A stretch of DNA of 64,000 nucleotides, taken from positions 1,534,001 through 1,598,000 of the forward strand of contig NC_011027.1 of the NCBI RefSeq assembly GCF_000020505.1. Direction: 5' to 3'. The position numbers and the translations under genes are program-made. The notes below the pieces were generated by a model. That model was not told the DNA's origin, did no database searches, and was given only the letters and a program-made list of their open reading frames with translations. This document shows, one piece after another, positions 1-64,000 of the stretch (its first letter is position 1; each line of letters begins with the position of its first letter). Source of the stretch: Chlorobaculum parvum NCIB 8327. GTDB lineage: Bacteria; Bacteroidota; Chlorobiia; Chlorobiales; Chlorobiaceae.

Positions 1-1
1 C

Positions 2-2770
2 ATTTACATCGACTTGCGGCGGGTTTCGACCCGCGTCGGCGCGGAGAAGAAGGTGCCGCGCCTCGTCGATGTTTTGCGCGACGCCATCGAGTTCACCAAG
101 GATCCGCTCGACAAGAGCATCGTGACGCCGGAGGACGTCATCCGGCTGGTGCGCTCGAACCGGGCGATGATTCTGTTCGACGGTCTCGATGAAAAGACAG
201 TGCACTTTTCGCCGGAGGAGACCAACCGGTTCATCGCCGAACTCTGGAGCATCCGGGAGCAGCGGAGCGACAAGGAGAACGCGCCGCCGCAGGGCAAAAT
301 TCTCATCAGTTGCCGCACCCACTACTTCCGCGACACCATCGAGCAGAACACGCTTTTCCTCGGCAGGGATCGCGAGGGGCGCTCCCGCGAGGAGTACCGC
401 TCCTGCACGCTCCTGCCCTTCGACGCGGCGCAGATCCGGGAGTATCTGGAGAAGCGGCTCGGCTGCGATGGCGACAAGATCGAGAGCATCATCGGGCTGT
501 TCGGGAAGGTGCACAACCTGAAAGAGCTCGCGTCGCGCCCCTACACGCTCAACCTGATGACGGAGTTCATTCCGGACATCGAGCGGCTGGCGTCCGAAAA
601 CAAGCAGGTCAACACGGCCACGCTCTACGACACGACGGTCGAGAACTGGCTGGCGCGGGACGAGGGCAAGCACGAGTTCAGCACGTCGCACAAGAAGCGG
701 CTCATGAAGTCGCTGGCTGCCGAACTCCACCGGCGCGGCGGCGAGGGGCTGGAGACGGACGATCTCGACGATTGGCTCGACGATTGGCTGGCCGACCATC
801 CGGCGATCAGCGAAGCCTATCGGGGAGAAAAGCCGCGCGAAACACTCAAGAAAGACCTGCGCACGGCGACCTTTATCATCCGCGAGGAGGAGGACAATTT
901 CTCGTTCGCCCACACCTCGTTGCAGGAGTATTTCCTTGCGGGATTTCTGGTCGATGGGTTGTCGGCGCGGGAGTTCGAGCCGCAGGAATTGGCGATGAAC
1001 ATGCCGTCGAAAGAGACGCTCGACTTCGTGGCCGATATGCTCGCCGCCGATGAGCGGAAAGGCGAAAAGGTGGTCGCGGCACTCGCCTCGATCCTTGAAA
1101 ACGCTTACCGGAAGGAGGTTTCGGAACTCGCCTTCGCTCTCTGGCTGAAGCTGCACGAGCGCGGAATGCGCACCCCCGCGCCGCGGAACGTCCGGCTCGA
1201 ACAGGCCGAACTTGCCGGATGGGTGATTAGCAACCTGAACCTTTCGGGCGCGCGGTTCGACGGGGCGAATCTGCGCGGCACGAGCTTCCGCAGCACCGTG
1301 CTCGCCGCAGCCTCGTTCAGCCGCGCCAACCTCGTCAACGCGGAGTTCCTCGGCTGCAACGCCACCGGAGTCGACTACTCGCAAGCCGATGCCGACGCCG
1401 GAATCTTGCGGAACTGCGATTTGCGGCAAAGCCGCTGGGCGGGGGCGGAACTCAGGCTTGCGTCGTTTGTTGAGTGTGAAGCGACGGAAATGGTCGATTT
1501 TCCCGTTGATGCAGAGTTCGTTGCTGCGAGGTGCGAAGGCATTGTCAGTTCGTCACTTCCAGAACATCCGCAATTATCACTCTATGATGGCCATTCTGTT
1601 GGAATCAAAGCTACCTCTTTCAACTCGGATGGCACAAAGATTGCATCTGGCTCAGCTGATGGAACAGTCAAGCTCTGGGATGCTAAATCCGGCACCTGCC
1701 TTATAACTTTGATCGGCCATACTGGTTCAGTCAACGCCGCCAATTTTAATCCGGATAGTACGCGAGTTGTTTCAGGCTCCGGTGACAAAACAGTTAAAAT
1801 TTGGGATACATATTCGGGCAATTGCATTTCGACATTCTTCGAACACGCCTTAACCATAAGCGATTGTTCATTCAGCCCAGACGGGAAATATGTTATATCC
1901 TCGTCCTATGACAAGACAATAAAAATATGGAATGTTCAATCAGGCCATTGCATTTCAACCCTTTGTGGTCATCTATCGGAGGTCAATAATGCAAAATTCA
2001 GCCCCGATGGTGAACGCATCATCTCAGCGTCTTCCGATAAAATGCTCAAGATTTGGGACGCTCGATCAGGGCAGTGCCTATTGACTCTTTCTGGGCATAC
2101 CGAAGCGGTATGGTCATGTGCTTTTAGCCCTGATGGAACACGCATTATTTCCGCCTCTTCCGACCACACTCTAAAGATTTGGGAGGCTCAATCAGGAAAT
2201 TGTATTCAGACTCTTTCTGGGCATACGGGTGCGGTATGGTCATGCGCCTTTAGTCCGAATGGAACACGCATTATTTCCGCCTCATATGACAATACTCTGA
2301 AGTTATGGGATGCCTTTTCTCAACAAATTCTCATTTCACTCCCTGAATATCGTAGCTGGTTTGACAGTAATAGTTGTGCATTCAGTCCTGATGGAACAAA
2401 AATTATATCAACATCACGCAACGGCATCAAACTCTGGGAAAGCTCTTCAGGTCAGTGTATTATGAACATTTCAAAAACTGGCGGTCTTATCAGTGCATGT
2501 GCGTTTAATCCTTCTGGGAATCGCTTTATTTCTGGGTCTCACGATCATTTCATCAAACTATGGGAAACAGAATCAGGACGATGTGTTAAGATATTGGCGG
2601 AGTACAGCAATGCTGTTTTAATGTGTGCATTCAGTCCTGACGGAAGCCGCATTATTTCCGTAACGGATAGCAGCGAAATAAAACTTTTCGATTCTTTTTC
2701 TGGCCAGGTTTTAATGACTTTTAAGCATAAAAAAAATAAGTTGGTTCAAAGACTGTGCTTTCAGCATTGA
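2..2770 (+). CDS. NACHT ATPase with pentapeptide and WD40 repeats (5' incomplete, frameshifted)
   Basis: STAND-type signalling ATPase; relatives act as threat sensors, some in phage defence. The frame is already open at base 2 and no start is visible, so the P-loop lies outside the window. Visible in order are the Walker B motif ILFDGLDE (about base 170), a sensor-1-like ISCRTHYF, the NACHT C-terminal signature FAHTSLQEYF (about 905), a block of pentapeptide repeats (about 1195-1485, for example FDGANLRG and FSRANLVNAEF), and nine WD40 units from about 1570. The frame stops at 2770 just after an A8 run at 2729-2736. Removing one A joins it smoothly to the next segment (HKKISWFKDCAFS), giving 14 WD40 units, enough for two seven-bladed propellers. 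Several WD units are nearly identical in DNA, which suggests recent duplication. The family is clear; the ligand is unknown. Confidence 0.85.
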   Translation: MYIDLRRVSTRVGAEKKVPRLVDVLRDAIEFTKDPLDKSIVTPEDVIRLVRSNRAMILFDGLDEKTVHFSPEETNRFIAELWSIREQRSDKENAPPQGKILISCRTHYFRDTIEQNTLFLGRDREGRSREEYRSCTLLPFDAAQIREYLEKRLGCDGDKIESIIGLFGKVHNLKELASRPYTLNLMTEFIPDIERLASENKQVNTATLYDTTVENWLARDEGKHEFSTSHKKRLMKSLAAELHRRGGEGLETDDLDDWLDDWLADHPAISEAYRGEKPRETLKKDLRTATFIIREEEDNFSFAHTSLQEYFLAGFLVDGLSAREFEPQELAMNMPSKETLDFVADMLAADERKGEKVVAALASILENAYRKEVSELAFALWLKLHERGMRTPAPRNVRLEQAELAGWVISNLNLSGARFDGANLRGTSFRSTVLAAASFSRANLVNAEFLGCNATGVDYSQADADAGILRNCDLRQSRWAGAELRLASFVECEATEMVDFPVDAEFVAARCEGIVSSSLPEHPQLSLYDGHSVGIKATSFNSDGTKIASGSADGTVKLWDAKSGTCLITLIGHTGSVNAANFNPDSTRVVSGSGDKTVKIWDTYSGNCISTFFEHALTISDCSFSPDGKYVISSSYDKTIKIWNVQSGHCISTLCGHLSEVNNAKFSPDGERIISASSDKMLKIWDARSGQCLLTLSGHTEAVWSCAFSPDGTRIISASSDHTLKIWEAQSGNCIQTLSGHTGAVWSCAFSPNGTRIISASYDNTLKLWDAFSQQILISLPEYRSWFDSNSCAFSPDGTKIISTSRNGIKLWESSSGQCIMNISKTGGLISACAFNPSGNRFISGSHDHFIKLWETESGRCVKILAEYSNAVLMCAFSPDGSRIISVTDSSEIKLFDSFSGQVLMTFKHKKNKLVQRLCFQH

Positions 2771-3521
2771 TGGTAAAAAGGTCCTTTCTGTTTCTTTGAA
2801 TGGAAGTATTTATCTGTGGGACACCCTCACAGGGAAACGTATTATAAAATATAAAAGCTCTTATTTTTTTCGCGCCTGCGCATTCAGTCCTGATGGTAAA
2901 AAAATACTTGCAACAACAGACGTCAATACTGATACAAGAAATAGCTTGTTAATGCTATTAGATGCAAATTCAGCAGAACTTTTAATGACTATACAGGGGC
3001 ACCCACGAGATATTGTATCCTGCGCGTTCAGTCCCAATGGAAAAAAGTTTCTTTCAACATCACTGGATAGTACACTCAAGCTATGGGATTCTGAAACCGG
3101 ACAATGTATCAACACCTTTGAAGACCATATAGAAGCCGTTTGGGATTGTGCATTCAGCCCAGATGGCGATAAAATCCTTTCCTCTTCATCTGATCACACT
3201 CTCAAGCTCTGGGATGTAAATTCAGGACATTGTTTGATAACATTTTCTGGGCATAGTTCTCCTGTCTTTTCATGTAGATTCAATTCCGACGGTACACGCA
3301 TCATTTCCGGCTCTTCCGACAAAACCCTCAAGCTCTGGGACGCCCAAACCGGCCAGTGCCTCATGACGATGGCCAACCTACCGGACAACGAAACCGCTTC
3401 GTGGAGTGAAACGGAGCCAAAGCTGCTTTGGGCGTCGCCGAACGCCTGGCGCTGGATCGGCCTCGCCGACGGATGCCGCCGCTTGCCCATCGAGCTGCTC
3501 GACGACCCAGCGACCAAATAA
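2737..3521 (+). pseudogene. C-terminal WD40 segment of the NACHT protein, out of frame with its 5' part
   Basis: This stretch is the continuation of the upstream NACHT-WD40 gene in the +1 frame. It encodes WD40 units 10 to 14 (endings such as LKLWDSETG, LKLWDVNSG and LKLWDAQTG) and a unique tail of about 50 residues. The only in-frame start candidate is a TTG at 2796 in the middle of a propeller blade, with no ribosome binding site, so it is not an independent gene. It is either part of a broken gene, a product of slippage at the A8 run, or intact in reality with a sequencing error. Near-perfect blade sequences and the lack of other damage argue that any break is recent. Confidence 0.75.
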
Positions 3522-3570
3522 CAATCGGCTCCGCCATCCCCGACGAGTCGGGGTCGCCCTTCCCGTCCAA

Positions 3571-3612
3571 AAAAAACAAAAAGGGCATCCCGACTAATCG
3601 GGATGCCCCTAC
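3571..3612 (-). terminator. Terminator of the mrp operon, shaped like a REP hairpin
   Basis: A perfect 11-bp stem (3583-3593 with 3598-3608) and a 4-base loop is followed, on the minus strand, by a T-rich tract. It sits just past the mrpG stop and before the convergent WD40 gene end. The minus strand also shows GTAG (complement of 3609-3612) directly before the stem, the same head as the two hairpins inside the transposase gene at 18991, so the terminator may derive from a REP element. Confidence 0.7.
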
Positions 3613-3676
3613 GAAGACAACGATGGTTTCGATGCGGCGTGGAACGCAGACGCACACCATGCTCCCCCGCAAATCA

Positions 3677-4021
3677 TCAATTCTTCTTGTCCCATCCCCG
3701 CACTTTCCGGCAGGACTTCGCGGACTCGTCTTTGCACCAGAGCTTCACTCCCCGGCTCCACGCTTCGCGCCCGATGATGTGCGCGGCGACGGGGGCCGTC
3801 AGGAAGAGGAAGATGATGATGGCGGCGGCGCGGAAGGTGATGGCGGCGTCCTGCCAGAAGAGCACCGTGCCGGTGAGCACCAGGCCGATGCCGAGGGTTG
3901 AGGCTTTGGTGGTGGCGGACATGCGGGTGTAGAGGTCGGGCATCCGGATGATGCCGAGCGCGGAGAGCAGGATGAAAATCGTGCCCGCGAGAATGAAAAT
4001 GCCGCTGAAGATTTCGGTCAT
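3677..4021 (-). CDS. mrpG: Na+/H+ antiporter subunit MrpG
   Basis: Small inner-membrane subunit of the Mrp multisubunit Na+/H+ antiporter (114 residues, usual size). Two to three hydrophobic helices are visible, beginning with an N-terminal segment GIFILAGTIFILLSALGIIRMPDLYTRM; the RMPDLYTRM stretch with the following TLGIGL is the MnhG/PhaG signature. It is the last gene of the operon: its ATG overlaps the mrpF stop by 4 bases, and a strong hairpin with a T tract follows. Function is inferred from family and from the complete operon. Confidence 0.92.
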   Translation of the reverse strand: MTEIFSGIFILAGTIFILLSALGIIRMPDLYTRMSATTKASTLGIGLVLTGTVLFWQDAAITFRAAAIIIFLFLTAPVAAHIIGREAWSRGVKLWCKDESAKSCRKVRGWDKKN

Positions 4022-4290
4022 GACCGCCTCCTTCGTTCGAGATAGTACGCAAACGCCACCGTGCCGAGAAAGGCGAGCAGCGCCAGAATGATTCCGACAT
4101 CGAGAAAGGCCGTGTTCGCGTTCAGGATCGAATAGACCGCGATGAAAGCGATGGTGTTGGCCGAGAGCAGATCGAGCGCGACGATGCGATCCTCGATCTC
4201 CGGGCCGATCAGCAGCCGCAGGAAAATCAGCAGAATGGAGAGGCCGATGATCGACAGGGCGATCGTGGCCGACAGTTCGATAAAGCTCAT
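4018..4290 (-). CDS. mrpF: Na+/H+ antiporter subunit MrpF
   Basis: A 90-residue membrane protein with three predicted helices, matching MrpF/MnhF in size and in the segment IEDRIVALDLLSANTIAF, which carries the conserved Asp-rich loop of the family. It is translationally coupled to its neighbours: the start overlaps the mrpE stop and the stop overlaps the mrpG start, each by 4 bases. Subunit F is required for a stable Mrp complex in characterised systems. Confidence 0.92.
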   Translation of the reverse strand: MSFIELSATIALSIIGLSILLIFLRLLIGPEIEDRIVALDLLSANTIAFIAVYSILNANTAFLDVGIILALLAFLGTVAFAYYLERRRRS

Positions 4291-4756
4291 CGCATCACCC
4301 CGATCAATCGTTTTTCGAGCCCATCTTTCAGCTCGTGCCGGAACTGCTCTTCATCTTCGAGATACATCACGTGGACATAAAGGGTTTTACGGTCGTCCGA
4401 AACATCGAGGCTCAGCGTGCCGGGTGTCAGGGTGACCAGATTGGCGAAGAGCGTGATTTCGAGATCGGTTTCGACATCGAGCGGCACCTCGACGATGCCC
4501 GGATCGAGGTAGTTTTTCGGCGTCAGAATATCGAATGCCACCCGCAGATTGGCCAGAATCAGCTCCTTAAGGAAGTAAAGCACAAAGCCCGTAACCTGCC
4601 GTATCTTCGAGAAATAGGTCTCCTTGCCGAATGCCGAGCGCGACATCCAGAGAATCAGGTAGCCGACCACCATACCGGAGATGAAGCTCGGCGCGCTGCT
4701 CTCGCCGGTGAGCAGCATCCACGCGAAGGCGAGCAGAATGTTGAAGAGGAACTGAC

Positions 4757-4760
<4 letters not shown>
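4287..4760 (-). CDS. mrpE: Na+/H+ antiporter subunit MrpE
   Basis: A 157-residue protein with N-terminal membrane helices and a soluble C-terminal part, as in MrpE/MnhE. The segment [21 protein letters not shown] with the following LYVHVMYLE is the family signature. Its start overlaps the mrpD stop and its stop overlaps the mrpF start by 4 bases each. MrpE supports assembly and full activity of the antiporter rather than carrying ions itself in studied systems. Confidence 0.92.
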
Positions 4761-6258
<1,498 letters not shown>

Positions 6259-6262
<4 letters not shown>

Positions 6263-6633
6263 GACTCACCTCCCCCAACCTGCTCAATGCGGTCGGTCGT
6301 GCGCATGGCGTCAACGTCGTCCGTGCCAAGCTCCTCATAGCTTCGCCTGAAAAGCACGATGGCGAACGCCTGCAAGCCGAAGCCAATCACGATGGCGGTC
6401 AAAATCAGCGCCTGCGGCAGCGGATCGGCGAACGGCTCGACGAGCGCTTGTGCCCCTTCGGGCACGAAGGCCGGAGCGCCCTTGGTCAAGCGCCCGGTGC
6501 TGAAGATCAGCATGTTGGCCGCGTGGCCGAGGAACATGATGCCGAAGATCACCTTCACCAGACTGCGGCGCAGGAGCAGATAGATTCCGGCGGCGTAAAA
6601 GAGGCCGGTGATGAGCGCGAGCAGAAACGTCAT
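6259..6633 (-). CDS. mrpC: Na+/H+ antiporter subunit MrpC
   Basis: A 124-residue, three-helix membrane protein of the NuoK/MrpC family (motifs [22 protein letters not shown] and the following Gly/Ala-rich helix [15 protein letters not shown]). The C-terminal tail is charged and faces the cytoplasm by analogy. The start overlaps the mrpB stop by 4 bases (ATGA), as does the stop with mrpD, so the seven subunits are probably translated in step. Confidence 0.93.
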
Positions 6634-7046
6634 GGTTCATCCTCCCCGGCGAGCGAAAAAACGATTTTGAGGGTGATGCCAAGCACCAGCAGATAGACCC
6701 CGACATCGAAAAGCAGCGGCGTGCCGACCTTGCCGATCACCGGAATGCCGGTGTTGACCCAGACGCTCTGCATGAACTCCATGCCGCCCAGAATCGACGG
6801 CAGCGTGCTCGCAAGCGCCACGCCGAGGCCCGCGACCACCACCGTGAGCGGCTCGAAGCGGAACACGCGCCGCGCCTCCTCAACGCCGTTGGCGATGAAG
6901 TAGAGCGCGTAGGCCGCTGCTGCAACCAGCCCGCCCGCAAAACCGCCGCCCGGCTCGTTGTGCCCGCGCAAGAGCAGAAACACCGAAAAGAGCTGCAACA
7001 GCACCAGCAGATAGCGGGAGGATGTCGAAAGAATCAGCGAATTCAT
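6630..7046 (-). CDS. mrpB: Na+/H+ antiporter subunit MrpB
   Basis: A 138-residue membrane protein with four predicted helices. The conserved MnhB signature [14 protein letters not shown] is present at residues about 28-41. The gene begins one base after the mrpA stop and overlaps mrpC by 4 bases. MrpB is an essential subunit of the hetero-oligomeric antiporter. Confidence 0.93.
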
Positions 7047-7047
7047 A

Positions 7048-9372
7048 TCAATCCGTTTTACCGGTTCTGAGTTTCAGCAGGGCAAATACGCCGATAGCCG
7101 CGATGGCTAGCACAGTAATTTCGCCGAGCGTATCAAGTGCCCTGAAATCGACGAGAATGACATTCACCACATTCCGCCCATGCCCGTCGGGCAGACTGGC
7201 ACTGCCGAAGTACTCCTTCAGCCGGGACGACAGATCGGTGGAGGTAACCTGAAGCACGGTCAGGGTCATGAAAACTCCCGCCGAGGCCGCGATCAGACCG
7301 TCACGAAGCCGCCCGGTCGGGCGCGACCGTGAGGTGAACTTCGGTAGATGGGCCAGCACCAGCACGAACAAAATGACGTTCAACGTCTCGATCGCGAAGG
7401 TGGTCAGCGCCACGTCGGGCGCGCCGTAGATGATGAAAATGATGCCGACGCCAAAGCCGAGCACGCCCATCGACACGATCGCCTTCAGCCGCGAATCGCT
7501 CGTCAGCAAGAGGCCAGTCGCCAGCACGATAATCACGGTGAGCGCAATTTCATACGGCGTGACCGAAAGATCGGCGGGCAGCGTCACTGCAAAACCGCCC
7601 GCGCCCCCCGAGCTAAAAAGCATCAGACCAGCCGGAATCAGCGCCGAGAGGATGATGACCGCGAGGTAGCAGCGCAGGTCGCCGTTTTGGAGTGACGAAG
7701 TAAGCCAGGTGGCAAAGCGCAGCATTCCGGCCAGCGCCTGTTCGTACCAGATCGAGGGCTTGACGAGGCCCGGCAGATGGAGATTTTCTATGCGGGAGAG
7801 CGCGATGGAGCGCAGCAGGTAGAGACCGACGCCCGCGAGCAGAGTGACGAAGCTCAGAAGCAGCACCAGATTGAAGCCGTGCCACAACTCGATCTCGATG
7901 TCGAGCCGTTGAGAGATGATGCTGACGGCGGACTCTTCGAGCAGGTGACCGACGAAAAAGTCCGGAAACAGCCCCAGCAACAGCCCCGAAAGCGCAAGGA
8001 TGAACGGACCGACGAGCATCGCCACCGGCGCTTCGTGCACCTTCTGCAGCTCAGGCCGGGGTTTACCGAGGAACGGGCGGAAACCGACGAGGAAGGTCAC
8101 CACCACGAGAAGCGCACTCGCCGCGACCGCGAGCACGATGAGCACGCGGCCCCACGGCTGCACTTCGAGCACCGCCTTGTAGAGCGTCTCCTTGCCGATG
8201 AAGCCGATCAAGGGAATAACCCCCATCATCGAAAACGAGGCAAGCGCCGCCGTCACCGCCGTCACCGGCATCGCCTTCCACAGGCCGCCAAGTTTCGAGA
8301 CATCGCGCGTGCCGGTCTCGTGGTCGAGCGTTCCGGCCACCAGAAACAGCGTGCCCTTGTAAAGCGAGTGCGCGATGAGGTAGATGAAAAAGGCCTTGAT
8401 CGCCAGCTTCGAGCCGATGCCAAGCAGCATCACAAGCGTGCCCAGCACAGACAGGGTCGAGTAGGCGAGCAGCCGCTTCAGGTCGCTCTGGCGATAGGAG
8501 AGCAGTCCCGCGAAAATCATGGTTGTCGCCCCAGCGACGAGGATCGTGTCCTGCCAGAGCGCCGTGCCGCCGATTTCGTGGTTGAACCGCGCGATGAGGT
8601 AGATGCCCGCCTTGACCATCGTGGCGGAGTGCAGGTAGGCGCTCACCGGCGAGGGCGCGGCCATGGCGTCAGGCAGCCAGAAGTGGAACGGAAACTGCGC
8701 CGACTTGGTGAACGCGCCGACGAGAATCAGCGCGACGATGGCCGGATAGAGGCGATGGGAGGTGATGAGATCGTTCATCGCGTAGAACGAGGAAATCTCG
8801 AAACTGCCAGTTACGCTCCCCAGCAGCAGCATTCCGGCCAGCAGCGCAAGGCCGCCCGCGCCGGTCACAAGCAGCGCCTTCAGCGCCGAAGCGCGTGAGG
8901 TCGGCGCGTGGTGGTTGAAACCGATCAACAGGAACGAGCTGATGCTGGTCAGCTCCCAGAACAGAAACAGCAACAGCATGTTGTCGGCCAGCACCACGCC
9001 AAGCATCGAGGTCATGAACATGCCGATGAAGCCGAAAAAGCGGTCGGCCTCCTCGTAGTGGCGCAGATAGACCGAAGCGTACAGGAACACCGCCGCGCCG
9101 ATCAGCGTCACCAGCATCACGAAGGTAAGGCTCAGCCCGTCGAGCACGAAGCTCAGATTGAGACCAAGCGACGGCACCCAGCTCCAGCGCTCGCGCACCG
9201 GAACGCCGGAGGCCACCTGCGGATACTTCAGCATGAAGCTCGCAAACAGCGTCAGCGGAAAGGCCACCCCGAACCAGACGAACCGGGCCTTCAGCAGCCG
9301 ATAGAGGTATGGCGCGATTGCCGAAACGGCAAAACCGGTAATGATCAGGAAAAGCAAAGACAGGTTCCTCAT
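7048..9372 (-). CDS. mrpA: Na+/H+ antiporter subunit MrpA
   Basis: Largest subunit (774 residues, typical for fused MrpA). The first 480 residues are a complex I NuoL-like antiporter domain; [18 protein letters not shown] and the following [10 protein letters not shown] form the ion-path core. The C-terminal part, with [17 protein letters not shown] and [17 protein letters not shown], is the MrpA-specific extension that supplies extra helices to the sodium pathway. It is the first gene of the operon; a 220-base gap before it holds a hairpin at 9546-9568 and presumably the promoter. The complex exports Na+ in exchange for H+, aiding pH and salt tolerance, which fits the osmolyte operon at 22752. 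Confidence 0.94.
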
Positions 9373-9545
9373 AAAATATCGAAGGCCCTGTTACAGGCCA
9401 TCGACTCTTCTTTGATGAATCAACTATTCAGCTCAGAGCAACCTCGTTTTATGACAAGAGGTTCCCCTTAACGTCCACTGCTGCCGCATTTTGCAGTTCA
9501 ACTCGAAAAGAGTCAAAGGGTGAACAAACATTGTGTCGGACAAAT

Positions 9546-9568
9546 GAAGCCGGATAGCCTCCGGCTTC
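9546..9568 (-). terminator. Hairpin after the NmrA-like gene
   Basis: A 9-bp perfect stem (9546-9554 with 9560-9568) and a 5-base loop lies 25 bases past the stop of the reductase gene on the minus strand. The tract after it is only weakly T-rich, so it may be an inefficient terminator or an mRNA-stabilising hairpin ahead of mrpA. Confidence 0.45.
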
Positions 9569-9592
9569 AATCACGCATCAAAATCTGATACC

Positions 9593-10471
9593 TTACAAAG
9601 GCAGCGATTTGCACTCGTTGAAGAAATCGCGCAGGCGATGGGTGCCGTACTTCGGCGAAACGAAATCCATCTTGCTGAGCGTGGTGGCGAACAGCGCAAC
9701 ATCATGCACGTCGCGATTGAAAAGCCCAACCACGCCAACGATTCCGTCAGCCAGCCAGAACGGCAACGGAACCTGTGCGGGCTGCGTGCCGGCGATTTCG
9801 ATAGCCAGATCGACCATCTCGCGATAGGTGAACACCTCCGGGCCGCCGACCTCGATCTCCGCCTCCTTGCTGTCCACAGCATCGGCACAAACCTTGGCGA
9901 GATCGGCGCCGTGGATCGGATTCTGGCGGTTATAGCCATCGCCAATCCAGAGCATGAAGCCACGGCGGGCGCGGGCGACGAACTGGCCGATCTCCGAAAA
10001 GAAGCCGTTCGGGCGAATGATCGTGCTCTCGATCTTCGCGGCCTGCAACTCGCGGACGAACTTTTCGTGCGCCTGCACGTTCGGAATGTTCATCATGCGG
10101 TGCGCGTCGAACACCGAAACGTACACGAACTTCTTCACCCCGGCCTTCAGCGCCTCGGAAAGAATGTTCATGTTGCCCTGATAATCAACGTCGAAGTTGT
10201 CGTGCTCGAAGTCAGGCTTTATCATGCCGAGCGACGAAAAAACCACGTCGATGCCGTCGCACAGCCCGGCAATGGTTTCGGGTTGGGTGGCGTCACCAAA
10301 CACCACATCGTCAACAAGCGAATCGATCTGCGGCGCGAAAAACGGCCCCGGCTTTTTGAACTTCTCGGGATTGCGCACCAGCACGCGCACCCAGTACCCG
10401 CGATTCTTGAACTCCTGCACCGCATAACGGCCGAGGTAACCGGTCGCCCCGGCCACAAGCACTTTCTTCAT
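9593..10471 (-). CDS. NmrA-like atypical short-chain NAD(P)-binding protein
   Basis: A 292-residue Rossmann-fold protein of the atypical SDR group. The nucleotide-binding loop GATGYLGRYAV is at residues 7-17, followed by RVLVRNPEKF (suggesting NADP by the Arg residues after strand 2), DVVFSSLG at strand 4 and FVYVSVFDA at strand 5. A typical YxxxK catalytic pair is not evident, as in many atypical SDRs, where the role is a reductase or a redox sensor. In green sulfur bacteria such proteins include chlorophyll-side-chain reductases, but length and motifs do not identify a substrate here. The start ATG ends at 10471; the gene is divergent from the peroxiredoxin. Confidence 0.8.
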   Translation of the reverse strand: MKKVLVAGATGYLGRYAVQEFKNRGYWVRVLVRNPEKFKKPGPFFAPQIDSLVDDVVFGDATQPETIAGLCDGIDVVFSSLGMIKPDFEHDNFDVDYQGNMNILSEALKAGVKKFVYVSVFDAHRMMNIPNVQAHEKFVRELQAAKIESTIIRPNGFFSEIGQFVARARRGFMLWIGDGYNRQNPIHGADLAKVCADAVDSKEAEIEVGGPEVFTYREMVDLAIEIAGTQPAQVPLPFWLADGIVGVVGLFNRDVHDVALFATTLSKMDFVSPKYGTHRLRDFFNECKSLPL

Positions 10472-10776
10472 TGATTCCGCTGATAAGGTTGGAAAACTTT
10501 TTTAAATAATTCTGCTTCATAATGAACCGATTTTTCGGCTTTAAACCAATGCCGCTCAGCTCCCCTCTCCGTTTTGACCGCCCTTCCCTTTCCATGATGA
10601 AAGCGCTTCTTTAGATTTATTTTAAAAAAACTCGATCACCCGGAACCAATTCCTCTTTTTCAGGCTTTTCTTGATCATTAACCCCGTGAACAAACGGCAC
10701 TGATCCGACCATTCACCTGGTGCCAACCATTGTCTTTCACCAAACACCAAAACAATCAAAAAGGAGAAAATCCATC
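10472..10776. promoter_or_regulatory. Divergent intergenic region of the reductase and peroxiredoxin
   Basis: A 305-base AT-richer gap must hold both divergent promoters. A clear ribosome binding site (AAGGAG, about 10760) precedes the peroxiredoxin ATG at 10777. I do not see an operator or an RNA element. Confidence 0.4.
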
Positions 10777-11448
10777 ATGTCAAATTTTGACGACGAAATG
10801 TACTTTGAAATGTCCATGCCGCTGCTTGGCGACGACTTTCCGGAACTGAACGTCCAGACCACGCATGGCCCGATGAGCATCCCCGGCGACCTGAAGGGAT
10901 CATGGTTCGTGCTCTTCAGCCATCCGGCAGACTATACCCCTGTCTGCACCACCGAGTTCGTAGCGTTCCAGCAGCGCGCTGAAAAATTCGAAGAGATCGG
11001 CTGCAAGCTCATCGGCATGAGCGTCGATCAGGTCTTCTCGCACATCAAGTGGGTCGAGTGGATCAAGGATAACCTGAACGTCGAGATCACCTTCCCGATC
11101 GTGGCGGCCAACGACCGCATCGCCAACAAGCTCGGCATGTTGCACCCCGGCAAGGGCACCAACACCGTCCGCGCCGTGTTCGTCGGCGACCCCGAAGGCA
11201 AGGTGCGCCTCGTGCTCTACTATCCTCAGGAGATCGGCCGCAACATGGATGAAATCCTGCGCGCGGTAACAGCGTTGCAGATTTCCGACAAAAACAAGGT
11301 CGCCATGCCTGCCGACTGGCCGAACAATGCCCTGCTCAACGACCGGGTTATCATCCCGCCGGCTACCAACATCAAGGATGCCGAAAAGCGCAAAGAGCAG
11401 CACGACTGCTACGACTGGTGGTTCTGCCACAAACAGCTCAACAAGTAA
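10777..11448 (+). CDS. 2-Cys peroxiredoxin, Prx6/archaeal thioredoxin-peroxidase type
   Basis: Reduces hydrogen peroxide and organic peroxides with thiol electrons in the cytoplasm. The 223-residue protein has the peroxidatic cysteine in PVCTTEF at residue 57 and two C-terminal cysteines at 211 and 217 within DCYDWWFCH. This three-cysteine layout matches the archaeal-type Prx6 subfamily (the Aeropyrum enzyme is the known example), not AhpC. I chose ATG 10777 over an upstream in-frame ATG at 10720 because it has a strong AAGGAG site and matches the family N-terminus. A strict anaerobe would use it against oxygen exposure. It is a single gene with its own terminator. Confidence 0.92.
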
Positions 11449-11470
11449 AAGCTGGCCTCATCTATCCATC

Positions 11471-11516
11471 AAAAGGCTGCTCCGGACTCCAGAACCGGGG
11501 CAGCCTTTTGCTTTTT
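11471..11516 (+). terminator. Intrinsic terminator of the peroxiredoxin gene
   Basis: A long stem pairs AAAAGGCTGC with GCAGCCTTTT, extended by CCGG with CCGG inside, and is followed by a CTTTTT tract. It lies 22 bases past the stop codon. Confidence 0.85.
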
Positions 11517-11572
11517 CATCCTCGCTGCGCATCACCATCAAAACCTTCCTCCGGCTTGATAAAAAGTGATCT

Positions 11573-12961
11573 ATGTATCATCTTTTGCATCAACCATTTT
11601 TAGACGCCGGACAAAGAGTCATGCACGCTGAAAAACACCTTTTCTCCACGAACGCGTTTTTAGGCAAGTTCCTCAGAAAAAAAGCCGTGGAGCGCCTTTT
11701 TGCAAGCAAAACCCGCGAGGCTGCGGTAGCTCTGGCAGAAGCGGTTGAAAAGGCGCATCCGGAAGCAGATGAGATCTTCAAGCGCCTGCTGAACCTGCGG
11801 CACAGCAGCGAAACAGTGATGCACACAGCGGTGTGGAACTACTGGAAATCGCGGCGTTTCGAGGAGCTGCTGAAAAGAACGGAAGCATCGAAATCGTTTG
11901 AGTCGGACTTATTGCAAGCGCTCGAAGCCATGCCGAAGAACGACTGGGGCAGCGGCTTGCTGTTCGCGCTCTGGAGCCAGCTCGACCGTGATGACATCGC
12001 CGCGATGATCGAGGCACAGGGCCGCCATGCGCCCGCGCTGGAAATGGATGCGCTGTTCGGGCTGGTGCGCGGCAACCCGGAGCGCTACCTGAACTTCGAA
12101 GACCCCGACTACTCCATTTTCGAAAAAGCCTGGCTCGCCGCATCGAGCGTTCAGCGGCAGCGCATCAGCCTGACGGTGCTCAACAGCCAGCAGTCCCGCC
12201 TGATTGCGGCCTACGACCACGCCGTCCGCGACGAGCACGATCCACAGCTGGTCATCGAAGCCCTCAAGCTCTGCGGAGACCACGACGCGCTGTTCGACCG
12301 CTTGCGGGGATTGCCGTTCAACGGCGCACTCGAAGTGATCGCGTTCTGGGCGGAAAGCAGTAGCAGGCCGAAAGCTCCCGCCAAAGCCGCCATTGTCGGG
12401 CAGGCAGTCGCGCTGTTCCGTGAAGTTACCGAGCTGCTTCCGGAAGCCCGCCGGTCCACACCTCCGGGGACACGAGAGATTTTTGAGTTCTGGACGGAGC
12501 GTTATCAGAGCGACGAATCGATCCGGCAGGATTTGTCAAGCCCCGATCCATTCCGACGTGCTGGAGCGCTCTACTGCGGTGCGCAGCGGAATTTGATCCC
12601 TCGCAGTCAACTTAGGGAGATTTCGGTGAACGGCACGTGGCCTGAAAAGCTCGCCGTGCAATACCTGTTCAACGCACCGGATGAAAGCGCGCGAAATGAG
12701 CATGTGTTGTGGCTTCGTCCGCAGGACAACGTCGTGGCGGGCATCCTCTCGATGCGCCTGCCCGGAACGCTTGAAGAGAGCAGCCGGTTGACTGATCAGC
12801 TCCGAAGCGCGTCCGAAGAGGACTATCGGCACAAGCTCCTGCAACTGCTCACGCTCTTTCAAAGCTACTTCCTGCGTGGCCTCATCACCGTTGACAGCAG
12901 CGACGACGCCACGGAAAGCAACGCGGTGGAGACGGAGGAGGTGACCGATGTGGAGTGGTAG
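11573..12961 (+). CDS. Helical-repeat protein of unknown function in an Hsp70/GrpE cluster
   Basis: A 462-residue soluble protein I do not recognise by name. It is almost entirely amphipathic helices with short Leu/Ala-rich units (for example LLFALWSQLDRDDIAAMIEAQ and ALEVIAFWAESS), like HEAT or TPR solenoids, and ends in an acidic tail. There is no signal peptide and no catalytic motif. An alternative start ATG at 11621 would remove 16 residues; neither has a strong ribosome site. The stop overlaps the GrpE-like gene by 14 bases, so the two are probably co-translated. A scaffold or substrate-binding partner for the chaperone genes downstream is an inference from position only. Confidence 0.7.
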   Translation: MYHLLHQPFLDAGQRVMHAEKHLFSTNAFLGKFLRKKAVERLFASKTREAAVALAEAVEKAHPEADEIFKRLLNLRHSSETVMHTAVWNYWKSRRFEELLKRTEASKSFESDLLQALEAMPKNDWGSGLLFALWSQLDRDDIAAMIEAQGRHAPALEMDALFGLVRGNPERYLNFEDPDYSIFEKAWLAASSVQRQRISLTVLNSQQSRLIAAYDHAVRDEHDPQLVIEALKLCGDHDALFDRLRGLPFNGALEVIAFWAESSSRPKAPAKAAIVGQAVALFREVTELLPEARRSTPPGTREIFEFWTERYQSDESIRQDLSSPDPFRRAGALYCGAQRNLIPRSQLREISVNGTWPEKLAVQYLFNAPDESARNEHVLWLRPQDNVVAGILSMRLPGTLEESSRLTDQLRSASEEDYRHKLLQLLTLFQSYFLRGLITVDSSDDATESNAVETEEVTDVEW

Positions 12962-13490
12962 GGGCATCTTGCAACGCCTTTTTGCAGCCCTGAAAGGTGA
13001 CGATCGCGCTGAAACCCAGGCCATCGCCACGTTGCGACTCGAACTTGCCGAACGTGATGAGGAGATTGCGCGGCTGAGAAAGGAGTATGCGCTTCTGCGG
13101 GAGCAGTCGAAAGCGCAGGTCGAGAGGGCTGGAGGCAAGGCGGTCGAGAGCATCGCCCACCAATGCGCCGCGCCACTGGCCACGCTTTCGGCGATGCAGG
13201 CCCGCCACGCTGAAAAGGGCGATCTGAATCCCGCCGATCTGTTGCAGGTGGCATCGTCATTCCGGAAAATCCTTGCCGAACGCGGGCTGGAAGAGATCGG
13301 CACTGTCGGCGAAACTCAGCCGTACGATCCAGCGCTTCACCAGATGCTCGACGGCGCCCGCCCTCAACCCGGCGAGCCGGTGCTGATTCGCTTTGCGGGA
13401 TTCCGGTTCAACGGCAAGCTCGTCGCCAAGGCGCAGGCCGGAGCCGCGAAGTCCAGCTCAGGGAAAGAGGAAATGAACAAAATGGACTGA
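12948..13490 (+). CDS. GrpE-like nucleotide exchange factor
   Basis: A 180-residue protein with a charged coiled coil (residues about 22-65, ELAERDEEIARLRKEYALL) followed by a C-terminal beta domain. The segment VGETQPYDPALHQ and then PGEPVLIRFAGFRFNGKLV match the GrpE head, where family members have G..FDP..H and GY.LNGRVLRPA. It would release ADP from the Hsp70 encoded just downstream. It is shorter and more divergent than housekeeping GrpE and is not next to dnaK/dnaJ, so it is probably a dedicated partner. It overlaps the preceding gene by 14 bases. Confidence 0.75.
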   Translation: MWSGRGILQRLFAALKGDDRAETQAIATLRLELAERDEEIARLRKEYALLREQSKAQVERAGGKAVESIAHQCAAPLATLSAMQARHAEKGDLNPADLLQVASSFRKILAERGLEEIGTVGETQPYDPALHQMLDGARPQPGEPVLIRFAGFRFNGKLVAKAQAGAAKSSSGKEEMNKMD

Positions 13491-13582
13491 GTAGAAAAAT
13501 GGAAGAAATGGTCAAACACGGACAATGTCATTCCATTTCTAAAACAAATATGCATCATCATTGGGCTCGCGGCATTCTGGTC

Positions 13583-13654
13583 CGTCATTCCCGCGAAAGC
13601 GGGAACCCATGTGCTTATTCCGAATTTTGGATTCCCGCTTGCGCGGGAATGACG
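13583..13654. repeat. Nested inverted repeat between grpE-like and hsp70-like genes
   Basis: Two 26-base arms (13583-13608 and 13629-13654) are inverted copies with two mismatches, and each arm is itself a hairpin around TTCCCGC..GCGGGAA. This is a known kind of dispersed repeat in many bacteria (translations read RHSRESGNP and IPACAGMT). It lies in a 200-base gap of an otherwise tight gene set and may act as a transcription attenuator or mark an insertion. Confidence 0.8.
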
Positions 13655-13690
13655 AGGAAACGGCATTTTATACCTTTGAGTAGCTAATCT

Positions 13691-15310
13691 ATGCCTCTTG
13701 CGTTTGATTTTGGTACCTGTAACAGCGTGGTCACTCGCTGGAACGAGGCCCTGAACGACATAGAAACTCCCGAGCTGCCCAACCTCGGCATCCGCTACCC
13801 CCAGCCGGGCGGGGCCGATGCGCGGGTCATTCCCTCCATGATCCATTTCGGCGATGGCGACACGCCGTTGGTCGGCAGCCAGGTTGCCGGAGCGGGATTG
13901 GCGAACCATCCGGGCACGTTCCGCTGGCTGAAAATGGATATGCTGCGCACCGGCGGGGCCAACCGCGGGCGGCGGGTGAACGGCAGGGTGATCTACCCCC
14001 GGCTGGCGGCGGACGATCTGGTGGATCGCATCCTGATGTTCGTGCGTGGCGCGTTCGGCGACATCGACGACGAGCTGGTGCTGACCGTGCCGGTCGAGGC
14101 GTTCGACCACTACATCGACTGGCTGCGCGAGGCGGCGATCAAACGCTTTCCTGGCGGCATCAGCATCATCGACGAGGCGACCGCCTGTATGCTCGGCTAC
14201 AGCGAAGAAGTTCTCGACAACGAGCCGTACGGCATCGTCGATTTCGGCGGCGGCACGCTCGACGTCTCCATCGTCCGCACCGACCTGCGGAGCGCTTCGC
14301 ACGCCCGCTGCCGCATTCTCGGGCGCGCGGGCGAAGAGATCGGCGGCATCATGATCGACAACTGGCTGCTGGAGCATATCCAGCAAGAGCAAGCGCTCAG
14401 CGACGAGGATATCGCCTCCATTGGCCCGTCGCTGCTAGAAGCGGTCGAAGAGGCCAAAATCGCCCTCTCGAACGGTAGTCCGGAGGCCTCCTTCACCCGC
14501 TTCAACGACGTGACGGGCCGGTTGATCGACGTGACGCTCACCGCCGCCACGCTGCAAGCGGTGCTCGAAAAAAAGCGCGAGCCGGGCATGAACAACCTCT
14601 ACCAGCACATCGTCCGCACGCTCGACCGCGCTCTCGATCAGGCGCGCGACCGGGCGGGCATCCGCAAGGAGGAGCTGAAGGGAATTTTCCTGGTCGGCGG
14701 CAGCAGCCTGCTGCCCGGCATCCAGCAAAAAATCCGGGAGTACTTCCCCGGCACGGAGGTTCACGCAGGCCGCCCGTTCGAAGCCATTGCGCGTGGCGCG
14801 TGCCGCTTTTCGGGCGGCGTGATCGACCAGACGCTGACGCACGACTACTGCCTGCGGAGCTGGAACCGCGAGTTGCGCGACTTCGAGCTGGTACCGGTGG
14901 TTCCGCGCGGCACGCCCTACCCGACCGGCAAACCGGTGTGCAGCAAGTACATCAAGGCCGCCTCGGACGTGCAGGAGGTGCTCGGGCTGGTGATTTACGA
15001 GCGCACGCTGATGAGCCGCCCGCTCATTTCCTACGTCAACGGCGCGGACGGGCTGCGTCCGGTCAAAGAGGGCGAGCGGCTGGAGTCGCGGCACAAAGCG
15101 CTCAATCCCGAAGACAGCGAATTCATCCATGCCGTGCCACCATGCCGCTCGGGCGACCGCCGCTTTGTCGCCGGATTCGGAGTGGACAAGAACCGCCGCC
15201 TCACGCTCTGGCTCCGCGACACCGAGCCGGGTAACCAGTCAACGATCCGGTTGCGCGACGGCTCCACTCTCCCACTGCCGGTGGCCGACTTGCCGGTCGT
15301 GAAGCTTTAA
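13691..15310 (+). CDS. Hsp70-family chaperone without the helical lid
   Basis: A 539-residue DnaK-type ATPase. Phosphate-1 motif FDFGTCNSVV is at residues 5-14, phosphate-2 VDFGGGTLDVSIV near residue 185, and the adenosine motif FLVGGSSLLPG near 333. After the interdomain region, residues about 390-539 look like a reduced substrate-binding beta domain (VPRGTPYPTG, then FGVDKNRRLTLWLRD), and there is no alpha-helical lid or C-terminal tail. Length is about 100 residues below DnaK. No J-domain protein is seen nearby, but a GrpE-like factor is immediately upstream and an AAA+ ATPase follows. It is probably a specialised Hsp70 acting on a narrow client set; the client is unknown. Confidence 0.88.
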   Translation: MPLAFDFGTCNSVVTRWNEALNDIETPELPNLGIRYPQPGGADARVIPSMIHFGDGDTPLVGSQVAGAGLANHPGTFRWLKMDMLRTGGANRGRRVNGRVIYPRLAADDLVDRILMFVRGAFGDIDDELVLTVPVEAFDHYIDWLREAAIKRFPGGISIIDEATACMLGYSEEVLDNEPYGIVDFGGGTLDVSIVRTDLRSASHARCRILGRAGEEIGGIMIDNWLLEHIQQEQALSDEDIASIGPSLLEAVEEAKIALSNGSPEASFTRFNDVTGRLIDVTLTAATLQAVLEKKREPGMNNLYQHIVRTLDRALDQARDRAGIRKEELKGIFLVGGSSLLPGIQQKIREYFPGTEVHAGRPFEAIARGACRFSGGVIDQTLTHDYCLRSWNRELRDFELVPVVPRGTPYPTGKPVCSKYIKAASDVQEVLGLVIYERTLMSRPLISYVNGADGLRPVKEGERLESRHKALNPEDSEFIHAVPPCRSGDRRFVAGFGVDKNRRLTLWLRDTEPGNQSTIRLRDGSTLPLPVADLPVVKL

Positions 15311-15338
15311 ATTCTGGTCATTTAAACTCTTAAATAAT

Positions 15339-15402
15339 TGCCCCGGACTTTAGTCCGGGGTGTATGGATAAAACAAAATAAATCATGGCTTTAGCCCAAT
15401 TT
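15339..15402 (+). repeat. Two-hairpin repeat, copy 1
   Basis: TTG followed by the palindrome CCCCGGACTTTAGTCCGGGG (15341-15360), about 25 AT-rich bases, and a second small hairpin GGCTTTAGCC, then CAAT. The same layout recurs at 20739-20805 and, inverted, at 20622-20690. The first hairpin directly follows the Hsp70 stop by 30 bases and may also terminate transcription. Confidence 0.75.
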
Positions 15403-15496
15403 CTTTCTACGGCGGCATTTGAGATTTATTTTCGTTGACGGAATAAAAAGGCTGTTCCGAAAGTGTTTTTTCTCTGGATGATCTTCGATTCTTTCT

Positions 15497-15664
15497 GTCA
15501 TTCTGAACGGAGCAAAGTGAACTCGTGCGGCAGTCCCGACTACTGTCGGGAAAGAATCCAGTTTTTTTCGGACATCACTACAATTGACTGATTTGAAATA
15601 TTTTACGTGACTTTCTGGATTCTTCGCCCGCCCCGACAGTTGTTGGGTCGAAATCAGAATGACA
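15497..15664. repeat. GTCATTC-type imperfect inverted repeat
   Basis: The left arm begins GTCATTCTGAACGGAGCAAA and carries GAATCCAG; the right arm carries CTGGATTCTTCG and ends AGAATGAC, its complement. An internal hairpin TCCCGAC/GTCGGGA is also present. A shorter relative of the left arm is at 44836-44873. Looks like a non-autonomous dispersed element. Confidence 0.6.
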
Positions 15665-15722
15665 GCGCATTTTTTCGGATTTTTTGGCAACACAGAGTCA
15701 CAGAAGTAAAACCAACATCAGC

Positions 15723-17270
15723 ATGTCCTGGCTCGACGAACTGAAACTGAACATTGCGGCACGCGTAGCCGTCATCCATCTGGTAACCATCGATGAAGAG
15801 GACGCGCTCAAGGCGCTCACCGGGTGGTCGAACGCATCCGACTGGCCAAGCGGCATGGGCCTCATCACCTGGGACATCGGCGACCAGTTCCTGCAGGTGC
15901 GCGAACCGGCGGCGACCTTCAGCAAGATGGGCGCGACGCCCGAAACCGTGCTCGACATCATCGACGAGTACAAAGGCTCTGCGACCTTTATCCTCAAGGA
16001 TTTTAACCACTTCTGGGAGCACAACCGCAAGGTGTCGCGCATGTTGCGCAACCTCGCTTCGCGCCTGCCGTTTCGCGACGAAGCGGTGAACATCATCGTC
16101 ACCAGTCCGGGCCGGAACCTGCCCGAAGAGCTGTGCCACGACATCCCGACCATCGACGTCGGCAAGCCCGGCAGCGAGCAGATTCTGGAGCTTCTCGAAC
16201 GCGAAACCCGCTCCACGCGCTCGCTCGACAACGCGACGCACGGCCTGCGTGAGCGGCTCGTCGAGGGCGCGCTCGGCCTGTCGATGGTCGAGGCGGCGCG
16301 GGCGTTCCGCAAGGCGATTGTGCTTGCGGGCGGCCAGCCGCTCGACGAGCGGAGCGTGCGGCAGGTGCTGAACGAAAAGCGCCACATTATCCGCGAAAGC
16401 GGCGCGCTCGAACTCTACCCCTACACCGGCTCGATGAGCAACGTCGGCGGCCTTCGCGCGCTGAAGCAGTGGCTCGACCAGCGGCAGGAGGCGTTCAGCC
16501 AGGAAGCGCGCGAGTACGGCCTCAGCACCCCGAAAGGCGTCGCGCTCATCGGCATTCCCGGCACCGGCAAAAGCCTCTGCGCGAAGGTCACCGCCGGGCA
16601 CTGGGGCATGACGCTGCTCCGCATGGACGTGGGCGCGATCTTCAGCGGGCTGTTGGGATCGAGCGAGCAGAACATCCGCGAAGCAATCCGCATTGCCGAG
16701 GTGATCGCGCCGTGCGTACTCTGGGTTGACGAGATCGAAAAAGCGTTCGCCGGATCGGTCGGCGACAGCGGTACGGCAAGCCGCGTCTTCGCAACGTTCC
16801 TGACCTGGATGCAGGAAAAAACCGCACCGGTCTTCGTCTTCGCCACGGCCAACAACGTCGAGCGCCTGCCGCCCGAGCTGCTGCGCAAGGGGCGATTCGA
16901 CGAGGTCTTTTTCCTCGACCTGCCGACCCACGCCGAGCGCGTCAACATCCTCGAAGTACACCTCAAGGAGCGCGGCTACACCATGCTCTCGCACCGCTTC
17001 GACCTCAACGCCGTCGCCGACGCCACCGAGGGTTTCGTTGGCGCGGAACTGCAAGCGCTGGTCAACGATGCCATGTTTCCCGCCTTCCGCGACAAGCGCC
17101 GCGAGATCGAGACCGAGGACTTGCTCGACGCCGCCCGCGCAATGGTGCCGCTCTCGGCCTCGCACCAGCCGGTGATCGACGGCCTGCGCGAGATGGTCAA
17201 AAACGGCCAGGCCCGCAACGCCTCCGCCGAACTAGGCGCGGCGGCTTCACAACAATCGGAGCTACGATGA
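15723..17270 (+). CDS. Ycf46-like AAA+ ATPase
   Basis: A 515-residue protein of the family that includes cyanobacterial and plastid Ycf46. An N-terminal alpha/beta domain (residues 1-190, with a degenerate ATPase-like fold) precedes a classic AAA+ module: Walker A GIPGTGKS near residue 277, Walker [12 protein letters not shown] near 332, sensor 1 FVFATANN, and the arginine region [17 protein letters not shown] near 389. Start ATG 15723 is used; an upstream TTG at 15684 has no support. The stop overlaps the next gene by 4 bases. The family is poorly understood (linked to carbon uptake regulation in cyanobacteria). Beside an Hsp70 it may remodel proteins, which is inference. Confidence 0.88.
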
Positions 17271-18055
17271 ATTTGAACGACACCCTTTCCGAACTCAGAA
17301 GCCGCGCGATACGCCCGTCCGATGATGCGCTGCCGCCGGTCATCGTCAACGAGCGGGATGGCTCCCCTATGGTACTCGTGCCCGCGGGCAAGTTCACGAT
17401 GGGCGACGACCTCGACCGCGAAAGCCCGCAGCGGAGCGTGCAACTCGAAGCGTTCTACATCTCGGTCTATCCGGTCACCAACCGCCAGTACCGCGCCTTC
17501 GTCGAAGCCACCGGCCACCAGCCGCCCAACATCGGCGCTCGGATCGACTCGCTCTCCTTCTGGCGCGAAGAGGGGTGCCCCGCAGAGTTCGACGACTACC
17601 CGGTCGTCCTCATCAGTTGGGACGACGCGGACGCCTACGCCAAATGGGCGGGATGCCGCCTGCCCAACGAAGCCGAGTGGGAAAAAGCCGCGCGCGGGCC
17701 GGAAGGGTTGCTCTACCCGTGGGGCGACAAATGGGACGAAAACAACTGCCGGAACCGCAACAACAAAGGCGAAGAGTCCGTCGCTCCGGTCTATTCGTAC
17801 CCCGAAGGGGTCTCCGGCTACGGCACCTGGAACCAGAGCGGCAACATCATGGAGTGGTGCTCGATCTGGGAAGGCGAGGGCGATTCCGGCAACGCCACCG
17901 ACGGCGACGAAGCCCTCCGCCAGGAACGAGGAGGCTGCTGGCGCTACCCCGACAAATTCGCCTTCCGCGCCTCGCAACGTTCGTTCGTGGTGCCGAAAGC
18001 GGTGAATGATTTCCGGGGGTTTCGGCTGGTGTTGCCGGTGAAGGCGGGGATGTGA
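17267..18055 (+). CDS. Formylglycine-generating-enzyme-fold protein lacking catalytic cysteines
   Basis: A 262-residue protein with the FGE/SUMF1 fold: VPAGKFTMGDD near residue 39, YPVTNRQYRAFVEATG, PVVLISWDDADAYAKW, RLPNEAEWEKAARG, YPWGDKW, GNIMEWCS and the closing RGGCWRYPDKF..FRGFRLV. True FGE has a Cys pair in the segment after RGG (MCHxxYC in sulfatase activators); here only one Cys directly follows RGG and none pairs with it, so oxidase activity is doubtful. In conflict systems this fold is often a ligand- or target-binding module. It is translationally coupled to the AAA+ gene by a 4-base overlap, which suggests a joint function. Confidence 0.87.
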   Translation: MNLNDTLSELRSRAIRPSDDALPPVIVNERDGSPMVLVPAGKFTMGDDLDRESPQRSVQLEAFYISVYPVTNRQYRAFVEATGHQPPNIGARIDSLSFWREEGCPAEFDDYPVVLISWDDADAYAKWAGCRLPNEAEWEKAARGPEGLLYPWGDKWDENNCRNRNNKGEESVAPVYSYPEGVSGYGTWNQSGNIMEWCSIWEGEGDSGNATDGDEALRQERGGCWRYPDKFAFRASQRSFVVPKAVNDFRGFRLVLPVKAGM

Positions 18056-18197
18056 GAGGGGTTAGTTTGTGGGTGGATTTGCAGTAAATTGTTTTTTTTG
18101 AATGAAGGGTAATTGCGGGCATCTTATGCGGACACGAATCAAGAGTCCGCGTTCTTATGCAGATAAACCTAATTAATGTTAGCGAGTTGAGGTCAGC

Positions 18198-18893
18198 ATG
18201 ACATTCTGCTACTCCTGCGGCGCTCTGTCAACATCACGGGAGCACGTTCCACCCAAGTGTCTCTTCCCCGAGGCGAAGGACTCGCTTGATGGCATAGATC
18301 GACGCATCAACCTTATCACGGTTCCTGCATGCACCGAGCACAATTTGACAAAGTCGGGTGACGACGAGTACTTCCTGTACGTGCTGAGCACCAGCATCAC
18401 CTCAAATGAGATTGCGCTGGCTCAGGTGCAGACAAAGCTGGGGCGCGCAATTGCGCGTCGGCCGGCTCTCACGACATCACTTCTTGAAGGCAGCAAGGAT
18501 TGCTGGGTGCGGGATAGCGCAACCGGAGCTGTTCATGAGGCTACGCAGTTCGCCCTTGACGGCGAACGTTTCTCCAAGAGCCTCGAGCTGGTCGCCAAGG
18601 GAATCTACTTTCATCACTTCGGTGAACGATGGGAAGGGAAGTTGCATGTGCGTGCGGACTTCATCGATTTCCCCCATGAGCCCAATGCCGCCGACATTCA
18701 GGAGGCTCGCATGGCGCTCGCAAGCTATGCCGATGAGCTGTTCAAGGTCGAGCCAAAGCACGGCTCGAACCCTGACGTGTTCTGGTATCAGGTACACACG
18801 CCCTGCGAAGGGCCTCGGTGTCTGCTTCGTATGGGGTTCTTTGGCGGGAGCAGAGCCATCGCCTTCTTTGGGGAGCTTCGCACACGTGGCTAA
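18198..18893 (+). CDS. HNH-like zinc-binding protein of unknown function
   Basis: A 231-residue soluble protein. Its first 55 residues resemble an HNH or treble-clef nuclease module: CYSC at residues 4-7, REHVPPK, then INLITVPACTEHN with TKS. The remaining residues (KGIYFHHFGERWEG and others) are not recognised. A GAGG-type ribosome site precedes ATG 18198. It stands alone between a putative cassette start and an attC-like site, so it was probably acquired horizontally. Nuclease activity is possible but unproven because only one HNH-type His is well placed. Confidence 0.65.
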   Translation: MTFCYSCGALSTSREHVPPKCLFPEAKDSLDGIDRRINLITVPACTEHNLTKSGDDEYFLYVLSTSITSNEIALAQVQTKLGRAIARRPALTTSLLEGSKDCWVRDSATGAVHEATQFALDGERFSKSLELVAKGIYFHHFGERWEGKLHVRADFIDFPHEPNAADIQEARMALASYADELFKVEPKHGSNPDVFWYQVHTPCEGPRCLLRMGFFGGSRAIAFFGELRTRG

Positions 18894-18984
18894 CTCCTCG
18901 CTCAGCAGACCGGGCGCCCGTCGCGTCAGATGACTCGTGCTGTAACCCGTGACGGTCGACTGCTGAGCGCCCGGGGCGTTATGA
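18888..18984 (+). repeat. attC-like recombination site
   Basis: Imperfect dyad of 97 bases bounded by GGCTAAC and GTTATGA, with arms GCTCAGCAG and CTGCTGAGC and an additional GGGCGCCCG self-complementary part. An extra base in one arm is reminiscent of the extrahelical bases of attC. The spacer next to the right core is longer than usual, which lowers confidence. Confidence 0.4.
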
Positions 18985-18990
18985 TTCACA

Positions 18991-19659
18991 ATGAACTACG
19001 ATTCCCAAAAACATCATCGCCGCTCGATTCGGTTGGCCGAATATGACTATTCAAAAGGCGGAGCATATTTCGTAACAATTTGCACTCGAAACGGCGACCA
19101 GATATTGTCAAACCAGCCAAAACCGCAACAACCTGATGTAAATGTAGGGGTAGCCCTTGCGGCTACCCATCCTCTCAACACACCTCCCAACCCCGAACCC
19201 GACTCTGCACTCCGATTCGAACTGACATCAATCGGCGAAATCGTGGATCGCAATTGGCGAACGTTGCCTGAACGCTTTCCAATGATTTCGCTGGATGAAT
19301 ACGTTATCATGCCGAATCATTTGCATGGCATTGTGTTCATAAACGAGTCGGATAAACCGGAGTTTCGTGATGGCAGAAAAAGGGTAGGCGCAAGGCCTAC
19401 CCCTACAGCTCCAATATCTCCACCAACCCCGACGTTGGGCATGATTGTTGGTGCGTTCAAGTCGAAATCAGTAAAGGATGTTCTTGCTCACATTGACGAG
19501 AACGGTTTGGATATGATCGGCAAAATCTGGCAGCGGAACTACTTTGAGCGGGTCATCAGAAATGAACGGGACTTAGAAAATATCAGAACGTATATCAAAA
19601 ACAATCCCACCAATTGGGCGCAAGACGAAGAAAACCCCATGCACAGTGAACGTAAATAA
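18991..19659 (+). CDS. REP-associated tyrosine transposase (RAYT, Y1 HUH family)
   Basis: A 222-residue single-strand DNA transposase-like protein of the IS200-related group. It opens with the family pattern RRSIRLAEYDYSKGGAYFVTI, has the metal-binding HUH motif in MPNHLHGIV (about residue 107), and the catalytic Tyr expected in the C-terminal helix is probably in NYFERVIRNERDLENIRTY. Two loops are enlarged by in-frame candidate REP hairpins (VGVALAATHP at 19144-19168 and VGARPTPT at 19382-19406). RAYTs mobilise REP elements with a GTAG head. Transcription probably ends at the bidirectional terminator 19657-19692. Confidence 0.88.
   Translation: MNYDSQKHHRRSIRLAEYDYSKGGAYFVTICTRNGDQILSNQPKPQQPDVNVGVALAATHPLNTPPNPEPDSALRFELTSIGEIVDRNWRTLPERFPMISLDEYVIMPNHLHGIVFINESDKPEFRDGRKRVGARPTPTAPISPPTPTLGMIVGAFKSKSVKDVLAHIDENGLDMIGKIWQRNYFERVIRNERDLENIRTYIKNNPTNWAQDEENPMHSERK
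19144..19168 (+). repeat. GTAG-headed REP-like hairpin inside the RAYT gene, copy A
   Basis: GTAG at 19144-19147 is directly followed by stem GGGTAGCC, loop CTTGC and stem GGCTACCC. Head, stem and loop agree with copy B on the other strand (one base-pair swap). It is translated in frame as part of the transposase. Confidence 0.75.
19382..19406 (-). repeat. GTAG-headed REP-like hairpin inside the RAYT gene, copy B
   Basis: On the minus strand: GTAG, stem GGGTAGGC, loop CTTGC, stem GCCTACCC. It is in inverse orientation to copy A about 240 bases away, as REP pairs (BIMEs) often are, and is also translated in frame. Confidence 0.75.
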
Positions 19660-19692
19660 AAAAGGGTGACCACAATGTGTCACCCTTTTTTC
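19657..19692. terminator. Bidirectional terminator between RAYT and usp
   Basis: Stem GGGTGAC (19664-19670) pairs with GTCACCC (19679-19685), flanked by an A6 run on the left and a T6 run on the right, so it can end transcription from both convergent genes. Confidence 0.85.
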
Positions 19693-19713
19693 CTTGATCC
19701 TCTCCCCCACTTC

Positions 19714-20568
19714 TCACCGCAACAACAACAGCGGAATCCGGCTCGAACCAATCATCTTCGTCGTATTACTCCCCACAAAAAACTGGCGGATTTTTGAGTG
19801 GCCGTAGGCTCCCATGACCATGAGGTCGATGGCGTGGCTGTCCTGATAGTCGTGCAGAGTTTCGATGACTTCGCCTGAAAGCAGCGACCTTTCGACCGTA
19901 AATCCCGCCTGTTCGAGCTTTCGGCAGGCTGCGTCGAGGCGTTGGTGGTGTTCCGGTTTGTTGTTGCTGACCACCATCACGACGTGGCATTCGAGGCCTT
20001 TCAGGAGGGGGCTTTGCGCCACCATGTCGAGCGCTTTTTCCGACGTTTCGCTGGCGTCGTAGGCGATCATGAAGCGTTGCGGCGGCGTGAATCCGGGCAT
20101 CACCACCAGAATCGGGCGCTGCATGGCGCGGACGACTGTTTCGATGTGGCTGCCGATGCTTCCGGGGCTGTTTTCGTGCGCTTCGCCCTGCCGACCCATC
20201 ACCAGCAGGCGACTTTCCGGTTGCAGCTCCAGCACGGTTTCGACCAGGCTGCCGTGACGTTGCAGGGAGTCGGTCTCGCCCTTGTAGAGTGCCGCCGTGC
20301 GCTCGCAGGCGTCGCGGAGCATCTGCTTGCCAAGGTCGAGCGCGATCCGGCTCTTTTTCTCCTCCAGCTCCACCAGCTCTTCGAGCATGTGCTCGCGCGT
20401 GCCGAGGCCAATGTTGCCCGAGAGGTCTCCCTTCACCGGCGTTTCCGGTTTTTCCAGCACGTGCATGAGCAACAGCGGCGCGTCGAGTTGCGAGGCGGCC
20501 CAGGCTGAGGCGTCGCACACCGCTCCGGCGGCAGCCGATCCGTCAATACAGGCGATTACTTTTGGCAT
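19714..20568 (-). CDS. Tandem-domain universal stress protein
   Basis: A 284-residue cytoplasmic protein made of two UspA domains (about 1-145 and 155-284). The second domain keeps the ATP-binding signature MGAYGHSKIRQFFVGS followed by NTTKMI; the first ends in VMGRQGEAHENSPGSIGSH, a related but altered version. It begins MPKVIACIDGS, the family start. Such proteins bind nucleotides and support survival under energy or oxidative stress. It lies downstream of the SulP gene on the same strand, separated by 260 bases with two hairpin repeats. Confidence 0.9.
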   Translation of the reverse strand: MPKVIACIDGSAAAGAVCDASAWAASQLDAPLLLMHVLEKPETPVKGDLSGNIGLGTREHMLEELVELEEKKSRIALDLGKQMLRDACERTAALYKGETDSLQRHGSLVETVLELQPESRLLVMGRQGEAHENSPGSIGSHIETVVRAMQRPILVVMPGFTPPQRFMIAYDASETSEKALDMVAQSPLLKGLECHVVMVVSNNKPEHHQRLDAACRKLEQAGFTVERSLLSGEVIETLHDYQDSHAIDLMVMGAYGHSKIRQFFVGSNTTKMIGSSRIPLLLLR

Positions 20569-20621
20569 GTCGGTTCTCCTTGATTATCCGGCGACACAAG
20601 TCGGAAGCTGTTGTCAACGGA

Positions 20622-20690
20622 AGAGATTGGGCTGAAGCCCTTGGTATTTCTGGTTGATTCTGTATCCCCCGGCTTGAAAGCCGGGGCAAT
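20622..20690 (-). repeat. Two-hairpin repeat, copy 3 (inverted)
   Basis: Read on the minus strand it is TTGCCCCGGCTTTCAAGCCGG.., a spacer, then GGGCTTCAGCCC and CAATCTCT, the same plan as copies 1 and 2. It faces copy 2 across 48 bases, so the two form a large inverted pair in the usp-sulP gap. Confidence 0.7.
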
Positions 20691-20738
20691 GTGAATGTAA
20701 GATCGGATTATTGCTCCAGTGATTACAACTAGTAAACA

Positions 20739-20805
20739 GTTGCCCCGGACTTTAGTCCGGGGTTACAGATAAGACAATATATATAAGGGCTTTAGCCCAA
20801 TATCT
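20739..20805 (+). repeat. Two-hairpin repeat, copy 2
   Basis: Hairpin at 20743-20762 is identical to that of copy 1 (15341-15360), followed by a spacer and GGGCTTTAGCCC (20787-20798) then CAATATCT. It ends 24 bases past the sulP stop and may limit transcription into usp. Confidence 0.75.
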
Positions 20806-20828
20806 TTTTTGTCGCTGTCGGTTCTCCG

Positions 20829-22322
20829 TTAATGGCTTGCGAGCAGTTTTTCAACCTCTTCGGGCTTGTCGTGAACGCCGAAGCGATCGACGATGGTGGC
20901 GCTGGCTTCGTTCATACCGATCAGCTCGACCTCAGTGCCTTCGCGCCGGAACTTGAGCACCACCTTGTCCAGCGCGGTGACGGCGCTGATGTCCCAGAAA
21001 TGGGCGCGTGACAGATCGATGACCACCTTGTCGAGCACCTCCTTGAAGTCAAACGAGCCAAAGAATTTCTCGGATGATGCGAAAAAGACCTGCCCGCTGA
21101 CGGTGTAGGTTCTCGCGCCTTCGCCGCTCAGTGCGCTGGTGACGGCCATGTAGCGCCCGACCTTGTTGGCGAAGAACATCGCCGCGAGCAGGATGCCGAC
21201 CAGCACACCGATGGCGAGGTTGTGGGTATACACCACCGTAATCACCGTGGCGACCGTGACGATGTTGGTCGAAACCGGGTAGGTTTTCAGCTTCGCAATC
21301 GAGTCCCACGAGAAGGTGCCGACGGAGACCATAATCATCACCGACACCAGCGCGGCCATCGGAATCTGGCGGATCCAGTCGCTGAGAAAGACCACCATGA
21401 TGAGCAGGAGGATGCCCGCCGTCAGCGTCGAAAGCCGCGTGCGTCCGCCCGATTTGACGTTGATGACCGACTGGCCGATCATGCCGCATCCAGCCATGCC
21501 GCCGAGAAATCCGGTGGCGATGTTGGCGTAGCCCTGACCTGTGCACTCGCGGTTTTTGTCGCTCGGCGTGTCGGTGAGGTCATCGACGATGGTGGCGGTC
21601 ATCATCGACTCCAGCATTCCGACGATGGCCAGCGCAACCGAATACGGGAAAATGATTTGCAGGGTTTCAAAGTTCAGCGGTACCTGCGGAAGCAGGAACA
21701 CCGGGAGGGCATCGGGCAACTGCCCCATGTCGCCGACGGTTCGGATGTCGAGGCCGAGCAGGATCGAAACAATGGTCAGGCCAACAATGGTGACCAGCGG
21801 CGAGGGAATGACCTTGCCGACCAGCGGCACGTAGGGAAAGAGGTAGATGATGACGAGGCCCGCGGCGGTCATCGCATAGACGTGCCAGGTGACGTTGGTC
21901 AGCTCTGGAAGCTGTGCCATGAAGATGAGAATCGCCAGCGCATTGACGAAGCCGGTGACCACCGCGCGCGAGACGAAGCGCATCAGATTGCCAAGGTTGA
22001 GATACCCGGCGATGAGCTGGAGGATACCGGTAAGAATCGTAGCAGCAAGCAAATACTCAAGCCCGTGATCCTTAACGAGGTGCACGATCAGCAGCGCCAT
22101 CGCACCAGTCGCCGCCGAAATCATGCCCGGACGCCCACCGGCAAAAGCCGAGACCACCGCCATGCTGAACGAGGCGTAGAGGCCGATCTTGGGATCGACG
22201 CCCGCGATGATCGAAAAGGCAATCGCCTCGGGAATGAGCGCGAGCGCCACGACGAGCCCGGAGAGAAAGTCACCGCGCGGATTGGAGAGCCACTCCTGTT
22301 TCAGAGTTTTTTGCATGAGCAT
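20829..22322 (-). CDS. SulP-family anion transporter with STAS domain
   Basis: Inner-membrane secondary transporter of the SulP/SLC26 family. About 11-12 helices fill residues 20-390 ([21 protein letters not shown] is the family signature) and a STAS domain occupies the last 100 residues. Substrates in the family are sulfate, bicarbonate or other anions; the compact protein resembles the BicA group, and bicarbonate would suit an autotroph, but the sequence alone cannot decide. Starts at 22322, 22316 and 22340 are possible; an AGAAG ribosome site favours 22322 or 22316. An open frame up to 22412 is not supported. Confidence 0.86.
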
Positions 22323-22751
22323 GGGTCTTCTGGTGGTCATCTGGCCAGTATCCAGCGGCTGAAAAGCGAAGGACAGGAGAAATCGAAACAAATTCGGCGG
22401 GCCAAACAGCAAAATCAGGCGGGAATATAGGTGTCTCGATTGATTACATCAAGAGCAGTGTTGAATCCGGGACAGGACTTGTGCTGAAAAACAAATCTCA
22501 CTCAAGGTCGGAATTCCCGAAAAACCCACGCGTCCAGCAACGATCAGGCCTGTCTGTGACACGTTTTCGTGCCATCCTTTATCCCCCCGGCAAAGTTCAT
22601 TATATTAGGTCACTTGAGTTTTTTATCACCCATTCTTTAGTGATCCCTGGCAAAGCGCAGAAAAATATTGCGCATTAACAGTGTCAGCTACATCAGGATT
22701 GATGCGGCGACCGACCCAGGCGTAATCTGAACGATACAGAAGAACATCATA
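22323..22751. promoter_or_regulatory. Divergent region of sulP and the NAGGN operon
   Basis: The gap holds a TATATT -10-like box near 22602 on the plus strand, a small GCGCA..TGCGC hairpin at 22655-22673, and an AGAAG ribosome site just before asnO. An osmotically controlled promoter would be expected here, but I see no operator I can name. Confidence 0.35.
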
Positions 22752-24530
22752 ATGTGTGGAATTGCCGGAGAGCTGCGTTTCGATGGCGTGGCGGCCTCGT
22801 CGGAGGCGGTTGGTCGTATGATCGACATTCTTGAACCCAGAGGGCCTGACGCCGAGGGCCTTTTCGCTCACAACCGGGTCTGTTTCGGGCACCGGCGGCT
22901 GAAAATCATCGATCTTTCCGACCACGCTTCGCAGCCGATGGTCGATAGCCAGCTCGGCTTGACGCTGGTCTTCAACGGCGCGATTTACAACTACCCCGAA
23001 TTGCGCGACGAGCTTCAGCAAAAAGGGTACACCTTCTTTTCCCACTCCGATACCGAGGTGATCGTCAAGGCCTACCACGCATGGGGGCGCGATTGCGTTC
23101 TGCACCTGCAGGGCATGTTTGCGTTCGCCGTGTGGGAGCGCGACAGCGGGCGGGTCTTTTTTGCGCGTGACCGGCTCGGCATCAAGCCGCTTTACTACCA
23201 CAGGAACAGCTCGCTGATGCGGTTCGCCTCGTCGCTGCCCGCGCTGGTGAAATCCGGCGGCATCGACACCTCGCTCGGTCCGGTCGCCCTGAACTATTAT
23301 ATGAGCTTCCACGCGGTGGTGCCTGCGCCGCACACGATCTTCAACGGCGTCAAAAAGCTTCCACCTGCAACCACGATGACGGTTGAGCCCGATGGACAGG
23401 CGACCATCGAAACTTACTGGCAGGCCGATTACAGCCGCACCGATGAGGAGCTGAAACGTTCCGAAGAGGAGTGGATCGACATGGTGTACGAGAGCCTGCT
23501 GACGAGCGTCAAACGCCGGTTGGTGGCTGACGTGCCGGTCGGCGTACTGCTCTCCGGTGGACTGGACTCGTCGCTTGTCGTCGGGTTGCTGAGCGAGCTG
23601 GGGCAAAAGCATCTCAACACATTCTCGGTCGGCTTCGAGGATGTGGCCGAGGAGGAGGGCAACGAGTTCCGCTACTCGGACATCATCGCCGAGCGCTACG
23701 CGACGCACCACCACAAGATTTTTGTCGATCACCGCGAGTTGCAGACCCACCTCTCCGACTGCATCCGGGCGATGAGTGAGCCGATGGTGAGCCACGACGT
23801 GATCGGCTTCTACCTGCTCTCGCGCGAGGTGAGCAAACACGTCAAGGTGGTGCAGAGCGGGCAGGGAGCGGACGAAGTGTTCGCGGGCTACCACTGGTAC
23901 CCGCCCATGATGGAGGCGACTCCGGCCTCGGCGGTCGAGACCTACCGGAACGCCTTTTTCGACCGGGACTTCGACGAGTATTGCCAGGCGGTTTCGTCAA
24001 ACTACTGCAAGGAGGATTACGCCACGGCGTTCGTCGCGAACCACTTTGCAGCGCCCGGTGCGGAGGAGCCTATCGATCAGGCGTTGCGGCTCGACAGCAA
24101 CGTGATGCTGGTCGATGATCCGGTCAAGCGGGTGGACAACATGACGATGGCCTGGGGACTCGAAGCGCGCGTGCCGTTCCTCGATCACGAGCTGGTCGAG
24201 CTGGCGGCGAAAATCCCTGGCAAGTACAAGGTGCCGGACGGCGGCAAGTATGTGCTGAAAGAGGTCGGGCGCCGCATCATTCCCCACGAGGTGATCGACC
24301 GGCCGAAGGGATACTTCCCTGTTCCGGCGCTGAAGTACCTCGAAGGCGACTACCTCGACATGGCCAGAAGCGTGCTCAATCGCGACGTGGCCCGGCAGCG
24401 GGGCATCTTCAAAAAAGAGTATGTCGACATGCTGCTCGATGCGCCGAAGGAACACATCACACCGTTGCGCGGCTCGAAGCTCTGGCAGATCACGCTTCTC
24501 GAATACTGGTTACAGGAGCAGGGACTATGA
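22752..24530 (+). CDS. asnO: NAGGN amidotransferase (asparagine synthase family)
   Basis: Converts the C-terminal carboxylate of N-acetylglutaminylglutamine to an amide with glutamine as nitrogen donor, the last step to the osmolyte NAGGN. The 592-residue protein begins MCGIAGE, so Cys2 is the class II glutaminase nucleophile; the PP-loop LSGGLDSSLVVG is at about 266-277. Ordinary AsnB has the same parts, but the neighbouring ngg-like gene and peptidase identify this as AsnO (known from Sinorhizobium and Pseudomonas). The stop overlaps ngg by 4 bases (ATGA). Confidence 0.9.
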   Translation: MCGIAGELRFDGVAASSEAVGRMIDILEPRGPDAEGLFAHNRVCFGHRRLKIIDLSDHASQPMVDSQLGLTLVFNGAIYNYPELRDELQQKGYTFFSHSDTEVIVKAYHAWGRDCVLHLQGMFAFAVWERDSGRVFFARDRLGIKPLYYHRNSSLMRFASSLPALVKSGGIDTSLGPVALNYYMSFHAVVPAPHTIFNGVKKLPPATTMTVEPDGQATIETYWQADYSRTDEELKRSEEEWIDMVYESLLTSVKRRLVADVPVGVLLSGGLDSSLVVGLLSELGQKHLNTFSVGFEDVAEEEGNEFRYSDIIAERYATHHHKIFVDHRELQTHLSDCIRAMSEPMVSHDVIGFYLLSREVSKHVKVVQSGQGADEVFAGYHWYPPMMEATPASAVETYRNAFFDRDFDEYCQAVSSNYCKEDYATAFVANHFAAPGAEEPIDQALRLDSNVMLVDDPVKRVDNMTMAWGLEARVPFLDHELVELAAKIPGKYKVPDGGKYVLKEVGRRIIPHEVIDRPKGYFPVPALKYLEGDYLDMARSVLNRDVARQRGIFKKEYVDMLLDAPKEHITPLRGSKLWQITLLEYWLQEQGL

Positions 24531-26263
24531 CAAGAAAACACCGAAGTGAAGAGACTCTGGTACCGATGCAGTCCCCCAGCATGAAAAGCTGGGGGCAACC
24601 GGCAGAGTTACCAAAGCAGAACGTGATCATCGAGTGCGGATGGGGGCGCGTCATTTTCGGCCACACCTTTCACGACAACACCCGGATCGCCGAAATACTG
24701 CGTCAGGAAAAAGAGGGCTTTCGTGACATCGCCCTCTATCTGCGCGATCCGCAGGTAGTGCTCTCGTACGCGCCGCAGAACCTGTTCATCGACCCGTCGT
24801 ATACCTTCCGCTTGTGGCTCGATGACTACACTCCGCTACAGAAGTCGAGTGGCATGTTTTCGGTTCGTCAGCTCGATCCGGCAAAGGATATCGACCGAGT
24901 CAACTGGATCTACAACGTGCACAACATGGTACCTGCCGATCCGGAATTTTTGAGAGAAATCGCCGCAAAGCAGTGCATCGACTACTGGGTCGCCGTGGAC
25001 GATGATACGGATCAGGTCATCGCCGTGTGCATGACCATCGACCACAAGGCAGCATTCGACGATCCGGAAAACGGGTCGAGTCTCTGGGCGCTGGCGGTCG
25101 ATCCGCAAGCGAGGCATTCGGGACTCGGGGTTCAGGTGGTGCAGACGGTGGCGGAACATTACAAAGCCAAAGGCCGGAGCTTCGTTGACCTTTCGGTGCT
25201 GCACAGCAACGGCGCGGCCATCGAGATGTACAAAAAGCTCGGCTTCGTGCAGATTCCGGTCTTCACCGTCAAGAACAAAAACGCGATCAACGAGCGGCTC
25301 TTCTCCGGCCCGCAGCCTGAAGCGGAGCTGAATCCTTACTCGACCATCATCATCAATGAGGCTCGCCGCCGTGGGATTCGCGTTGATGTGCTCGATCCGG
25401 TCGATAACTATTTCCGGCTTTCGTGGGGTGGAGCGAGCGTGGTGTGCCGCGAATCGCTGACCGAGTTGACCTCGGCCATCGCCATGAGCCGCTGCGCCGA
25501 CAAGCAGACCACGCACCGCATGCTCTCCGCCGCCGGGCTAAGGGTTCCGGATCAGCAGGTCGCCACCAGCCCGGAAGAAAACATCCGCTTCCTCGAAAAA
25601 CACGGGCATCTGGTGGTCAAGCCAGCCGACAGCGAACAGGGCAAGGGCATCACGGTTGGGATCACCACTACCGAAGAGCTTGAACAGGCGATCAAAACCG
25701 CCGGAGCGATCTGCTCCAAGGTGCTGCTCGAAGAGATGGTCGAAGGCGCGGATCTGCGCATCATCGTGATCGACTACGAAGTGGTTGCCGCCGCGGTCAG
25801 ACGACCTCCGAAAATCACCGGTGACGGGCAGCACTCGATTCTCGACCTCGTCAAAAAGCAGAGCCGCCGCAGGGAAAAGGCATCGCAGGGCGAAAGCCGG
25901 ATTCCCATCGACGACGAGCTTCAGCGCACCATCGGCCTGAAAGGCTACAAACTCGACGACATCCTGCCGAAAGGCGAGGAGCTCGAAGTGCGCAAAACGG
26001 CCAACCTGCACACCGGCGGTACGATTCACGACGTCACCGACCAGCTTCATCCTGAGCTTGGCAAGGCCGCCTGTAAAGCCGCTGACATTCTCGGCATTCC
26101 GGTTACCGGACTCGATTTTCTTGTATCATCGCCCGAGAAGAGCGATTATGTCATTATCGAAGCCAACGAACGGCCGGGGCTGGCCAACCACGAGCCGCAA
26201 CCGACCGCCGAGCGCTTCATCGATTTTCTGTTTCCGCAAAGCATTGCAAGGGCGATTTCATGA
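24527..26263 (+). CDS. ngg: N-acetylglutaminylglutamine synthetase (GNAT plus ATP-grasp)
   Basis: Two-domain enzyme of 578 residues: a GNAT acetyltransferase (about 90-265; LWALAVDPQARHSGLGVQVV binds acetyl-CoA) and an ATP-grasp ligase (about 330-578; HLVVKPADSEQGKGITVG, ending IIEANERPGL). It acetylates glutamine and joins a second glutamine to give the dipeptide amidated by AsnO. The ATG at 24527 overlaps the asnO stop and the stop overlaps the peptidase gene, so the start is well supported. Oddly, residues 15-24 are encoded by a hairpin repeat (24573-24595), so the N-terminal extension may be repeat-derived. Confidence 0.9.
   Translation: MTRKHRSEETLVPMQSPSMKSWGQPAELPKQNVIIECGWGRVIFGHTFHDNTRIAEILRQEKEGFRDIALYLRDPQVVLSYAPQNLFIDPSYTFRLWLDDYTPLQKSSGMFSVRQLDPAKDIDRVNWIYNVHNMVPADPEFLREIAAKQCIDYWVAVDDDTDQVIAVCMTIDHKAAFDDPENGSSLWALAVDPQARHSGLGVQVVQTVAEHYKAKGRSFVDLSVLHSNGAAIEMYKKLGFVQIPVFTVKNKNAINERLFSGPQPEAELNPYSTIIINEARRRGIRVDVLDPVDNYFRLSWGGASVVCRESLTELTSAIAMSRCADKQTTHRMLSAAGLRVPDQQVATSPEENIRFLEKHGHLVVKPADSEQGKGITVGITTTEELEQAIKTAGAICSKVLLEEMVEGADLRIIVIDYEVVAAAVRRPPKITGDGQHSILDLVKKQSRRREKASQGESRIPIDDELQRTIGLKGYKLDDILPKGEELEVRKTANLHTGGTIHDVTDQLHPELGKAACKAADILGIPVTGLDFLVSSPEKSDYVIIEANERPGLANHEPQPTAERFIDFLFPQSIARAIS
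24573..24595 (-). repeat. Hairpin repeat within the 5' end of ngg
   Basis: An 8-bp stem (CCCCCAGC with GCTGGGGG) and 7-base loop lies 46 bases into the ngg coding sequence. On the minus strand it starts TTGCCCCCAGCTTTT, much like the first hairpin of the two-hairpin repeats, but the second hairpin is missing. In frame, it encodes SPSMKSWG. Confidence 0.6.
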
Positions 26264-27396
26264 TCAACATCGATACCGATTACCTCCGCTCCATTCTGTT
26301 CAAGATGCTCCAGATTCCCAGCCCGACGGGCTACACCGACGAGATCGTCCACTTCGTCGGGCGCGAGCTGGTGAAAATGGGCGTGCCCTTCGAGCTGACC
26401 CGTCGCGGCGCGATTCGGGCAACGCTGAAAGGCGAACAGCCGAACCTCGACCGTGCCATCGTCACCCATCTCGACACCACGGGCGCGATGGTGCGCGAGC
26501 TGAAAAGCAACGGACGGCTCGGCATCGTCATGATCGGCCACTGGTCGGCACGGTTCGCCGAGGGCGCGCGCGTCACCATCTACACCGACGACAACATGTA
26601 CCGCGGCACCATCCAGCCACTCAAAGCCTCGGGGCACGTCTATAACGAGGAGATCGACACCCAGCCGGTATCGTGGGACAACCTCGAAGTGCGGGTGGAT
26701 GAAAAGGTATATGACAAGGCGGGGCTGGAAAAACTCGGCTTCAACATCGGCGACTTCGTGGCGGTCGATACCAATCCGGAAATCACGAAAAGCGGCTTCA
26801 TCAAGGCGCGGCATCTCGACAACAAAGCCGGCGTCGCCTGCCAGCTCACGGCCATCAAGGCGATTGTAGAGGCAGGCATCACGCTGCCGGTCAACTGCCA
26901 TCCGCTCTTCACCATCACCGAAGAGGAGGGCACCGGCGCGTCGTCGATCCTCACCGGCAACATCGCCGCGATGGTCGCCATCGACAACTCCACGGTCGCG
27001 CCCGGCCAGAACTCGCGCGAAGACACGGTCATCATCGCCATGCGCGACCAGGGCGCGATCTACGACTACCACCTCACCCACCGGCTCATCCAGATCTGCG
27101 AAGACAACGATATCCCCTACGTCCGCGACCTCTTCCGCCACTACCGTTCCGACGCCGCCTCCGCACTCTCGGCTGGCAACGACATCCGCACCGCGCTCAT
27201 CTGCTTCGGCCTTGAAGCCTCGCACGGCTATGAGCGCACGCACATCGACTCGCTCGTTTCGCTCACCAACCTCATCTGCGCCTATCTGCAGACCACGCCG
27301 CGCATCAAGCACGACAAAAACAAACTCGGCCCGCTCGAAAGCTTCCCGATGCTTCAGGTCCGCAAACGCCGAGCGTTGCTGAAAAAGAAGGCGTGA
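26260..27396 (+). CDS. Osmoprotectant-operon M42/M20-like metallopeptidase
   Basis: A 378-residue zinc peptidase-like protein found with asnO and ngg in other genomes. Metal ligands are visible in THLDTTGAM, RHLDNKAGVACQL (Asp after HL) and TITEEEGTGAS, and VAIDNSTVAPGQNSRED follows. The usual role proposed is turnover of NAGGN or a related dipeptide when salt stress ends, but this has not been settled. The start overlaps the ngg stop by 4 bases. The C-terminus is basic (KRRALLKKKA). Confidence 0.87.
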   Translation: MINIDTDYLRSILFKMLQIPSPTGYTDEIVHFVGRELVKMGVPFELTRRGAIRATLKGEQPNLDRAIVTHLDTTGAMVRELKSNGRLGIVMIGHWSARFAEGARVTIYTDDNMYRGTIQPLKASGHVYNEEIDTQPVSWDNLEVRVDEKVYDKAGLEKLGFNIGDFVAVDTNPEITKSGFIKARHLDNKAGVACQLTAIKAIVEAGITLPVNCHPLFTITEEEGTGASSILTGNIAAMVAIDNSTVAPGQNSREDTVIIAMRDQGAIYDYHLTHRLIQICEDNDIPYVRDLFRHYRSDAASALSAGNDIRTALICFGLEASHGYERTHIDSLVSLTNLICAYLQTTPRIKHDKNKLGPLESFPMLQVRKRRALLKKKA

Positions 27397-27433
27397 GGCC
27401 GAGCATTATCTGAAAAAGACCGTCGAAAAAACC

Positions 27434-28018
27434 GTGACGAAGCAGCCAAACATAATAGAATTTACGCTCCCGGAATGGCTGGCAGAATATGCCGGAAGCT
27501 ACCGGGCATCCGTTGTACTTGAGGAACGAATGCGGTTCGTGATCGAAGCTGCGAGAAGAAATATTGAGGAAAAAACGGGCGGGCCGTTTGCCGCAGCTGT
27601 GTTCGAGCATGAAACCGGCAAGCTGGTATCGCTCGGCGTCAATCTCGTTGTTTCCCGAAACTCTTCGATCCTGCACGCCGAAATGGTGGCCATCATGCTG
27701 GCGCAACAGCAATTGGACACCTACGATCTCGGTGACCCCGGCATGCCAGCGCATGAGCTGCTCTCCAGCGCTGAGCCCTGCGCGATGTGTTTCGGGGCTC
27801 TTCCCTGGTCAGGGGTACAGTATGTCGCGACCGGCGCACAGAGCGAAGACGCGAAATCGATAGGATTTGATGAGGGTGCAAAACCGGAAAACTGGATAGC
27901 GGAGCTTGAATCGAGGGGTATTCAAGTGAGCACCGACGTTGAGCGTGAACGAGCGCGTAAGGTGTTGTTACTGTATCAACAATCCGGTGGCCGTATCTAC
28001 AACTCCAAGGAGAGCTGA
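27434..28018 (+). CDS. Zinc-dependent nucleoside/nucleobase deaminase
   Basis: A 194-residue cytidine-deaminase-fold protein. The zinc site is HAE (SSILHAEMVAI) with the catalytic Glu, and EPCAMCFGA with the two Cys ligands. Length, the early GGPFAAAVFEHETG and the absence of tRNA-binding features suggest guanine or cytosine deaminase rather than TadA. Translation likely starts at GTG 27434. It follows the NAGGN peptidase by 37 bases and may be read through from that operon. Confidence 0.86.
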   Translation: MTKQPNIIEFTLPEWLAEYAGSYRASVVLEERMRFVIEAARRNIEEKTGGPFAAAVFEHETGKLVSLGVNLVVSRNSSILHAEMVAIMLAQQQLDTYDLGDPGMPAHELLSSAEPCAMCFGALPWSGVQYVATGAQSEDAKSIGFDEGAKPENWIAELESRGIQVSTDVERERARKVLLLYQQSGGRIYNSKES

Positions 28019-28629
28019 GCGCTACTTTCTATCTGCTACCGGCAAGGTGTTTCGATGATAACAGACTGCTAAAGTGCACTGACAGGGGATAGGGGTTTTC
28101 CCCTGCCGGGCACTTGATCTTGCCGGGTAACGGATGTTTCCGACAAGTTGAAGATATTTAGTAGGACGTTACCATGCATAAAACGTATTGCTTAGCAAAA
28201 AGCTGAATACGAAAAACAGAAGTAACGCGCTATTATTATAGTAATAAACAGCTAAAATAACAAGGTTTTATCGCATAATTTCTGCGATTTCGTTATAACG
28301 AATCCAAATCATATGCACGCTGAGTAGTTGTTGTGCGTTGCGTTATCCCTTTCGGTGTCGATAGTTTTTTCTGCTACTAGTATGACCGATTCTGCAGATC
28401 GGAAGAAATCTGCAGAAAACTTCCCTTTCGTTTCGACTTTTCCCTGAATTCAAGCATATCACCAGCATTATGACAGCGTGCCTGATTGAACGCTGAGTGC
28501 TGATTTAGGCGGACAAATGATTTTCACCTCCCTCTTATTTTTATTTAATCTAATTAAATACTATGTTGATCGAGTTTCTGCGCCCCATTCTGGGTGCGCA
28601 TCTCCATCAATCTCAAATCATTCTGATCC
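28019..28629. promoter_or_regulatory. 611-base AT-rich gap before the porin/feo genes
   Basis: The start has a nested hairpin (28072-28115: AAGTGC..GCACTT outside, CAGGGG..CCCCTG inside), possibly a terminator for the deaminase. The rest is AT-rich with palindromic bits (TTATTATAGTAATAA near 28229, CGTTATAACG near 28291) and probably contains the promoter of the iron locus. I looked for a Fur box but found no convincing 19-base match. No gene is evident. Confidence 0.4.
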
Positions 28630-29652
28630 ATGAACATCCCTTTTTCCAAAACCCTTACCCTTGTCGCATTGTGCGTACTCTGCTCGAAAGGCCTGTATGC
28701 GGCTGAAGCCGATGGCGCAGCTTCGGGGCCAGTTGGCGACACTCTTGCCGTTGGCGGTCTTATCGAGACCGAGGGCTCCATCACTGACCCCTCAGATGGA
28801 AAAACCTCTTCAGACATTACTCTTTCAACCTTCGAGCTTGGTCTCAAAGCGAAGCTGAACGACCGGGTTTCCGGTTTCGCGACGCTGCTGTACGAAGAGG
28901 ATGGCGACGACGAATTGCTGGTGGACGAGGCGTTCGTTCGCATTACTCCGGCAAACCTTCCGTTGTTCGTCGAGGCTGGCCGCATCACCCAGTCGTTCGG
29001 TGATTTTTCGACCGGCATGGTGGCCGATCCGGTGACGCTCGAACTAGCCGAAACGAAGCACCACGGCACCGTGACGCTCGGCTATGAATCGGAGCTTTTC
29101 GTGGCAGGCGTGTCGGCGTTCAAAGCCGATGTGCAGAAGGGCGGCGACAATGCGGTCAATACCATCGTCGCCGCTTTGTGCGTGGCTGACGACGAAAGCG
29201 AGGAGTTGCGCTATCGCGTCGGCGCTTCGTGGACCAACAATATCGCGGCTACCGACGGACTGAGCGATGATTACGAGGCGCTCGACGGCAGCACTTCGAA
29301 GCTGGTCGGCGGCGTAGGGCTTTCGGCGATGGCGGGCTTCGGGCCGGTCGATCTGCGGGCGGAGTACATCACGGCGCTCGATGAGTTTGCCGATGGTGAT
29401 CGTACGGGCCGTAAGCCGCTGGCGTGGAACCTCGAAGCTGAGTACGCCATCGCCGAACCGGTGGCGGTAACGCTGCGCTACGCGGGCGCGACCGATTTCG
29501 ACGTCCGTCGGCAGTATGGCGCGACCATCGGCTACGAGTTCATGGAAAATACGGCGGTAGCGCTCGAATATCTGCGCGAAAACGGCCGGGTCGATGAGGG
29601 CGTAAAGGGCGATCGCGACCTGTTTACGCTGCAACTGGCCATGGAATTCTGA
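28630..29652 (+). CDS. LbtU-like outer-membrane porin
   Basis: A 340-residue beta-barrel protein with a signal peptide (MNIPFSKTLTLVALCVL.., cut after LYAA) and a C-terminal phenylalanine, the usual outer-membrane signature. Alternating hydrophobic strands run throughout (GLIETEGSI, LGLKAKLNDRVSG, VAVTLRYAGATDF). It resembles LbtU, the Legionella siderophore receptor-like porin. Its stop is 14 bases before feoA with a GAGGAG site between, so it is probably the outer-membrane part of the ferrous iron locus. The actual substrate is not shown. Confidence 0.75.
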   Translation: MNIPFSKTLTLVALCVLCSKGLYAAEADGAASGPVGDTLAVGGLIETEGSITDPSDGKTSSDITLSTFELGLKAKLNDRVSGFATLLYEEDGDDELLVDEAFVRITPANLPLFVEAGRITQSFGDFSTGMVADPVTLELAETKHHGTVTLGYESELFVAGVSAFKADVQKGGDNAVNTIVAALCVADDESEELRYRVGASWTNNIAATDGLSDDYEALDGSTSKLVGGVGLSAMAGFGPVDLRAEYITALDEFADGDRTGRKPLAWNLEAEYAIAEPVAVTLRYAGATDFDVRRQYGATIGYEFMENTAVALEYLRENGRVDEGVKGDRDLFTLQLAMEF

Positions 29653-29666
29653 GGAGGCGTGTGGTT

Positions 29667-29942
29667 ATGGCTCCGTTAGGAATGCTTGGCAAAGGGGAGG
29701 TTGGCGAGATCGTCAACCTCCGGCCAGGCCGGTCTCAGGCCGGCCTGCACGGTCATCGTCATCACTCGTATGGCCGGGAAAATGGAAAACGTCTGGCCGA
29801 GATGGGATTTTCCGTCGGTCAGACCATTGAAATCATCGAAAACAGTCCGGGGATGCCACTGCTGGTGCGGGTACACGACAGCAAGGTGGCTATTGGCCGG
29901 GGAATCGCCATGCGCGTCATGGTCAGGAGGATTGCATCATGA
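29667..29942 (+). CDS. feoA: FeoA-like protein 1
   Basis: SH3-like accessory protein of FeoB, 91 residues. The core KRLAEMGFSVGQTIEII and the end VAIGRGIAMRVMVRRI match FeoA. Between VGEIVNL and RENGKR is a longer Arg/His-rich loop (HGHRHHSYG) that could bind metal; the DNA for this loop has a GC hairpin (AGGCCGG with CCGGCCT). ATG 29667 is used because GAGGAG lies 10 bases before it; GTG 29661 is an alternative. The stop overlaps the second feoA by 4 bases. Confidence 0.85.
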   Translation: MAPLGMLGKGEVGEIVNLRPGRSQAGLHGHRHHSYGRENGKRLAEMGFSVGQTIEIIENSPGMPLLVRVHDSKVAIGRGIAMRVMVRRIAS

Positions 29943-30168
29943 AATTGTCTGAACTAGAAAAAAGGAACAATCCGCGCGGATTGTCGCCATGCCGTCGTCG
30001 GGCGGGCTGCGGAGGCGGCTGGCCGAGATGGGAATGCTGGTCGGCGAGGTTGTCCGCATCGAAGGCATCGCGCCGTTGGGTGATCCGGTCGAGATGACCG
30101 TTCGCCGCTATCGGCTGTCACTGCGCAAGTCCGACATCGAGAACATCACGGTCGAGGAGGTGCGCTGA
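29939..30168 (+). pseudogene. feoA: FeoA-like protein 2, frameshifted at an A6 run
   Basis: This gene was not an intact frame. ATG 29939 reads MKLSELEK, then hits an A6 run at 29958-29963; with one additional A it would continue KEQSARIVAMPSSGGLRR and RLAEMGMLVGEVVRIEG to a stop at 30166-30168 that overlaps the feoB start, giving a 76-residue FeoA of standard size. As given, the frame ends early. The perfect preservation of the rest and both tight junctions suggest it is functional, variable, or mis-sequenced. It may also start internally at ATG 29989. Confidence 0.8.
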
Positions 30169-32522
30169 TGGAACTGGCTGCACAGAAACAACGGACGAGC
30201 GCGAAGGCTCTGGCCTCGCCGCTCCAGCGAATCGTGGCCGTGGTGGGCAATCCCAACTGTGGCAAGACGACGCTCTTCAACGCCCTGACCGGGCTGAACC
30301 AGCGGGTCGGCAACTGGCCGGGCGTGACGGTCGATAAAAAGACAGGGCGCTTCCGCCACGACGGCGAGGAATACGAGCTGGTCGATCTGCCCGGCATCTA
30401 CTCGCTCTCGTCGCTTTCGCAGGACGAAGAGGTGGCGCGAAGCTACATCCTCTCCGGGGAGGCGGGACTTGTCGTCAACATCGTCGATGCCTCGAATCCC
30501 GACCGAAACCTCTACCTCACCAGCCGTCTGCTCGAAATGGGCGTGCCAGTAGTGGTGGCGCTCAACATGGTCGATTCGGCGGAAGAGCGCGGCATTTCGG
30601 TCGATCCGGCGCGGCTCTCGTCGCTGCTCGGCTGTCCGGTCATTCCGATGGTGGCGTCGCGCGGCGAAGGAGTCGCGGAGCTGAAAGCGGCCATCGCGAA
30701 AGGGTTTACGACCGGCGGGGCTTCCGCGCCTGGATCGAAGGTGCGCTTTCCAGCGGAGCTTGACGAGGCGATCCGACGGGTTGCCGAATCGACCGCCAAC
30801 CACGCTCGCGCTTTCGGCTACGATCCCGGCTGGTTCGCCATGAAGCTGCTCGAACACGACCACGAGCTGGAGGCGCGGCTCGACGGTGCGACCCGTTCGT
30901 CGCTCGCCGAGGAGCGGGAGCGGACTGCCGATGCGCTTGGCGACGATCCCGACATCGTCATCGCCGATGCGCACTACCGGCTCGTCTCCGACCTTTCGGC
31001 GGCAGCCATCACCCGCAAGGAGAGCACCGAAAAGTCGCTCTCCGACAAGATCGACTCGCTGGTGCTGAACCGCTTTCTCGGCATTCCGCTCTTCCTTGGC
31101 GTAATGTACCTGATGTTCCTCTTTACGATCAATCTCGGCGGTGCGTTCATCGACTTTTTCGACATCGCCGCCGGTGCGCTCTTCGTCGATGGATTCGGTC
31201 GCGTACTCGGAGCGGTCGGTTCGCCCGAATGGCTCACGGTGCTGCTCGCCAGCGGCGTTGGCGGGGCGTTGCAGACGATGGCCACCTTCATTCCGCCCAT
31301 CGGCTTCATGTTCATCTTCCTGTCGATTCTCGAAGACTCCGGCTACATGGCCCGCGCGGCATACGTGATGGATCGCGGGATGCGGGCCGTCGGCCTGCCC
31401 GGCAAGGCGTTCATTCCGCTGCTGGTCGGCTTCGGCTGCAACGTTCCGGCGATCATGTCCGCCCGCACGATGAGCGACGAGCGCGACCGAATCATGACGG
31501 TGATGATGACGCCGTTCATGTCTTGCGGCGCGAGGATGCCGGTCTATGCGCTCTTTGCGGCGGCCTTCTTCCCGACCGGCGGGCAGAACCTTGTGTTTCT
31601 GCTCTACCTGATGGGCATCGCCGTGGCGATCATGACCGGCTTCATCCTCAAAAAAACGCTGCTCAAAGGTGATCCGTCCCCCTTCATCATGGAGATGCCG
31701 CCCTACCACCTGCCGACCTTCAAAGGCGTTGCGCTCCGCGTCGGCGACCGGCTCGGCTCGTTCCTTGTCAAGGCAGGCAAGGTGCTGGTACCGGTGATCG
31801 TGGTGCTCGGCTTCATGAACTCCATCGGCACCGACGGCAGCTTCGGCAACGAGGAGAGCGACAACTCCGTGCTTGCCGCCACCGGCAAGGCGCTCGTGCC
31901 GGTGTTCCAGCCCTTCGGCGTGCAGGAGGAGAACTGGCCCGCCGCCGTCGGTCTCTTCACCGGCGTCTTCGCCAAGGAGGCGGTGGTCGGCACGCTCGAC
32001 AATCTCTACGCGGCGATGGATGCGAACGACATGGCTGACGGTTCAGACGAAGGCTTCAGCCTCATGGCGAGCCTCGGCGAAGCGTTCGCCACGATTCCGG
32101 AGAATCTGGCGGGCATCGCCGGATCGCTGCTCGATCCGCTTGGCATCAACGTCGGCGACCGGGGCGCGGTGGCCGAGGAGCAGGGTGTCGGCTCATCGAT
32201 CTTCGGCTCGATGGTCAATCTCTTCGACGGCACGGCGGGGGCGTTCGCCTACCTGGTGTTCATCCTGCTCTACTTCCCGTGCGTGGCGGCCATCGCAGCG
32301 GTCTATCGCGAAACCAACCTCGCCTGGACGCTCTTCGCCGGAGCGTGGACGACAGGCCTGGCCTACGTCTTCGCCGTGCTCAGCTACCAGATCGGCACGT
32401 GGGGAGCGCACCCCGGCACCTCCGCCGCATGGGTCGCGGTGATGTTGTTGGTGCTTGCCGTCGCGGTGACGCTGATGTATCTGGCCGGGAACGGTGCATT
32501 TTCGAAGAGAGAAGGTGCGTGA
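30168..32522 (+). CDS. feoB: Ferrous iron transporter FeoB
   Basis: Inner-membrane Fe(II) transporter of 784 residues. The N-terminal G domain has G1 GNPNCGKTTLFNALTG at 27-42, G3 DLPGIYSLS and G4 NMVD; the membrane part has two Gate motifs with conserved cysteines (LLVGFGCNVPAIMSARTM and FFPTGGQ..; PCVAAIAAVYRET). It is preceded by two feoA genes and followed by feoC-like and DUF2023 genes. Start overlaps the feoA2 stop. Iron is in high demand for the many Fe-S and heme proteins of a phototroph. Confidence 0.96.
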   Translation: MELAAQKQRTSAKALASPLQRIVAVVGNPNCGKTTLFNALTGLNQRVGNWPGVTVDKKTGRFRHDGEEYELVDLPGIYSLSSLSQDEEVARSYILSGEAGLVVNIVDASNPDRNLYLTSRLLEMGVPVVVALNMVDSAEERGISVDPARLSSLLGCPVIPMVASRGEGVAELKAAIAKGFTTGGASAPGSKVRFPAELDEAIRRVAESTANHARAFGYDPGWFAMKLLEHDHELEARLDGATRSSLAEERERTADALGDDPDIVIADAHYRLVSDLSAAAITRKESTEKSLSDKIDSLVLNRFLGIPLFLGVMYLMFLFTINLGGAFIDFFDIAAGALFVDGFGRVLGAVGSPEWLTVLLASGVGGALQTMATFIPPIGFMFIFLSILEDSGYMARAAYVMDRGMRAVGLPGKAFIPLLVGFGCNVPAIMSARTMSDERDRIMTVMMTPFMSCGARMPVYALFAAAFFPTGGQNLVFLLYLMGIAVAIMTGFILKKTLLKGDPSPFIMEMPPYHLPTFKGVALRVGDRLGSFLVKAGKVLVPVIVVLGFMNSIGTDGSFGNEESDNSVLAATGKALVPVFQPFGVQEENWPAAVGLFTGVFAKEAVVGTLDNLYAAMDANDMADGSDEGFSLMASLGEAFATIPENLAGIAGSLLDPLGINVGDRGAVAEEQGVGSSIFGSMVNLFDGTAGAFAYLVFILLYFPCVAAIAAVYRETNLAWTLFAGAWTTGLAYVFAVLSYQIGTWGAHPGTSAAWVAVMLLVLAVAVTLMYLAGNGAFSKREGA

Positions 32523-32601
32523 TTCTGATGACGATGGCGGGAGAATCTCCCACTCTCCCGCCATTGCAACCTTTTTACAACAGCCATAACCTTTTACAAT
32601 C

Positions 32602-32823
32602 ATGAGCTTAACTGATATTCGAGACTATCTCCGGCAAGAACAGAGCGCTTCGCTCAAGCAGATCGCGAACCACTTCAAAGCTGATTCTTCGCTGGTCGAG
32701 TCGATGCTCGATCACTGGATTCTCAAGGGGCGCGTCGCAGCCAAGCAGCACGATGCGTTCGGATCGGCCTGTTGCGGCAAGTGCGGCGGGATGAGGCACA
32801 AACGGTATGAGTGGATCAACTGA
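32602..32823 (+). CDS. feoC: FeoC-like winged-helix protein
   Basis: A 73-residue protein with a small winged helix (SLTDIRDYLRQEQSASLKQIA..) and a C-terminal cysteine cluster ACCGKCGG that may hold an Fe-S cluster, as in FeoC. In Klebsiella FeoC controls FeoB stability. It begins 80 bases after feoB; no terminator lies between. Confidence 0.85.
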   Translation: MSLTDIRDYLRQEQSASLKQIANHFKADSSLVESMLDHWILKGRVAAKQHDAFGSACCGKCGGMRHKRYEWIN

Positions 32824-32875
32824 CCCGGCCCTCCGGCATTCCCGCTCTTTCTCGAAAATTCACGAAACCACGACT

Positions 32876-33232
32876 ATGAAAGTTCTGATCCATCATATTT
32901 ACGAATTCCGCAAAGGGCTGCGGAGTCTGGTAATGCACACCCTGCCCGTTGGAAAGATGGCCGAGGCGACAGCCAGATTGCGCAGGTTCGGCATCGACTA
33001 CCACATTCATGCGGCTGGAACAAAGACGATCAACGTGTTTTTCGGCGCCCCGGAATGCGTGACGGTTGTCCGGTTGATCTGCGGGGAGAAGAAGCTCCGC
33101 GATCTGACACCGGAGGAGGATTTTGTGCTCGGCTCGATGCTCGGTTACGATATTCGCAAGCAGTGTGAACGGTATCTGAAAAAAAGCGCGATGGACGCCA
33201 CCAGCAAGCCGCTCATGCAGAAGTGCGCATGA
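32876..33232 (+). CDS. DUF2023 family protein
   Basis: A 118-residue protein of a family of unknown function that I know next to feo genes in other anaerobes. The start MKVLIHHIYEFRKGLRSLV is characteristic, so ATG 32876 is used and an upstream start at 32807 (overlapping feoC) is rejected. The protein has no membrane segment and ends with a single Cys (MQKCA). Possibly a regulator or iron-handling accessory. Confidence 0.78.
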   Translation: MKVLIHHIYEFRKGLRSLVMHTLPVGKMAEATARLRRFGIDYHIHAAGTKTINVFFGAPECVTVVRLICGEKKLRDLTPEEDFVLGSMLGYDIRKQCERYLKKSAMDATSKPLMQKCA

Positions 33233-33271
33233 ACCCATTGAGTTGAGTGAATCTGCGCTTCATCGCCAGCA

Positions 33272-35370
33272 TTATTTCTTCTGGCTGTTCTCCAGCGCCT
33301 TCTTCGAGATCGCCTCTTCGATGTCCGATGAAAGCGTGAGACTTCTGAAAAGGTCGAGCAGGTTTTGCTCAATGTTGAGGTTGAGGTTCACCGGGCGATT
33401 GTTCTGGAAATCGGGATTGCGACCTTTGAGCTTGATCGAAATCAGGGAGTTGCCGTCAGGCGTCATGGTGATGGTAGAGATCAGTTCGGAGTAGAAGAAA
33501 TTGCCAAGCGCTTCGTAGGTCAGGCGCATACCGGCCCCGGCAGCGGCACGCTCTTCCGGGGTGGTCGAATAGGTGATGGTTCCCTTCGTCTCCGCATCCA
33601 TGTTGCCATCAGGAATGCTGAATGCGTTGTTGTCGAGCACGAGCGGAATCGTCGCGCGGATAGTGCCGGTCGCAGAAAGTTTGGAAGCACCTTGCAGGTC
33701 AAGCAGTGACTGGATGGGAATGCCGTTGAGCTGCACGCGGGTTTCAGTATGCTTCGTTGCAAGGTCGTAATCCATGCGCTCGACAGCAACCGTGCCATCG
33801 AGAAGGCCCGCCGAAAAGTCAGACAAGGAAAGCAGTGTCGGACGGGCAGGATGAGCGAACATCGTGAGCTTGCCTTTGGGCGACGTGAGAAGCAACTCAC
33901 CGCTGCCAGTCTTGCGTTTCAGGCTTTTGAGATTGATGTCCATCGTCACTTTGCCTGCTGGAGCGCGGTTCAGCACAATGACCGGATCGGTGAAATCCCA
34001 TTGCACCTCACTGCTTCCCGCCTTCGAGAACAGCCTCTCCTCCCCGGATGATGGCGGTATCGCCACCGTCTGCAGGATCGAGCTGGAGCCTTGGGCTGAG
34101 AGCCTGGCATTATCGATAGCAAAACCATTGCGTGTGAGACGAACAGGAAACGAGCCGGAAATCCTGCCCTTCAGTTTGCCGCTGAACTCGCCTTGCAAGC
34201 GCAGACGGTCAAGAATCGAAGCGTTGTCAATGTTGATGGTAGCGGCCGTTGTACCTGAATCGAGATCGTACCGGGCCGGTGTCGAGTTGATGCGTCCGTC
34301 CAGCAACCGGGCCGAAAAGGACTTGAGTGTAATCGCCGACAGAGAGCCATCGACGGTATCGAGGCTCACCAGCGCGTTGAGATTTGCGATAAGCGGCGAT
34401 TCGCTTGGGCGGTGTCCCGCATCAAACGTGACGGTCGTCTTGTCGGTCTTGAAAGCGATCTTTGTACCTTTCTCGGCATCAATGGTCCCGTTGTTGATCC
34501 GGATTGTAGAGTCGAGGTACTCGACAGGAATAACGCCACTGAGTTTGCCGGTTATAGCAGCTTTCCCGGTTTTCGGCGAAAGCTCCGCAAGCGGCACGTT
34601 ATCGACCTTAAGCTCGAATGCCGTGCGCTTGTTTCGGAGGTTGAATTCAACTTTCGGAGCGGAAGCTCTGACGCCGAAAAGCTGTGCCGAGCAGTCGGTG
34701 AAAGTTATCGTGCAGGGCTTTTCCGGACTTTTTTCAGGCCGAAAGTCGCCTTGATGTCACTCAGCGGCGTCGCGGTATTGCCCGACAACAGCGAGTCGGC
34801 GCGGAAACGAGCCGGTTGCTGCACCCAGTTGTTCGTCCTGGTAAGCAGCACAGTATAGGAGAGCTTTTCGAGACGCAACTGCCCGGCTTCGACGATGCCG
34901 TTGCTGATCTTCGTGGTAATCGAATCGGGCGAAACGGAGGGCAAAAAACCGGCAGATTTTGACAAGTCGATGCGCGCACGAAGGCGGGGCTTTGCCTGGC
35001 TGAAGCGAATATCCGAAGGGGTCTGGCGCACCGACACCGAATCGGCGTCAAGCTGAAGGCTAAAGGCTGCATTGTTTTTTGCCGCGATGCGACGCCATGA
35101 AACCCGGCCATTCAGAAGCTTCAGGGCGTAACTCGGAGCTATGGTATCGCATGAGTCTGGTTCGGTGGTCACCGTAGCCTCAAGCCTGCCGAAACCGATG
35201 CCTGAAAAGCCGGGGCGCTTGACGTCGCTCAGTTCGATGGCAACGCCATTCCGGGCAATCAGTCGCTCAACAAGTGCGGGGGCATACCACGGAAAAAAGA
35301 GCCACGCACCGGCAAGAACAGCCGTCGCCAGGAATACAAGCGCTACGAGAATTCGGAGAAGCCATTTCAC
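33272..35370 (-). pseudogene. ydbH: YdbH-like AsmA-type envelope protein, frameshifted
   Basis: AsmA/TamB-type inner-membrane-anchored protein, now known in E. coli as one of the phospholipid carriers between membranes. The N-terminal part (35370 to about 34735) begins with a membrane anchor (LLRILVALVFLATAVLAGAW); the C-terminal part (34732 to 33272) is rich in beta strands and ends in QKK. The frame breaks at a T6 run at 34729-34734 (A6 on the coding strand): one more A restores FGLKKSPEKPCTITF and a continuous protein of about 699 residues. The partners ydbL and ynbE lie directly upstream, so the trio is intact apart from the shift. Confidence 0.78.
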
Positions 35371-35380
35371 GACGGGCAGG

Positions 35381-35737
35381 CTACTTCTGTGACCATGTTC
35401 CCTGTATCTTCACCCACGTACCTGCCGGGAAGTCGGGATAGCGCTTCTGGAAGGTGCGCTGGCCGGTTGCCTCAACTGAAATGCCATTCTTTTCGGCGAT
35501 CTCTTTGTACACGTCAAGGCGTTTTCCATTGACCTCATCGACAAGCTCGGCGGCTTCATTCCCCGCCTTGGGCGGAATAGCGATATAACCGTCATCAACC
35601 TCCCCAACCAATCCCTTGGTCAGCGCCGTTTCTAAATCGAGCGCGAAAGCTGACGACGTGAATGCAAAAAGCAACGTGATAAAAAGAACGACGGTCTTTG
35701 CCAGCGCTGCCTTACGATAAGCTTTGTTCATCTGCAT
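35381..35737 (-). CDS. ydbL: YdbL family periplasmic protein (DUF1318)
   Basis: A 118-residue secreted protein with a signal peptide (KTVVLFITLLFAFTSSAFA) and the DUF1318 body: KGLVGEVDDGYI, RLDVYKEIAEKNGISVE and FPAGTWVKIQGTW. In E. coli it modulates YdbH-YnbE bridge formation. The stop is 10 bases before the ydbH start. An alternative ATG two codons inside would also serve. Confidence 0.85.
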   Translation of the reverse strand: MQMNKAYRKAALAKTVVLFITLLFAFTSSAFALDLETALTKGLVGEVDDGYIAIPPKAGNEAAELVDEVNGKRLDVYKEIAEKNGISVEATGQRTFQKRYPDFPAGTWVKIQGTWSQK

Positions 35738-35752
35738 GGTTATGCTCCCTGT

Positions 35753-35959
35753 TTAGAAAATGTCTGTTCTCTTGTTGAGCGCGTTGTCGATGTCACGATC
35801 AACCTTGACCCTGATCTCATGGTCAATCTTGATATTCATGTTGATGGTAATCGGCTTGTCAGGCGCCTGCACCTTCACCGTAGGGCTGCAACCACCGATC
35901 ATCAGGCCTGCAAGCAACAGCATGGTTGCACGCAAGGGAAAAACGGTCACTCTTTTCAT
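35753..35959 (-). CDS. ynbE: YnbE-like lipoprotein
   Basis: A 68-residue outer-membrane lipoprotein. The signal peptide ends in the lipobox LMIGGC (Cys24), followed by VQAPDKPITINMNIKIDHEI, the YnbE signature. YnbE binds the C-terminus of YdbH to complete the membrane-spanning bridge. First gene of the operon, 15 bases before ydbL. Confidence 0.87.
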   Translation of the reverse strand: MKRVTVFPLRATMLLLAGLMIGGCSPTVKVQAPDKPITINMNIKIDHEIRVKVDRDIDNALNKRTDIF

Positions 35960-36270
35960 GTCGTTGTTGATTAATTAAGCATTGATACGGATGTGAACCA
36001 CCCCAACGTTGACAAAGTTTCATAACGGCCTATATGCCGGAATCTGACGAGGAAACGGCCAAAGCTTGCTTGCATCAAAAAATCAAAAGCAAACCCCTGA
36101 GGAAGATTCAAATGCGTTGATATGATCGAGTATTTGCGCCCACTGAAATTCTGGTAAACGCATAGCAACTTAAAGAAAAACCTTTTGCCCACAGTCCTTT
36201 TGCAAACCTACTACCAAATAATAATTCGCCAGTCTCTTTAAAGCAAGGCTTGGTAATCAGTAACGGATGA
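35960..36270. promoter_or_regulatory. Gap upstream of ynbE
   Basis: About 310 AT-rich bases between the ynbE start and the lipoprotein terminator. It must hold the ynbE promoter; no other feature is visible. Confidence 0.3.
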
Positions 36271-36278
36271 ACAAAAAA

Positions 36279-36308
36279 AAGAGACAGAGTTACCTCTGTC
36301 TCTTTTTC
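36279..36308. terminator. Terminator of the small lipoprotein gene
   Basis: A perfect 10-bp stem (36280-36289 with 36294-36303), a TTAC loop and flanking A8 and T5 tracts. It can act on both strands and lies 28 bases past the lipoprotein stop. Confidence 0.88.
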
Positions 36309-36330
36309 GTTAAAGCTCTTGTAAAAGAGA

Positions 36331-36504
36331 TTACTTAGCAGGAGCAGCTTCTTCGGTAGCCGGAGCAGCTTCTTCAGCCGGAGCTGCGGTTTCTGCAGGG
36401 GCTTCAGCCGGAGCGGCTTCTTCAACAGGTGCTTCTGACTTCTGAGCGCAACCAACGAAAGAAACAGAGCTCAGGAGGAACATGAACACGAAAAGTTTTT
36501 TCAT
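36331..36504 (-). CDS. Small Ala/Glu/Pro-rich lipoprotein
   Basis: A 57-residue protein, easily missed because of size. MKKLFVFMFLLSSVSFVGC is a lipoprotein signal with Cys19 in the lipobox; the remaining 38 residues are almost only Ala, Glu, Pro and Thr in imperfect EEAAPA-type repeats. The DNA reflects this as short repeats around GAAGCTGCTCCGGCT. The strong terminator right after it supports a real, probably highly expressed transcript. Similar low-complexity lipoproteins may act as envelope spacers, but the function is unknown. Confidence 0.75.
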   Translation of the reverse strand: MKKLFVFMFLLSSVSFVGCAQKSEAPVEEAAPAEAPAETAAPAEEAAPATEEAAPAK

Positions 36505-36954
36505 GATTCGAATGCAGTTTGATTGTCAAATAAATGATTGTGTTACAGCTTGTTCAGCTCTTAAATGATAATCAAAAAGAGAGAGTTTTCAAAAAATCAC
36601 ACTCATGGCTTCAGAAGAATTCTGTACACCATTTATTCGAATAATAATCGCCAAAAATACACCAATATAGTCAAAAAAGCATTTTCAGGCGTAATAAGCA
36701 AAAAAAGAAGAGGCGCATCAAAAATTGTCATGATGGTGACGGGTACGCAAGGGCAGGGCCTGCAAAAAATCCTTTACAGCTATATTTTTTTCATCGCCCC
36801 TCACTAGCAAAATGCGTTTCAGCCCACAATCTCTTAAATAACAAATCCTCCACAGCGCCATACGAAAAGCAGCCGTGAAGGATTTGTTCATACATTGCAT
36901 GAGCAATCCCGCCCAAGCATGGTGAAACTGGGGCGGGATGCACTCAAAGGTCGA
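36505..36954. other. 450-base gap between the lipoprotein gene and acnB
   Basis: AT-rich sequence with no convincing gene; an 80-codon frame at 36565-36807 has no ribosome site and unlikely composition. The lipoprotein promoter should be near 36510-36600 on the minus strand. No acnB terminator with a clear T tract was seen. Confidence 0.35.
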
Positions 36955-39519
36955 TTAATCGACGAGCATTTGCAGCTCTTCGGCGCTCACCTGATGGAAG
37001 TTCAGGTAGCGATAGACCTTGTCGCCATTCTCGGCAAGCGAGCCGACGACCTCCATGTACTTCTCTTTGGTCGGAATCTCGCCAAGCAGTGCGCAGACAG
37101 CGGCCAGTTCGGCGGAGCCGAGATAGACCTGCGCGCCTTTGCCCATGCGGTTGTCGAAGTTGCGCGTGCTGGTCGAGAAGACCACGGCGTTGTCCGCCAC
37201 GCGAGCCTGGTTGCCCATGCAAAGCGAACAGCCTGGCACCTCGGTGCGAGCACCGGCAGTACCATAAACTGCATAGTAGCCCTCTTCGATGAGCTTTTTC
37301 ATGTCCATCTTGGTCGGCGGCACAACCCAAAGCTTGGCTTTCGCCTGACCCTTGTCGCGCAGCACTTCGCCAAGGGCGCGGAAGTGGCCGATGTTGGTCA
37401 TGCAGCTTCCGACGAACACCTCGTCAATGTTGTTCGGGCGCTTCTCGTCAGCAAGAATCTCGCTGAGCGTGGCCACGTCGTCAGGATCGTTCGGGCAGGC
37501 CAGGATCGGTTCGGTGATTTCGTTCATGTCGATCTCGATGACCGCTGCGTACTCGGCGTCGGCATCCGGTTCGAGCAGCTCCGGCTTCTTGAGCCACTCC
37601 TCCATCTTGCCGATGCGGCGCTTGATGGTTTCGGCGTCACCGTAGCCCTCGTCGATCATCTGGCCGAGCAGCTTGACGTTGGACTCGAGATACTCGATGA
37701 CCGGCTCCTTGTCGAGGCACACGGTGCAGGCCGCGGCGCTGCGCTCGGCAGAGGCATCAGAAAGCTCGAACGCCTGCTCGACCTTCAGCTGCGGCAAGCC
37801 TTCGATTTCCAGTACTTTACCGGCGAAGATGTTCTTCTTGCCCTTTTTCTCGACAGTCAGGAGGCCTTTTTTGATGGCGACGTACGGAATGGCGTTGACC
37901 AGATCACGCAGGGTGATACCGGGCTGGAGTTCGCCCTTGAAGCGCACGAGCACCGACTCGGGCATGTTGAGCGGCATGGTGCCGGTCACGCCTGCGAAGG
38001 CTACGAGGCCAGAGCCTGCCGGGAAGGAGCAGCCGATCGGGAAGCGAGTGTGCGAGTCGCCGCCGGTGCCGAGCGTATCGGGCAGCACCATGCGGTTCAG
38101 CCAGGTGTGGATGACGCCGTCGCCCGGTTTGAGCGCCACGCCGCCGCGGCTCATGATGAAGTACGGCAAGCTGCGGTGCATCTTCACGTCGGACGGTTTC
38201 GGGTAGGCCGCCGTGTGGCAGAAACTCTGCATGAAAAGATCGGCGCCGAAGCTCAGGGCGGCAAGCTCCTTGATTTCGTCGCGGGTCATCGGGCCGGTGG
38301 TGTCCTGCGAGCCGACGGTGAGGGTCTCGGCTTCGACATACATGCCGGGGCGAACGCCATCGAGGCCGCACGCCTTGCCGACCATCTTCTGCGCCAGCGT
38401 GTAGCCTTTGCCGGTATCGGCGGGCTGTTCGGGACGGCTGAAGATCGACTCTTCGCCGAGGCCGAGCACCTTGCGGGCCTTGCGGGTGAGGTTGCGGCCG
38501 ATGATGAGCGGAATACGTCCGCCAGCGCGAACCTCGTCGGCCAGCGTGTTGGGCTCGAGCGAGAAGGTTGAGATCACCTCGCCGTTCTTCTCGATAGTGC
38601 CTTTGAAGGGATAGACGTCGATCACGTCGCCCATCTCCATCGAGGTCACGTCGGCCTGAATCGGTAGCGCTCCGGAGTCTTCGGCGGTGTTGAAGAAAAT
38701 CGGAGCTACGATGCCGCCGATCACCACGCCACCGGTGCGCTTGTTCGGCACGGCGGGGATATCGTTGCCGAGGTGCCACTGCACGGAGTTAATGCCCGAT
38801 TTACGGCTGGAACCGGTGCCGACCACGTCGCCGACGTAGGCGAGCGGGTTGCCCTTCTCTTTGAGCTTGGCGATGGTGCCGATCGGGTCGTCCATCTTGG
38901 AGCCGAGCATGCTGAGCGCGTGCATCGGAATATCGCTGCGGGTAAAGGCCTCGCTGGCCGGGGAGAGATCGTCGGTGTTGGTTTCGCCCGGAACCTTGAA
39001 GACCGTCAGGGTCATCTTTTCGGCAAGCGTCGGCTTCGAGGTGAACCATTCGCCGTTGGCCCATGATTCGAGCACCTCTTTGGCGTAGCTGTTGGTTTTG
39101 GAGAGCTCGACCACCGTGTCGAATGAATCATAGACGAGCAGAGTCTTTTTCAGCGCAAGTGCGGCGGCTTCGGCAACTGCGCTATCAGCGCTCGAAAGCG
39201 CGTCGATCATCGGCTTGACGTTGTAGCCGCCGAGCATCGTGCCGAGAATGCGAACCGCCTCGACTGCATCGATGGCTGCGCACGATGCTTCGCCGCGAAT
39301 GATCGCATCGAGGAACGAAGCTTTCTCGAGCGCCGCATCGTCCACGCCGGGGCTGATGTGGTTCACGAACAGATCGACAAGATACTCCTGCTCCTGAATC
39401 GGATTCTCCTTGAGCAGAGCGATCAGCTCGACGGCCTGGTCGGCGGTCAGCGGAAGCGGCGGAATTCCAAGTTTCGCGCGTTCCTCTGTATGGGCGCGAT
39501 ACTGACTGATGAGACTCAT
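36955..39519 (-). CDS. acnB: Aconitate hydratase B
   Basis: Interconverts citrate and isocitrate through cis-aconitate with a [4Fe-4S] cluster; in green sulfur bacteria it works in the reductive TCA cycle for CO2 fixation. The 854-residue protein has the AcnB arrangement with the HEAT-like domain first ([20 protein letters not shown]..), then the swivel domain, then the catalytic domains. The Fe-S ligands are in GSCMTNIGH and in [11 protein letters not shown]. Start at ATG 39519 within a 348-base gap after queA; it appears to be transcribed alone. Confidence 0.96.
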
Positions 39520-39867
39520 ATAATGATCTCCATTGAAAAGATTATGAGTGATTATTCGATGGTAATTACGGCGAACGGTAAAAGCCGGAATGGTATCTGC
39601 CTGAAAAAAGGCAAAACGTTAAAATAACCCCACTGCAAAAGAAATGCAAAATCACAAAAGCAGGAGCAGCTGAGGAAACCGAACTTTTTGAGGAGAAAAA
39701 GAGGTCGAAGTTAACAATTTCAGAAAATGGGTGGGGCTGTCAGATCGCGGTGAATTTTTTTAAACCGGGCAATTGCACGGCTGGATACAAATCTGACAGA
39801 ATGGACGACGAAACGAATGTTTCACGAAGCGTCCGGACGGTTCACGCACGGTCTCGACAGACAATAA
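39520..39867. promoter_or_regulatory. Gap between queA and acnB
   Basis: A 348-base gap that should hold the queA end and the acnB promoter on the minus strand. I see no strong hairpin, riboswitch or gene. Confidence 0.3.
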
Positions 39868-40890
39868 TCAACTGATAAACATGCTGTCACCATAGCTTAG
39901 AAAACGGTAGTCGCGTTCGAGGGCTTCCTGGTAGGCTCGCCTCAGCAGCTCTTTTCCTGCAAAAGCGGCGGTGAGCATGAGCACCGTGGAACGTGGGGCA
40001 TGGAAGTTGGTGAGCAGGGCGTCGATAATTCTGAACTCGTAGCCGGGATAGATAAAGATGTCCGCCTCACCACTGACCTCCTGCGAAAAATCGCTATCGA
40101 GCAAACGGGGTGCGGCGTGTTCGAGCGCGCGGGTGACCGTGGTGCCGACGGCGACGACTCTCCCGCCACGGGCTTTGGCCTCACCGATCTTGTGGGCGCT
40201 CGATTCGGGGATGTTGTAAAACTCGCGGTGCATGACGTGCTCCTCGAAGGTCTCGGAGCGGATCGGCAGAAAAGTGCCGAGCCCAACGTGCAGCGTGATG
40301 TGGACGACATCGACTCCCTTGGCCTTGATTTTTTCGAGCAGCTCGTCGGTGAGATTGAGCGAGGCGGTCGGCGCGGCAACCGAGCCGGGCAGCTCGGCGA
40401 ACACCGTCTGGTAGCGCTCGCGATCCACCTCTTCGGCGTCGCGCTTGAGGTAGGGCGGAATCGGCACGGAGCCGTGCGCTTCGAACAATTCGGTAAGGTT
40501 CGCCGTGTCGCACGAGAGACGCGCGACGCCGTGGTCGGGCAGCGCTTCGACCGTAAGTTCCGCGCCGTGCGCCAGCAAGCGGTCGCCGACCTTCAGCCGT
40601 CCACGGTAGAGCGCGAGGTTCTGCACGCCTTCGTGCTTTTCGAGCAACATCAGTTCGATGCGTCCGCCGGTCGGCTTGTTAGCAATGAGCCGCGCACGGA
40701 TCACCTTGCTATTGTTCAGCACGAGCAGGTCACCCGGACGGAGTCGCTCGTGCAGCGAAGCGTAAACTGAATGGGTGATCGAATCCGCCGCCCGGTCGAG
40801 CACGATCAGCCGCGTCGAGCCGCGTTCGGCTGGCGGGTAGGTTGCGATGCGCTCTTCGGGAAGGGTGTAGTCGAACTCTTCGACCCTCAT
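39868..40890 (-). CDS. queA: tRNA preQ1(34) S-adenosylmethionine ribosyltransferase-isomerase
   Basis: Transfers the ribosyl part of SAM to preQ1 in tRNA to form epoxyqueuosine. The 340-residue protein begins with the family pattern [22 protein letters not shown], contains [11 protein letters not shown] and ends [21 protein letters not shown] with [10 protein letters not shown], all QueA marks. Its start overlaps the hisD stop by 4 bases, giving a hisD-queA operon. Confidence 0.96.
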
Positions 40891-42173
40891 AGCTTTTTCA
40901 GTCTGACGCGAACCGCTTCGGCGTGAGCCTGAAGCCCCTCGTGGTCGGCGAAGCGGGCGATCTTCTCCCCGGCCCTTCCGAGTTCACCCTTCGACCAGGC
41001 GATGATGGAGGTGTGCTTCACAAAATCGCGCACCGAGAGCGGCGAGAAGAAACGCGCCGTGCCGTTGGTCGGCAGCGTGTGGTTCGGCCCGGCGAAGTAG
41101 TCGCCAACCGTCTCGCACGACCACGGCCCCATGAAAATCGCGCCGGCGTGGCGCAGGTCGGGCAGAATCTCCCATGGATTTTCGACGTGCAGTTCGAGGT
41201 GCTCCGGCGCGATCATGTCCGACACCTTGCAGGCCTCCTGCATCGAGTTCGTGACGACTATGCCGCCGTTGTCCGTGAGCGCTTTGGTGATGACTTCGCC
41301 GCGCAGCATCGTGCTGGCGAGACGAGCGGCAGCTTCCTGCACCGCCTTGGCAACTGCGGCGGACGGCGTGATAAGCACTGCCGAAGCGTCCGGATCGTGC
41401 TCGGCCTGGGCGAACATGTCCATCACGATGAACTCCGGATCGGCCTTCTCGTCTGCAATCACCACCACCTCGGACGGCCCGGCGATGCTGTCGATGGAGA
41501 CGTGGCCGAACACCTGCTTCTTGGCCAGCGCGACATATTTGTTGCCGGGGCCGGTGACGATGTCCACCTTCGGAATCGACGCCGTGCCGTAGGCGAACGC
41601 CGCCACGGCCTGCGCCCCGCCAAGGCGGTAAACGCTCGTGATGCCCGCGACCTTCGCTGCGGCGAGAATGTGCGGGTTGACCTTGCCCTCGGCATCACAA
41701 GGCGTGGTCATGTAGATTTCATCGACGCCAGCCACCTGCGCGGGCGCGGCGTTCATCAGCACCGACGACGGGTAGGCCGCCTTGCCGCCCGGTACGTAGA
41801 GCAGCGCTTTCTCCATCGGCGTCACGCGCTGGCCGAGAATCACTCCCCCCTTCTGCTCGTAGAAAAAACTTTTCTCCGCCTCGTTACGATGAAACGCCGT
41901 GATATTGGCATACGCCTCTTCGAGGATCGAGATGAACTCCGGATCTGACTCCGCGTAGGCAGCATCGATCTCCTCCTGCGGCACCATCATGCTTTCGAGC
42001 CGAACCCCCTGAAAGCGCTCGGTGTAGTCGAGGATAGCTTTGTCGCCCTCGGTTCTGACCCGATGCAGAATCTCATCGACCGTCTTCTGCGCTTCGGGAT
42101 CAAACGATACCGTCCGGTTGAGTTGTTCTTTGAGGGCGGCTTCGTCCTGAGGAAAAGTATAGATCGTTAGCAC
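40887..42173 (-). CDS. hisD: Histidinol dehydrogenase
   Basis: Last two steps of histidine synthesis: oxidises histidinol to histidine with two NAD+. The 428-residue protein has the HisD core [51 protein letters not shown] (zinc and catalytic residues) and [12 protein letters not shown]. It is coupled to queA and separated from mreB by a 380-base divergent region. Confidence 0.96.
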
Positions 42174-42553
42174 GGCTGATTCGATGATTTTTTGTGATAG
42201 CCCCGCTTGAGGAGCGTTATTCTTTGGCCTGTAATGTAATCAATACCCGCTTGAAACGAAACAGCCGAACACGACGACCCCGGCAGCGGAGGGCTTGAAG
42301 AGCGCATCAAAAAGAGGCTCGCACGACCAATGATTTCATTTGAAAAAAAGGTTCCTTTAAGTACTTTTAGAATTCATTTGAAACCCTTGGAATCCAGCCT
42401 GAAGAGTACCGCGAAAACGTACCTTGATGTGGGGCGCCATTCCGACCGCTGTCGGAGCAACGCTGCAATCGGGTCGCACAGCAATTTTTTCAACGTGCTC
42501 AGAAAAAAGCTCTTTTCAAGCCTCTATGCACCATACCAAGATCTTTACTCATC
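42174..42553. promoter_or_regulatory. Divergent region between hisD and mreB
   Basis: A 380-base gap holding promoters for both directions. A 75-codon frame at 42330 has no coding features. No histidine-type attenuator leader peptide or riboswitch is evident. Confidence 0.3.
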
Positions 42554-43582
42554 ATGAGCTTTTTCGGTAACCTGTTCAGAGACATCGCCATCGATCTCGG
42601 AACAGCCAACACTCTCATTTTCATCCGCAACAAGGGCGTCGTGCTCAACGAGCCGTCCATCGTCGCCCGCGACCGCAATACCGGCAAAGTCGTCGCCATC
42701 GGCCACGACGCCTTGCTGATGCACGAAAAAACGCACCCCGGCATCGTCACCATCAAGCCGCTGGCCAACGGCGTCATCGCCGACTACGAGGCAACCGAAG
42801 AGCTGATTCGCGGCCTCATCAACAAGACCAAAAAGCAGTTCTCGCTCGGCATCCGCCGCATGGTGATCGGCATTCCGTCCGGCATCACCGAGGTGGAAAA
42901 ACGGGCCGTGCGCGACTCGGCAGAGCACGTCGGCGCCAAGGAGGTCTATCTGGTGGCCGAACCGATGGCCGCCGCAATCGGCATCGGCATCGACGTCAAG
43001 GAGCCGATGGGCAACATGATCGTGGACATTGGTGGCGGGACGACTGAAATCGCGGTGATCTCGCTCGGCGGCATCGCTTCGGGCGAATCGCTGCGCGTGG
43101 CAGGCACGGACATCACCAACGCCATCATCCGCCACTTCCGCAAGGCCTACAACCTGGCCATCGGCGAACGCACGGCTGAAGAGGTGAAAATCAGGATCGC
43201 ATCGGCGTACAAGCTCGACAAGGAGCTGACCATGATGGTGCGTGGCCGCAACCTGGTGACCGCCCTGCCGGAGGAACGCGAAATCAACTCCGCAACCATC
43301 CGCGAAGCGATCGCGACTCCGATCAGCCAAATCATCACCTCGGTCAAGAAGAGCCTTGAGGTCACCAAGCCGGAGCTTTCGGCGGACATCCTCGACCGCG
43401 GTTTGTTCCTTGCGGGTGGCGGCGCGTTGATCAAAGGGCTGGACAAGAAGATCAACGAGGAGACCAAGCTGATGGTGCACATCAGCGAAGACCCGCTGAC
43501 CGCCGTGGCGCGCGGCACCGGCGCAGTGCTCGAAGATCTGGAGAACTACCGCTCGGTGCTGCTCTCGACCAAGCGTTACTGA
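42554..43582 (+). CDS. mreB: Rod shape-determining protein MreB
   Basis: Actin-like cytoskeletal ATPase of 342 residues that guides side-wall synthesis. Phosphate-1 IDLGTANTLIF is near residue 11, phosphate-2 IVDIGGGTTEIAVISLGG near 156, and the adenosine motif FLAGGGALIKGLDKKI near 285. The amphipathic N-terminus MSFFGNLFRDI can bind membrane. mreC/D are not in the window. The last 7 bases overlap the convergent bshA gene. Confidence 0.96.
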   Translation: MSFFGNLFRDIAIDLGTANTLIFIRNKGVVLNEPSIVARDRNTGKVVAIGHDALLMHEKTHPGIVTIKPLANGVIADYEATEELIRGLINKTKKQFSLGIRRMVIGIPSGITEVEKRAVRDSAEHVGAKEVYLVAEPMAAAIGIGIDVKEPMGNMIVDIGGGTTEIAVISLGGIASGESLRVAGTDITNAIIRHFRKAYNLAIGERTAEEVKIRIASAYKLDKELTMMVRGRNLVTALPEEREINSATIREAIATPISQIITSVKKSLEVTKPELSADILDRGLFLAGGGALIKGLDKKINEETKLMVHISEDPLTAVARGTGAVLEDLENYRSVLLSTKRY

Positions 43583-44730
43583 GCTTTGCGCTCGCGGGCT
43601 TCGTCAATCAGCCTGCGATAAAACGCTTCGTACTCTTGAACCTTCAGGGCGGTCTCGAACCGCCCTGCCTGGTTTACGGCCGCGTCCGAAAAGCGCTGCC
43701 AGACGGCATCGTCTTTGAGAATTGAAATCGCGCTGCGGCTCATGCCTTCGATGTCGCCGTGGTCGTGCAGATAGCCGTCAATCCCCTGCCGCACGAATTC
43801 CGGGAATCCGCCCGCATCGGTCACCACCACCGGCACCCCGCATGCCATCGCTTCGAGCGCCGCAAGTCCGAACGACTCGACGTTGCTCGGCATCAGCATC
43901 AGGTCGGCAATGGAGAGCAGCGGCACGATGTCGTCGAGCTTGCCGAGGAACCGCACCTTGCTGCCAAGCCCGTTGCGCCGCACCCAGGTCTCCGCCTCGC
44001 TGCGATCCGGCCCGTCGCCCACCAGCAGCAGCGTTGCCTCAACGTCACGCTGAATGCGCTCGAACACCGCCAGCACATCCATGATGCGCTTGACCGGACG
44101 GAAATTCGAGATGTGAATCACCACCTTGCCGCCGTCCAGGCCGAGCATCTGCTTCGGGCGATTATCATCGAGACGCTTGAACAGCGCCGTATCGACAAAG
44201 TTGTGAATCACCTCGATAGGCTTGCGCGGGTCGAACATCTTGATGGTCTCGTCGCGCAGATAGCCAGACACGGCGCTGATGCCGTCCGACTTGTTGATCG
44301 CCAACCGCACCGCATCTTTCATGCTCTTGTCGGCACCGACGATGGTAATGTCCGTGCCGTGCAGCGTGGTGGCAATCCGGAAGCACTGCGACTCCGGGCA
44401 TCGCTCTTCCAGCATCTGGCGAGCCAGCACGGCGCTGATGGCATGGGGAATCGCGTAATGGGCGTGCACCACATCCAGCTCTTCGTAGTACGCGACCTCA
44501 GCGATTTTGGAGGCCAGCGCCAGCGAGTAGAACGGACTCTCGAACAGCGGATAGTGCATCGCCTCCACCTCGTGGCAGAAGATGTTCTTGGAATAGAGCC
44601 CGAGCCTGAACGGGGCTGCCTGGCTGAAAAAGTGCACCGTGTGGCCTTTCGTGGCCAGCGCCTTCCCCAACTCGGTCGCCACTGCCCCGCTACCGCCGTA
44701 GGTATGATGACAGGAAATCCCGATTTTCAT
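43576..44730 (-). CDS. bshA: N-acetyl-alpha-D-glucosaminyl L-malate synthase
   Basis: GT4 glycosyltransferase joining GlcNAc from UDP-GlcNAc to L-malate, the first step to bacillithiol. The 384-residue protein has the BshA N-terminus KIGISCHHTYGGSGAVATELG, the active-site THLHGTDIT-like TTLHGTDITIVG, and the GT4 motif ESFGLAALEAMACGVPVV near residue 290. Green sulfur bacteria are known to make N-methyl-bacillithiol, which fits. bshB and bshC are not nearby. Convergent with mreB, overlapping its end by 7 bases. Confidence 0.92.
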   Translation of the reverse strand: MKIGISCHHTYGGSGAVATELGKALATKGHTVHFFSQAAPFRLGLYSKNIFCHEVEAMHYPLFESPFYSLALASKIAEVAYYEELDVVHAHYAIPHAISAVLARQMLEERCPESQCFRIATTLHGTDITIVGADKSMKDAVRLAINKSDGISAVSGYLRDETIKMFDPRKPIEVIHNFVDTALFKRLDDNRPKQMLGLDGGKVVIHISNFRPVKRIMDVLAVFERIQRDVEATLLLVGDGPDRSEAETWVRRNGLGSKVRFLGKLDDIVPLLSIADLMLMPSNVESFGLAALEAMACGVPVVVTDAGGFPEFVRQGIDGYLHDHGDIEGMSRSAISILKDDAVWQRFSDAAVNQAGRFETALKVQEYEAFYRRLIDEARERKAQ

Positions 44731-45084
44731 AATTGGTAAATCGAATTACTACAATGATCTATGCTCGAAAGTACGAAAATCGGAGGAGAGTTGAAGAGGT
44801 GATATACAAGGACGATAAGTGATTTTACATTTATTGTCATTCGAAACGAAGCAAAGCAGAGTGAAAAATCCAGCTCTTTCAGAAAACCACAAATAAAGCT
44901 TTTGGCCAGCAGGTCGATAATGTCAGCCACTCTGATGCGCAAACCTCGGAGACAAAGACGTCCACCAGACTACCCCGGATTGATGGTAATTCTTTTTTGC
45001 TACTCGTTCATGATAGATTTTTTTGTTGGTTTTCATTCATAAAAATAATGAGAAGCATCGAATAATAGCCCCTAAAAGCATTGT
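44731..45084. other. Gap at the edge of the AT-rich island
   Basis: Intergenic sequence where composition changes from GC-rich to AT-rich. It has a GTCATTC-type repeat fragment (44836-44873) and the presumed bshA promoter; no gene. Confidence 0.4.
44836..44873 (+). repeat. GTCATTC-type repeat fragment
   Basis: Shares GTCATTC, GAACGAAGCAAAG-like and AATCCAG blocks with the left arm of the inverted repeat at 15497. It lacks a right arm and sits where base composition changes. Confidence 0.5.
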
Positions 45085-45747
45085 TTATACCACAAACATA
45101 AACACCAAAAAAGTCACTAAAAGCAACAAAACAAACATCACTGAAAAACACCCACCCCCTTGAAAGTCTTTACTGTTAAACCCAGCATCAGGATGACGAA
45201 TATTAGGATCAAAAAGCTCTAAGTGCTTCTCGATAAGAGCAGAAGCCGTCTTATAGGCTTTTGTTCTTTTGCTTGCTCCTTCCAATAGGGCGCCGTTTGG
45301 GCTTGTCCATTGTCCAAACCAAATGACATCTTGTCCACTATGGCGCTTAATCGAAGTTAGAATTCTGGGATCGGCGGCTAAAGCTTTCCCTATTTCTTTT
45401 ATTTTTGCCGAAATAACACTATTAGCCTCAGGATGATCTACAGCACCTTTTACAAAGCTACGACAGATTCGATAAGCATACCAAGAAGCCAAATCTTCAT
45501 CTCTCTTTTCATTCTCTAGTGTGTTCCAAATAAGGTCAAACAAAGCTCTCTTGGTGATGTACTTAGGAACTTCAATTCCAAAATCACTCGCAGCCTTTAA
45601 GTTTCTGTCACTTGGCGGATATTTCCGAAAAAGAGCCTCATCTATTAGCTCACTTAATTCACTTCGCCTAATACCTTGAGGATTTCTGACTCCCAAGTCT
45701 TGTGCGTATTTGATTTGTCGATCAGTAGGCATATCACTTTTATCCAT
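45085..45747 (-). CDS. Membrane-anchored hypothetical protein with a duplicated helical motif
   Basis: A 220-residue protein that I do not recognise. Its N-terminus holds two copies of a 30-residue helical unit: TDRQIKYAQDLGVRNPQG.. with LSELIDEAL, and SDRNLKAASDFGIEVPKY.. with LFDLIWNTL. A single hydrophobic helix ends the chain (FVLLLLVTFLVFMFVV), so it is probably tail-anchored with the soluble part in the cytoplasm. AT-rich codon use unlike bshA suggests transfer. Confidence 0.65.
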   Translation of the reverse strand: MDKSDMPTDRQIKYAQDLGVRNPQGIRRSELSELIDEALFRKYPPSDRNLKAASDFGIEVPKYITKRALFDLIWNTLENEKRDEDLASWYAYRICRSFVKGAVDHPEANSVISAKIKEIGKALAADPRILTSIKRHSGQDVIWFGQWTSPNGALLEGASKRTKAYKTASALIEKHLELFDPNIRHPDAGFNSKDFQGGGCFSVMFVLLLLVTFLVFMFVV

Positions 45748-45817
45748 ATTTACTTCGACATATATTTTATAATTTTCACTTTAAGGACTCATAAATAACA
45801 TTCTTAAAAGAATCAAT

Positions 45818-46162
45818 TTAAAGTAAGGTCCCGATTGCCTGAAACAATGACCCCAGCGCAATAAGCCACATGCCAAACTGGAAGTATTTCTTTTCAACCT
45901 TAGCACGAGTAACTTCAACTTTTCCTCCATCACAAAAAAGACCATAGTATGGAGTTTTAAGTGAAGCTACAACAACGCCAATTATATCAATATTCAGCCC
46001 TGAAACAGCAAGTAACTTCTTCATAATGTCATTATTGATATCTGTCGTATAAAAGAACAATGGCCAAATAACAATCACTGAGAGAACAATAATTGCTTTA
46101 TGAATTACTGTCCACTCAACCTTAACTTCTTCATCCTTTGGGTATATTGGCCGTTCATTCAT
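45818..46162 (-). CDS. Small membrane protein of unknown function
   Basis: A 114-residue protein with two or three hydrophobic stretches (AIIVLSVIVIWPLFFYT, MWLIALGSLFQAIGTLL) separated by a charged part (KVEVTRAKVEKKYF). No known domain. AT-rich like its neighbours. The start ATG overlaps the end of a weak 55-codon frame at 46159-46326. Confidence 0.55.
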   Translation of the reverse strand: MNERPIYPKDEEVKVEWTVIHKAIIVLSVIVIWPLFFYTTDINNDIMKKLLAVSGLNIDIIGVVVASLKTPYYGLFCDGGKVEVTRAKVEKKYFQFGMWLIALGSLFQAIGTLL

Positions 46163-46326
46163 AGTATTTTCTCAAACAATGTGATTTGAGGTCTGTATAA
46201 AATACACAAGAGTTTAAACAACTCTGAGCCGACTTCATCGTATTTTCCTGAAGCGAAACTCAAAACTGCATCGCATTCGATTTTGCATGCTCGATGGTCG
46301 TACGAACAAGATTGCCTTGTAAACAT
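46159..46326 (-). CDS. Doubtful small ORF, about 55 residues
   Basis: ATG 46326 follows a GGAGATGAGG stretch that could serve as a ribosome site, and the stop overlaps the next start by 4 bases, as in coupled genes. The peptide is Cys-containing and unremarkable (MMFTRQSCSYDHRACK..). The supposed ribosome site lies in a hairpin (46337-46367), so this could be chance. Confidence 0.22.
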   Translation of the reverse strand: MFTRQSCSYDHRACKIECDAVLSFASGKYDEVGSELFKLLCILYRPQITLFEKIL

Positions 46327-46336
46327 CATCACCTCA

Positions 46337-46367
46337 TCTCCCGGAACCAACTCTCAGCTCCGGGAGA
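46337..46367 (-). terminator. Hairpin after the zinc-ribbon gene
   Basis: Inverted repeat TCTCCCGGA / TCCGGGAGA with a 13-base loop, 13 bases past the zinc-ribbon gene stop on the minus strand. No T tract, so termination is uncertain. Confidence 0.4.
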
Positions 46368-46379
46368 AGCTTCATTTAA

Positions 46380-46589
46380 TCAGCTCGTGAAAAAGTCAAA
46401 AATATTGGCAATTTTGCTCGATTCTGCCCTGTAAATTTCAGTATACTGACAAAGCGTACAGGTAACGGTGGTAAACTTTTTGTTTTGCACATCGAAAATT
46501 TTTGCAAACAAACCGCCTGTCGCTGCGAATTGACCTGTTTCGAAATAACGGTTGCCACATTTAGGGCATTCCCAATTCTCCTTTTGCAT
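46380..46589 (-). CDS. Zinc-ribbon protein
   Basis: A 69-residue protein with two CxxC pairs (CPKCGNRYFETGQ and CTLCQYTEIY) around a conserved middle GGLFAKIFDVQNKKFT. This matches a widespread family of small zinc-ribbon proteins of unknown role. ATG 46589 has a strong AGGAAGGAG site, so an upstream frame start at 46643 is not used. Confidence 0.82.
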   Translation of the reverse strand: MQKENWECPKCGNRYFETGQFAATGGLFAKIFDVQNKKFTTVTCTLCQYTEIYRAESSKIANIFDFFTS

Positions 46590-46744
46590 ATTCCACTCCT
46601 TCCTGAAAAGGTTAGTTGTTGTTTCCGTAAAAAGTAAAGTCAACCAGCAATCACAGCCCTCGGCAGCTGTATTAACCCTGATTATTTTAAGATAATTAAA
46701 TAACCGATAAGCGTAAGCTCACCCTTATTGCCATAACAATGCTA

Positions 46745-47518
46745 TTAAAAAATATCGTATTTCTTATCATAAATAACACCAAGAAACTGCATTTTTGCTT
46801 TAATAGTGGCAACAGCAACATCAAAAGCATACCTAATACCATTCACATAGCATATTTCATCTCCATAATATGTCGGAATTGGGCGCTCGGCAATACGAAG
46901 ACCTCTAAAAATCAGTTGAATTATTATTTCGGTGTCAAAATGAAAATCAGCTGTATTTAATTGAAAAGGAATTTGCTTTAAAGCCTCTACAGAATACACC
47001 CTGTAACCAGAATGAAACTCGCTTAAAGAGGTTTTTAACATTCGATTTTGAAAAAAAGTAAGAATTTTATTACCAACAAACTTATACATAGGCATACCAC
47101 CTTTTAAGGCTCCGAAAGGCTTCATCATTCTGGATCCGAATACAGCCTCTGCCTCACCCTTTATGACGGGCTCTATTAAATCATGCAAGCATTCTGGAGC
47201 ATATTGACCATCACCGTGAAGTAAAGCAACACAGTCATAATTTTGCTCAATAGCGTATTGGTACCCGATCTTCTGATTGCCTCCATAACCCTGATTTTTA
47301 GGGTTTACCTTAACATGGGTCTTAAATTTAAGATGGCTGCTTTTTATTGCCTCATGGCAACGCACTACAGTATCATCAGAGGATTTATCATCTATAATTA
47401 AAATTTCTACCTCATAATCATCAAGGAGATCTTCAGGAATGCGCGTCAAGACCTTCTGAATTGTCTTTTCTGCATTGTAAGCCACAATAAAAATTAAAAC
47501 TTTAGGTCTCTGAACCAT
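46745..47518 (-). CDS. Family 2 glycosyltransferase (dolichol-phosphate-mannose-synthase-like)
   Basis: A 257-residue GT-A enzyme. VLIFIVAYNAEKTI opens the Rossmann-like domain, EILIIDDKSSDDT binds the nucleotide, LLHGDGQYAPE has the DxD-like metal site and EFHSGYRVYS follows. It lacks C-terminal membrane helices, so it is the soluble type that loads a sugar onto a lipid carrier. It begins 36 bases after the GT-C gene; the two probably work together, lipid-linked donor first, transfer second. AT-rich. Confidence 0.88.
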   Translation of the reverse strand: MVQRPKVLIFIVAYNAEKTIQKVLTRIPEDLLDDYEVEILIIDDKSSDDTVVRCHEAIKSSHLKFKTHVKVNPKNQGYGGNQKIGYQYAIEQNYDCVALLHGDGQYAPECLHDLIEPVIKGEAEAVFGSRMMKPFGALKGGMPMYKFVGNKILTFFQNRMLKTSLSEFHSGYRVYSVEALKQIPFQLNTADFHFDTEIIIQLIFRGLRIAERPIPTYYGDEICYVNGIRYAFDVAVATIKAKMQFLGVIYDKKYDIF

Positions 47519-47554
47519 TGTTCAATCATTTATTTTTGAAGGATTTCCGGCACA

Positions 47555-49417
47555 TTACTCCAGAACCAGAAATACTTTTATTTTGCCTTGTAATGATTTG
47601 GGAACCGGATATATTTGAAGCCATGTCGGGACGTTTCCTTTCCAAAGCTGGTGGTGAAATATTTCACCCATATCATTCTTTGCTTTGTCATCCTGAATAA
47701 AATAATCACCGATTCCTGACTCTGGTCTACCTATGATTATTACCTGTATACCCCTTCGTTGAATAATCATATGGGCATCACTTTCGTTTAGCGCATTCAT
47801 AACATGATAGGTATCAAGTATACCTGAAACATTCCGATGTGATGGTGTACCAATAACCTCATGTGGAGTTTTATAAAGAATTAAGGGGCCCATGTACATA
47901 CTTGTAAGAGTTCGTCTTTTTTCTTCTTTAAAAAATTTATCCTCATTAAGATAGCGGCTAAATTGTAACAAAAATTTTCCATCCCTTAACAAATTCCCCT
48001 GACTACTGGAGCTAAACATCTTAACAGGAAGAATAAACAAACCAAAACAACAAACAATAATATAAAATGATCTTACCAACGCATTATATGGCTGGCCAAC
48101 ATTATTCTGAATATACGCAAAAGGAAGATAAAGCAAATAAGAAACTGGTATTAAAGCGCATAAAAAAGCATATGTAATCATACGATAAGTCAAGGCTGAC
48201 CAAACTATAAAAAATATATTCACAATCATTATAAATACCCAAACTTTCTTCTGCCTATCAAAACTATGCCACACAAAAAAAGAACTGATAGGAATCGCAG
48301 GCAGCGTCATAGCCCAATATACAATAGCTGATTTCGGCAAATGGCTATTCGCAGAAAACAATCCAGTAAACTCTGTTGTTTGATTTAAATAGATTGATTT
48401 TACTACAGGATCAATTTCTGCAAGTGGGCTTCTAAAAAAGAGCGGGAATAATTCGTGCATCAAAAAAATACACACAAAAACCCCAAATATTGCCGCAAAA
48501 ATTCGAGAAATTTTCTTCTCAATAATCTTAGAATACCGGCTCACGAAAAAGATAACTATCCAAAAGAACGTAATAGTAAGCCAAAGAAATACATGAACGA
48601 TTGATCGACGATCATAAACGACTTTCATTAAATCATCGAATCTTGTATCAACAAGCATTGTCAACAACGTTGAAATCAACAACGTAAAAGAGAAGAGAAT
48701 ATTTTTACTTTCAAAAGGCTTACCCTCAATTACCCAAGCAAATCCTAAAACAGAAAAAGCGATTAGAACGATTACAATATTTTCAATACTAAACCAAAGA
48801 GAGATACCGCCAACAATCCCACATATAGAAAGTATTTTCAAATTATCATTCAAAATCGACTTAATAAAGAGAACTATAAATAGTGAAAAAATAAAAAGAA
48901 GCGCTCCATGGTGATCGGGAATACCCGGCATAAATACGGAAGTGATTTCTGGCTGAAAAGGAAAAATAATCCCAAAAAGAGAAGCGCGTGCATCTCCAAT
49001 CAAATCACGAACCCCCCAAAAAAGCACAAGAAAAGAACAAATATGTAAAATTGGGTTAACAAACATGGACCACCAAAAAAGAGCGGCATTAAAACCAACA
49101 AAAAAAGAACCCACATATGCTCCAGCATATAATATCAAATCAAAAGCTCTCGTCCAGTGAAGATGCTCACCATATGGAGCATTACTTCGAGGAATTATAG
49201 TATCGTATAAATTGCCTGTATGATATAAACTTTCAACTCTCAAGAGATGCCAGTACCCATCAAAATCACGCAGTGTTATTTGATTTAAAATCGCCTCATG
49301 GTTATTAATGAAAATTGATGCATGAATTAACAGAATCACTATAACAATAAATACCGGATGGTATCCGCTTTCTTCATTATCATAAGCCACAAAATGATCA
49401 TTGACATTTTTCAGCAT
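47555..49417 (-). CDS. STT3-like GT-C membrane glycosyltransferase
   Basis: A 620-residue integral membrane protein with 11-13 helices and a C-terminal soluble domain. The first external loop carries LRDFDGYWHLLRVE, an acidic motif like that of STT3/PglB, and MPGIPDHHGALL follows at the place of a second conserved motif. The C-terminal domain (after residue 480) lacks a clear WWDYG motif, so oligosaccharyltransferase function cannot be claimed; a lipid-linked sugar transferase is safer. The AT-rich DNA differs strongly from the flanks. Confidence 0.75.
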   Translation of the reverse strand: MLKNVNDHFVAYDNEESGYHPVFIVIVILLIHASIFINNHEAILNQITLRDFDGYWHLLRVESLYHTGNLYDTIIPRSNAPYGEHLHWTRAFDLILYAGAYVGSFFVGFNAALFWWSMFVNPILHICSFLVLFWGVRDLIGDARASLFGIIFPFQPEITSVFMPGIPDHHGALLFIFSLFIVLFIKSILNDNLKILSICGIVGGISLWFSIENIVIVLIAFSVLGFAWVIEGKPFESKNILFSFTLLISTLLTMLVDTRFDDLMKVVYDRRSIVHVFLWLTITFFWIVIFFVSRYSKIIEKKISRIFAAIFGVFVCIFLMHELFPLFFRSPLAEIDPVVKSIYLNQTTEFTGLFSANSHLPKSAIVYWAMTLPAIPISSFFVWHSFDRQKKVWVFIMIVNIFFIVWSALTYRMITYAFLCALIPVSYLLYLPFAYIQNNVGQPYNALVRSFYIIVCCFGLFILPVKMFSSSSQGNLLRDGKFLLQFSRYLNEDKFFKEEKRRTLTSMYMGPLILYKTPHEVIGTPSHRNVSGILDTYHVMNALNESDAHMIIQRRGIQVIIIGRPESGIGDYFIQDDKAKNDMGEIFHHQLWKGNVPTWLQIYPVPKSLQGKIKVFLVLE

Positions 49418-49823
49418 TTTACGTCTCTTTTTTTTAAATATATCCGCAATAACTTTCAGGCCGATCTTTTTTATTCACGCAAAAAAAATTATCGTTTTAA
49501 TTTACCATTCTACTCAACTACTCTCAACTTATAATTATGACAGATTCAGATAACATCCAAACGTATTTAACGACTTTGATTTTTACAAAATGCAGAATAA
49601 TATACAAAATATCGCCGCTTATAAACCAATACTTTTGATTAAAACAGTGGCTTTTTAAGTTGGGAATTTCAAGAATAACAAACAGGCTCTCGCTTCATCC
49701 ATATGATTTAATTTACCAGGTATTGTGATACTGACCGATGGCATTTTTTGCATTCTCTGAACTTCTAAAAACTGCTTTCAGCCAATGGAAAGAAGCTTGT
49801 CCTTAGCCACCGGTCTTGCCCCC
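49418..49823. other. 406-base AT-rich gap
   Basis: Upstream region of the GT-C gene up to the IS remnant. Likely contains the promoter for the minus-strand island genes; no other feature found. Confidence 0.3.
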
Positions 49824-50413
49824 CTGTCCCCCACCCAGAAAACTGGACCGATCTAAAATAGAGTTTTCGGGCAACGAGTAACTCGAACCAAACAAGGAAA
49901 AACTGCCATGAAACAAAAAAATTCATTGGGGCGCAGATGGCCATTGCTCGCCGTCAGGCCAAAACCAGTCTCCGTATCGAAGGTGGGCATGGATCTCGTA
50001 GCCGATCGGCAAATCAAGGCTTATGATGTCGTGAAACATCTAAACCATCAGGTTCACAGTCGAAAGGTTGTATGCCTGGCGCGGCTGCGAGGCGATAATG
50101 GTTGCGTGTTCATCCCGAAGAAGCTGGATCGCTGAGCTTATGACAGGGAGTGCCGGACTTCTCCCGTTCTGGCAAACCGACGGATAACCCCTATATTGAA
50201 TCATTTAACAGGAAGTTACAGGACAAGTGCCTGTCGGAAAACTGGCTCCTGGACATGGAAGATGCGAGGCAGAAAATCGAAGCCTGGCGAAAGGAATACA
50301 GCGCGCTCTGGCCCCATTATTCCTTGAAACAAGTGACACCTATGGAATGCATTGCAACACAATGCAATAGATCTGAAAACTCTAATTTAGCCATTCCAGC
50401 TACGGGCATATAA
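49824..50413 (+). mobile_element. Decayed IS3-family element
   Basis: The left end has an IS3-like terminus (TGTCCCCCACCC..ACTGGACC at 49824-49847). The transposase remains as fragments: MDLVADRQ (catalytic start of the integrase core), DNGCVFIPKKLDR, then a stop in place of an expected Trp, a frame change, and DFSRSGKPTDNPYIESFN with a C-terminal RQKIEAWRKEYSALWPHYSL. An internal deletion, a stop and a frameshift show that it is inactive. It sits exactly between the AT-rich island and the rfb operon. Confidence 0.8.
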
Positions 50414-50461
50414 GCAGATTTACGATTTACAACGAAGTCTTTAGGCGTAAAACAAACTATC

Positions 50462-51238
50462 ATGAAAGCTGTTATTCTTGCAGGTGGTCTCGGCACCCGC
50501 ATCTCCGAAGAGACTCACCTGAAGCCAAAACCGATGATTGAAATCGGTGGCAAGCCGATTCTATGGCACATCATGAAAATTTATTCGGCTTACGGCGTTC
50601 ACGACTTCATCATCTGCTGCGGTTACAAGGGTTACCTGATAAAAGAGTATTTCGCCAACTACTTTCTGCACATGTCGGACATCACGTTCGACATGGAGCA
50701 TAACGAGATGCAGGTCCATCATCATAAAGCCGAGCCCTGGCGCGTCACCCTGATCGATACTGGCGAACACACAATGACAGGTGGCCGTCTCAAGAGAGTG
50801 CAAGACTATGTGAAAGACGAGAAGGAGGTCTTTTTTACCTATGGAGATGGTGTTAGCAATATCAACATAGATAAATTGCTTGCTTTTCACCGTTCCAAGG
50901 GAGTAAAGGCTACTCTTACGGCAACCATGCCTGCTTCCGGTCGCTTTGGCGTGCTCGACATCGATAAGAACCACAAGGTTCATACCTTTAAGGAAAAGCC
51001 CAGAACCGATGGAGCAATGATTAATGGCGGCTTTTTCGTTCTCTCGCCTGAGGTGATCGATTATATTGAAGGTGATCACACCTCATGGGAACGGGAACCT
51101 CTGGAGCGTCTTGCTGGAGAAGGTGAGCTTGCCGCTTATGCCCATCATGGGTTCTGGCAGCCAATGGATACCCTGCGTGACAAGGTAATGCTCGAAGAAC
51201 TCTGGAAAACGGGCGCCGCTCCATGGAAGCTCTGGTAA
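50462..51238 (+). CDS. rfbF: Glucose-1-phosphate cytidylyltransferase
   Basis: Makes CDP-glucose from CTP and glucose 1-phosphate, the entry to CDP-dideoxy sugars. The 258-residue protein begins MKAVILAGGLGTRISEETHLK with PKPMIEIGGKPILWHIM, and has FFTYGDGVSNINI and GGFFVLSPEVIDYI, all RfbF marks. First gene of the operon, directly after the IS remnant; no strong ribosome site is visible. Confidence 0.95.
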   Translation: MKAVILAGGLGTRISEETHLKPKPMIEIGGKPILWHIMKIYSAYGVHDFIICCGYKGYLIKEYFANYFLHMSDITFDMEHNEMQVHHHKAEPWRVTLIDTGEHTMTGGRLKRVQDYVKDEKEVFFTYGDGVSNINIDKLLAFHRSKGVKATLTATMPASGRFGVLDIDKNHKVHTFKEKPRTDGAMINGGFFVLSPEVIDYIEGDHTSWEREPLERLAGEGELAAYAHHGFWQPMDTLRDKVMLEELWKTGAAPWKLW

Positions 51239-51245
51239 AGTGGTA

Positions 51246-52328
51246 ATGGCGGATGAGACGATGCTGAACAACTTATTTTGGGCCGGTAAAAAAGTTCTTG
51301 TAACCGGGCACAGCGGTTTCAAGGGCTCCTGGCTTGTTATCTGGCTGAAGATGATGGGAGCCGAGGTCTCCGGCTACGCCCTCGCTCCGTTGACTTCAAA
51401 CGACAACTTCGTACTCTCCGGCATCGGAGAGCATATCGCCTCTCAAATCGGTGATGTCAGGGATTTTGACACACTGTTTCGCGTTTTTGAACGGCAGCAG
51501 CCGGAGATCGTTTTTCATCTCGCCGCCCAGCCGCTGGTCAGGTATTCATACGAAAATCCCAAAGAGACCTATGACGTCAATGTTGGCGGCACGGTCAACG
51601 TTTTTGAATGCTGCCGCCGCTGCGATTCGGTTCGGGTGATCATCAACGTCACGACCGACAAGTGTTACGAAAACAGGGAGTGGGTCTGGGGTTACCGGGA
51701 AAACGACCGGCTTGGCGGATTCGATCCCTACAGTTCAAGCAAGGCGTGCAGCGAACTGGTGACTGAGGCTTTCCGGAACTCCTTTTTCAATCCTGCGGAC
51801 GTTGCCCGACATGGCAAAAGTCTGGCGTCGGCCAGAGCCGGCAACGTTTTCGGAGGCGGCGACTGGCAGGTTGACCGGATTCTCCCAGACTGCATAAGGC
51901 ATCTCGAAAGGGGTGAACCGATCGTGGTGAGAAATCCTCACGCTGTCCGCCCGTGGCAGCATGTGCTCGAACCGCTTTCCGGCTACCTGCTGCTGGCCGA
52001 GAAGCTCTTCGAGAATCCTGGGGTTTACGAAGGGGCCTGGAATTTCGGGCCGGAAGAGTCCAGCTTCCTGACGGTCGGTGCACTGGTCGATTCTGTCGTC
52101 AAGGTCTGGGGAAGCGGATCGCGGGAAAACCGTTCAAATCCGGAGGCAGTTCACGAGGCCCATCTGCTCAGGCTCGACATCACCAAGGCCAAAGCGCTTC
52201 TCGGCTGGAAGCCGATATGGAGCATCGATCGCGCGGTCAGCGAAACGGTGAACTGGTACCAGCAGTACCAAAGTGGCCGGATATTAGAGATTTGCCAGGC
52301 GCAGATCGAGGCTTACATGAATAGTTGA
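51246..52328 (+). CDS. rfbG: CDP-glucose 4,6-dehydratase
   Basis: Extended SDR that forms CDP-4-keto-6-deoxyglucose. NAD loop VLVTGHSGFKGSWL, then FHLAAQPLVRYSYENP, TTDKCYENREWVWGY and YSSSKACSELVTEAF (YxxxK) are visible. Start ATG 51246 is chosen; GTG 51240 is an alternative, leaving 7 or 1 bases after rfbF. About 360 residues, usual size. Confidence 0.95.
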   Translation: MADETMLNNLFWAGKKVLVTGHSGFKGSWLVIWLKMMGAEVSGYALAPLTSNDNFVLSGIGEHIASQIGDVRDFDTLFRVFERQQPEIVFHLAAQPLVRYSYENPKETYDVNVGGTVNVFECCRRCDSVRVIINVTTDKCYENREWVWGYRENDRLGGFDPYSSSKACSELVTEAFRNSFFNPADVARHGKSLASARAGNVFGGGDWQVDRILPDCIRHLERGEPIVVRNPHAVRPWQHVLEPLSGYLLLAEKLFENPGVYEGAWNFGPEESSFLTVGALVDSVVKVWGSGSRENRSNPEAVHEAHLLRLDITKAKALLGWKPIWSIDRAVSETVNWYQQYQSGRILEICQAQIEAYMNS

Positions 52329-52345
52329 CAAGCGGAGAAATGCGT

Positions 52346-53092
52346 ATGAAGGTGGTGTTTCTCGGCACGAACGGATGGTATGACTCATCCACAGGCAAGA
52401 CGATCTGTACTCTTGTCGAAACCAGCGCATCGGTGATCGTGCTCGATGCCGGTAACGGCTTGCAGAACGCTGACCGGTTCATGTGTGCCGACAAACCGGT
52501 TCACCTGTTTCTGAGTCATCTGCATCTCGATCATATTATCGGCCTGCACCTGCTCAACAAGTTCAGTATTCCAAAAGGACTGACCATTCATTGCCGTAAG
52601 GGCGATCTCCAACATCTCAAAACCATCATCGCCCCGCCCTACTCCCTGCCTTTTTCCGCCCTTTCGTATCCGGTTACGCTCAGGGAGCATGACGGAACAG
52701 CCATCGAACTCGACGGCTTTACGGTTCAGTCGGCTCCAATGCGCCACTCGGTACCCACGATCGGCTTTCGCTTAGGCATCGAAGGCAAAACCGTGGCCTA
52801 TTGCCCCGACACCGGCTACTGCCAAAGCGCGGTCGAGCTGGCCAGCAATGCCGATCTGTTGATAGCCGAATGTGCTTTTCGAAGTGGCGAAGAGAATCAG
52901 GACTGGCCGCATCTCAATCCCGAAAGCGCAGCCAGGCTCGCCCTCGAGGCAGGAGCCAAACAGCTCGCGCTGGTGCATTTCGATGCGTTCAGGTATCCCG
53001 ACAGGAAAAGCCGGATGGAGGCGGAACAGGCCGCGCGCAAGATTTTTGTGAACGTTCTGGCAGCCGAAGACGATCAGATTATTGCGTTATAA
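52346..53092 (+). CDS. Metallo-beta-lactamase-fold hydrolase
   Basis: A 248-residue MBL-fold enzyme of the RNase Z/PhnP-like branch. The metal motif SHLHLDHIIG (HxHxDH) is near residue 58, with later ligands in APMRHSVPTIGFR, YCPDTGY and LVHFDAF. ATG 52346 has GGAG 8 bases upstream and is preferred to upstream starts. Its place between rfbG and rfbH, which normally adjoin, is unusual; it may act on a cyclic or diester intermediate or a nucleotide sugar, but that is speculation. Confidence 0.82.
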   Translation: MKVVFLGTNGWYDSSTGKTICTLVETSASVIVLDAGNGLQNADRFMCADKPVHLFLSHLHLDHIIGLHLLNKFSIPKGLTIHCRKGDLQHLKTIIAPPYSLPFSALSYPVTLREHDGTAIELDGFTVQSAPMRHSVPTIGFRLGIEGKTVAYCPDTGYCQSAVELASNADLLIAECAFRSGEENQDWPHLNPESAARLALEAGAKQLALVHFDAFRYPDRKSRMEAEQAARKIFVNVLAAEDDQIIAL

Positions 53093-53123
53093 CCACAAGC
53101 AGAAACAGGAGCCCGGATAATTG

Positions 53124-54416
53124 ATGACAAACAAGGCAGAAGCTCTGAAGCAGGAGATCCTGAACAAAACCAGAGAGTACTACGAACTGGTGCACAAGCC
53201 TGCTCAGCAAGCCCCATTTCAACCCGGTCAGTCACGGGTGGCTTACGCCGGCAGGGTGTTCGATGCGCAGGAGATGGTCAACCTTGTTGACAGTTCACTG
53301 GAATTCTGGCTGACCTCCGGGCGGTATGCCGAGCAGTTTGAAAAAGAGTTTGCAACATTTCTTGGTGTTCAATATTGCTCCCTTACCAATTCCGGTTCCT
53401 CTGCAAACCTGTTGGCCTTTATGGCGCTTACTTCACCGAAACTCGGCGAGCGCCGGATAAAGCCGGGTGATGAAGTCATAACGGTAGCTGCCGGCTTTCC
53501 AACCACGGTAGCCCCGATTATCCAGTATGGAGCCATTCCGGTCTTTGTGGATGTTGTACTGCCGACCTGTAACATAGATTGCTCGCAGCTTGAACTTGCT
53601 CTATCGGATAAAACGAAAGCCGTCATGCTGGCACACACGCTGGGCAACCCTTTTGATCTTGCAACAGTCAAGGCGTTCTGTGATGCCAACAATCTGTGGC
53701 TGATAGAAGACAATTGCGATGCTCTTGGATCGCGCTATGAGTTGAACGGGAAATGGCGATATACCGGAACCATTGGCCATATAGGCACCTCCAGTTTTTA
53801 TCCCCCACACCATATGACCATGGGTGAAGGTGGGGCTATCTACACTGATGATCCGCTGCTTAAAAGGTTGATCGATTCATTCCGGGACTGGGGTCGAGAC
53901 TGCTGGTGCCCTTCAGGCAGGGACAACACCTGCGGGAACCGCTTTGGGCAGCAGTTTGGAGAGCTTCCGTTCGGTTACGATCACAAATATGTTTATTCGC
54001 ATTTCGGATACAATCTGAAAGTGACCGATATGCAGGCCGCCATTGGGTGCGCTCAACTTGAAAAACTGCCGGACTTCATTGCTGCACGCAAAAAAAACTG
54101 GCAGATGCTTCGTGATGGGCTGGCGCCCCTGGAAGACCGGTTCATATTGCCCGAGGCGACAAAAGACAGCGAGCCATCATGGTTCGGATTCTTGATGACG
54201 GTAAGAGAAAATGCAGGTATTACACGCGACCAGATGGTCAACCATCTTGAGGCTAACGGAATCCAGACCAGAATGCTATTTGCCGGGAATCTCGTCAAAC
54301 ACCCATGTTTTGATGAGATGCGTCGCGACCGAAAAGGCTACCGGGTGGTGAGGGGGCTAAAAGTCACCGACAAAATCATGCGAGATACTTTCTGGTTGGG
54401 GTGTATCCGGGAATGA
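53124..54416 (+). CDS. rfbH: CDP-6-deoxy-D-xylo-4-hexulose-3-dehydrase
   Basis: PMP-dependent [2Fe-2S] dehydrase (E1) that removes the C3 hydroxyl of CDP-4-keto-6-deoxyglucose. In place of the usual PLP lysine it has His in YPPHHMTMGEGGAI, the mark of this family; Fe-S cysteines are in RDCWCPSGRDNTC. The 430-residue length is typical. The partner reductase (E3, RfbI/AscD) is not in the window, so electrons must come from elsewhere. ATG 53124 follows an AGGAG site. Confidence 0.94.
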   Translation: MTNKAEALKQEILNKTREYYELVHKPAQQAPFQPGQSRVAYAGRVFDAQEMVNLVDSSLEFWLTSGRYAEQFEKEFATFLGVQYCSLTNSGSSANLLAFMALTSPKLGERRIKPGDEVITVAAGFPTTVAPIIQYGAIPVFVDVVLPTCNIDCSQLELALSDKTKAVMLAHTLGNPFDLATVKAFCDANNLWLIEDNCDALGSRYELNGKWRYTGTIGHIGTSSFYPPHHMTMGEGGAIYTDDPLLKRLIDSFRDWGRDCWCPSGRDNTCGNRFGQQFGELPFGYDHKYVYSHFGYNLKVTDMQAAIGCAQLEKLPDFIAARKKNWQMLRDGLAPLEDRFILPEATKDSEPSWFGFLMTVRENAGITRDQMVNHLEANGIQTRMLFAGNLVKHPCFDEMRRDRKGYRVVRGLKVTDKIMRDTFWLGCIRE

Positions 54417-54475
54417 GCGAGGAAAAAATTTCCTGGATTATACAAGTTCTATCAAAAAAGGTAGAAGGAAGATGA

Positions 54476-55630
54476 TTGAACAAAAAAAAAGAGTTGTCAA
54501 GGGCGTGTCCTGTTTGCGGGTGCGGTTATGGGGAGATTATCCACCACATGGATTTTGTTTTGGAACCAGAAAACCCCTTGCCTACCTCATATGATGTTGT
54601 AAAATGCACAGATTGCTCATTTCTGTTTGCCGATGTTGATGCTGATCAGGCGAAGTATGATTTGTATTATGAGCTGCTTTCTAAGTATGAAGATAAGAAT
54701 ACAGCCTCAGGCTATGGCGATACAGAATACGATAAAAAACGATTGTCTGTTACTGCTGATTTTATATCAGGGCTATTGAGCAGAGAGAAGGCTATTCTTG
54801 ACATTGGTTCCGGAGGTGGTGGACTGTTAAAAGAACTAAAAGAAAAAGGATATTCAGACTTAAACGCTCTTGAGCCTGCCTCGAAGTGTGTTCACGAAAT
54901 GCCTTCTTACATTAATGGAAAGTCAGGATCGTTATTCGATGATTTGATGCAGATTTTTGAGGGCAAGAAATTTGACTTGATTATCCTTTCTCATGTGGCT
55001 GAACATATTTATGATTTAAAAGGGGCGCTAAAAAATGTTATATCCCTTCTTAAAGCGGATGGTAAGATTTATATAGAGGTGCCTGACGCATCAAGATATG
55101 CTAATTTTTATAAAGTCCCGTTTTATTACTTTGATGTTGAGCATATAAATCATTTTGATCGTAACTCATTGGATCACCTTGCTCTTTCTGTTGGTTTGGC
55201 CAGTAATGAGGTGGTAGAAAAAATTATTGAGGTCAGCGGAACTGATTTATATCCAGCAGTGGGCATGGTTTTTATTCGTTCAAATGCTGGATATGAATTA
55301 AAAAAATATGTTGCCAAGTCACTACTTGACACTCGGCTTGAGTCGTTAAAAAACATTATTGACTCACAGCTCAATATAGCTATATGGGGAGCAGGCAATT
55401 ATACCAAGCGCCTGCTTGCGTCTTCAATGCTGGGTGAAGCAAAGATATCTTTCTTTGTTGATTCTGATAGTGGAAAACAGGGGAAGTCGTTATTCGGCCG
55501 TCCGGTTTTTGGGCCAAATGTGTTGTGTGAATTTTCCGGACCTGTTGTTGTTGCTTCAGCACTGTTTGCTTCGGAGATTCTTGAGCAAATAAAGAAGATG
55601 AAAATCGACAATCAAGTAATTGTTCTTTAA
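54476..55630 (+). CDS. Sugar C-methyltransferase (zinc-binding, SAM-dependent), start frameshifted
   Basis: NDP-sugar C-methyltransferase of the NovU/TylC3 type: an N-terminal zinc site (CPVCGCGYG and VVKCTDCSF), SAM loop ILDIGSGGGGLL near residue 103, and a C-terminal alpha/beta domain (AIWGAGNYTKRLLA). It would methylate a keto-deoxy sugar nucleotide. The listed frame begins at a TTG. A better start, ATG 54472 after AGAAGGAAG, is out of frame by one base; shortening the A9 run at 54482-54490 by one A gives MIEQKKELSRACPVCG. Either the start is TTG or the run is variable or mis-sequenced. Confidence 0.85.
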   Translation: MNKKKELSRACPVCGCGYGEIIHHMDFVLEPENPLPTSYDVVKCTDCSFLFADVDADQAKYDLYYELLSKYEDKNTASGYGDTEYDKKRLSVTADFISGLLSREKAILDIGSGGGGLLKELKEKGYSDLNALEPASKCVHEMPSYINGKSGSLFDDLMQIFEGKKFDLIILSHVAEHIYDLKGALKNVISLLKADGKIYIEVPDASRYANFYKVPFYYFDVEHINHFDRNSLDHLALSVGLASNEVVEKIIEVSGTDLYPAVGMVFIRSNAGYELKKYVAKSLLDTRLESLKNIIDSQLNIAIWGAGNYTKRLLASSMLGEAKISFFVDSDSGKQGKSLFGRPVFGPNVLCEFSGPVVVASALFASEILEQIKKMKIDNQVIVL

Positions 55631-55655
55631 AGTTATTTAATCCTTTATTTGAGTT

Positions 55656-57452
55656 ATGAGAGTTGCCGATTATATAGCACAGCTTATCGCAGAACATGAG
55701 CAGACCGCGAAGACCGTTTTTATGGTCTCCGGCGGCGGAAACATGCACCTGATCGACGCTCTTGGCCGCAACGAAAAGCTCCGTTACGTCTGCAACCATC
55801 ACGAACAGGCCTGCGCGATCGCTGCCGAGGGATACTCGCGGGTGTCGAACCAGATTGGCATCGCCTATGTGACCACCGGGCCAGGCGGCACCAACGCCAT
55901 CACCGGCGTGATGGGGGCTTGGGTCGATTCGATTCCCATGCTGATTGTTTCCGGTCAGGTCAAATTCCAGACCACCATCGCCTCGCAGCCCGAACTCAAC
56001 CTTCGGCAACTCGGCGATCAGGAAATCAACATCGTCGATATCGTTCGTCCCATCACCAAGTATGCGGTGATGATTACTGACAAGAATTCGATTCGCTTCC
56101 ACCTCGAAAAAGCGTTGTATGAGGCCAAGCATGGCAGGCCTGGGCCGGTCTGGATCGACGTGCCGCTCGACATCCAGGGCGCGCAGATCGAGCCGGAATC
56201 GCTCGAAGGCTTCGCGCCGCCCCCCGAACCTGATTATGACCTGAAAATCGACCAGGTCATGACCGCTTTGAAGCGAGCCAAGCGTCCTGTGATAATCGCA
56301 GGAAACGGCATCGTACTCTCGGGCGCGGTCGGCAAGTTTCGGGCTTTGGCAGAAAAACTCGGCATTCCGGTGCTTGGCACTTTTGCCCGCTACGACATCG
56401 TAAAGGAGTCCGACCCTTGCTATGCGGGCCGGTTCGGAACCCTCGGGCATCGGGCGGGCAATTTCGCGGTACAAAACAGCGATCTTATCATCGCCATCGG
56501 AGCAAGACTTAACGTTCGAGCCATTAGCTATAACTGGGAATATTTCGGTCGTGAGGCCGAGAAAGTCGTTGTCGATATCGATGAGAACGAACTTAAAAAG
56601 CACACGATCAAAGCAGACATTCCCGTCTGTGCTGATGCGGGCGCGTTCATCAAGGCGTTGTCATGCGCACTTGAAACGCTATCACCGATGCATCAACAAT
56701 GGATGGAGCGGTGTCGCCGTTACCGGGAGACCTTCCCCACCATAATCGAAGAACGCCAGAAAGTCAAAATCAAGGTGGATTCGTACCATTTCTTCGATGT
56801 GCTTTCAGACTGCGCCCCCGACAACGCGGTGTTCGTATTCGGAAACGGCACGGCATGCGTCTCTTCTTATCAGAGCTTGCGGCTCAAACAAGGACAGAAC
56901 ATTGTCGTCAACTCGGGCTGTGCCTCGATGGGCTATGATCTTCCCGCAGCTATTGGAGCTTGTTATGCTGCGCCAGATCGCCAGATAATCTGCGTTACCG
57001 GCGACGGAAGTATGCAGATGAACATTCAGGAGTTGCAGACCATCGTTCACAATCACCTGCCGATAAAGCTGTTCGTACTGAACAACGAAGGGTATATTTC
57101 GATCCGAAACACCCAGCAAGGCTTTTTTAAAGGTCACTTTGTAGGTTGCGAAGCAAGTAGCGGCGTCAGTTGTCCCGATACCCTGAAAGTGGCCGAGGCC
57201 TATGGCCTGAAAAATGGCAGAATCGACAATCACCAAGGGCTTTCCGAGCAGATCAAAGCTTTTCTCTCAGAAGATGGACCGGTCGTATGCGAAGTCATGC
57301 TTGACCCCGGCGAAAAGATGGAACCCAAACTCTCTTCGGAAGTCAAGTCTGATGGCAGAATCGTCTCCAAACCGCTCGAAGACATGTTCCCGTTTCTCGA
57401 TCGTGATGTATTCAATCAACAGATGATTATCGGAACCATTGATGAAGATTAA
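55656..57452 (+). CDS. Thiamine-diphosphate enzyme, acetolactate-synthase-like
   Basis: A 598-residue ThDP enzyme with the usual three domains: pyrimidine-binding (catalytic Glu in HHEQACAIAAEGYSR near 49), central, and diphosphate-binding (GDGSMQMNIQELQT..NN near 447). It resembles acetohydroxyacid synthase, but there is no small subunit and the place in a sugar operon points to a C2 or acyl transfer to a sugar, as done by YerE in yersiniose synthesis, which also acts on a CDP-dideoxy keto sugar. Overlaps the next gene by 11 bases. Confidence 0.87.
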   Translation: MRVADYIAQLIAEHEQTAKTVFMVSGGGNMHLIDALGRNEKLRYVCNHHEQACAIAAEGYSRVSNQIGIAYVTTGPGGTNAITGVMGAWVDSIPMLIVSGQVKFQTTIASQPELNLRQLGDQEINIVDIVRPITKYAVMITDKNSIRFHLEKALYEAKHGRPGPVWIDVPLDIQGAQIEPESLEGFAPPPEPDYDLKIDQVMTALKRAKRPVIIAGNGIVLSGAVGKFRALAEKLGIPVLGTFARYDIVKESDPCYAGRFGTLGHRAGNFAVQNSDLIIAIGARLNVRAISYNWEYFGREAEKVVVDIDENELKKHTIKADIPVCADAGAFIKALSCALETLSPMHQQWMERCRRYRETFPTIIEERQKVKIKVDSYHFFDVLSDCAPDNAVFVFGNGTACVSSYQSLRLKQGQNIVVNSGCASMGYDLPAAIGACYAAPDRQIICVTGDGSMQMNIQELQTIVHNHLPIKLFVLNNEGYISIRNTQQGFFKGHFVGCEASSGVSCPDTLKVAEAYGLKNGRIDNHQGLSEQIKAFLSEDGPVVCEVMLDPGEKMEPKLSSEVKSDGRIVSKPLEDMFPFLDRDVFNQQMIIGTIDED

Positions 57453-58107
57453 GAAGATTCTGGTTACCGGCGGCACAGGGGGGATCGGATCCTCGATAGT
57501 CGCTTGCTTGTCCGCACAGCCTGGCTTTGTCGTCCACGCTCCCAGCCGGAGCGAGCTTGATCTGGGCTTGCAGGAGAGCATTAAAGAATATTTTTCCCGG
57601 AGTTCAGACTATGATATTGTTATTAACAATGCCGGGATCAACACTCCACAAAACATCGAACAGATCGAAACTGAGCAGATCGAAACTGCCCTGAACATCA
57701 ATCTTGTCGCCCCTCTTCTTGTCATCAAGTACTGCGTACCGCACATGAAGCGACAAGGTTTTGGGCGAATCGTCAACGTCAGCTCGATCTGGGGGATTCG
57801 CTCAAAGGAGAGACGAACCCTCTACTCGGCTACCAAGTTTGGCCTAAACGGTATGACCAGATCACTTGCCAGAGAACTCGGGCCGTTCAATATACTGGTC
57901 AACTCGATCTGTCCCGGCTATGTCGATACAGCCCTGACCCGGAAAAACGTGACGCCAAAGGAGCAGGAAAAGATCAGGCAGGAAATTCCGCTGCGGCGCT
58001 TTGCCGAGCCTCGGGAGATTGCCGAATCGATCGCGTTTCTGGTCAGCGAGCGCAACTCGTACATGACCGGCCAAACCCTTATTGTCGACGGGGGATTTAT
58101 AGCATGA
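57442..58107 (+). CDS. Short-chain dehydrogenase/reductase
   Basis: A classical SDR of 221 residues: cofactor loop VTGGTGGIGSSI, NNAG, Ser in NVSSIWG, catalytic YSATK (YxxxK), and the closing FLVSERNSYMTGQTLIVDGGF. It overlaps the ThDP enzyme by 11 bases and the cyclase by 4, so the three are co-translated. It probably reduces the keto group formed by the ThDP enzyme. Confidence 0.9.
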   Translation: MKIKKILVTGGTGGIGSSIVACLSAQPGFVVHAPSRSELDLGLQESIKEYFSRSSDYDIVINNAGINTPQNIEQIETEQIETALNINLVAPLLVIKYCVPHMKRQGFGRIVNVSSIWGIRSKERRTLYSATKFGLNGMTRSLARELGPFNILVNSICPGYVDTALTRKNVTPKEQEKIRQEIPLRRFAEPREIAESIAFLVSERNSYMTGQTLIVDGGFIA

Positions 58108-59180
58108 CCGATCTGCTGATCAAGTCGAACATAAGGGACTACAAAGTTGTTTTCGAGAACACGATTGACAGGGTCTCGAAAGCCATTCAGCCGTTGCCGA
58201 ACAAAGTGTTGATCGTCGATTCCAATGTTCTGGAAATCTATCGCTCCGACATCGACCGGATGGCTGATGCAGCCGACATTATCGCCTTCGAAGCGGTCGA
58301 AGAGAACAAAAACCTTGAGGCGGTTTCTGGCATCTATTCGTCACTGATTGACCGGAATGCCAAACGAAATATCAATTTGGTTTCAATCGGAGGAGGCATA
58401 ACCCAGGATGTAACCGGTTTCGTTGCCTCCACGCTCTACCGAGGAGTTAACTGGACGTTCGTACCCACGACCTTTCTAGCCCAGACCGACAGTTGCATTG
58501 GTAGCAAAACCTCTTTGAATTTCGGCAGCCGTAAAAACCTGCTTGGGACTTTTTACCCGCCAGCGACTATCTATCTCTGCCCGGCATTGCTCTCCTCGCT
58601 GACCGAAATCGATTATTACAGCGGCATCGGTGAAACCATCAAGTTTCAGTTGATGAATCCGTTTGCCAAACCCGACCTTTATCAGATAGCTGAAAAAATC
58701 GAACAGGTCAAACGTCATGAAATGCTTGATGAGATCATCAGGGAAAATATGGCGATCAAAATCGATTACATGGAAAACGATGAATTCGATCTTGGCAGAA
58801 GAAATCTGCTCAATTATGGGCACTGCTTCGGCCATGCGCTTGAAATATCCTCAGGCTATGCCATACCTCACGGCATAGCCGTTTCGATCGGCATTCTGTT
58901 TGCCGGGACTATATCGGTTTCCAGAGGAGTAATGAGTCAGGAAATGTTAGAAGGTATTAAAAAAATTGTGCTCCCCTGCCTGCCTATCGCGTTCGATTCG
59001 CGGCATTATGATGCGGACTTACTGCTTGCAGCTATGAAAAATGACAAGAAACGCATTGGGGCAGATTTGAGTATTGTACTTGCCGATAAAGAGTTCATGC
59101 TGGCCAAATATGACGATCTCAAGGTGGATGAATTCAGGACGGGGTTACAAACATTAATTGAAATTTTTGAGAATCAGTGA
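58104..59180 (+). CDS. Dehydroquinate-synthase-like sugar phosphate cyclase
   Basis: A 358-residue NAD- and metal-dependent cyclase homologue. VSIGGGITQDVTGFVASTLYRG and FVPTTFLAQTDSCIGSK are the DHQ synthase motifs; metal ligands are Glu in GIGETIK, His in NYGHCFGHALE and His in IPHGIAVSIG. It is unlikely to be the housekeeping AroB because it sits in a polysaccharide operon and differs at conserved spots (DSCIGSK instead of DSSVGGK). The product may be a carbocyclic sugar analogue. Confidence 0.88.
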   Translation: MTDLLIKSNIRDYKVVFENTIDRVSKAIQPLPNKVLIVDSNVLEIYRSDIDRMADAADIIAFEAVEENKNLEAVSGIYSSLIDRNAKRNINLVSIGGGITQDVTGFVASTLYRGVNWTFVPTTFLAQTDSCIGSKTSLNFGSRKNLLGTFYPPATIYLCPALLSSLTEIDYYSGIGETIKFQLMNPFAKPDLYQIAEKIEQVKRHEMLDEIIRENMAIKIDYMENDEFDLGRRNLLNYGHCFGHALEISSGYAIPHGIAVSIGILFAGTISVSRGVMSQEMLEGIKKIVLPCLPIAFDSRHYDADLLLAAMKNDKKRIGADLSIVLADKEFMLAKYDDLKVDEFRTGLQTLIEIFENQ

Positions 59181-59181
59181 T

Positions 59182-59970
59182 ATGAACAGTATTGAATATC
59201 AGATGCTCGATGTCCTCAAACAACTTCGTGATGAGTATGGGGTGTTCGAGATCAAGGCGGAGTTTGAAGCCGAGGGGAGCAGGATTGAGGAGATGATGCG
59301 CCTCAAGGACGTTACCTCTAAGGTTAACCTGCCGATTATTCTTAAAATCGGCGGGGTTGAAGCCGTAACCGATATTTACAACGGCCTTTCCATCGGAGTC
59401 AAAGGCGTCATTGCGCCCATGGCGGAGACAGCGTTTGCCGTCTCGAAGTTTCTAAATGCTATCAAAACCTTTGTTGCTGAAGATAATCGCGCCGATATTG
59501 ATTTTGCTATTAATATTGAAACCATTACAGCATACAACAATCTGGATGAAATCTTTGCTCTTGAGCATATCGATTTGTTGCATGGCATTACAATGGGAAG
59601 AGTGGATTTTGTTGGCTCGATAGGCCGTGACCGTCATATCGTCGATAGCGATCAGATGTACGACTATTGCCATACGGTGTTCAGCAAGGCTAGGCAGAAA
59701 GGACTGAAAACCGGCCTGGGCGGTGCCATCTCGATCGGGTCTATCGATTTCATTTCAAAGCTCCATTCTGAAGCGCTGATCGATAAATTTGAGACCAGAA
59801 AAGTTGTTTTCAAATCGAATTCTATACTTAATGATCCTGAGAAAGCTATTCTCAAAGCGGTTGAATTCGAATTGCTCTGGCTCAAGAGTAAGCGCCGTTA
59901 CTATCACCGCGTCAAGTCCGAAGATGAATATCGCATCGAAATGCTCGAAAAAAGGCTTGGTCAGGCATAG
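59182..59970 (+). CDS. HpcH/HpaI-type aldolase or lyase
   Basis: A 262-residue TIM-barrel protein with the HpcH/HpaI/CitE pattern: KIGGVEAVTD, GVKGVIAPMAETAFA, the metal Glu in FAINIETITAYNNLDEI, and GRVDFVGSIG with the conserved Asp. These use pyruvate or acetyl-CoA enolates with an aldehyde. ATG 59182 begins one base after the cyclase stop. Together with the cyclase it may make a 2-keto-3-deoxy acid or act on one; no precedent is known to me for this pair in a surface-sugar operon. Confidence 0.78.
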   Translation: MNSIEYQMLDVLKQLRDEYGVFEIKAEFEAEGSRIEEMMRLKDVTSKVNLPIILKIGGVEAVTDIYNGLSIGVKGVIAPMAETAFAVSKFLNAIKTFVAEDNRADIDFAINIETITAYNNLDEIFALEHIDLLHGITMGRVDFVGSIGRDRHIVDSDQMYDYCHTVFSKARQKGLKTGLGGAISIGSIDFISKLHSEALIDKFETRKVVFKSNSILNDPEKAILKAVEFELLWLKSKRRYYHRVKSEDEYRIEMLEKRLGQA

Positions 59971-60006
59971 TTACAGTGCCTTATGCAGCACCAGAACGAT
60001 GAAAGC

Positions 60007-60987
60007 ATGACAATCAAGCGATTGTTTCTGACTGGAGGGACCGGCTTCTTCGGAAAATCTCTCCTTCGATACTGGATACAACAATCAACGCAGGGCAAAT
60101 CTGTTCCGGCAGTAACCCTCATGAGCCGTTCTCCGGATGCCTTTCTTGCATCCTATCCTGAGTTTGTTGGGCTGCCTTGGCTTACGCTTGTCAAGGGAGA
60201 CGTTACAATGCCGAAAACTTTCCCAACCGAGCTGAATTGTTCTCACATCCTGCATGCCGCCACGGACTCTACCAACGGCCCGATGTTGACTCCGCTGGAA
60301 CGCTTTAACCAGATTGTTGATGGTACGCGCAATGTGCTTGATTTTGCACATCGGGTCGAAGCAACACGTTTTCTGCTGACAAGTTCCGGTGGCGTTTACG
60401 GCCCACAACCAGAAAAAATGGAGCGTATTCCCGAAGACTATAACGGTATGCCAGACCCGCTTCAGCCAAGCCATGCGTATAGCGTTGCCAAGCGCACAGC
60501 CGAACACTTGTGTGCGCTGTATGGCGACGCATTTGGTATAGAAATATTGGTGGCGCGTTGCTTTGCCTTCGTCGGCCCGGACTTGCCGCTTGATGCGCAT
60601 TTTGCAATCGGGAACTTCATCGCAGATGCTGTTGCCGGTCGTCAAATCACAATCAAGGGAAATGGGTTGCCGATTCGTTCTTATCTCGATCAAAGTGATC
60701 TTGCAACATGGCTATTGACGATACTTGAACATGGTCAATCCGGTCGGCCCTACAATGTCGGATCCGATCAAGCGATCACTCTTCTTGAACTTGCCAATAT
60801 GGTTGCCGAAACTGTTCATCCAAAAGTGCCGGTGCAGGTGCTCGACACTGGTATAGATGCTGGAAATTTCAGACGTCGGTATGTCCCCGACATTACGCGC
60901 GCATCAAAAGAACTTGGTCTGACTGTTACTGTGCCATTGCATGAGGCAATCAAACGTGCCGTTATGGCTGCTCGTGGAGCTGATTGA
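60007..60987 (+). CDS. NAD-dependent epimerase/dehydratase (extended SDR)
   Basis: A 326-residue nucleotide-sugar SDR: FLTGGTGFFGKSLL binds NAD, ILHAATDST, TSSGGVYGPQ and AYSVAKRTAEHL (YxxxK) form the active site, and GNGLPIRSYLDQSDLATWL is the substrate-binding part seen in epimerases. It may finish the keto-sugar. An earlier in-frame ATG at 59983 is possible. The stop overlaps a tiny HAD-like remnant. Confidence 0.88.
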   Translation: MTIKRLFLTGGTGFFGKSLLRYWIQQSTQGKSVPAVTLMSRSPDAFLASYPEFVGLPWLTLVKGDVTMPKTFPTELNCSHILHAATDSTNGPMLTPLERFNQIVDGTRNVLDFAHRVEATRFLLTSSGGVYGPQPEKMERIPEDYNGMPDPLQPSHAYSVAKRTAEHLCALYGDAFGIEILVARCFAFVGPDLPLDAHFAIGNFIADAVAGRQITIKGNGLPIRSYLDQSDLATWLLTILEHGQSGRPYNVGSDQAITLLELANMVAETVHPKVPVQVLDTGIDAGNFRRRYVPDITRASKELGLTVTVPLHEAIKRAVMAARGAD

Positions 60988-61082
60988 TGCAGGCAATAGT
61001 ATTTGATCTCGATGACCGGCTGGCCTGCCTCCGGGTGTACGAGGAGTATCTGTCAATCAACCGCAAACAGCAAGGGAGGTAG
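60987..61082 (+). pseudogene. HAD-hydrolase N-terminal remnant
   Basis: A 31-codon frame starts at an ATG that overlaps the epimerase stop. It reads MQAIVFDLDDRLACLRVYEEYL: the first HAD motif (DxDDT/L) is recognisable but the rest of the enzyme is gone, so a HAD phosphatase gene was probably deleted here. It ends in the ribosome site of gtrA. Confidence 0.45.
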
Positions 61083-61086
61083 CGGT

Positions 61087-61512
61087 TTGGGTCAGAAAAC
61101 ACTGCAGACAGGTTTTGCCGGTCTGCTGACAGAGGCTCGATACCGGAATCTCCGGTATCTGCTGGCGGCTGGCTGGAATACTCTTTTCGGCTATTTTGCG
61201 GGCGTTGGCTTGTACCTCACGCTGTCGAAATTCATCCATATAACCATCATCGGGCTGATCGGCAATATCGTTTCCATTGCCATGTCATTTGTTGTTTACA
61301 AATTATTTGTCTTTCGTACCAAGGGACGGTGGTTTATTGAATATCTCAAAAGCAATATCGTTTATGGCTTTGGTGCGCTCATTGGCATTGTCCTGCTCTG
61401 GCTGCTGGTGGATTATGCCCGGCTTTCGATCTGGATCGCGCAGTTTCTTATTATTGCCGTTACAGCGCTGATTTCTTTTTTTGGACACCGAGGCTTTACC
61501 TTCAAACGATAA
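61087..61512 (+). CDS. GtrA family membrane protein
   Basis: A 141-residue, four-helix membrane protein of the GtrA family, thought to flip lipid-linked sugars. RYLLAAGWNTLFGYFAGVGLY is the family opening and FFGHRGFTFKR the close. TTG 61087 is chosen as start: AGGGAGG lies 7 bases before it. An earlier frame start at 61003 falls inside the HAD remnant. Paired with the GtrB-like gene downstream. Confidence 0.88.
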   Translation: MGQKTLQTGFAGLLTEARYRNLRYLLAAGWNTLFGYFAGVGLYLTLSKFIHITIIGLIGNIVSIAMSFVVYKLFVFRTKGRWFIEYLKSNIVYGFGALIGIVLLWLLVDYARLSIWIAQFLIIAVTALISFFGHRGFTFKR

Positions 61513-61524
61513 CCATGTTTTGTT

Positions 61525-62481
61525 ATGAATGAGAGCGGTAAAAAGATGATCAGCCTGGTCTCTCCTTGTTTCAATGAAGAGGAGAATGTCGAGGAACTCT
61601 ACCGGCAGCTCACTGCCGTCATGGCTGGCATGGAAGGGTACGACTACGAATTCATTCTGATCGACAATGCCTCGACGGATTCGACGGTGCAGAAAATCAA
61701 GAGGATCGCCGCGCAGGACAAGCGGGTGAAGTTGATTGTCAATTCGAGAAATTTCGGTCATATCCGCTCTCCGTATCATGCGATACTTCAAAGCAGCGGA
61801 GATGCCTGTATCGTGATGGCGTCAGATCTCCAAGACCCGCCAGACATGATTCCGGAACTCATAAAGAAATGGGAAGAGGGTGCGCAAATCGTAGCGGCTG
61901 TCAAAAAAGAGAGCAAGGAAAGCAAGTTGATGTTCGGCATTCGAAAGCTGTATTACGGTCTGCTCAAATCCGTATCGGATGTGAATATCATCCAGAACTA
62001 TACCGGTTTCGGCTTGTATGACCGAAAGATCATAGAGATTCTGAAGAACATTCCAGACCCTTATCCGTTTTTCAGAGGCATTATTGCTGAAGTCGGGTTC
62101 AGGGTTGAGCGGATTACCTATACCCAGCCGAGACGAGCGCGAGGTATTACCAAGAACAACTTTTTTACCCTGTACGATATCGGGATTCTGGGTATCATCA
62201 GTAATTCCAAAGTCCCGTTACGACTTGCGACGTTTTCCGGCTTTGTGCTTTCGTTTTTGAGCTTTCTGGTCGGGATCGGCTATCTTGTTGGCAAGCTCAT
62301 CTTCTGGGACAATTTTCAGGCAGGCATCGCGCCGCTACTTATCGGTAATTTCTTTTTCTTCGGCCTGATGCTGTTTTTTATCGGCATTCTTGGGGAATAC
62401 GTGGGGGCAATTTACACTCAGGTTCTTGCGAGACCGCGGGTGTACGAATCCGAGCGGATCAATTTTGACCAGACAGAGTGA
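61525..62481 (+). CDS. GtrB-like family 2 glycosyltransferase
   Basis: A 318-residue enzyme that transfers a sugar from a nucleotide to polyprenyl phosphate. The GT-A domain has LVSPCFNEEENVEELY, EFILIDNASTD and MASDLQDPPDMI (metal site); two C-terminal helices (about 230-300) anchor it. Directly follows gtrA, as in O-antigen modification loci: GtrB loads, GtrA flips, and a GT-C enzyme transfers. Confidence 0.92.
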   Translation: MNESGKKMISLVSPCFNEEENVEELYRQLTAVMAGMEGYDYEFILIDNASTDSTVQKIKRIAAQDKRVKLIVNSRNFGHIRSPYHAILQSSGDACIVMASDLQDPPDMIPELIKKWEEGAQIVAAVKKESKESKLMFGIRKLYYGLLKSVSDVNIIQNYTGFGLYDRKIIEILKNIPDPYPFFRGIIAEVGFRVERITYTQPRRARGITKNNFFTLYDIGILGIISNSKVPLRLATFSGFVLSFLSFLVGIGYLVGKLIFWDNFQAGIAPLLIGNFFFFGLMLFFIGILGEYVGAIYTQVLARPRVYESERINFDQTE

Positions 62482-62682
62482 GTTTATTTATGCGCGCCTC
62501 TCCTCGGCTTCCGATAATACTGCCGACCTATAACAGCAGCGTATTTCATGAAAAAAACTTGCTGAACACGCTTTTCTGAAGAACATGGATAGTATCTCAT
62601 TCATCGTATCAGGAAACGCGTCATCGAAGCCGCGAAATAAGATGCCATCTCGCCGGATTACAGAAAAGGAATTGAAACACAA
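62482..62682. other. Gap between gtrB-like and GT-C genes
   Basis: A 201-base region with no gene and no strong hairpin; it breaks the otherwise tight spacing of the operon. Confidence 0.3.
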
Positions 62683-64000
62683 ATGATTCAAAAAAAAACT
62701 GTGCTGACAACCGTTTATAGCGCAATCGTTATCTGCTTTATCCTGATTTTTGGCATCGGCGTGTTCGCCATGACCGTGGAGCCCGATGAAAGCTGTATCC
62801 TTATGAGCACCATGAAGGCCTTCGGCATTCGATTCCTGCCTGCGAGCGCTGTAGAGGTACCGGTACTCACTTCCGGTGGAGTGCATTTCGTGCTGCATGG
62901 CTTGATTGCTCTTGTGTGGGGCGAAAATATCTTCGTCCACCGCCTTGCTTCGTTACTCGTTACGGGGCTCCTGTTAGGAATTGTATTCAAAATAATCGAA
63001 CTCCGAGTTAAGGACAGGGTTCTCGCTGCTGCCGGAACAGCCCTGTTCGTAACGGCCCCTGGCTTTCTGTTACAGGCCTCATTAGCGACAGCGGAGATCG
63101 TCGCGACGACCATTTTTTTGCTTGGAGCGCTGTATTGGGTCCACTTTGGTCATCGATCAATGGGTATGGCAATCCTGGGCGGTGTGTTATTCGGGCTTGC
63201 CTGTGCCACGCGCATGATCTGTCTTACGATGCTGCCGGCTATCCTGGTGTGGTCGGCGTTTGTTCACCGAGGTGCTCGACTTATTTATCCTATTATTGCC
63301 ATTTACGTCGCTATTTTTGTCTTCATCGGATTTGAAGCGGCCTATTTATATGCGTTCGGTGACTTCTCTAAGAGTCACCTGTTGGCAACCGCAGGGGCCG
63401 CCGGACTTGCCCCCCTATACGGGGGTATCATTATGCGGCTCAACTACCTGGTGGTGGCTAATGGAATTATTCCTGTAATGGCCATCGTCGCGCTGCTTGC
63501 CTGGTTCATATCTTTGCTGGATAATGAGAAGTATGATCGCAAGCTCTTAGATTTATGCAGTTTCCTTTTGCTGGCGGGTGGTGTGGGGTGGCTCGTCTGG
63601 GTGCTCAAATCCCCAATACCGCACATCCGTTATCTCTGGCCGGCTATTCCGCTTCTGTGGCTGGCAGCCATCCTGCTCGGTTTGACTATCCTTAGCCGTG
63701 TGAGACAGGATAGAACGATTATGATTGCTCACTCCGCGATTATCCTTATGTGTGCAATTCAGGTTTTACTCAACATACGCATACTTGCGGTAGGAGACTC
63801 GCTTGCACTGGTGTATGAAGATGTTCGCGGTTCGCGATTGGGAACCCCGGGAAATTATTCCAGGCTCGAACAAACCAGGATGGAATGGCTGCTCTTCTGG
63901 CAGCTTTGCCTGCGTCCGCAAGCATCTATGCCTTGATAGAGCAAGCAGCTTACCCGATGACTTATCTGTCCAAGCGGACAGTTAAATCGTTCACGCCGTC
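62683..64000 (+). pseudogene. ArnT/PMT-like GT-C membrane protein, frameshifted and cut by the window end
   Basis: A polytopic protein with about 10 helices and an early acidic loop (VEPDESCIL), as in GT-C enzymes that use lipid-linked sugars; a third partner for GtrA/GtrB is likely. The first frame stops at 63936, but from about 63884 the +2 frame continues without a stop to the window end and reads like the periplasmic domain of such proteins (ALIEQAAYPMTYLSKRT). Adding one A at 63884-63885 (GAA to GAAA) joins them. The 3' end lies outside the window. Confidence 0.72.

Follow-up and report, generated by a model that had tools for sequence, protein, structure and literature searches.

A dehydroquinate-synthase-like protein in a gene cassette proposed to make a caryophyllose-type C4-branched sugar

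INTRODUCTION

An operon in a 64,000-nucleotide stretch of the Chlorobaculum parvum NCIB 8327 chromosome (the window) raises the question of what a relative of dehydroquinate (DHQ) synthase does among genes for a branched CDP-sugar. An earlier note on this DNA proposed that the relative and a neighbouring aldolase, neither of which has a place in yersiniose synthesis, could make a cyclitol-type acid, and knew of no described O-antigen pathway with this combination of genes. Here, we analyse the five-gene cassette and its counterparts in other genomes, and we propose, with moderate confidence, that the product of the cassette is a C4-branched sugar of the caryophyllose type and that the DHQ-synthase relative (SPC) does not close a ring.

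RESULTS

A complete CDP-4-keto-3,6-dideoxyglucose gene set precedes a five-gene cassette

All five open reading frames (ORFs) of the cassette are present on the + strand at 55656-60987. Their ends overlap or lie no more than 12 bases apart, as in a translationally coupled operon, and their families were assigned with Pfam and NCBIfam profiles. The ORFs, the overlaps or short gaps, and the profile matches confirm what the earlier note observed, five overlapping or closely spaced genes that follow CDP-sugar genes.

The gene set for CDP-4-keto-3,6-dideoxyglucose is complete upstream of the cassette, on the same strand. It comprises glucose-1-phosphate cytidylyltransferase (DdhA/RfbF; 50462..51238; TIGR02623, 458.5 bits, cutoff 300.25), CDP-glucose 4,6-dehydratase (DdhB/RfbG; 51240..52328; TIGR02622, 486.9 bits, cutoff 278.45), and CDP-4-keto-6-deoxyglucose 3-dehydrase (RfbH/DdhC; 53121..54416; NF011936, 722.3 bits, cutoff 423). 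The operon shows no DdhD/RfbI, the reductase that usually accompanies RfbH. Two further + strand genes lie between DdhB and the cassette: an MBL-fold hydrolase to which we assign no role in the operon (52325..53092; PF12706, 88 bits), and a SAM methyltransferase of the Methyltransf_23 family that may methylate a sugar (54476..55630; PF13489, 72 bits). The MBL-fold hydrolase is also found in loci L003, L004 (partial), and L073.

Downstream, on the + strand, are an ORF for what we take, by recognition rather than by family search, to be a GtrA-like protein, a putative polyprenyl-phosphate-sugar flippase (61003..61512), and an ORF for a GT2 (GtrB/DPM-like) transferase (61525..62481). GtrA-like homologues adjoin cassette loci, mycobacterial ones included, and the GT2 is a homologue of the transferase beside the mycobacterial ThDP gene (~33-35% identity, tblastn).

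The ThDP enzyme resembles carboligases that use aldol products

The first gene of the cassette (55656-57452, + strand) encodes a YerE-like ThDP lyase/carboligase with three TPP_enzyme domains and a cofactor motif of the GDG...NN type, read in the sequence as GDGSM...NN. Its closest solved protein is JanthE (8rph, 475 bits), which couples alpha-keto acids with ketones, and the next is 5ahk, an acetolactate synthase (285 bits); it is nearer to this characterised YerE-like enzyme than to any acetolactate synthase (at most 285 bits). CDP-4-keto-3,6-dideoxyglucose is the acceptor to which YerE-like enzymes join 2-oxo acids, and the donors accepted by ErwE, JanthE, and the M. marinum enzyme include 4-hydroxy-2-oxo acids, which are products of aldol addition (PMC12247030, PMC12188165). 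The closeness to JanthE supports the yersiniose-like C4-branching step on a CDP-3,6-dideoxy sugar that had been suggested for this gene. We propose that its donor is a 2-oxo acid, from which the enzyme would take a long acyl group and attach it at C4 of CDP-4-keto-3,6-dideoxyglucose.

The aldolase is a candidate source of the 2-keto acid

The fourth gene (ORF 59158-59970, + strand) encodes a class II pyruvate-aldolase-type enzyme of the HpcH/HpaI superfamily (PF03328, 34.3 bits, cutoff 25). Its true start is probably the ATG at 59182, giving a gene at 59182..59970, because homologues begin at MNSxE. As a query against PDB sequences, the protein had no match. Its AF2 model (pLDDT 93.0) is nearest to SbnG (Z 18.6) and AbHpaI (Z 18.0), with pyruvate kinases scoring about the same. 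The invariant residues are K63, E121, D150, and E212-T213-R214; E121 and D150 occupy the metal-binding acidic positions, and the lysine K63 lies in a stretch that may correspond to that of the substrate-binding Arg70 of HpaI. We propose that this enzyme makes a 2-keto-3-deoxy acid phosphate.

SPC keeps the DHQ-synthase active site and forms a separate clade

The third gene (58104-59180, + strand) encodes SPC, an AroB-related putative sugar-phosphate phospholyase (TIGR04425, 451.9 bits, cutoff 400) that scores below the cutoff of the aroB model TIGR01357 (260.4 bits, cutoff 305). A second, stronger DHQ_synthase match at genome position 815557-816495 is the ordinary aroB, which rules out SPC as the genome's sole aroB, the case that the earlier note had named as fatal to its idea. 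In the tree, the 84 SPC rows stand apart from the AroB rows with support of 100/99.

The AF2 model of SPC (pLDDT 93.9) matches the DHQ synthase 1xag with a Z of 41.4. All DHQ-synthase catalytic, metal-binding, and carboxylate-binding residues are identical in the alignment in every locus context, with residue roles as in the A. nidulans enzyme. In particular, the carboxylate-binding lysine and arginine, K219 and R233, are invariant in all contexts. In sedoheptulose-7-phosphate cyclases (EEVS and DDGS), the carboxylate-binding residues of DHQ synthase are replaced; in its alignment with DHQ synthase, SPC retains them. Y13, Q101, W117, C131, and S137 are fixed in SPC only, and S8 is nearly so.

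The complete active site, the shared fold, the word 'cyclizing' in the NCBIfam family name, and the existence of bicyclic bacterial sugars such as bradyrhizose would all suit an SPC that closes a carbocycle as DHQ synthase does. The surface sugar would then contain a cyclitol or cyclitol acid, or a carbocycle closed on the branch once the ThDP enzyme has transferred it. The contexts of SPC speak against this. The single SPC clade (100/99) spans two of them, ThDP enzyme with CDP-dideoxy sugar genes and CMP-ulosonate-type transferase, and has switched between the two at least twice. Closure at C2 would spend the 2-keto group, which is required by the ThDP enzyme as well as by the CMP-ulosonate-type transferase. 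Closure after transfer to the CDP-sugar would leave unexplained why the same active site occurs in CMP-type loci that have neither ThDP nor CDP-dideoxy genes. Because both partner enzymes need the 2-keto group that ring closure consumes, we propose from these gene contexts that SPC is a non-cyclising phosphate lyase; the lack of ring closure is inferred. The enol intermediate of DHQ synthase is thought to cyclise readily unaided, so SPC would have to suppress ring closure actively.

Bradyrhizose and caryose were also weighed as products for their rings, and set aside; for bradyrhizose, the literature gives no more than an eleven-gene cluster that includes a gene resembling dTDP-glucose 4,6-dehydratase.

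The classical SDR (57439-58107, + strand; PF13561, 162.8 bits) nearly always adjoins SPC, in loci across many phyla, and we propose that it reduces the ketone exposed by SPC. The last gene of the cassette encodes an extended SDR of the NAD-dependent epimerase/dehydratase type (59983-60987, + strand; PF01370, 122.5 bits), a proposed branch-ketone reductase; at other loci a different extended SDR (cluster 5) is found in its place.

The cassette recurs with three unrelated 2-keto-acid-forming enzymes

The same cassette is found across about twenty phyla, with mycobacteria among its carriers, and on contigs of T4-like phages. Its grouping is not due to chance, because dozens of loci from many phyla have these genes together, though in rearranged order. 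A search of plasmids for SPC gave only ordinary aroB-like matches, all under 36% identity; the single match whose annotation was inspected lies in an aromatic-acid cluster. A named phage collection likewise gave aroB-like matches and none of SPC type.

One of three non-homologous enzymes that form 2-keto-3-deoxy acids is present at 65 of the 68 loci with both ThDP enzyme and SPC: HpcH/HpaI at 59, NeuB at 4, and an HMGL-like enzyme nearest to 4-hydroxy-2-oxovalerate aldolase at 2. Of the three loci that have none of these, two are 3-kb fragments. These counts support, at the level of sequence, the earlier suggestion that the aldolase would supply a 2-keto-3-deoxy acid phosphate. They also bear on whether this is a plain yersiniose-type pathway in which pyruvate is the ThDP donor and SPC, SDR, and aldolase build an unrelated acyl or cyclitol decoration. 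Loci with the ThDP enzyme and neither a 2-keto-acid-forming enzyme nor SPC do exist (L212 and L213), but the near-constant linkage to one of three unrelated enzymes, and the acceptance of longer donors by characterised relatives, make such a pathway very improbable.

At twelve loci, an aldolase or NeuB accompanies the branched-sugar genes without SPC/SDR. An ORF with a HAD-phosphatase motif is present at 9 of these 12, vs 2 of 60 SPC loci (Fisher p 1.3e-7, with relatives not being independent); the counts come from a motif-based scan, which avoids the query bias of a similarity search. The motif scan found no recognised HAD phosphatase at three of the 12 (L205, L210, and L211). A phosphatase that stands in for SPC/SDR is a further point against carbocycle formation.

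These loci also bear on the order of steps. SPC and SDR might act first, turning a small aldose phosphate (e.g. erythrose 4-phosphate) into an omega-deoxy aldehyde; pyruvate addition by the aldolase would follow, and the final sugar would be the same. In line with this order, SPC/SDR is an optional module next to aldolase and ThDP enzyme, and at three SPC-less loci a radical-SAM gene adjoins the aldolase in place of SPC/SDR. The invariance of K219 and R233 in all contexts, however, suits an acid substrate, and the HAD phosphatases of SPC-less loci suit a phosphorylated aldol product; we regard the SPC/SDR-first order as quite unlikely.

Mycobacterial loci suggest a link between the cassette and caryophyllose

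Mycobacterial loci have the order SPC-SDR-ALD-ThDP-GT2-DdhA/RfbH-DdhB-GtrA; mycobacterial L207 has SPC/SDR with no recognised aldolase at the locus. Gene order and numbering suggest that the genomes of L203-L209 are M. marinum or near to it. The window likewise holds CDP-3,6-dideoxy genes, ThDP enzyme, aldolase, SPC-SDR, GT2, and GtrA all together. If the ThDP gene is counted as MMAR_2332, the methyltransferase falls at 2339 and the polyketide synthase (PKS) at 2340, in agreement with the published numbers (PMC4403928, PMC12395582). By this count the aldolase would be MMAR_2331, deletion of which abolishes caryophyllose addition.

Caryophyllose is 3,6-dideoxy-4-C-[D-altro-1,3,4,5-tetrahydroxyhexyl]-hexopyranose, with CH2 at C2′ and CH3 at C6′ (PMC5706390). 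The non-cyclising model predicts a 1,3,4,5-tetrahydroxyhexyl branch with the same CH2 and CH3, i.e. that of caryophyllose. By our own derivation, the D-ribo order at C3′-C5′ fits D-erythrose 4-phosphate, attacked on the face opposite to that used by DAHP synthase. The match between mycobacterial SPC loci and the locus of an acyclic sugar also counts against a carbocycle, a product that we disfavour and consider unlikely. The cyclitol-type acid of the earlier note is thus not supported: a free 2-keto group is needed downstream, SPC/SDR alternates with HAD phosphatases, and the caryophyllose branch is acyclic and methyl-ended.

DISCUSSION

We propose the following pathway to a caryophyllose-type sugar. 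DdhA, DdhB, and RfbH, by family assignment and the known pathway, would make CDP-4-keto-3,6-dideoxy-D-glucose. The aldolase would join pyruvate to a sugar aldehyde phosphate, for which D-erythrose 4-phosphate is the likeliest candidate; the product would be a 2-keto-3-deoxy-heptonate 7-phosphate, probably the 4-epimer of DAHP. SPC would carry out NAD-dependent oxidation, phosphate elimination, and re-reduction as DHQ synthase does, yielding an open-chain 7-deoxy-6-ketone in place of a ring closed at C2. The classical SDR would reduce C6, giving 2-keto-3,7-dideoxy-heptonate. The ThDP enzyme, by homology to YerE and JanthE, would decarboxylate this acid and attach the resulting C6 acyl chain at C4 of the CDP-sugar. 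Finally, the extended SDR would reduce the branch ketone, and the sugar would pass to a polyprenyl carrier and to the cell surface by way of GtrA and GT2. SPC and SDR together would thus convert a terminal CH2-O-phosphate to CH3, where other strains would merely dephosphorylate it to CH2OH.

More broadly, there is perhaps an even chance that TIGR04425 comprises NAD-dependent phosphate lyases that stop short of ring closure and, with the SDR, make omega-deoxy ulosonic acids for both ThDP-branched sugars and CMP-activated ulosonic acids in about twenty phyla and T4-like phages. Where the 2-keto acid comes from is conjectural for most CMP-type loci.

If correct, the proposal accounts for the donor that a large set of C4-branched-sugar enzymes use. 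A widespread family whose only annotation is putative cyclase would gain a function, gaps in caryophyllose biosynthesis would be filled, and the DHQ-synthase fold would be seen to serve deoxygenation. The proposal would also make long-branched surface sugars predictable from three gene combinations: ThDP enzyme alone; ThDP enzyme, aldolase, and phosphatase; and ThDP enzyme, aldolase, and SPC/SDR.

Comparison with known systems places the cassette as follows. AroB has the same fold and all the catalytic residues of SPC, which differs by score, by its separate clade, and by fixed active-site differences. Another enzyme group of the SPC superfamily has the same fold at Z 37.5-38.4, somewhat less close than DHQ synthase, and is not known to have the carboxylate-binding pair that SPC keeps. 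The yersiniose A pathway (YerE/YerF) shares the CDP-4-keto-3,6-dideoxyglucose acceptor and the branching at C4, but uses pyruvate as donor, adds a C2 branch only, and has no aldolase or SPC. The carboligases of the erwiniose system (ErwE) and JanthE are of the same type as the window's ThDP enzyme, although JanthE has CDG where the latter has GDG. The erwiniose branch is shorter than the one predicted here, and the erwiniose literature found reports no SPC. ErwE prefers 4-hydroxy-2-oxo acid donors (PMC12247030). The claim that no described pathway applies therefore holds only in part. Descriptions exist of erwiniose, gastriose, and caryophyllose, sugars of this class, and of their YerE-like enzymes; in the literature found, that on caryophyllose included, no role is stated for the cyclase homologue, the SDR, or the aldolase. 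The caryophyllose pathway of M. marinum lipooligosaccharide (MMAR_2331-2333) shares with the window the CDP-dideoxy genes, a YerE-like ThDP enzyme, GT2, GtrA, and the predicted product class, with window proteins ~33-53% identical to the mycobacterial ones.

The five-gene set as a probable new form of the YerE-like branched-sugar pathway

ORF and family searches of the window confirm five ORFs at 55656-60987, with ends that overlap or are tightly spaced, as the earlier note had observed: a YerE-like ThDP enzyme (55656-57452), a classical SDR (57439-58107), a DHQ-synthase-like cyclase homologue, SPC (58104-59180, + strand), an HpcH/HpaI aldolase (59182..59970), and an extended SDR (59983-60987). 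A complete set of CDP-4-keto-3,6-dideoxyglucose genes lies upstream. SPC is not the sole aroB, a possibility that the note had raised against its own reading: a second, true aroB is present elsewhere in the 2,289,249-base genome, outside the window, and SPC occurs in only 2 of 21 genomes of the genus sampled. We read the five-gene set as a previously undescribed form of the YerE-like branched-sugar pathway; the note's proposal of branching is supported. In Chlorobiaceae and one WOR-1 genome, the CDP-dideoxy-sugar operon also contains a gene for an MBL-fold hydrolase, RNase Z/PhnP-like (window 52325-53092; L003:5438-6184; L073:5986-6735), and a glycosyltransferase that we take to be BshA-like lies upstream of the cluster (43576-44730).

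A scan of named genomes yielded 72 loci, most of them in metagenome assemblies, which by their record titles span about twenty phyla. DdhA, DdhB, RfbH, ThDP, aldolase, SDR, and SPC co-occur repeatedly in these loci; the gene order varies, and the pairing of SDR with SPC is the most constant. SPC is also present on 12 viral contigs, 11 of which carry RfbH, aldolase, and ThDP; four have a T4-type gp23 capsid gene (G085, G086, G089, G091), three have a terminase, and L109 carries clamp and clamp-loader genes of T4 type. The pathway thus seems to be encoded by phages, and a search of a named phage collection gave no match for the cassette. On the T4-like contigs (L107-L116, IMG/VR), the genes run RfbH-aldolase-SDR-SPC-ThDP (e.g. 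L109:6957-12624).

SPC is a distinct family with the active site of DHQ synthase

SPC scores 451.9 against TIGR04425, 'AroB-related putative sugar phosphate phospholyase (cyclizing)' (cutoff 400), and 260 against the aroB model, under its cutoff of 305. A tree separates all SPCs, whether from ThDP, CMP, phage, or mycobacterial loci, from AroB by a branch with 100/99 support, and shows at least two origins of the CMP context. Spirochaete SPC-like proteins (L065, L067, L069, L072) group with AroB and lie in another conserved gene set; a distant aldolase subfamily is present in many spirochaete genomes. The predicted SPC structure is nearest DHQ synthase 1xag (Z 41.4, rmsd 2.3, 347 aligned), followed by DOIS and EEVS (Z about 38). 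In alignment, all DHQ synthase catalytic residues are kept in every context, including the carboxylate-binding lysine and arginine (K219 and R233), residue roles being those we assume from A. nidulans DHQ synthase. Y13, Q101, W117, C131, and S137 are fixed specifically in the SPC family, and S8 is nearly fixed.

The aldolase is tied to the ThDP step, and SPC/SDR is a separate module

Three enzymes of unrelated families occupy the aldolase place. A NeuB-family protein replaces HpcH/HpaI in ThDP+SPC loci L007, L008, L029, and L042, and an HMGL-like protein, nearest 4-hydroxy-2-oxovalerate aldolase, replaces it in L037 and L070; whole-genome searches of these genomes found no HpcH/HpaI protein of the cassette type. 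One of the three is present in 65 of 68 ThDP+SPC loci. The chemistry common to the three families is the coupling of pyruvate or PEP to an aldehyde, giving a 2-keto-3-deoxy acid. The predicted aldolase model has the HpaI/SbnG fold, although pyruvate kinases, which share this barrel, score about as high.

The aldolase goes with the ThDP step, and SPC/SDR forms a module of its own. In Pseudomonadota, loci L159 and L161 lack SPC/SDR but contain both aldolase and ThDP; L160 has CDP-dideoxy genes and aldolase, with no ThDP gene seen there. Within one genus, mycobacterial loci have ThDP alone (L212, L213), ThDP with NeuB or aldolase (L198-L202, L205, L206, L210, L211), or ThDP with aldolase, SDR, and SPC (L203, L204, L208, L209). 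L207 has ThDP, SDR, and SPC, with no aldolase recognised; after these come an FGGY-type kinase and a homologue of DegT-like aminotransferases. L208, too, has an FGGY-type kinase, identified by eye, on the far side of SPC.

An ORF with a HAD-phosphatase motif is present in 9 of 12 SPC-less loci having one of the three enzymes; among loci with SPC the figure is 2 of 60 (Fisher p 1.3e-7, with several loci closely related and hence fewer independent events), which suggests that the terminal phosphate can be removed in two ways, by a HAD phosphatase or by SPC/SDR. In L159-L161, the aldolase and reductase genes flank one for a radical-SAM-like protein, its Cys motif identified by eye (e.g. L160:7698-8864), with more such genes close by, possibly an alternative branch modification.

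Proposed chemistry

An acid-binding DHQ-synthase active site leads us to expect that the SPC substrate would be a 2-keto acid phosphate. Ring closure would destroy the 2-keto group required for ThDP decarboxylation and, equally, by a CMP-ulosonate-type transferase, so the carbocycle of the earlier note is probably wrong. We propose a new reaction for a cyclase homologue, phosphate elimination without ring closure, after which SDR would give a methyl-ended 2-keto acid; the 2-keto group would be preserved and both conflicts resolved.

In the CMP contexts, SPC neighbours a GmhA-like isomerase, a Gfo/Idh/MocA oxidoreductase, a 2-hydroxyacid dehydrogenase, and a PseF-like cytidylyltransferase, and genome searches found no aldolase in most of these genomes. 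This second conserved SDR-SPC context (L011, L013, L016, L048, L055, L058, L059, L066) is possibly a CMP-7-deoxy-heptulosonic acid pathway; a flagellin gene lies near the set in L013.

With D-erythrose 4-phosphate as aldol acceptor, the ThDP step would yield a 3,6-dideoxyhexose with a 1,3,4,5-tetrahydroxyhexyl branch at C4, predicted to be caryophyllose. Caryophyllose is a 3,6-dideoxyhexose bearing this C4 branch (PMC5706390), a C12 sugar with a hydroxylated C6 chain (PMC7821131). By our derivation, the D-altro descriptor means that C3'-C5' have the D-ribo order; the D-erythro part would come from D-erythrose 4-phosphate, and the C4 configuration would be opposite to that of DAHP. This difference would account for ordinary DAHP not being used.

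Comparison with the M. marinum caryophyllose locus

Deletion of MMAR_2331, 2332, or 2333 abolishes caryophyllose addition (PMC5706390). The gene order of L208 is SPC, SDR, aldolase, ThDP, GT2, DdhA, RfbH, DdhB, GtrA, membrane protein, methyltransferase, PKS. If ThDP is MMAR_2332, counting along L208 places the GT at 2333 and the PKS at 2340, in agreement with the M. marinum PKS, MMAR_2340 (PMC4403928), and the PKS-methyltransferase operon, 2340-2339 (PMC12395582); the aldolase would then be MMAR_2331, an assignment that gene order and numbering support but do not prove.
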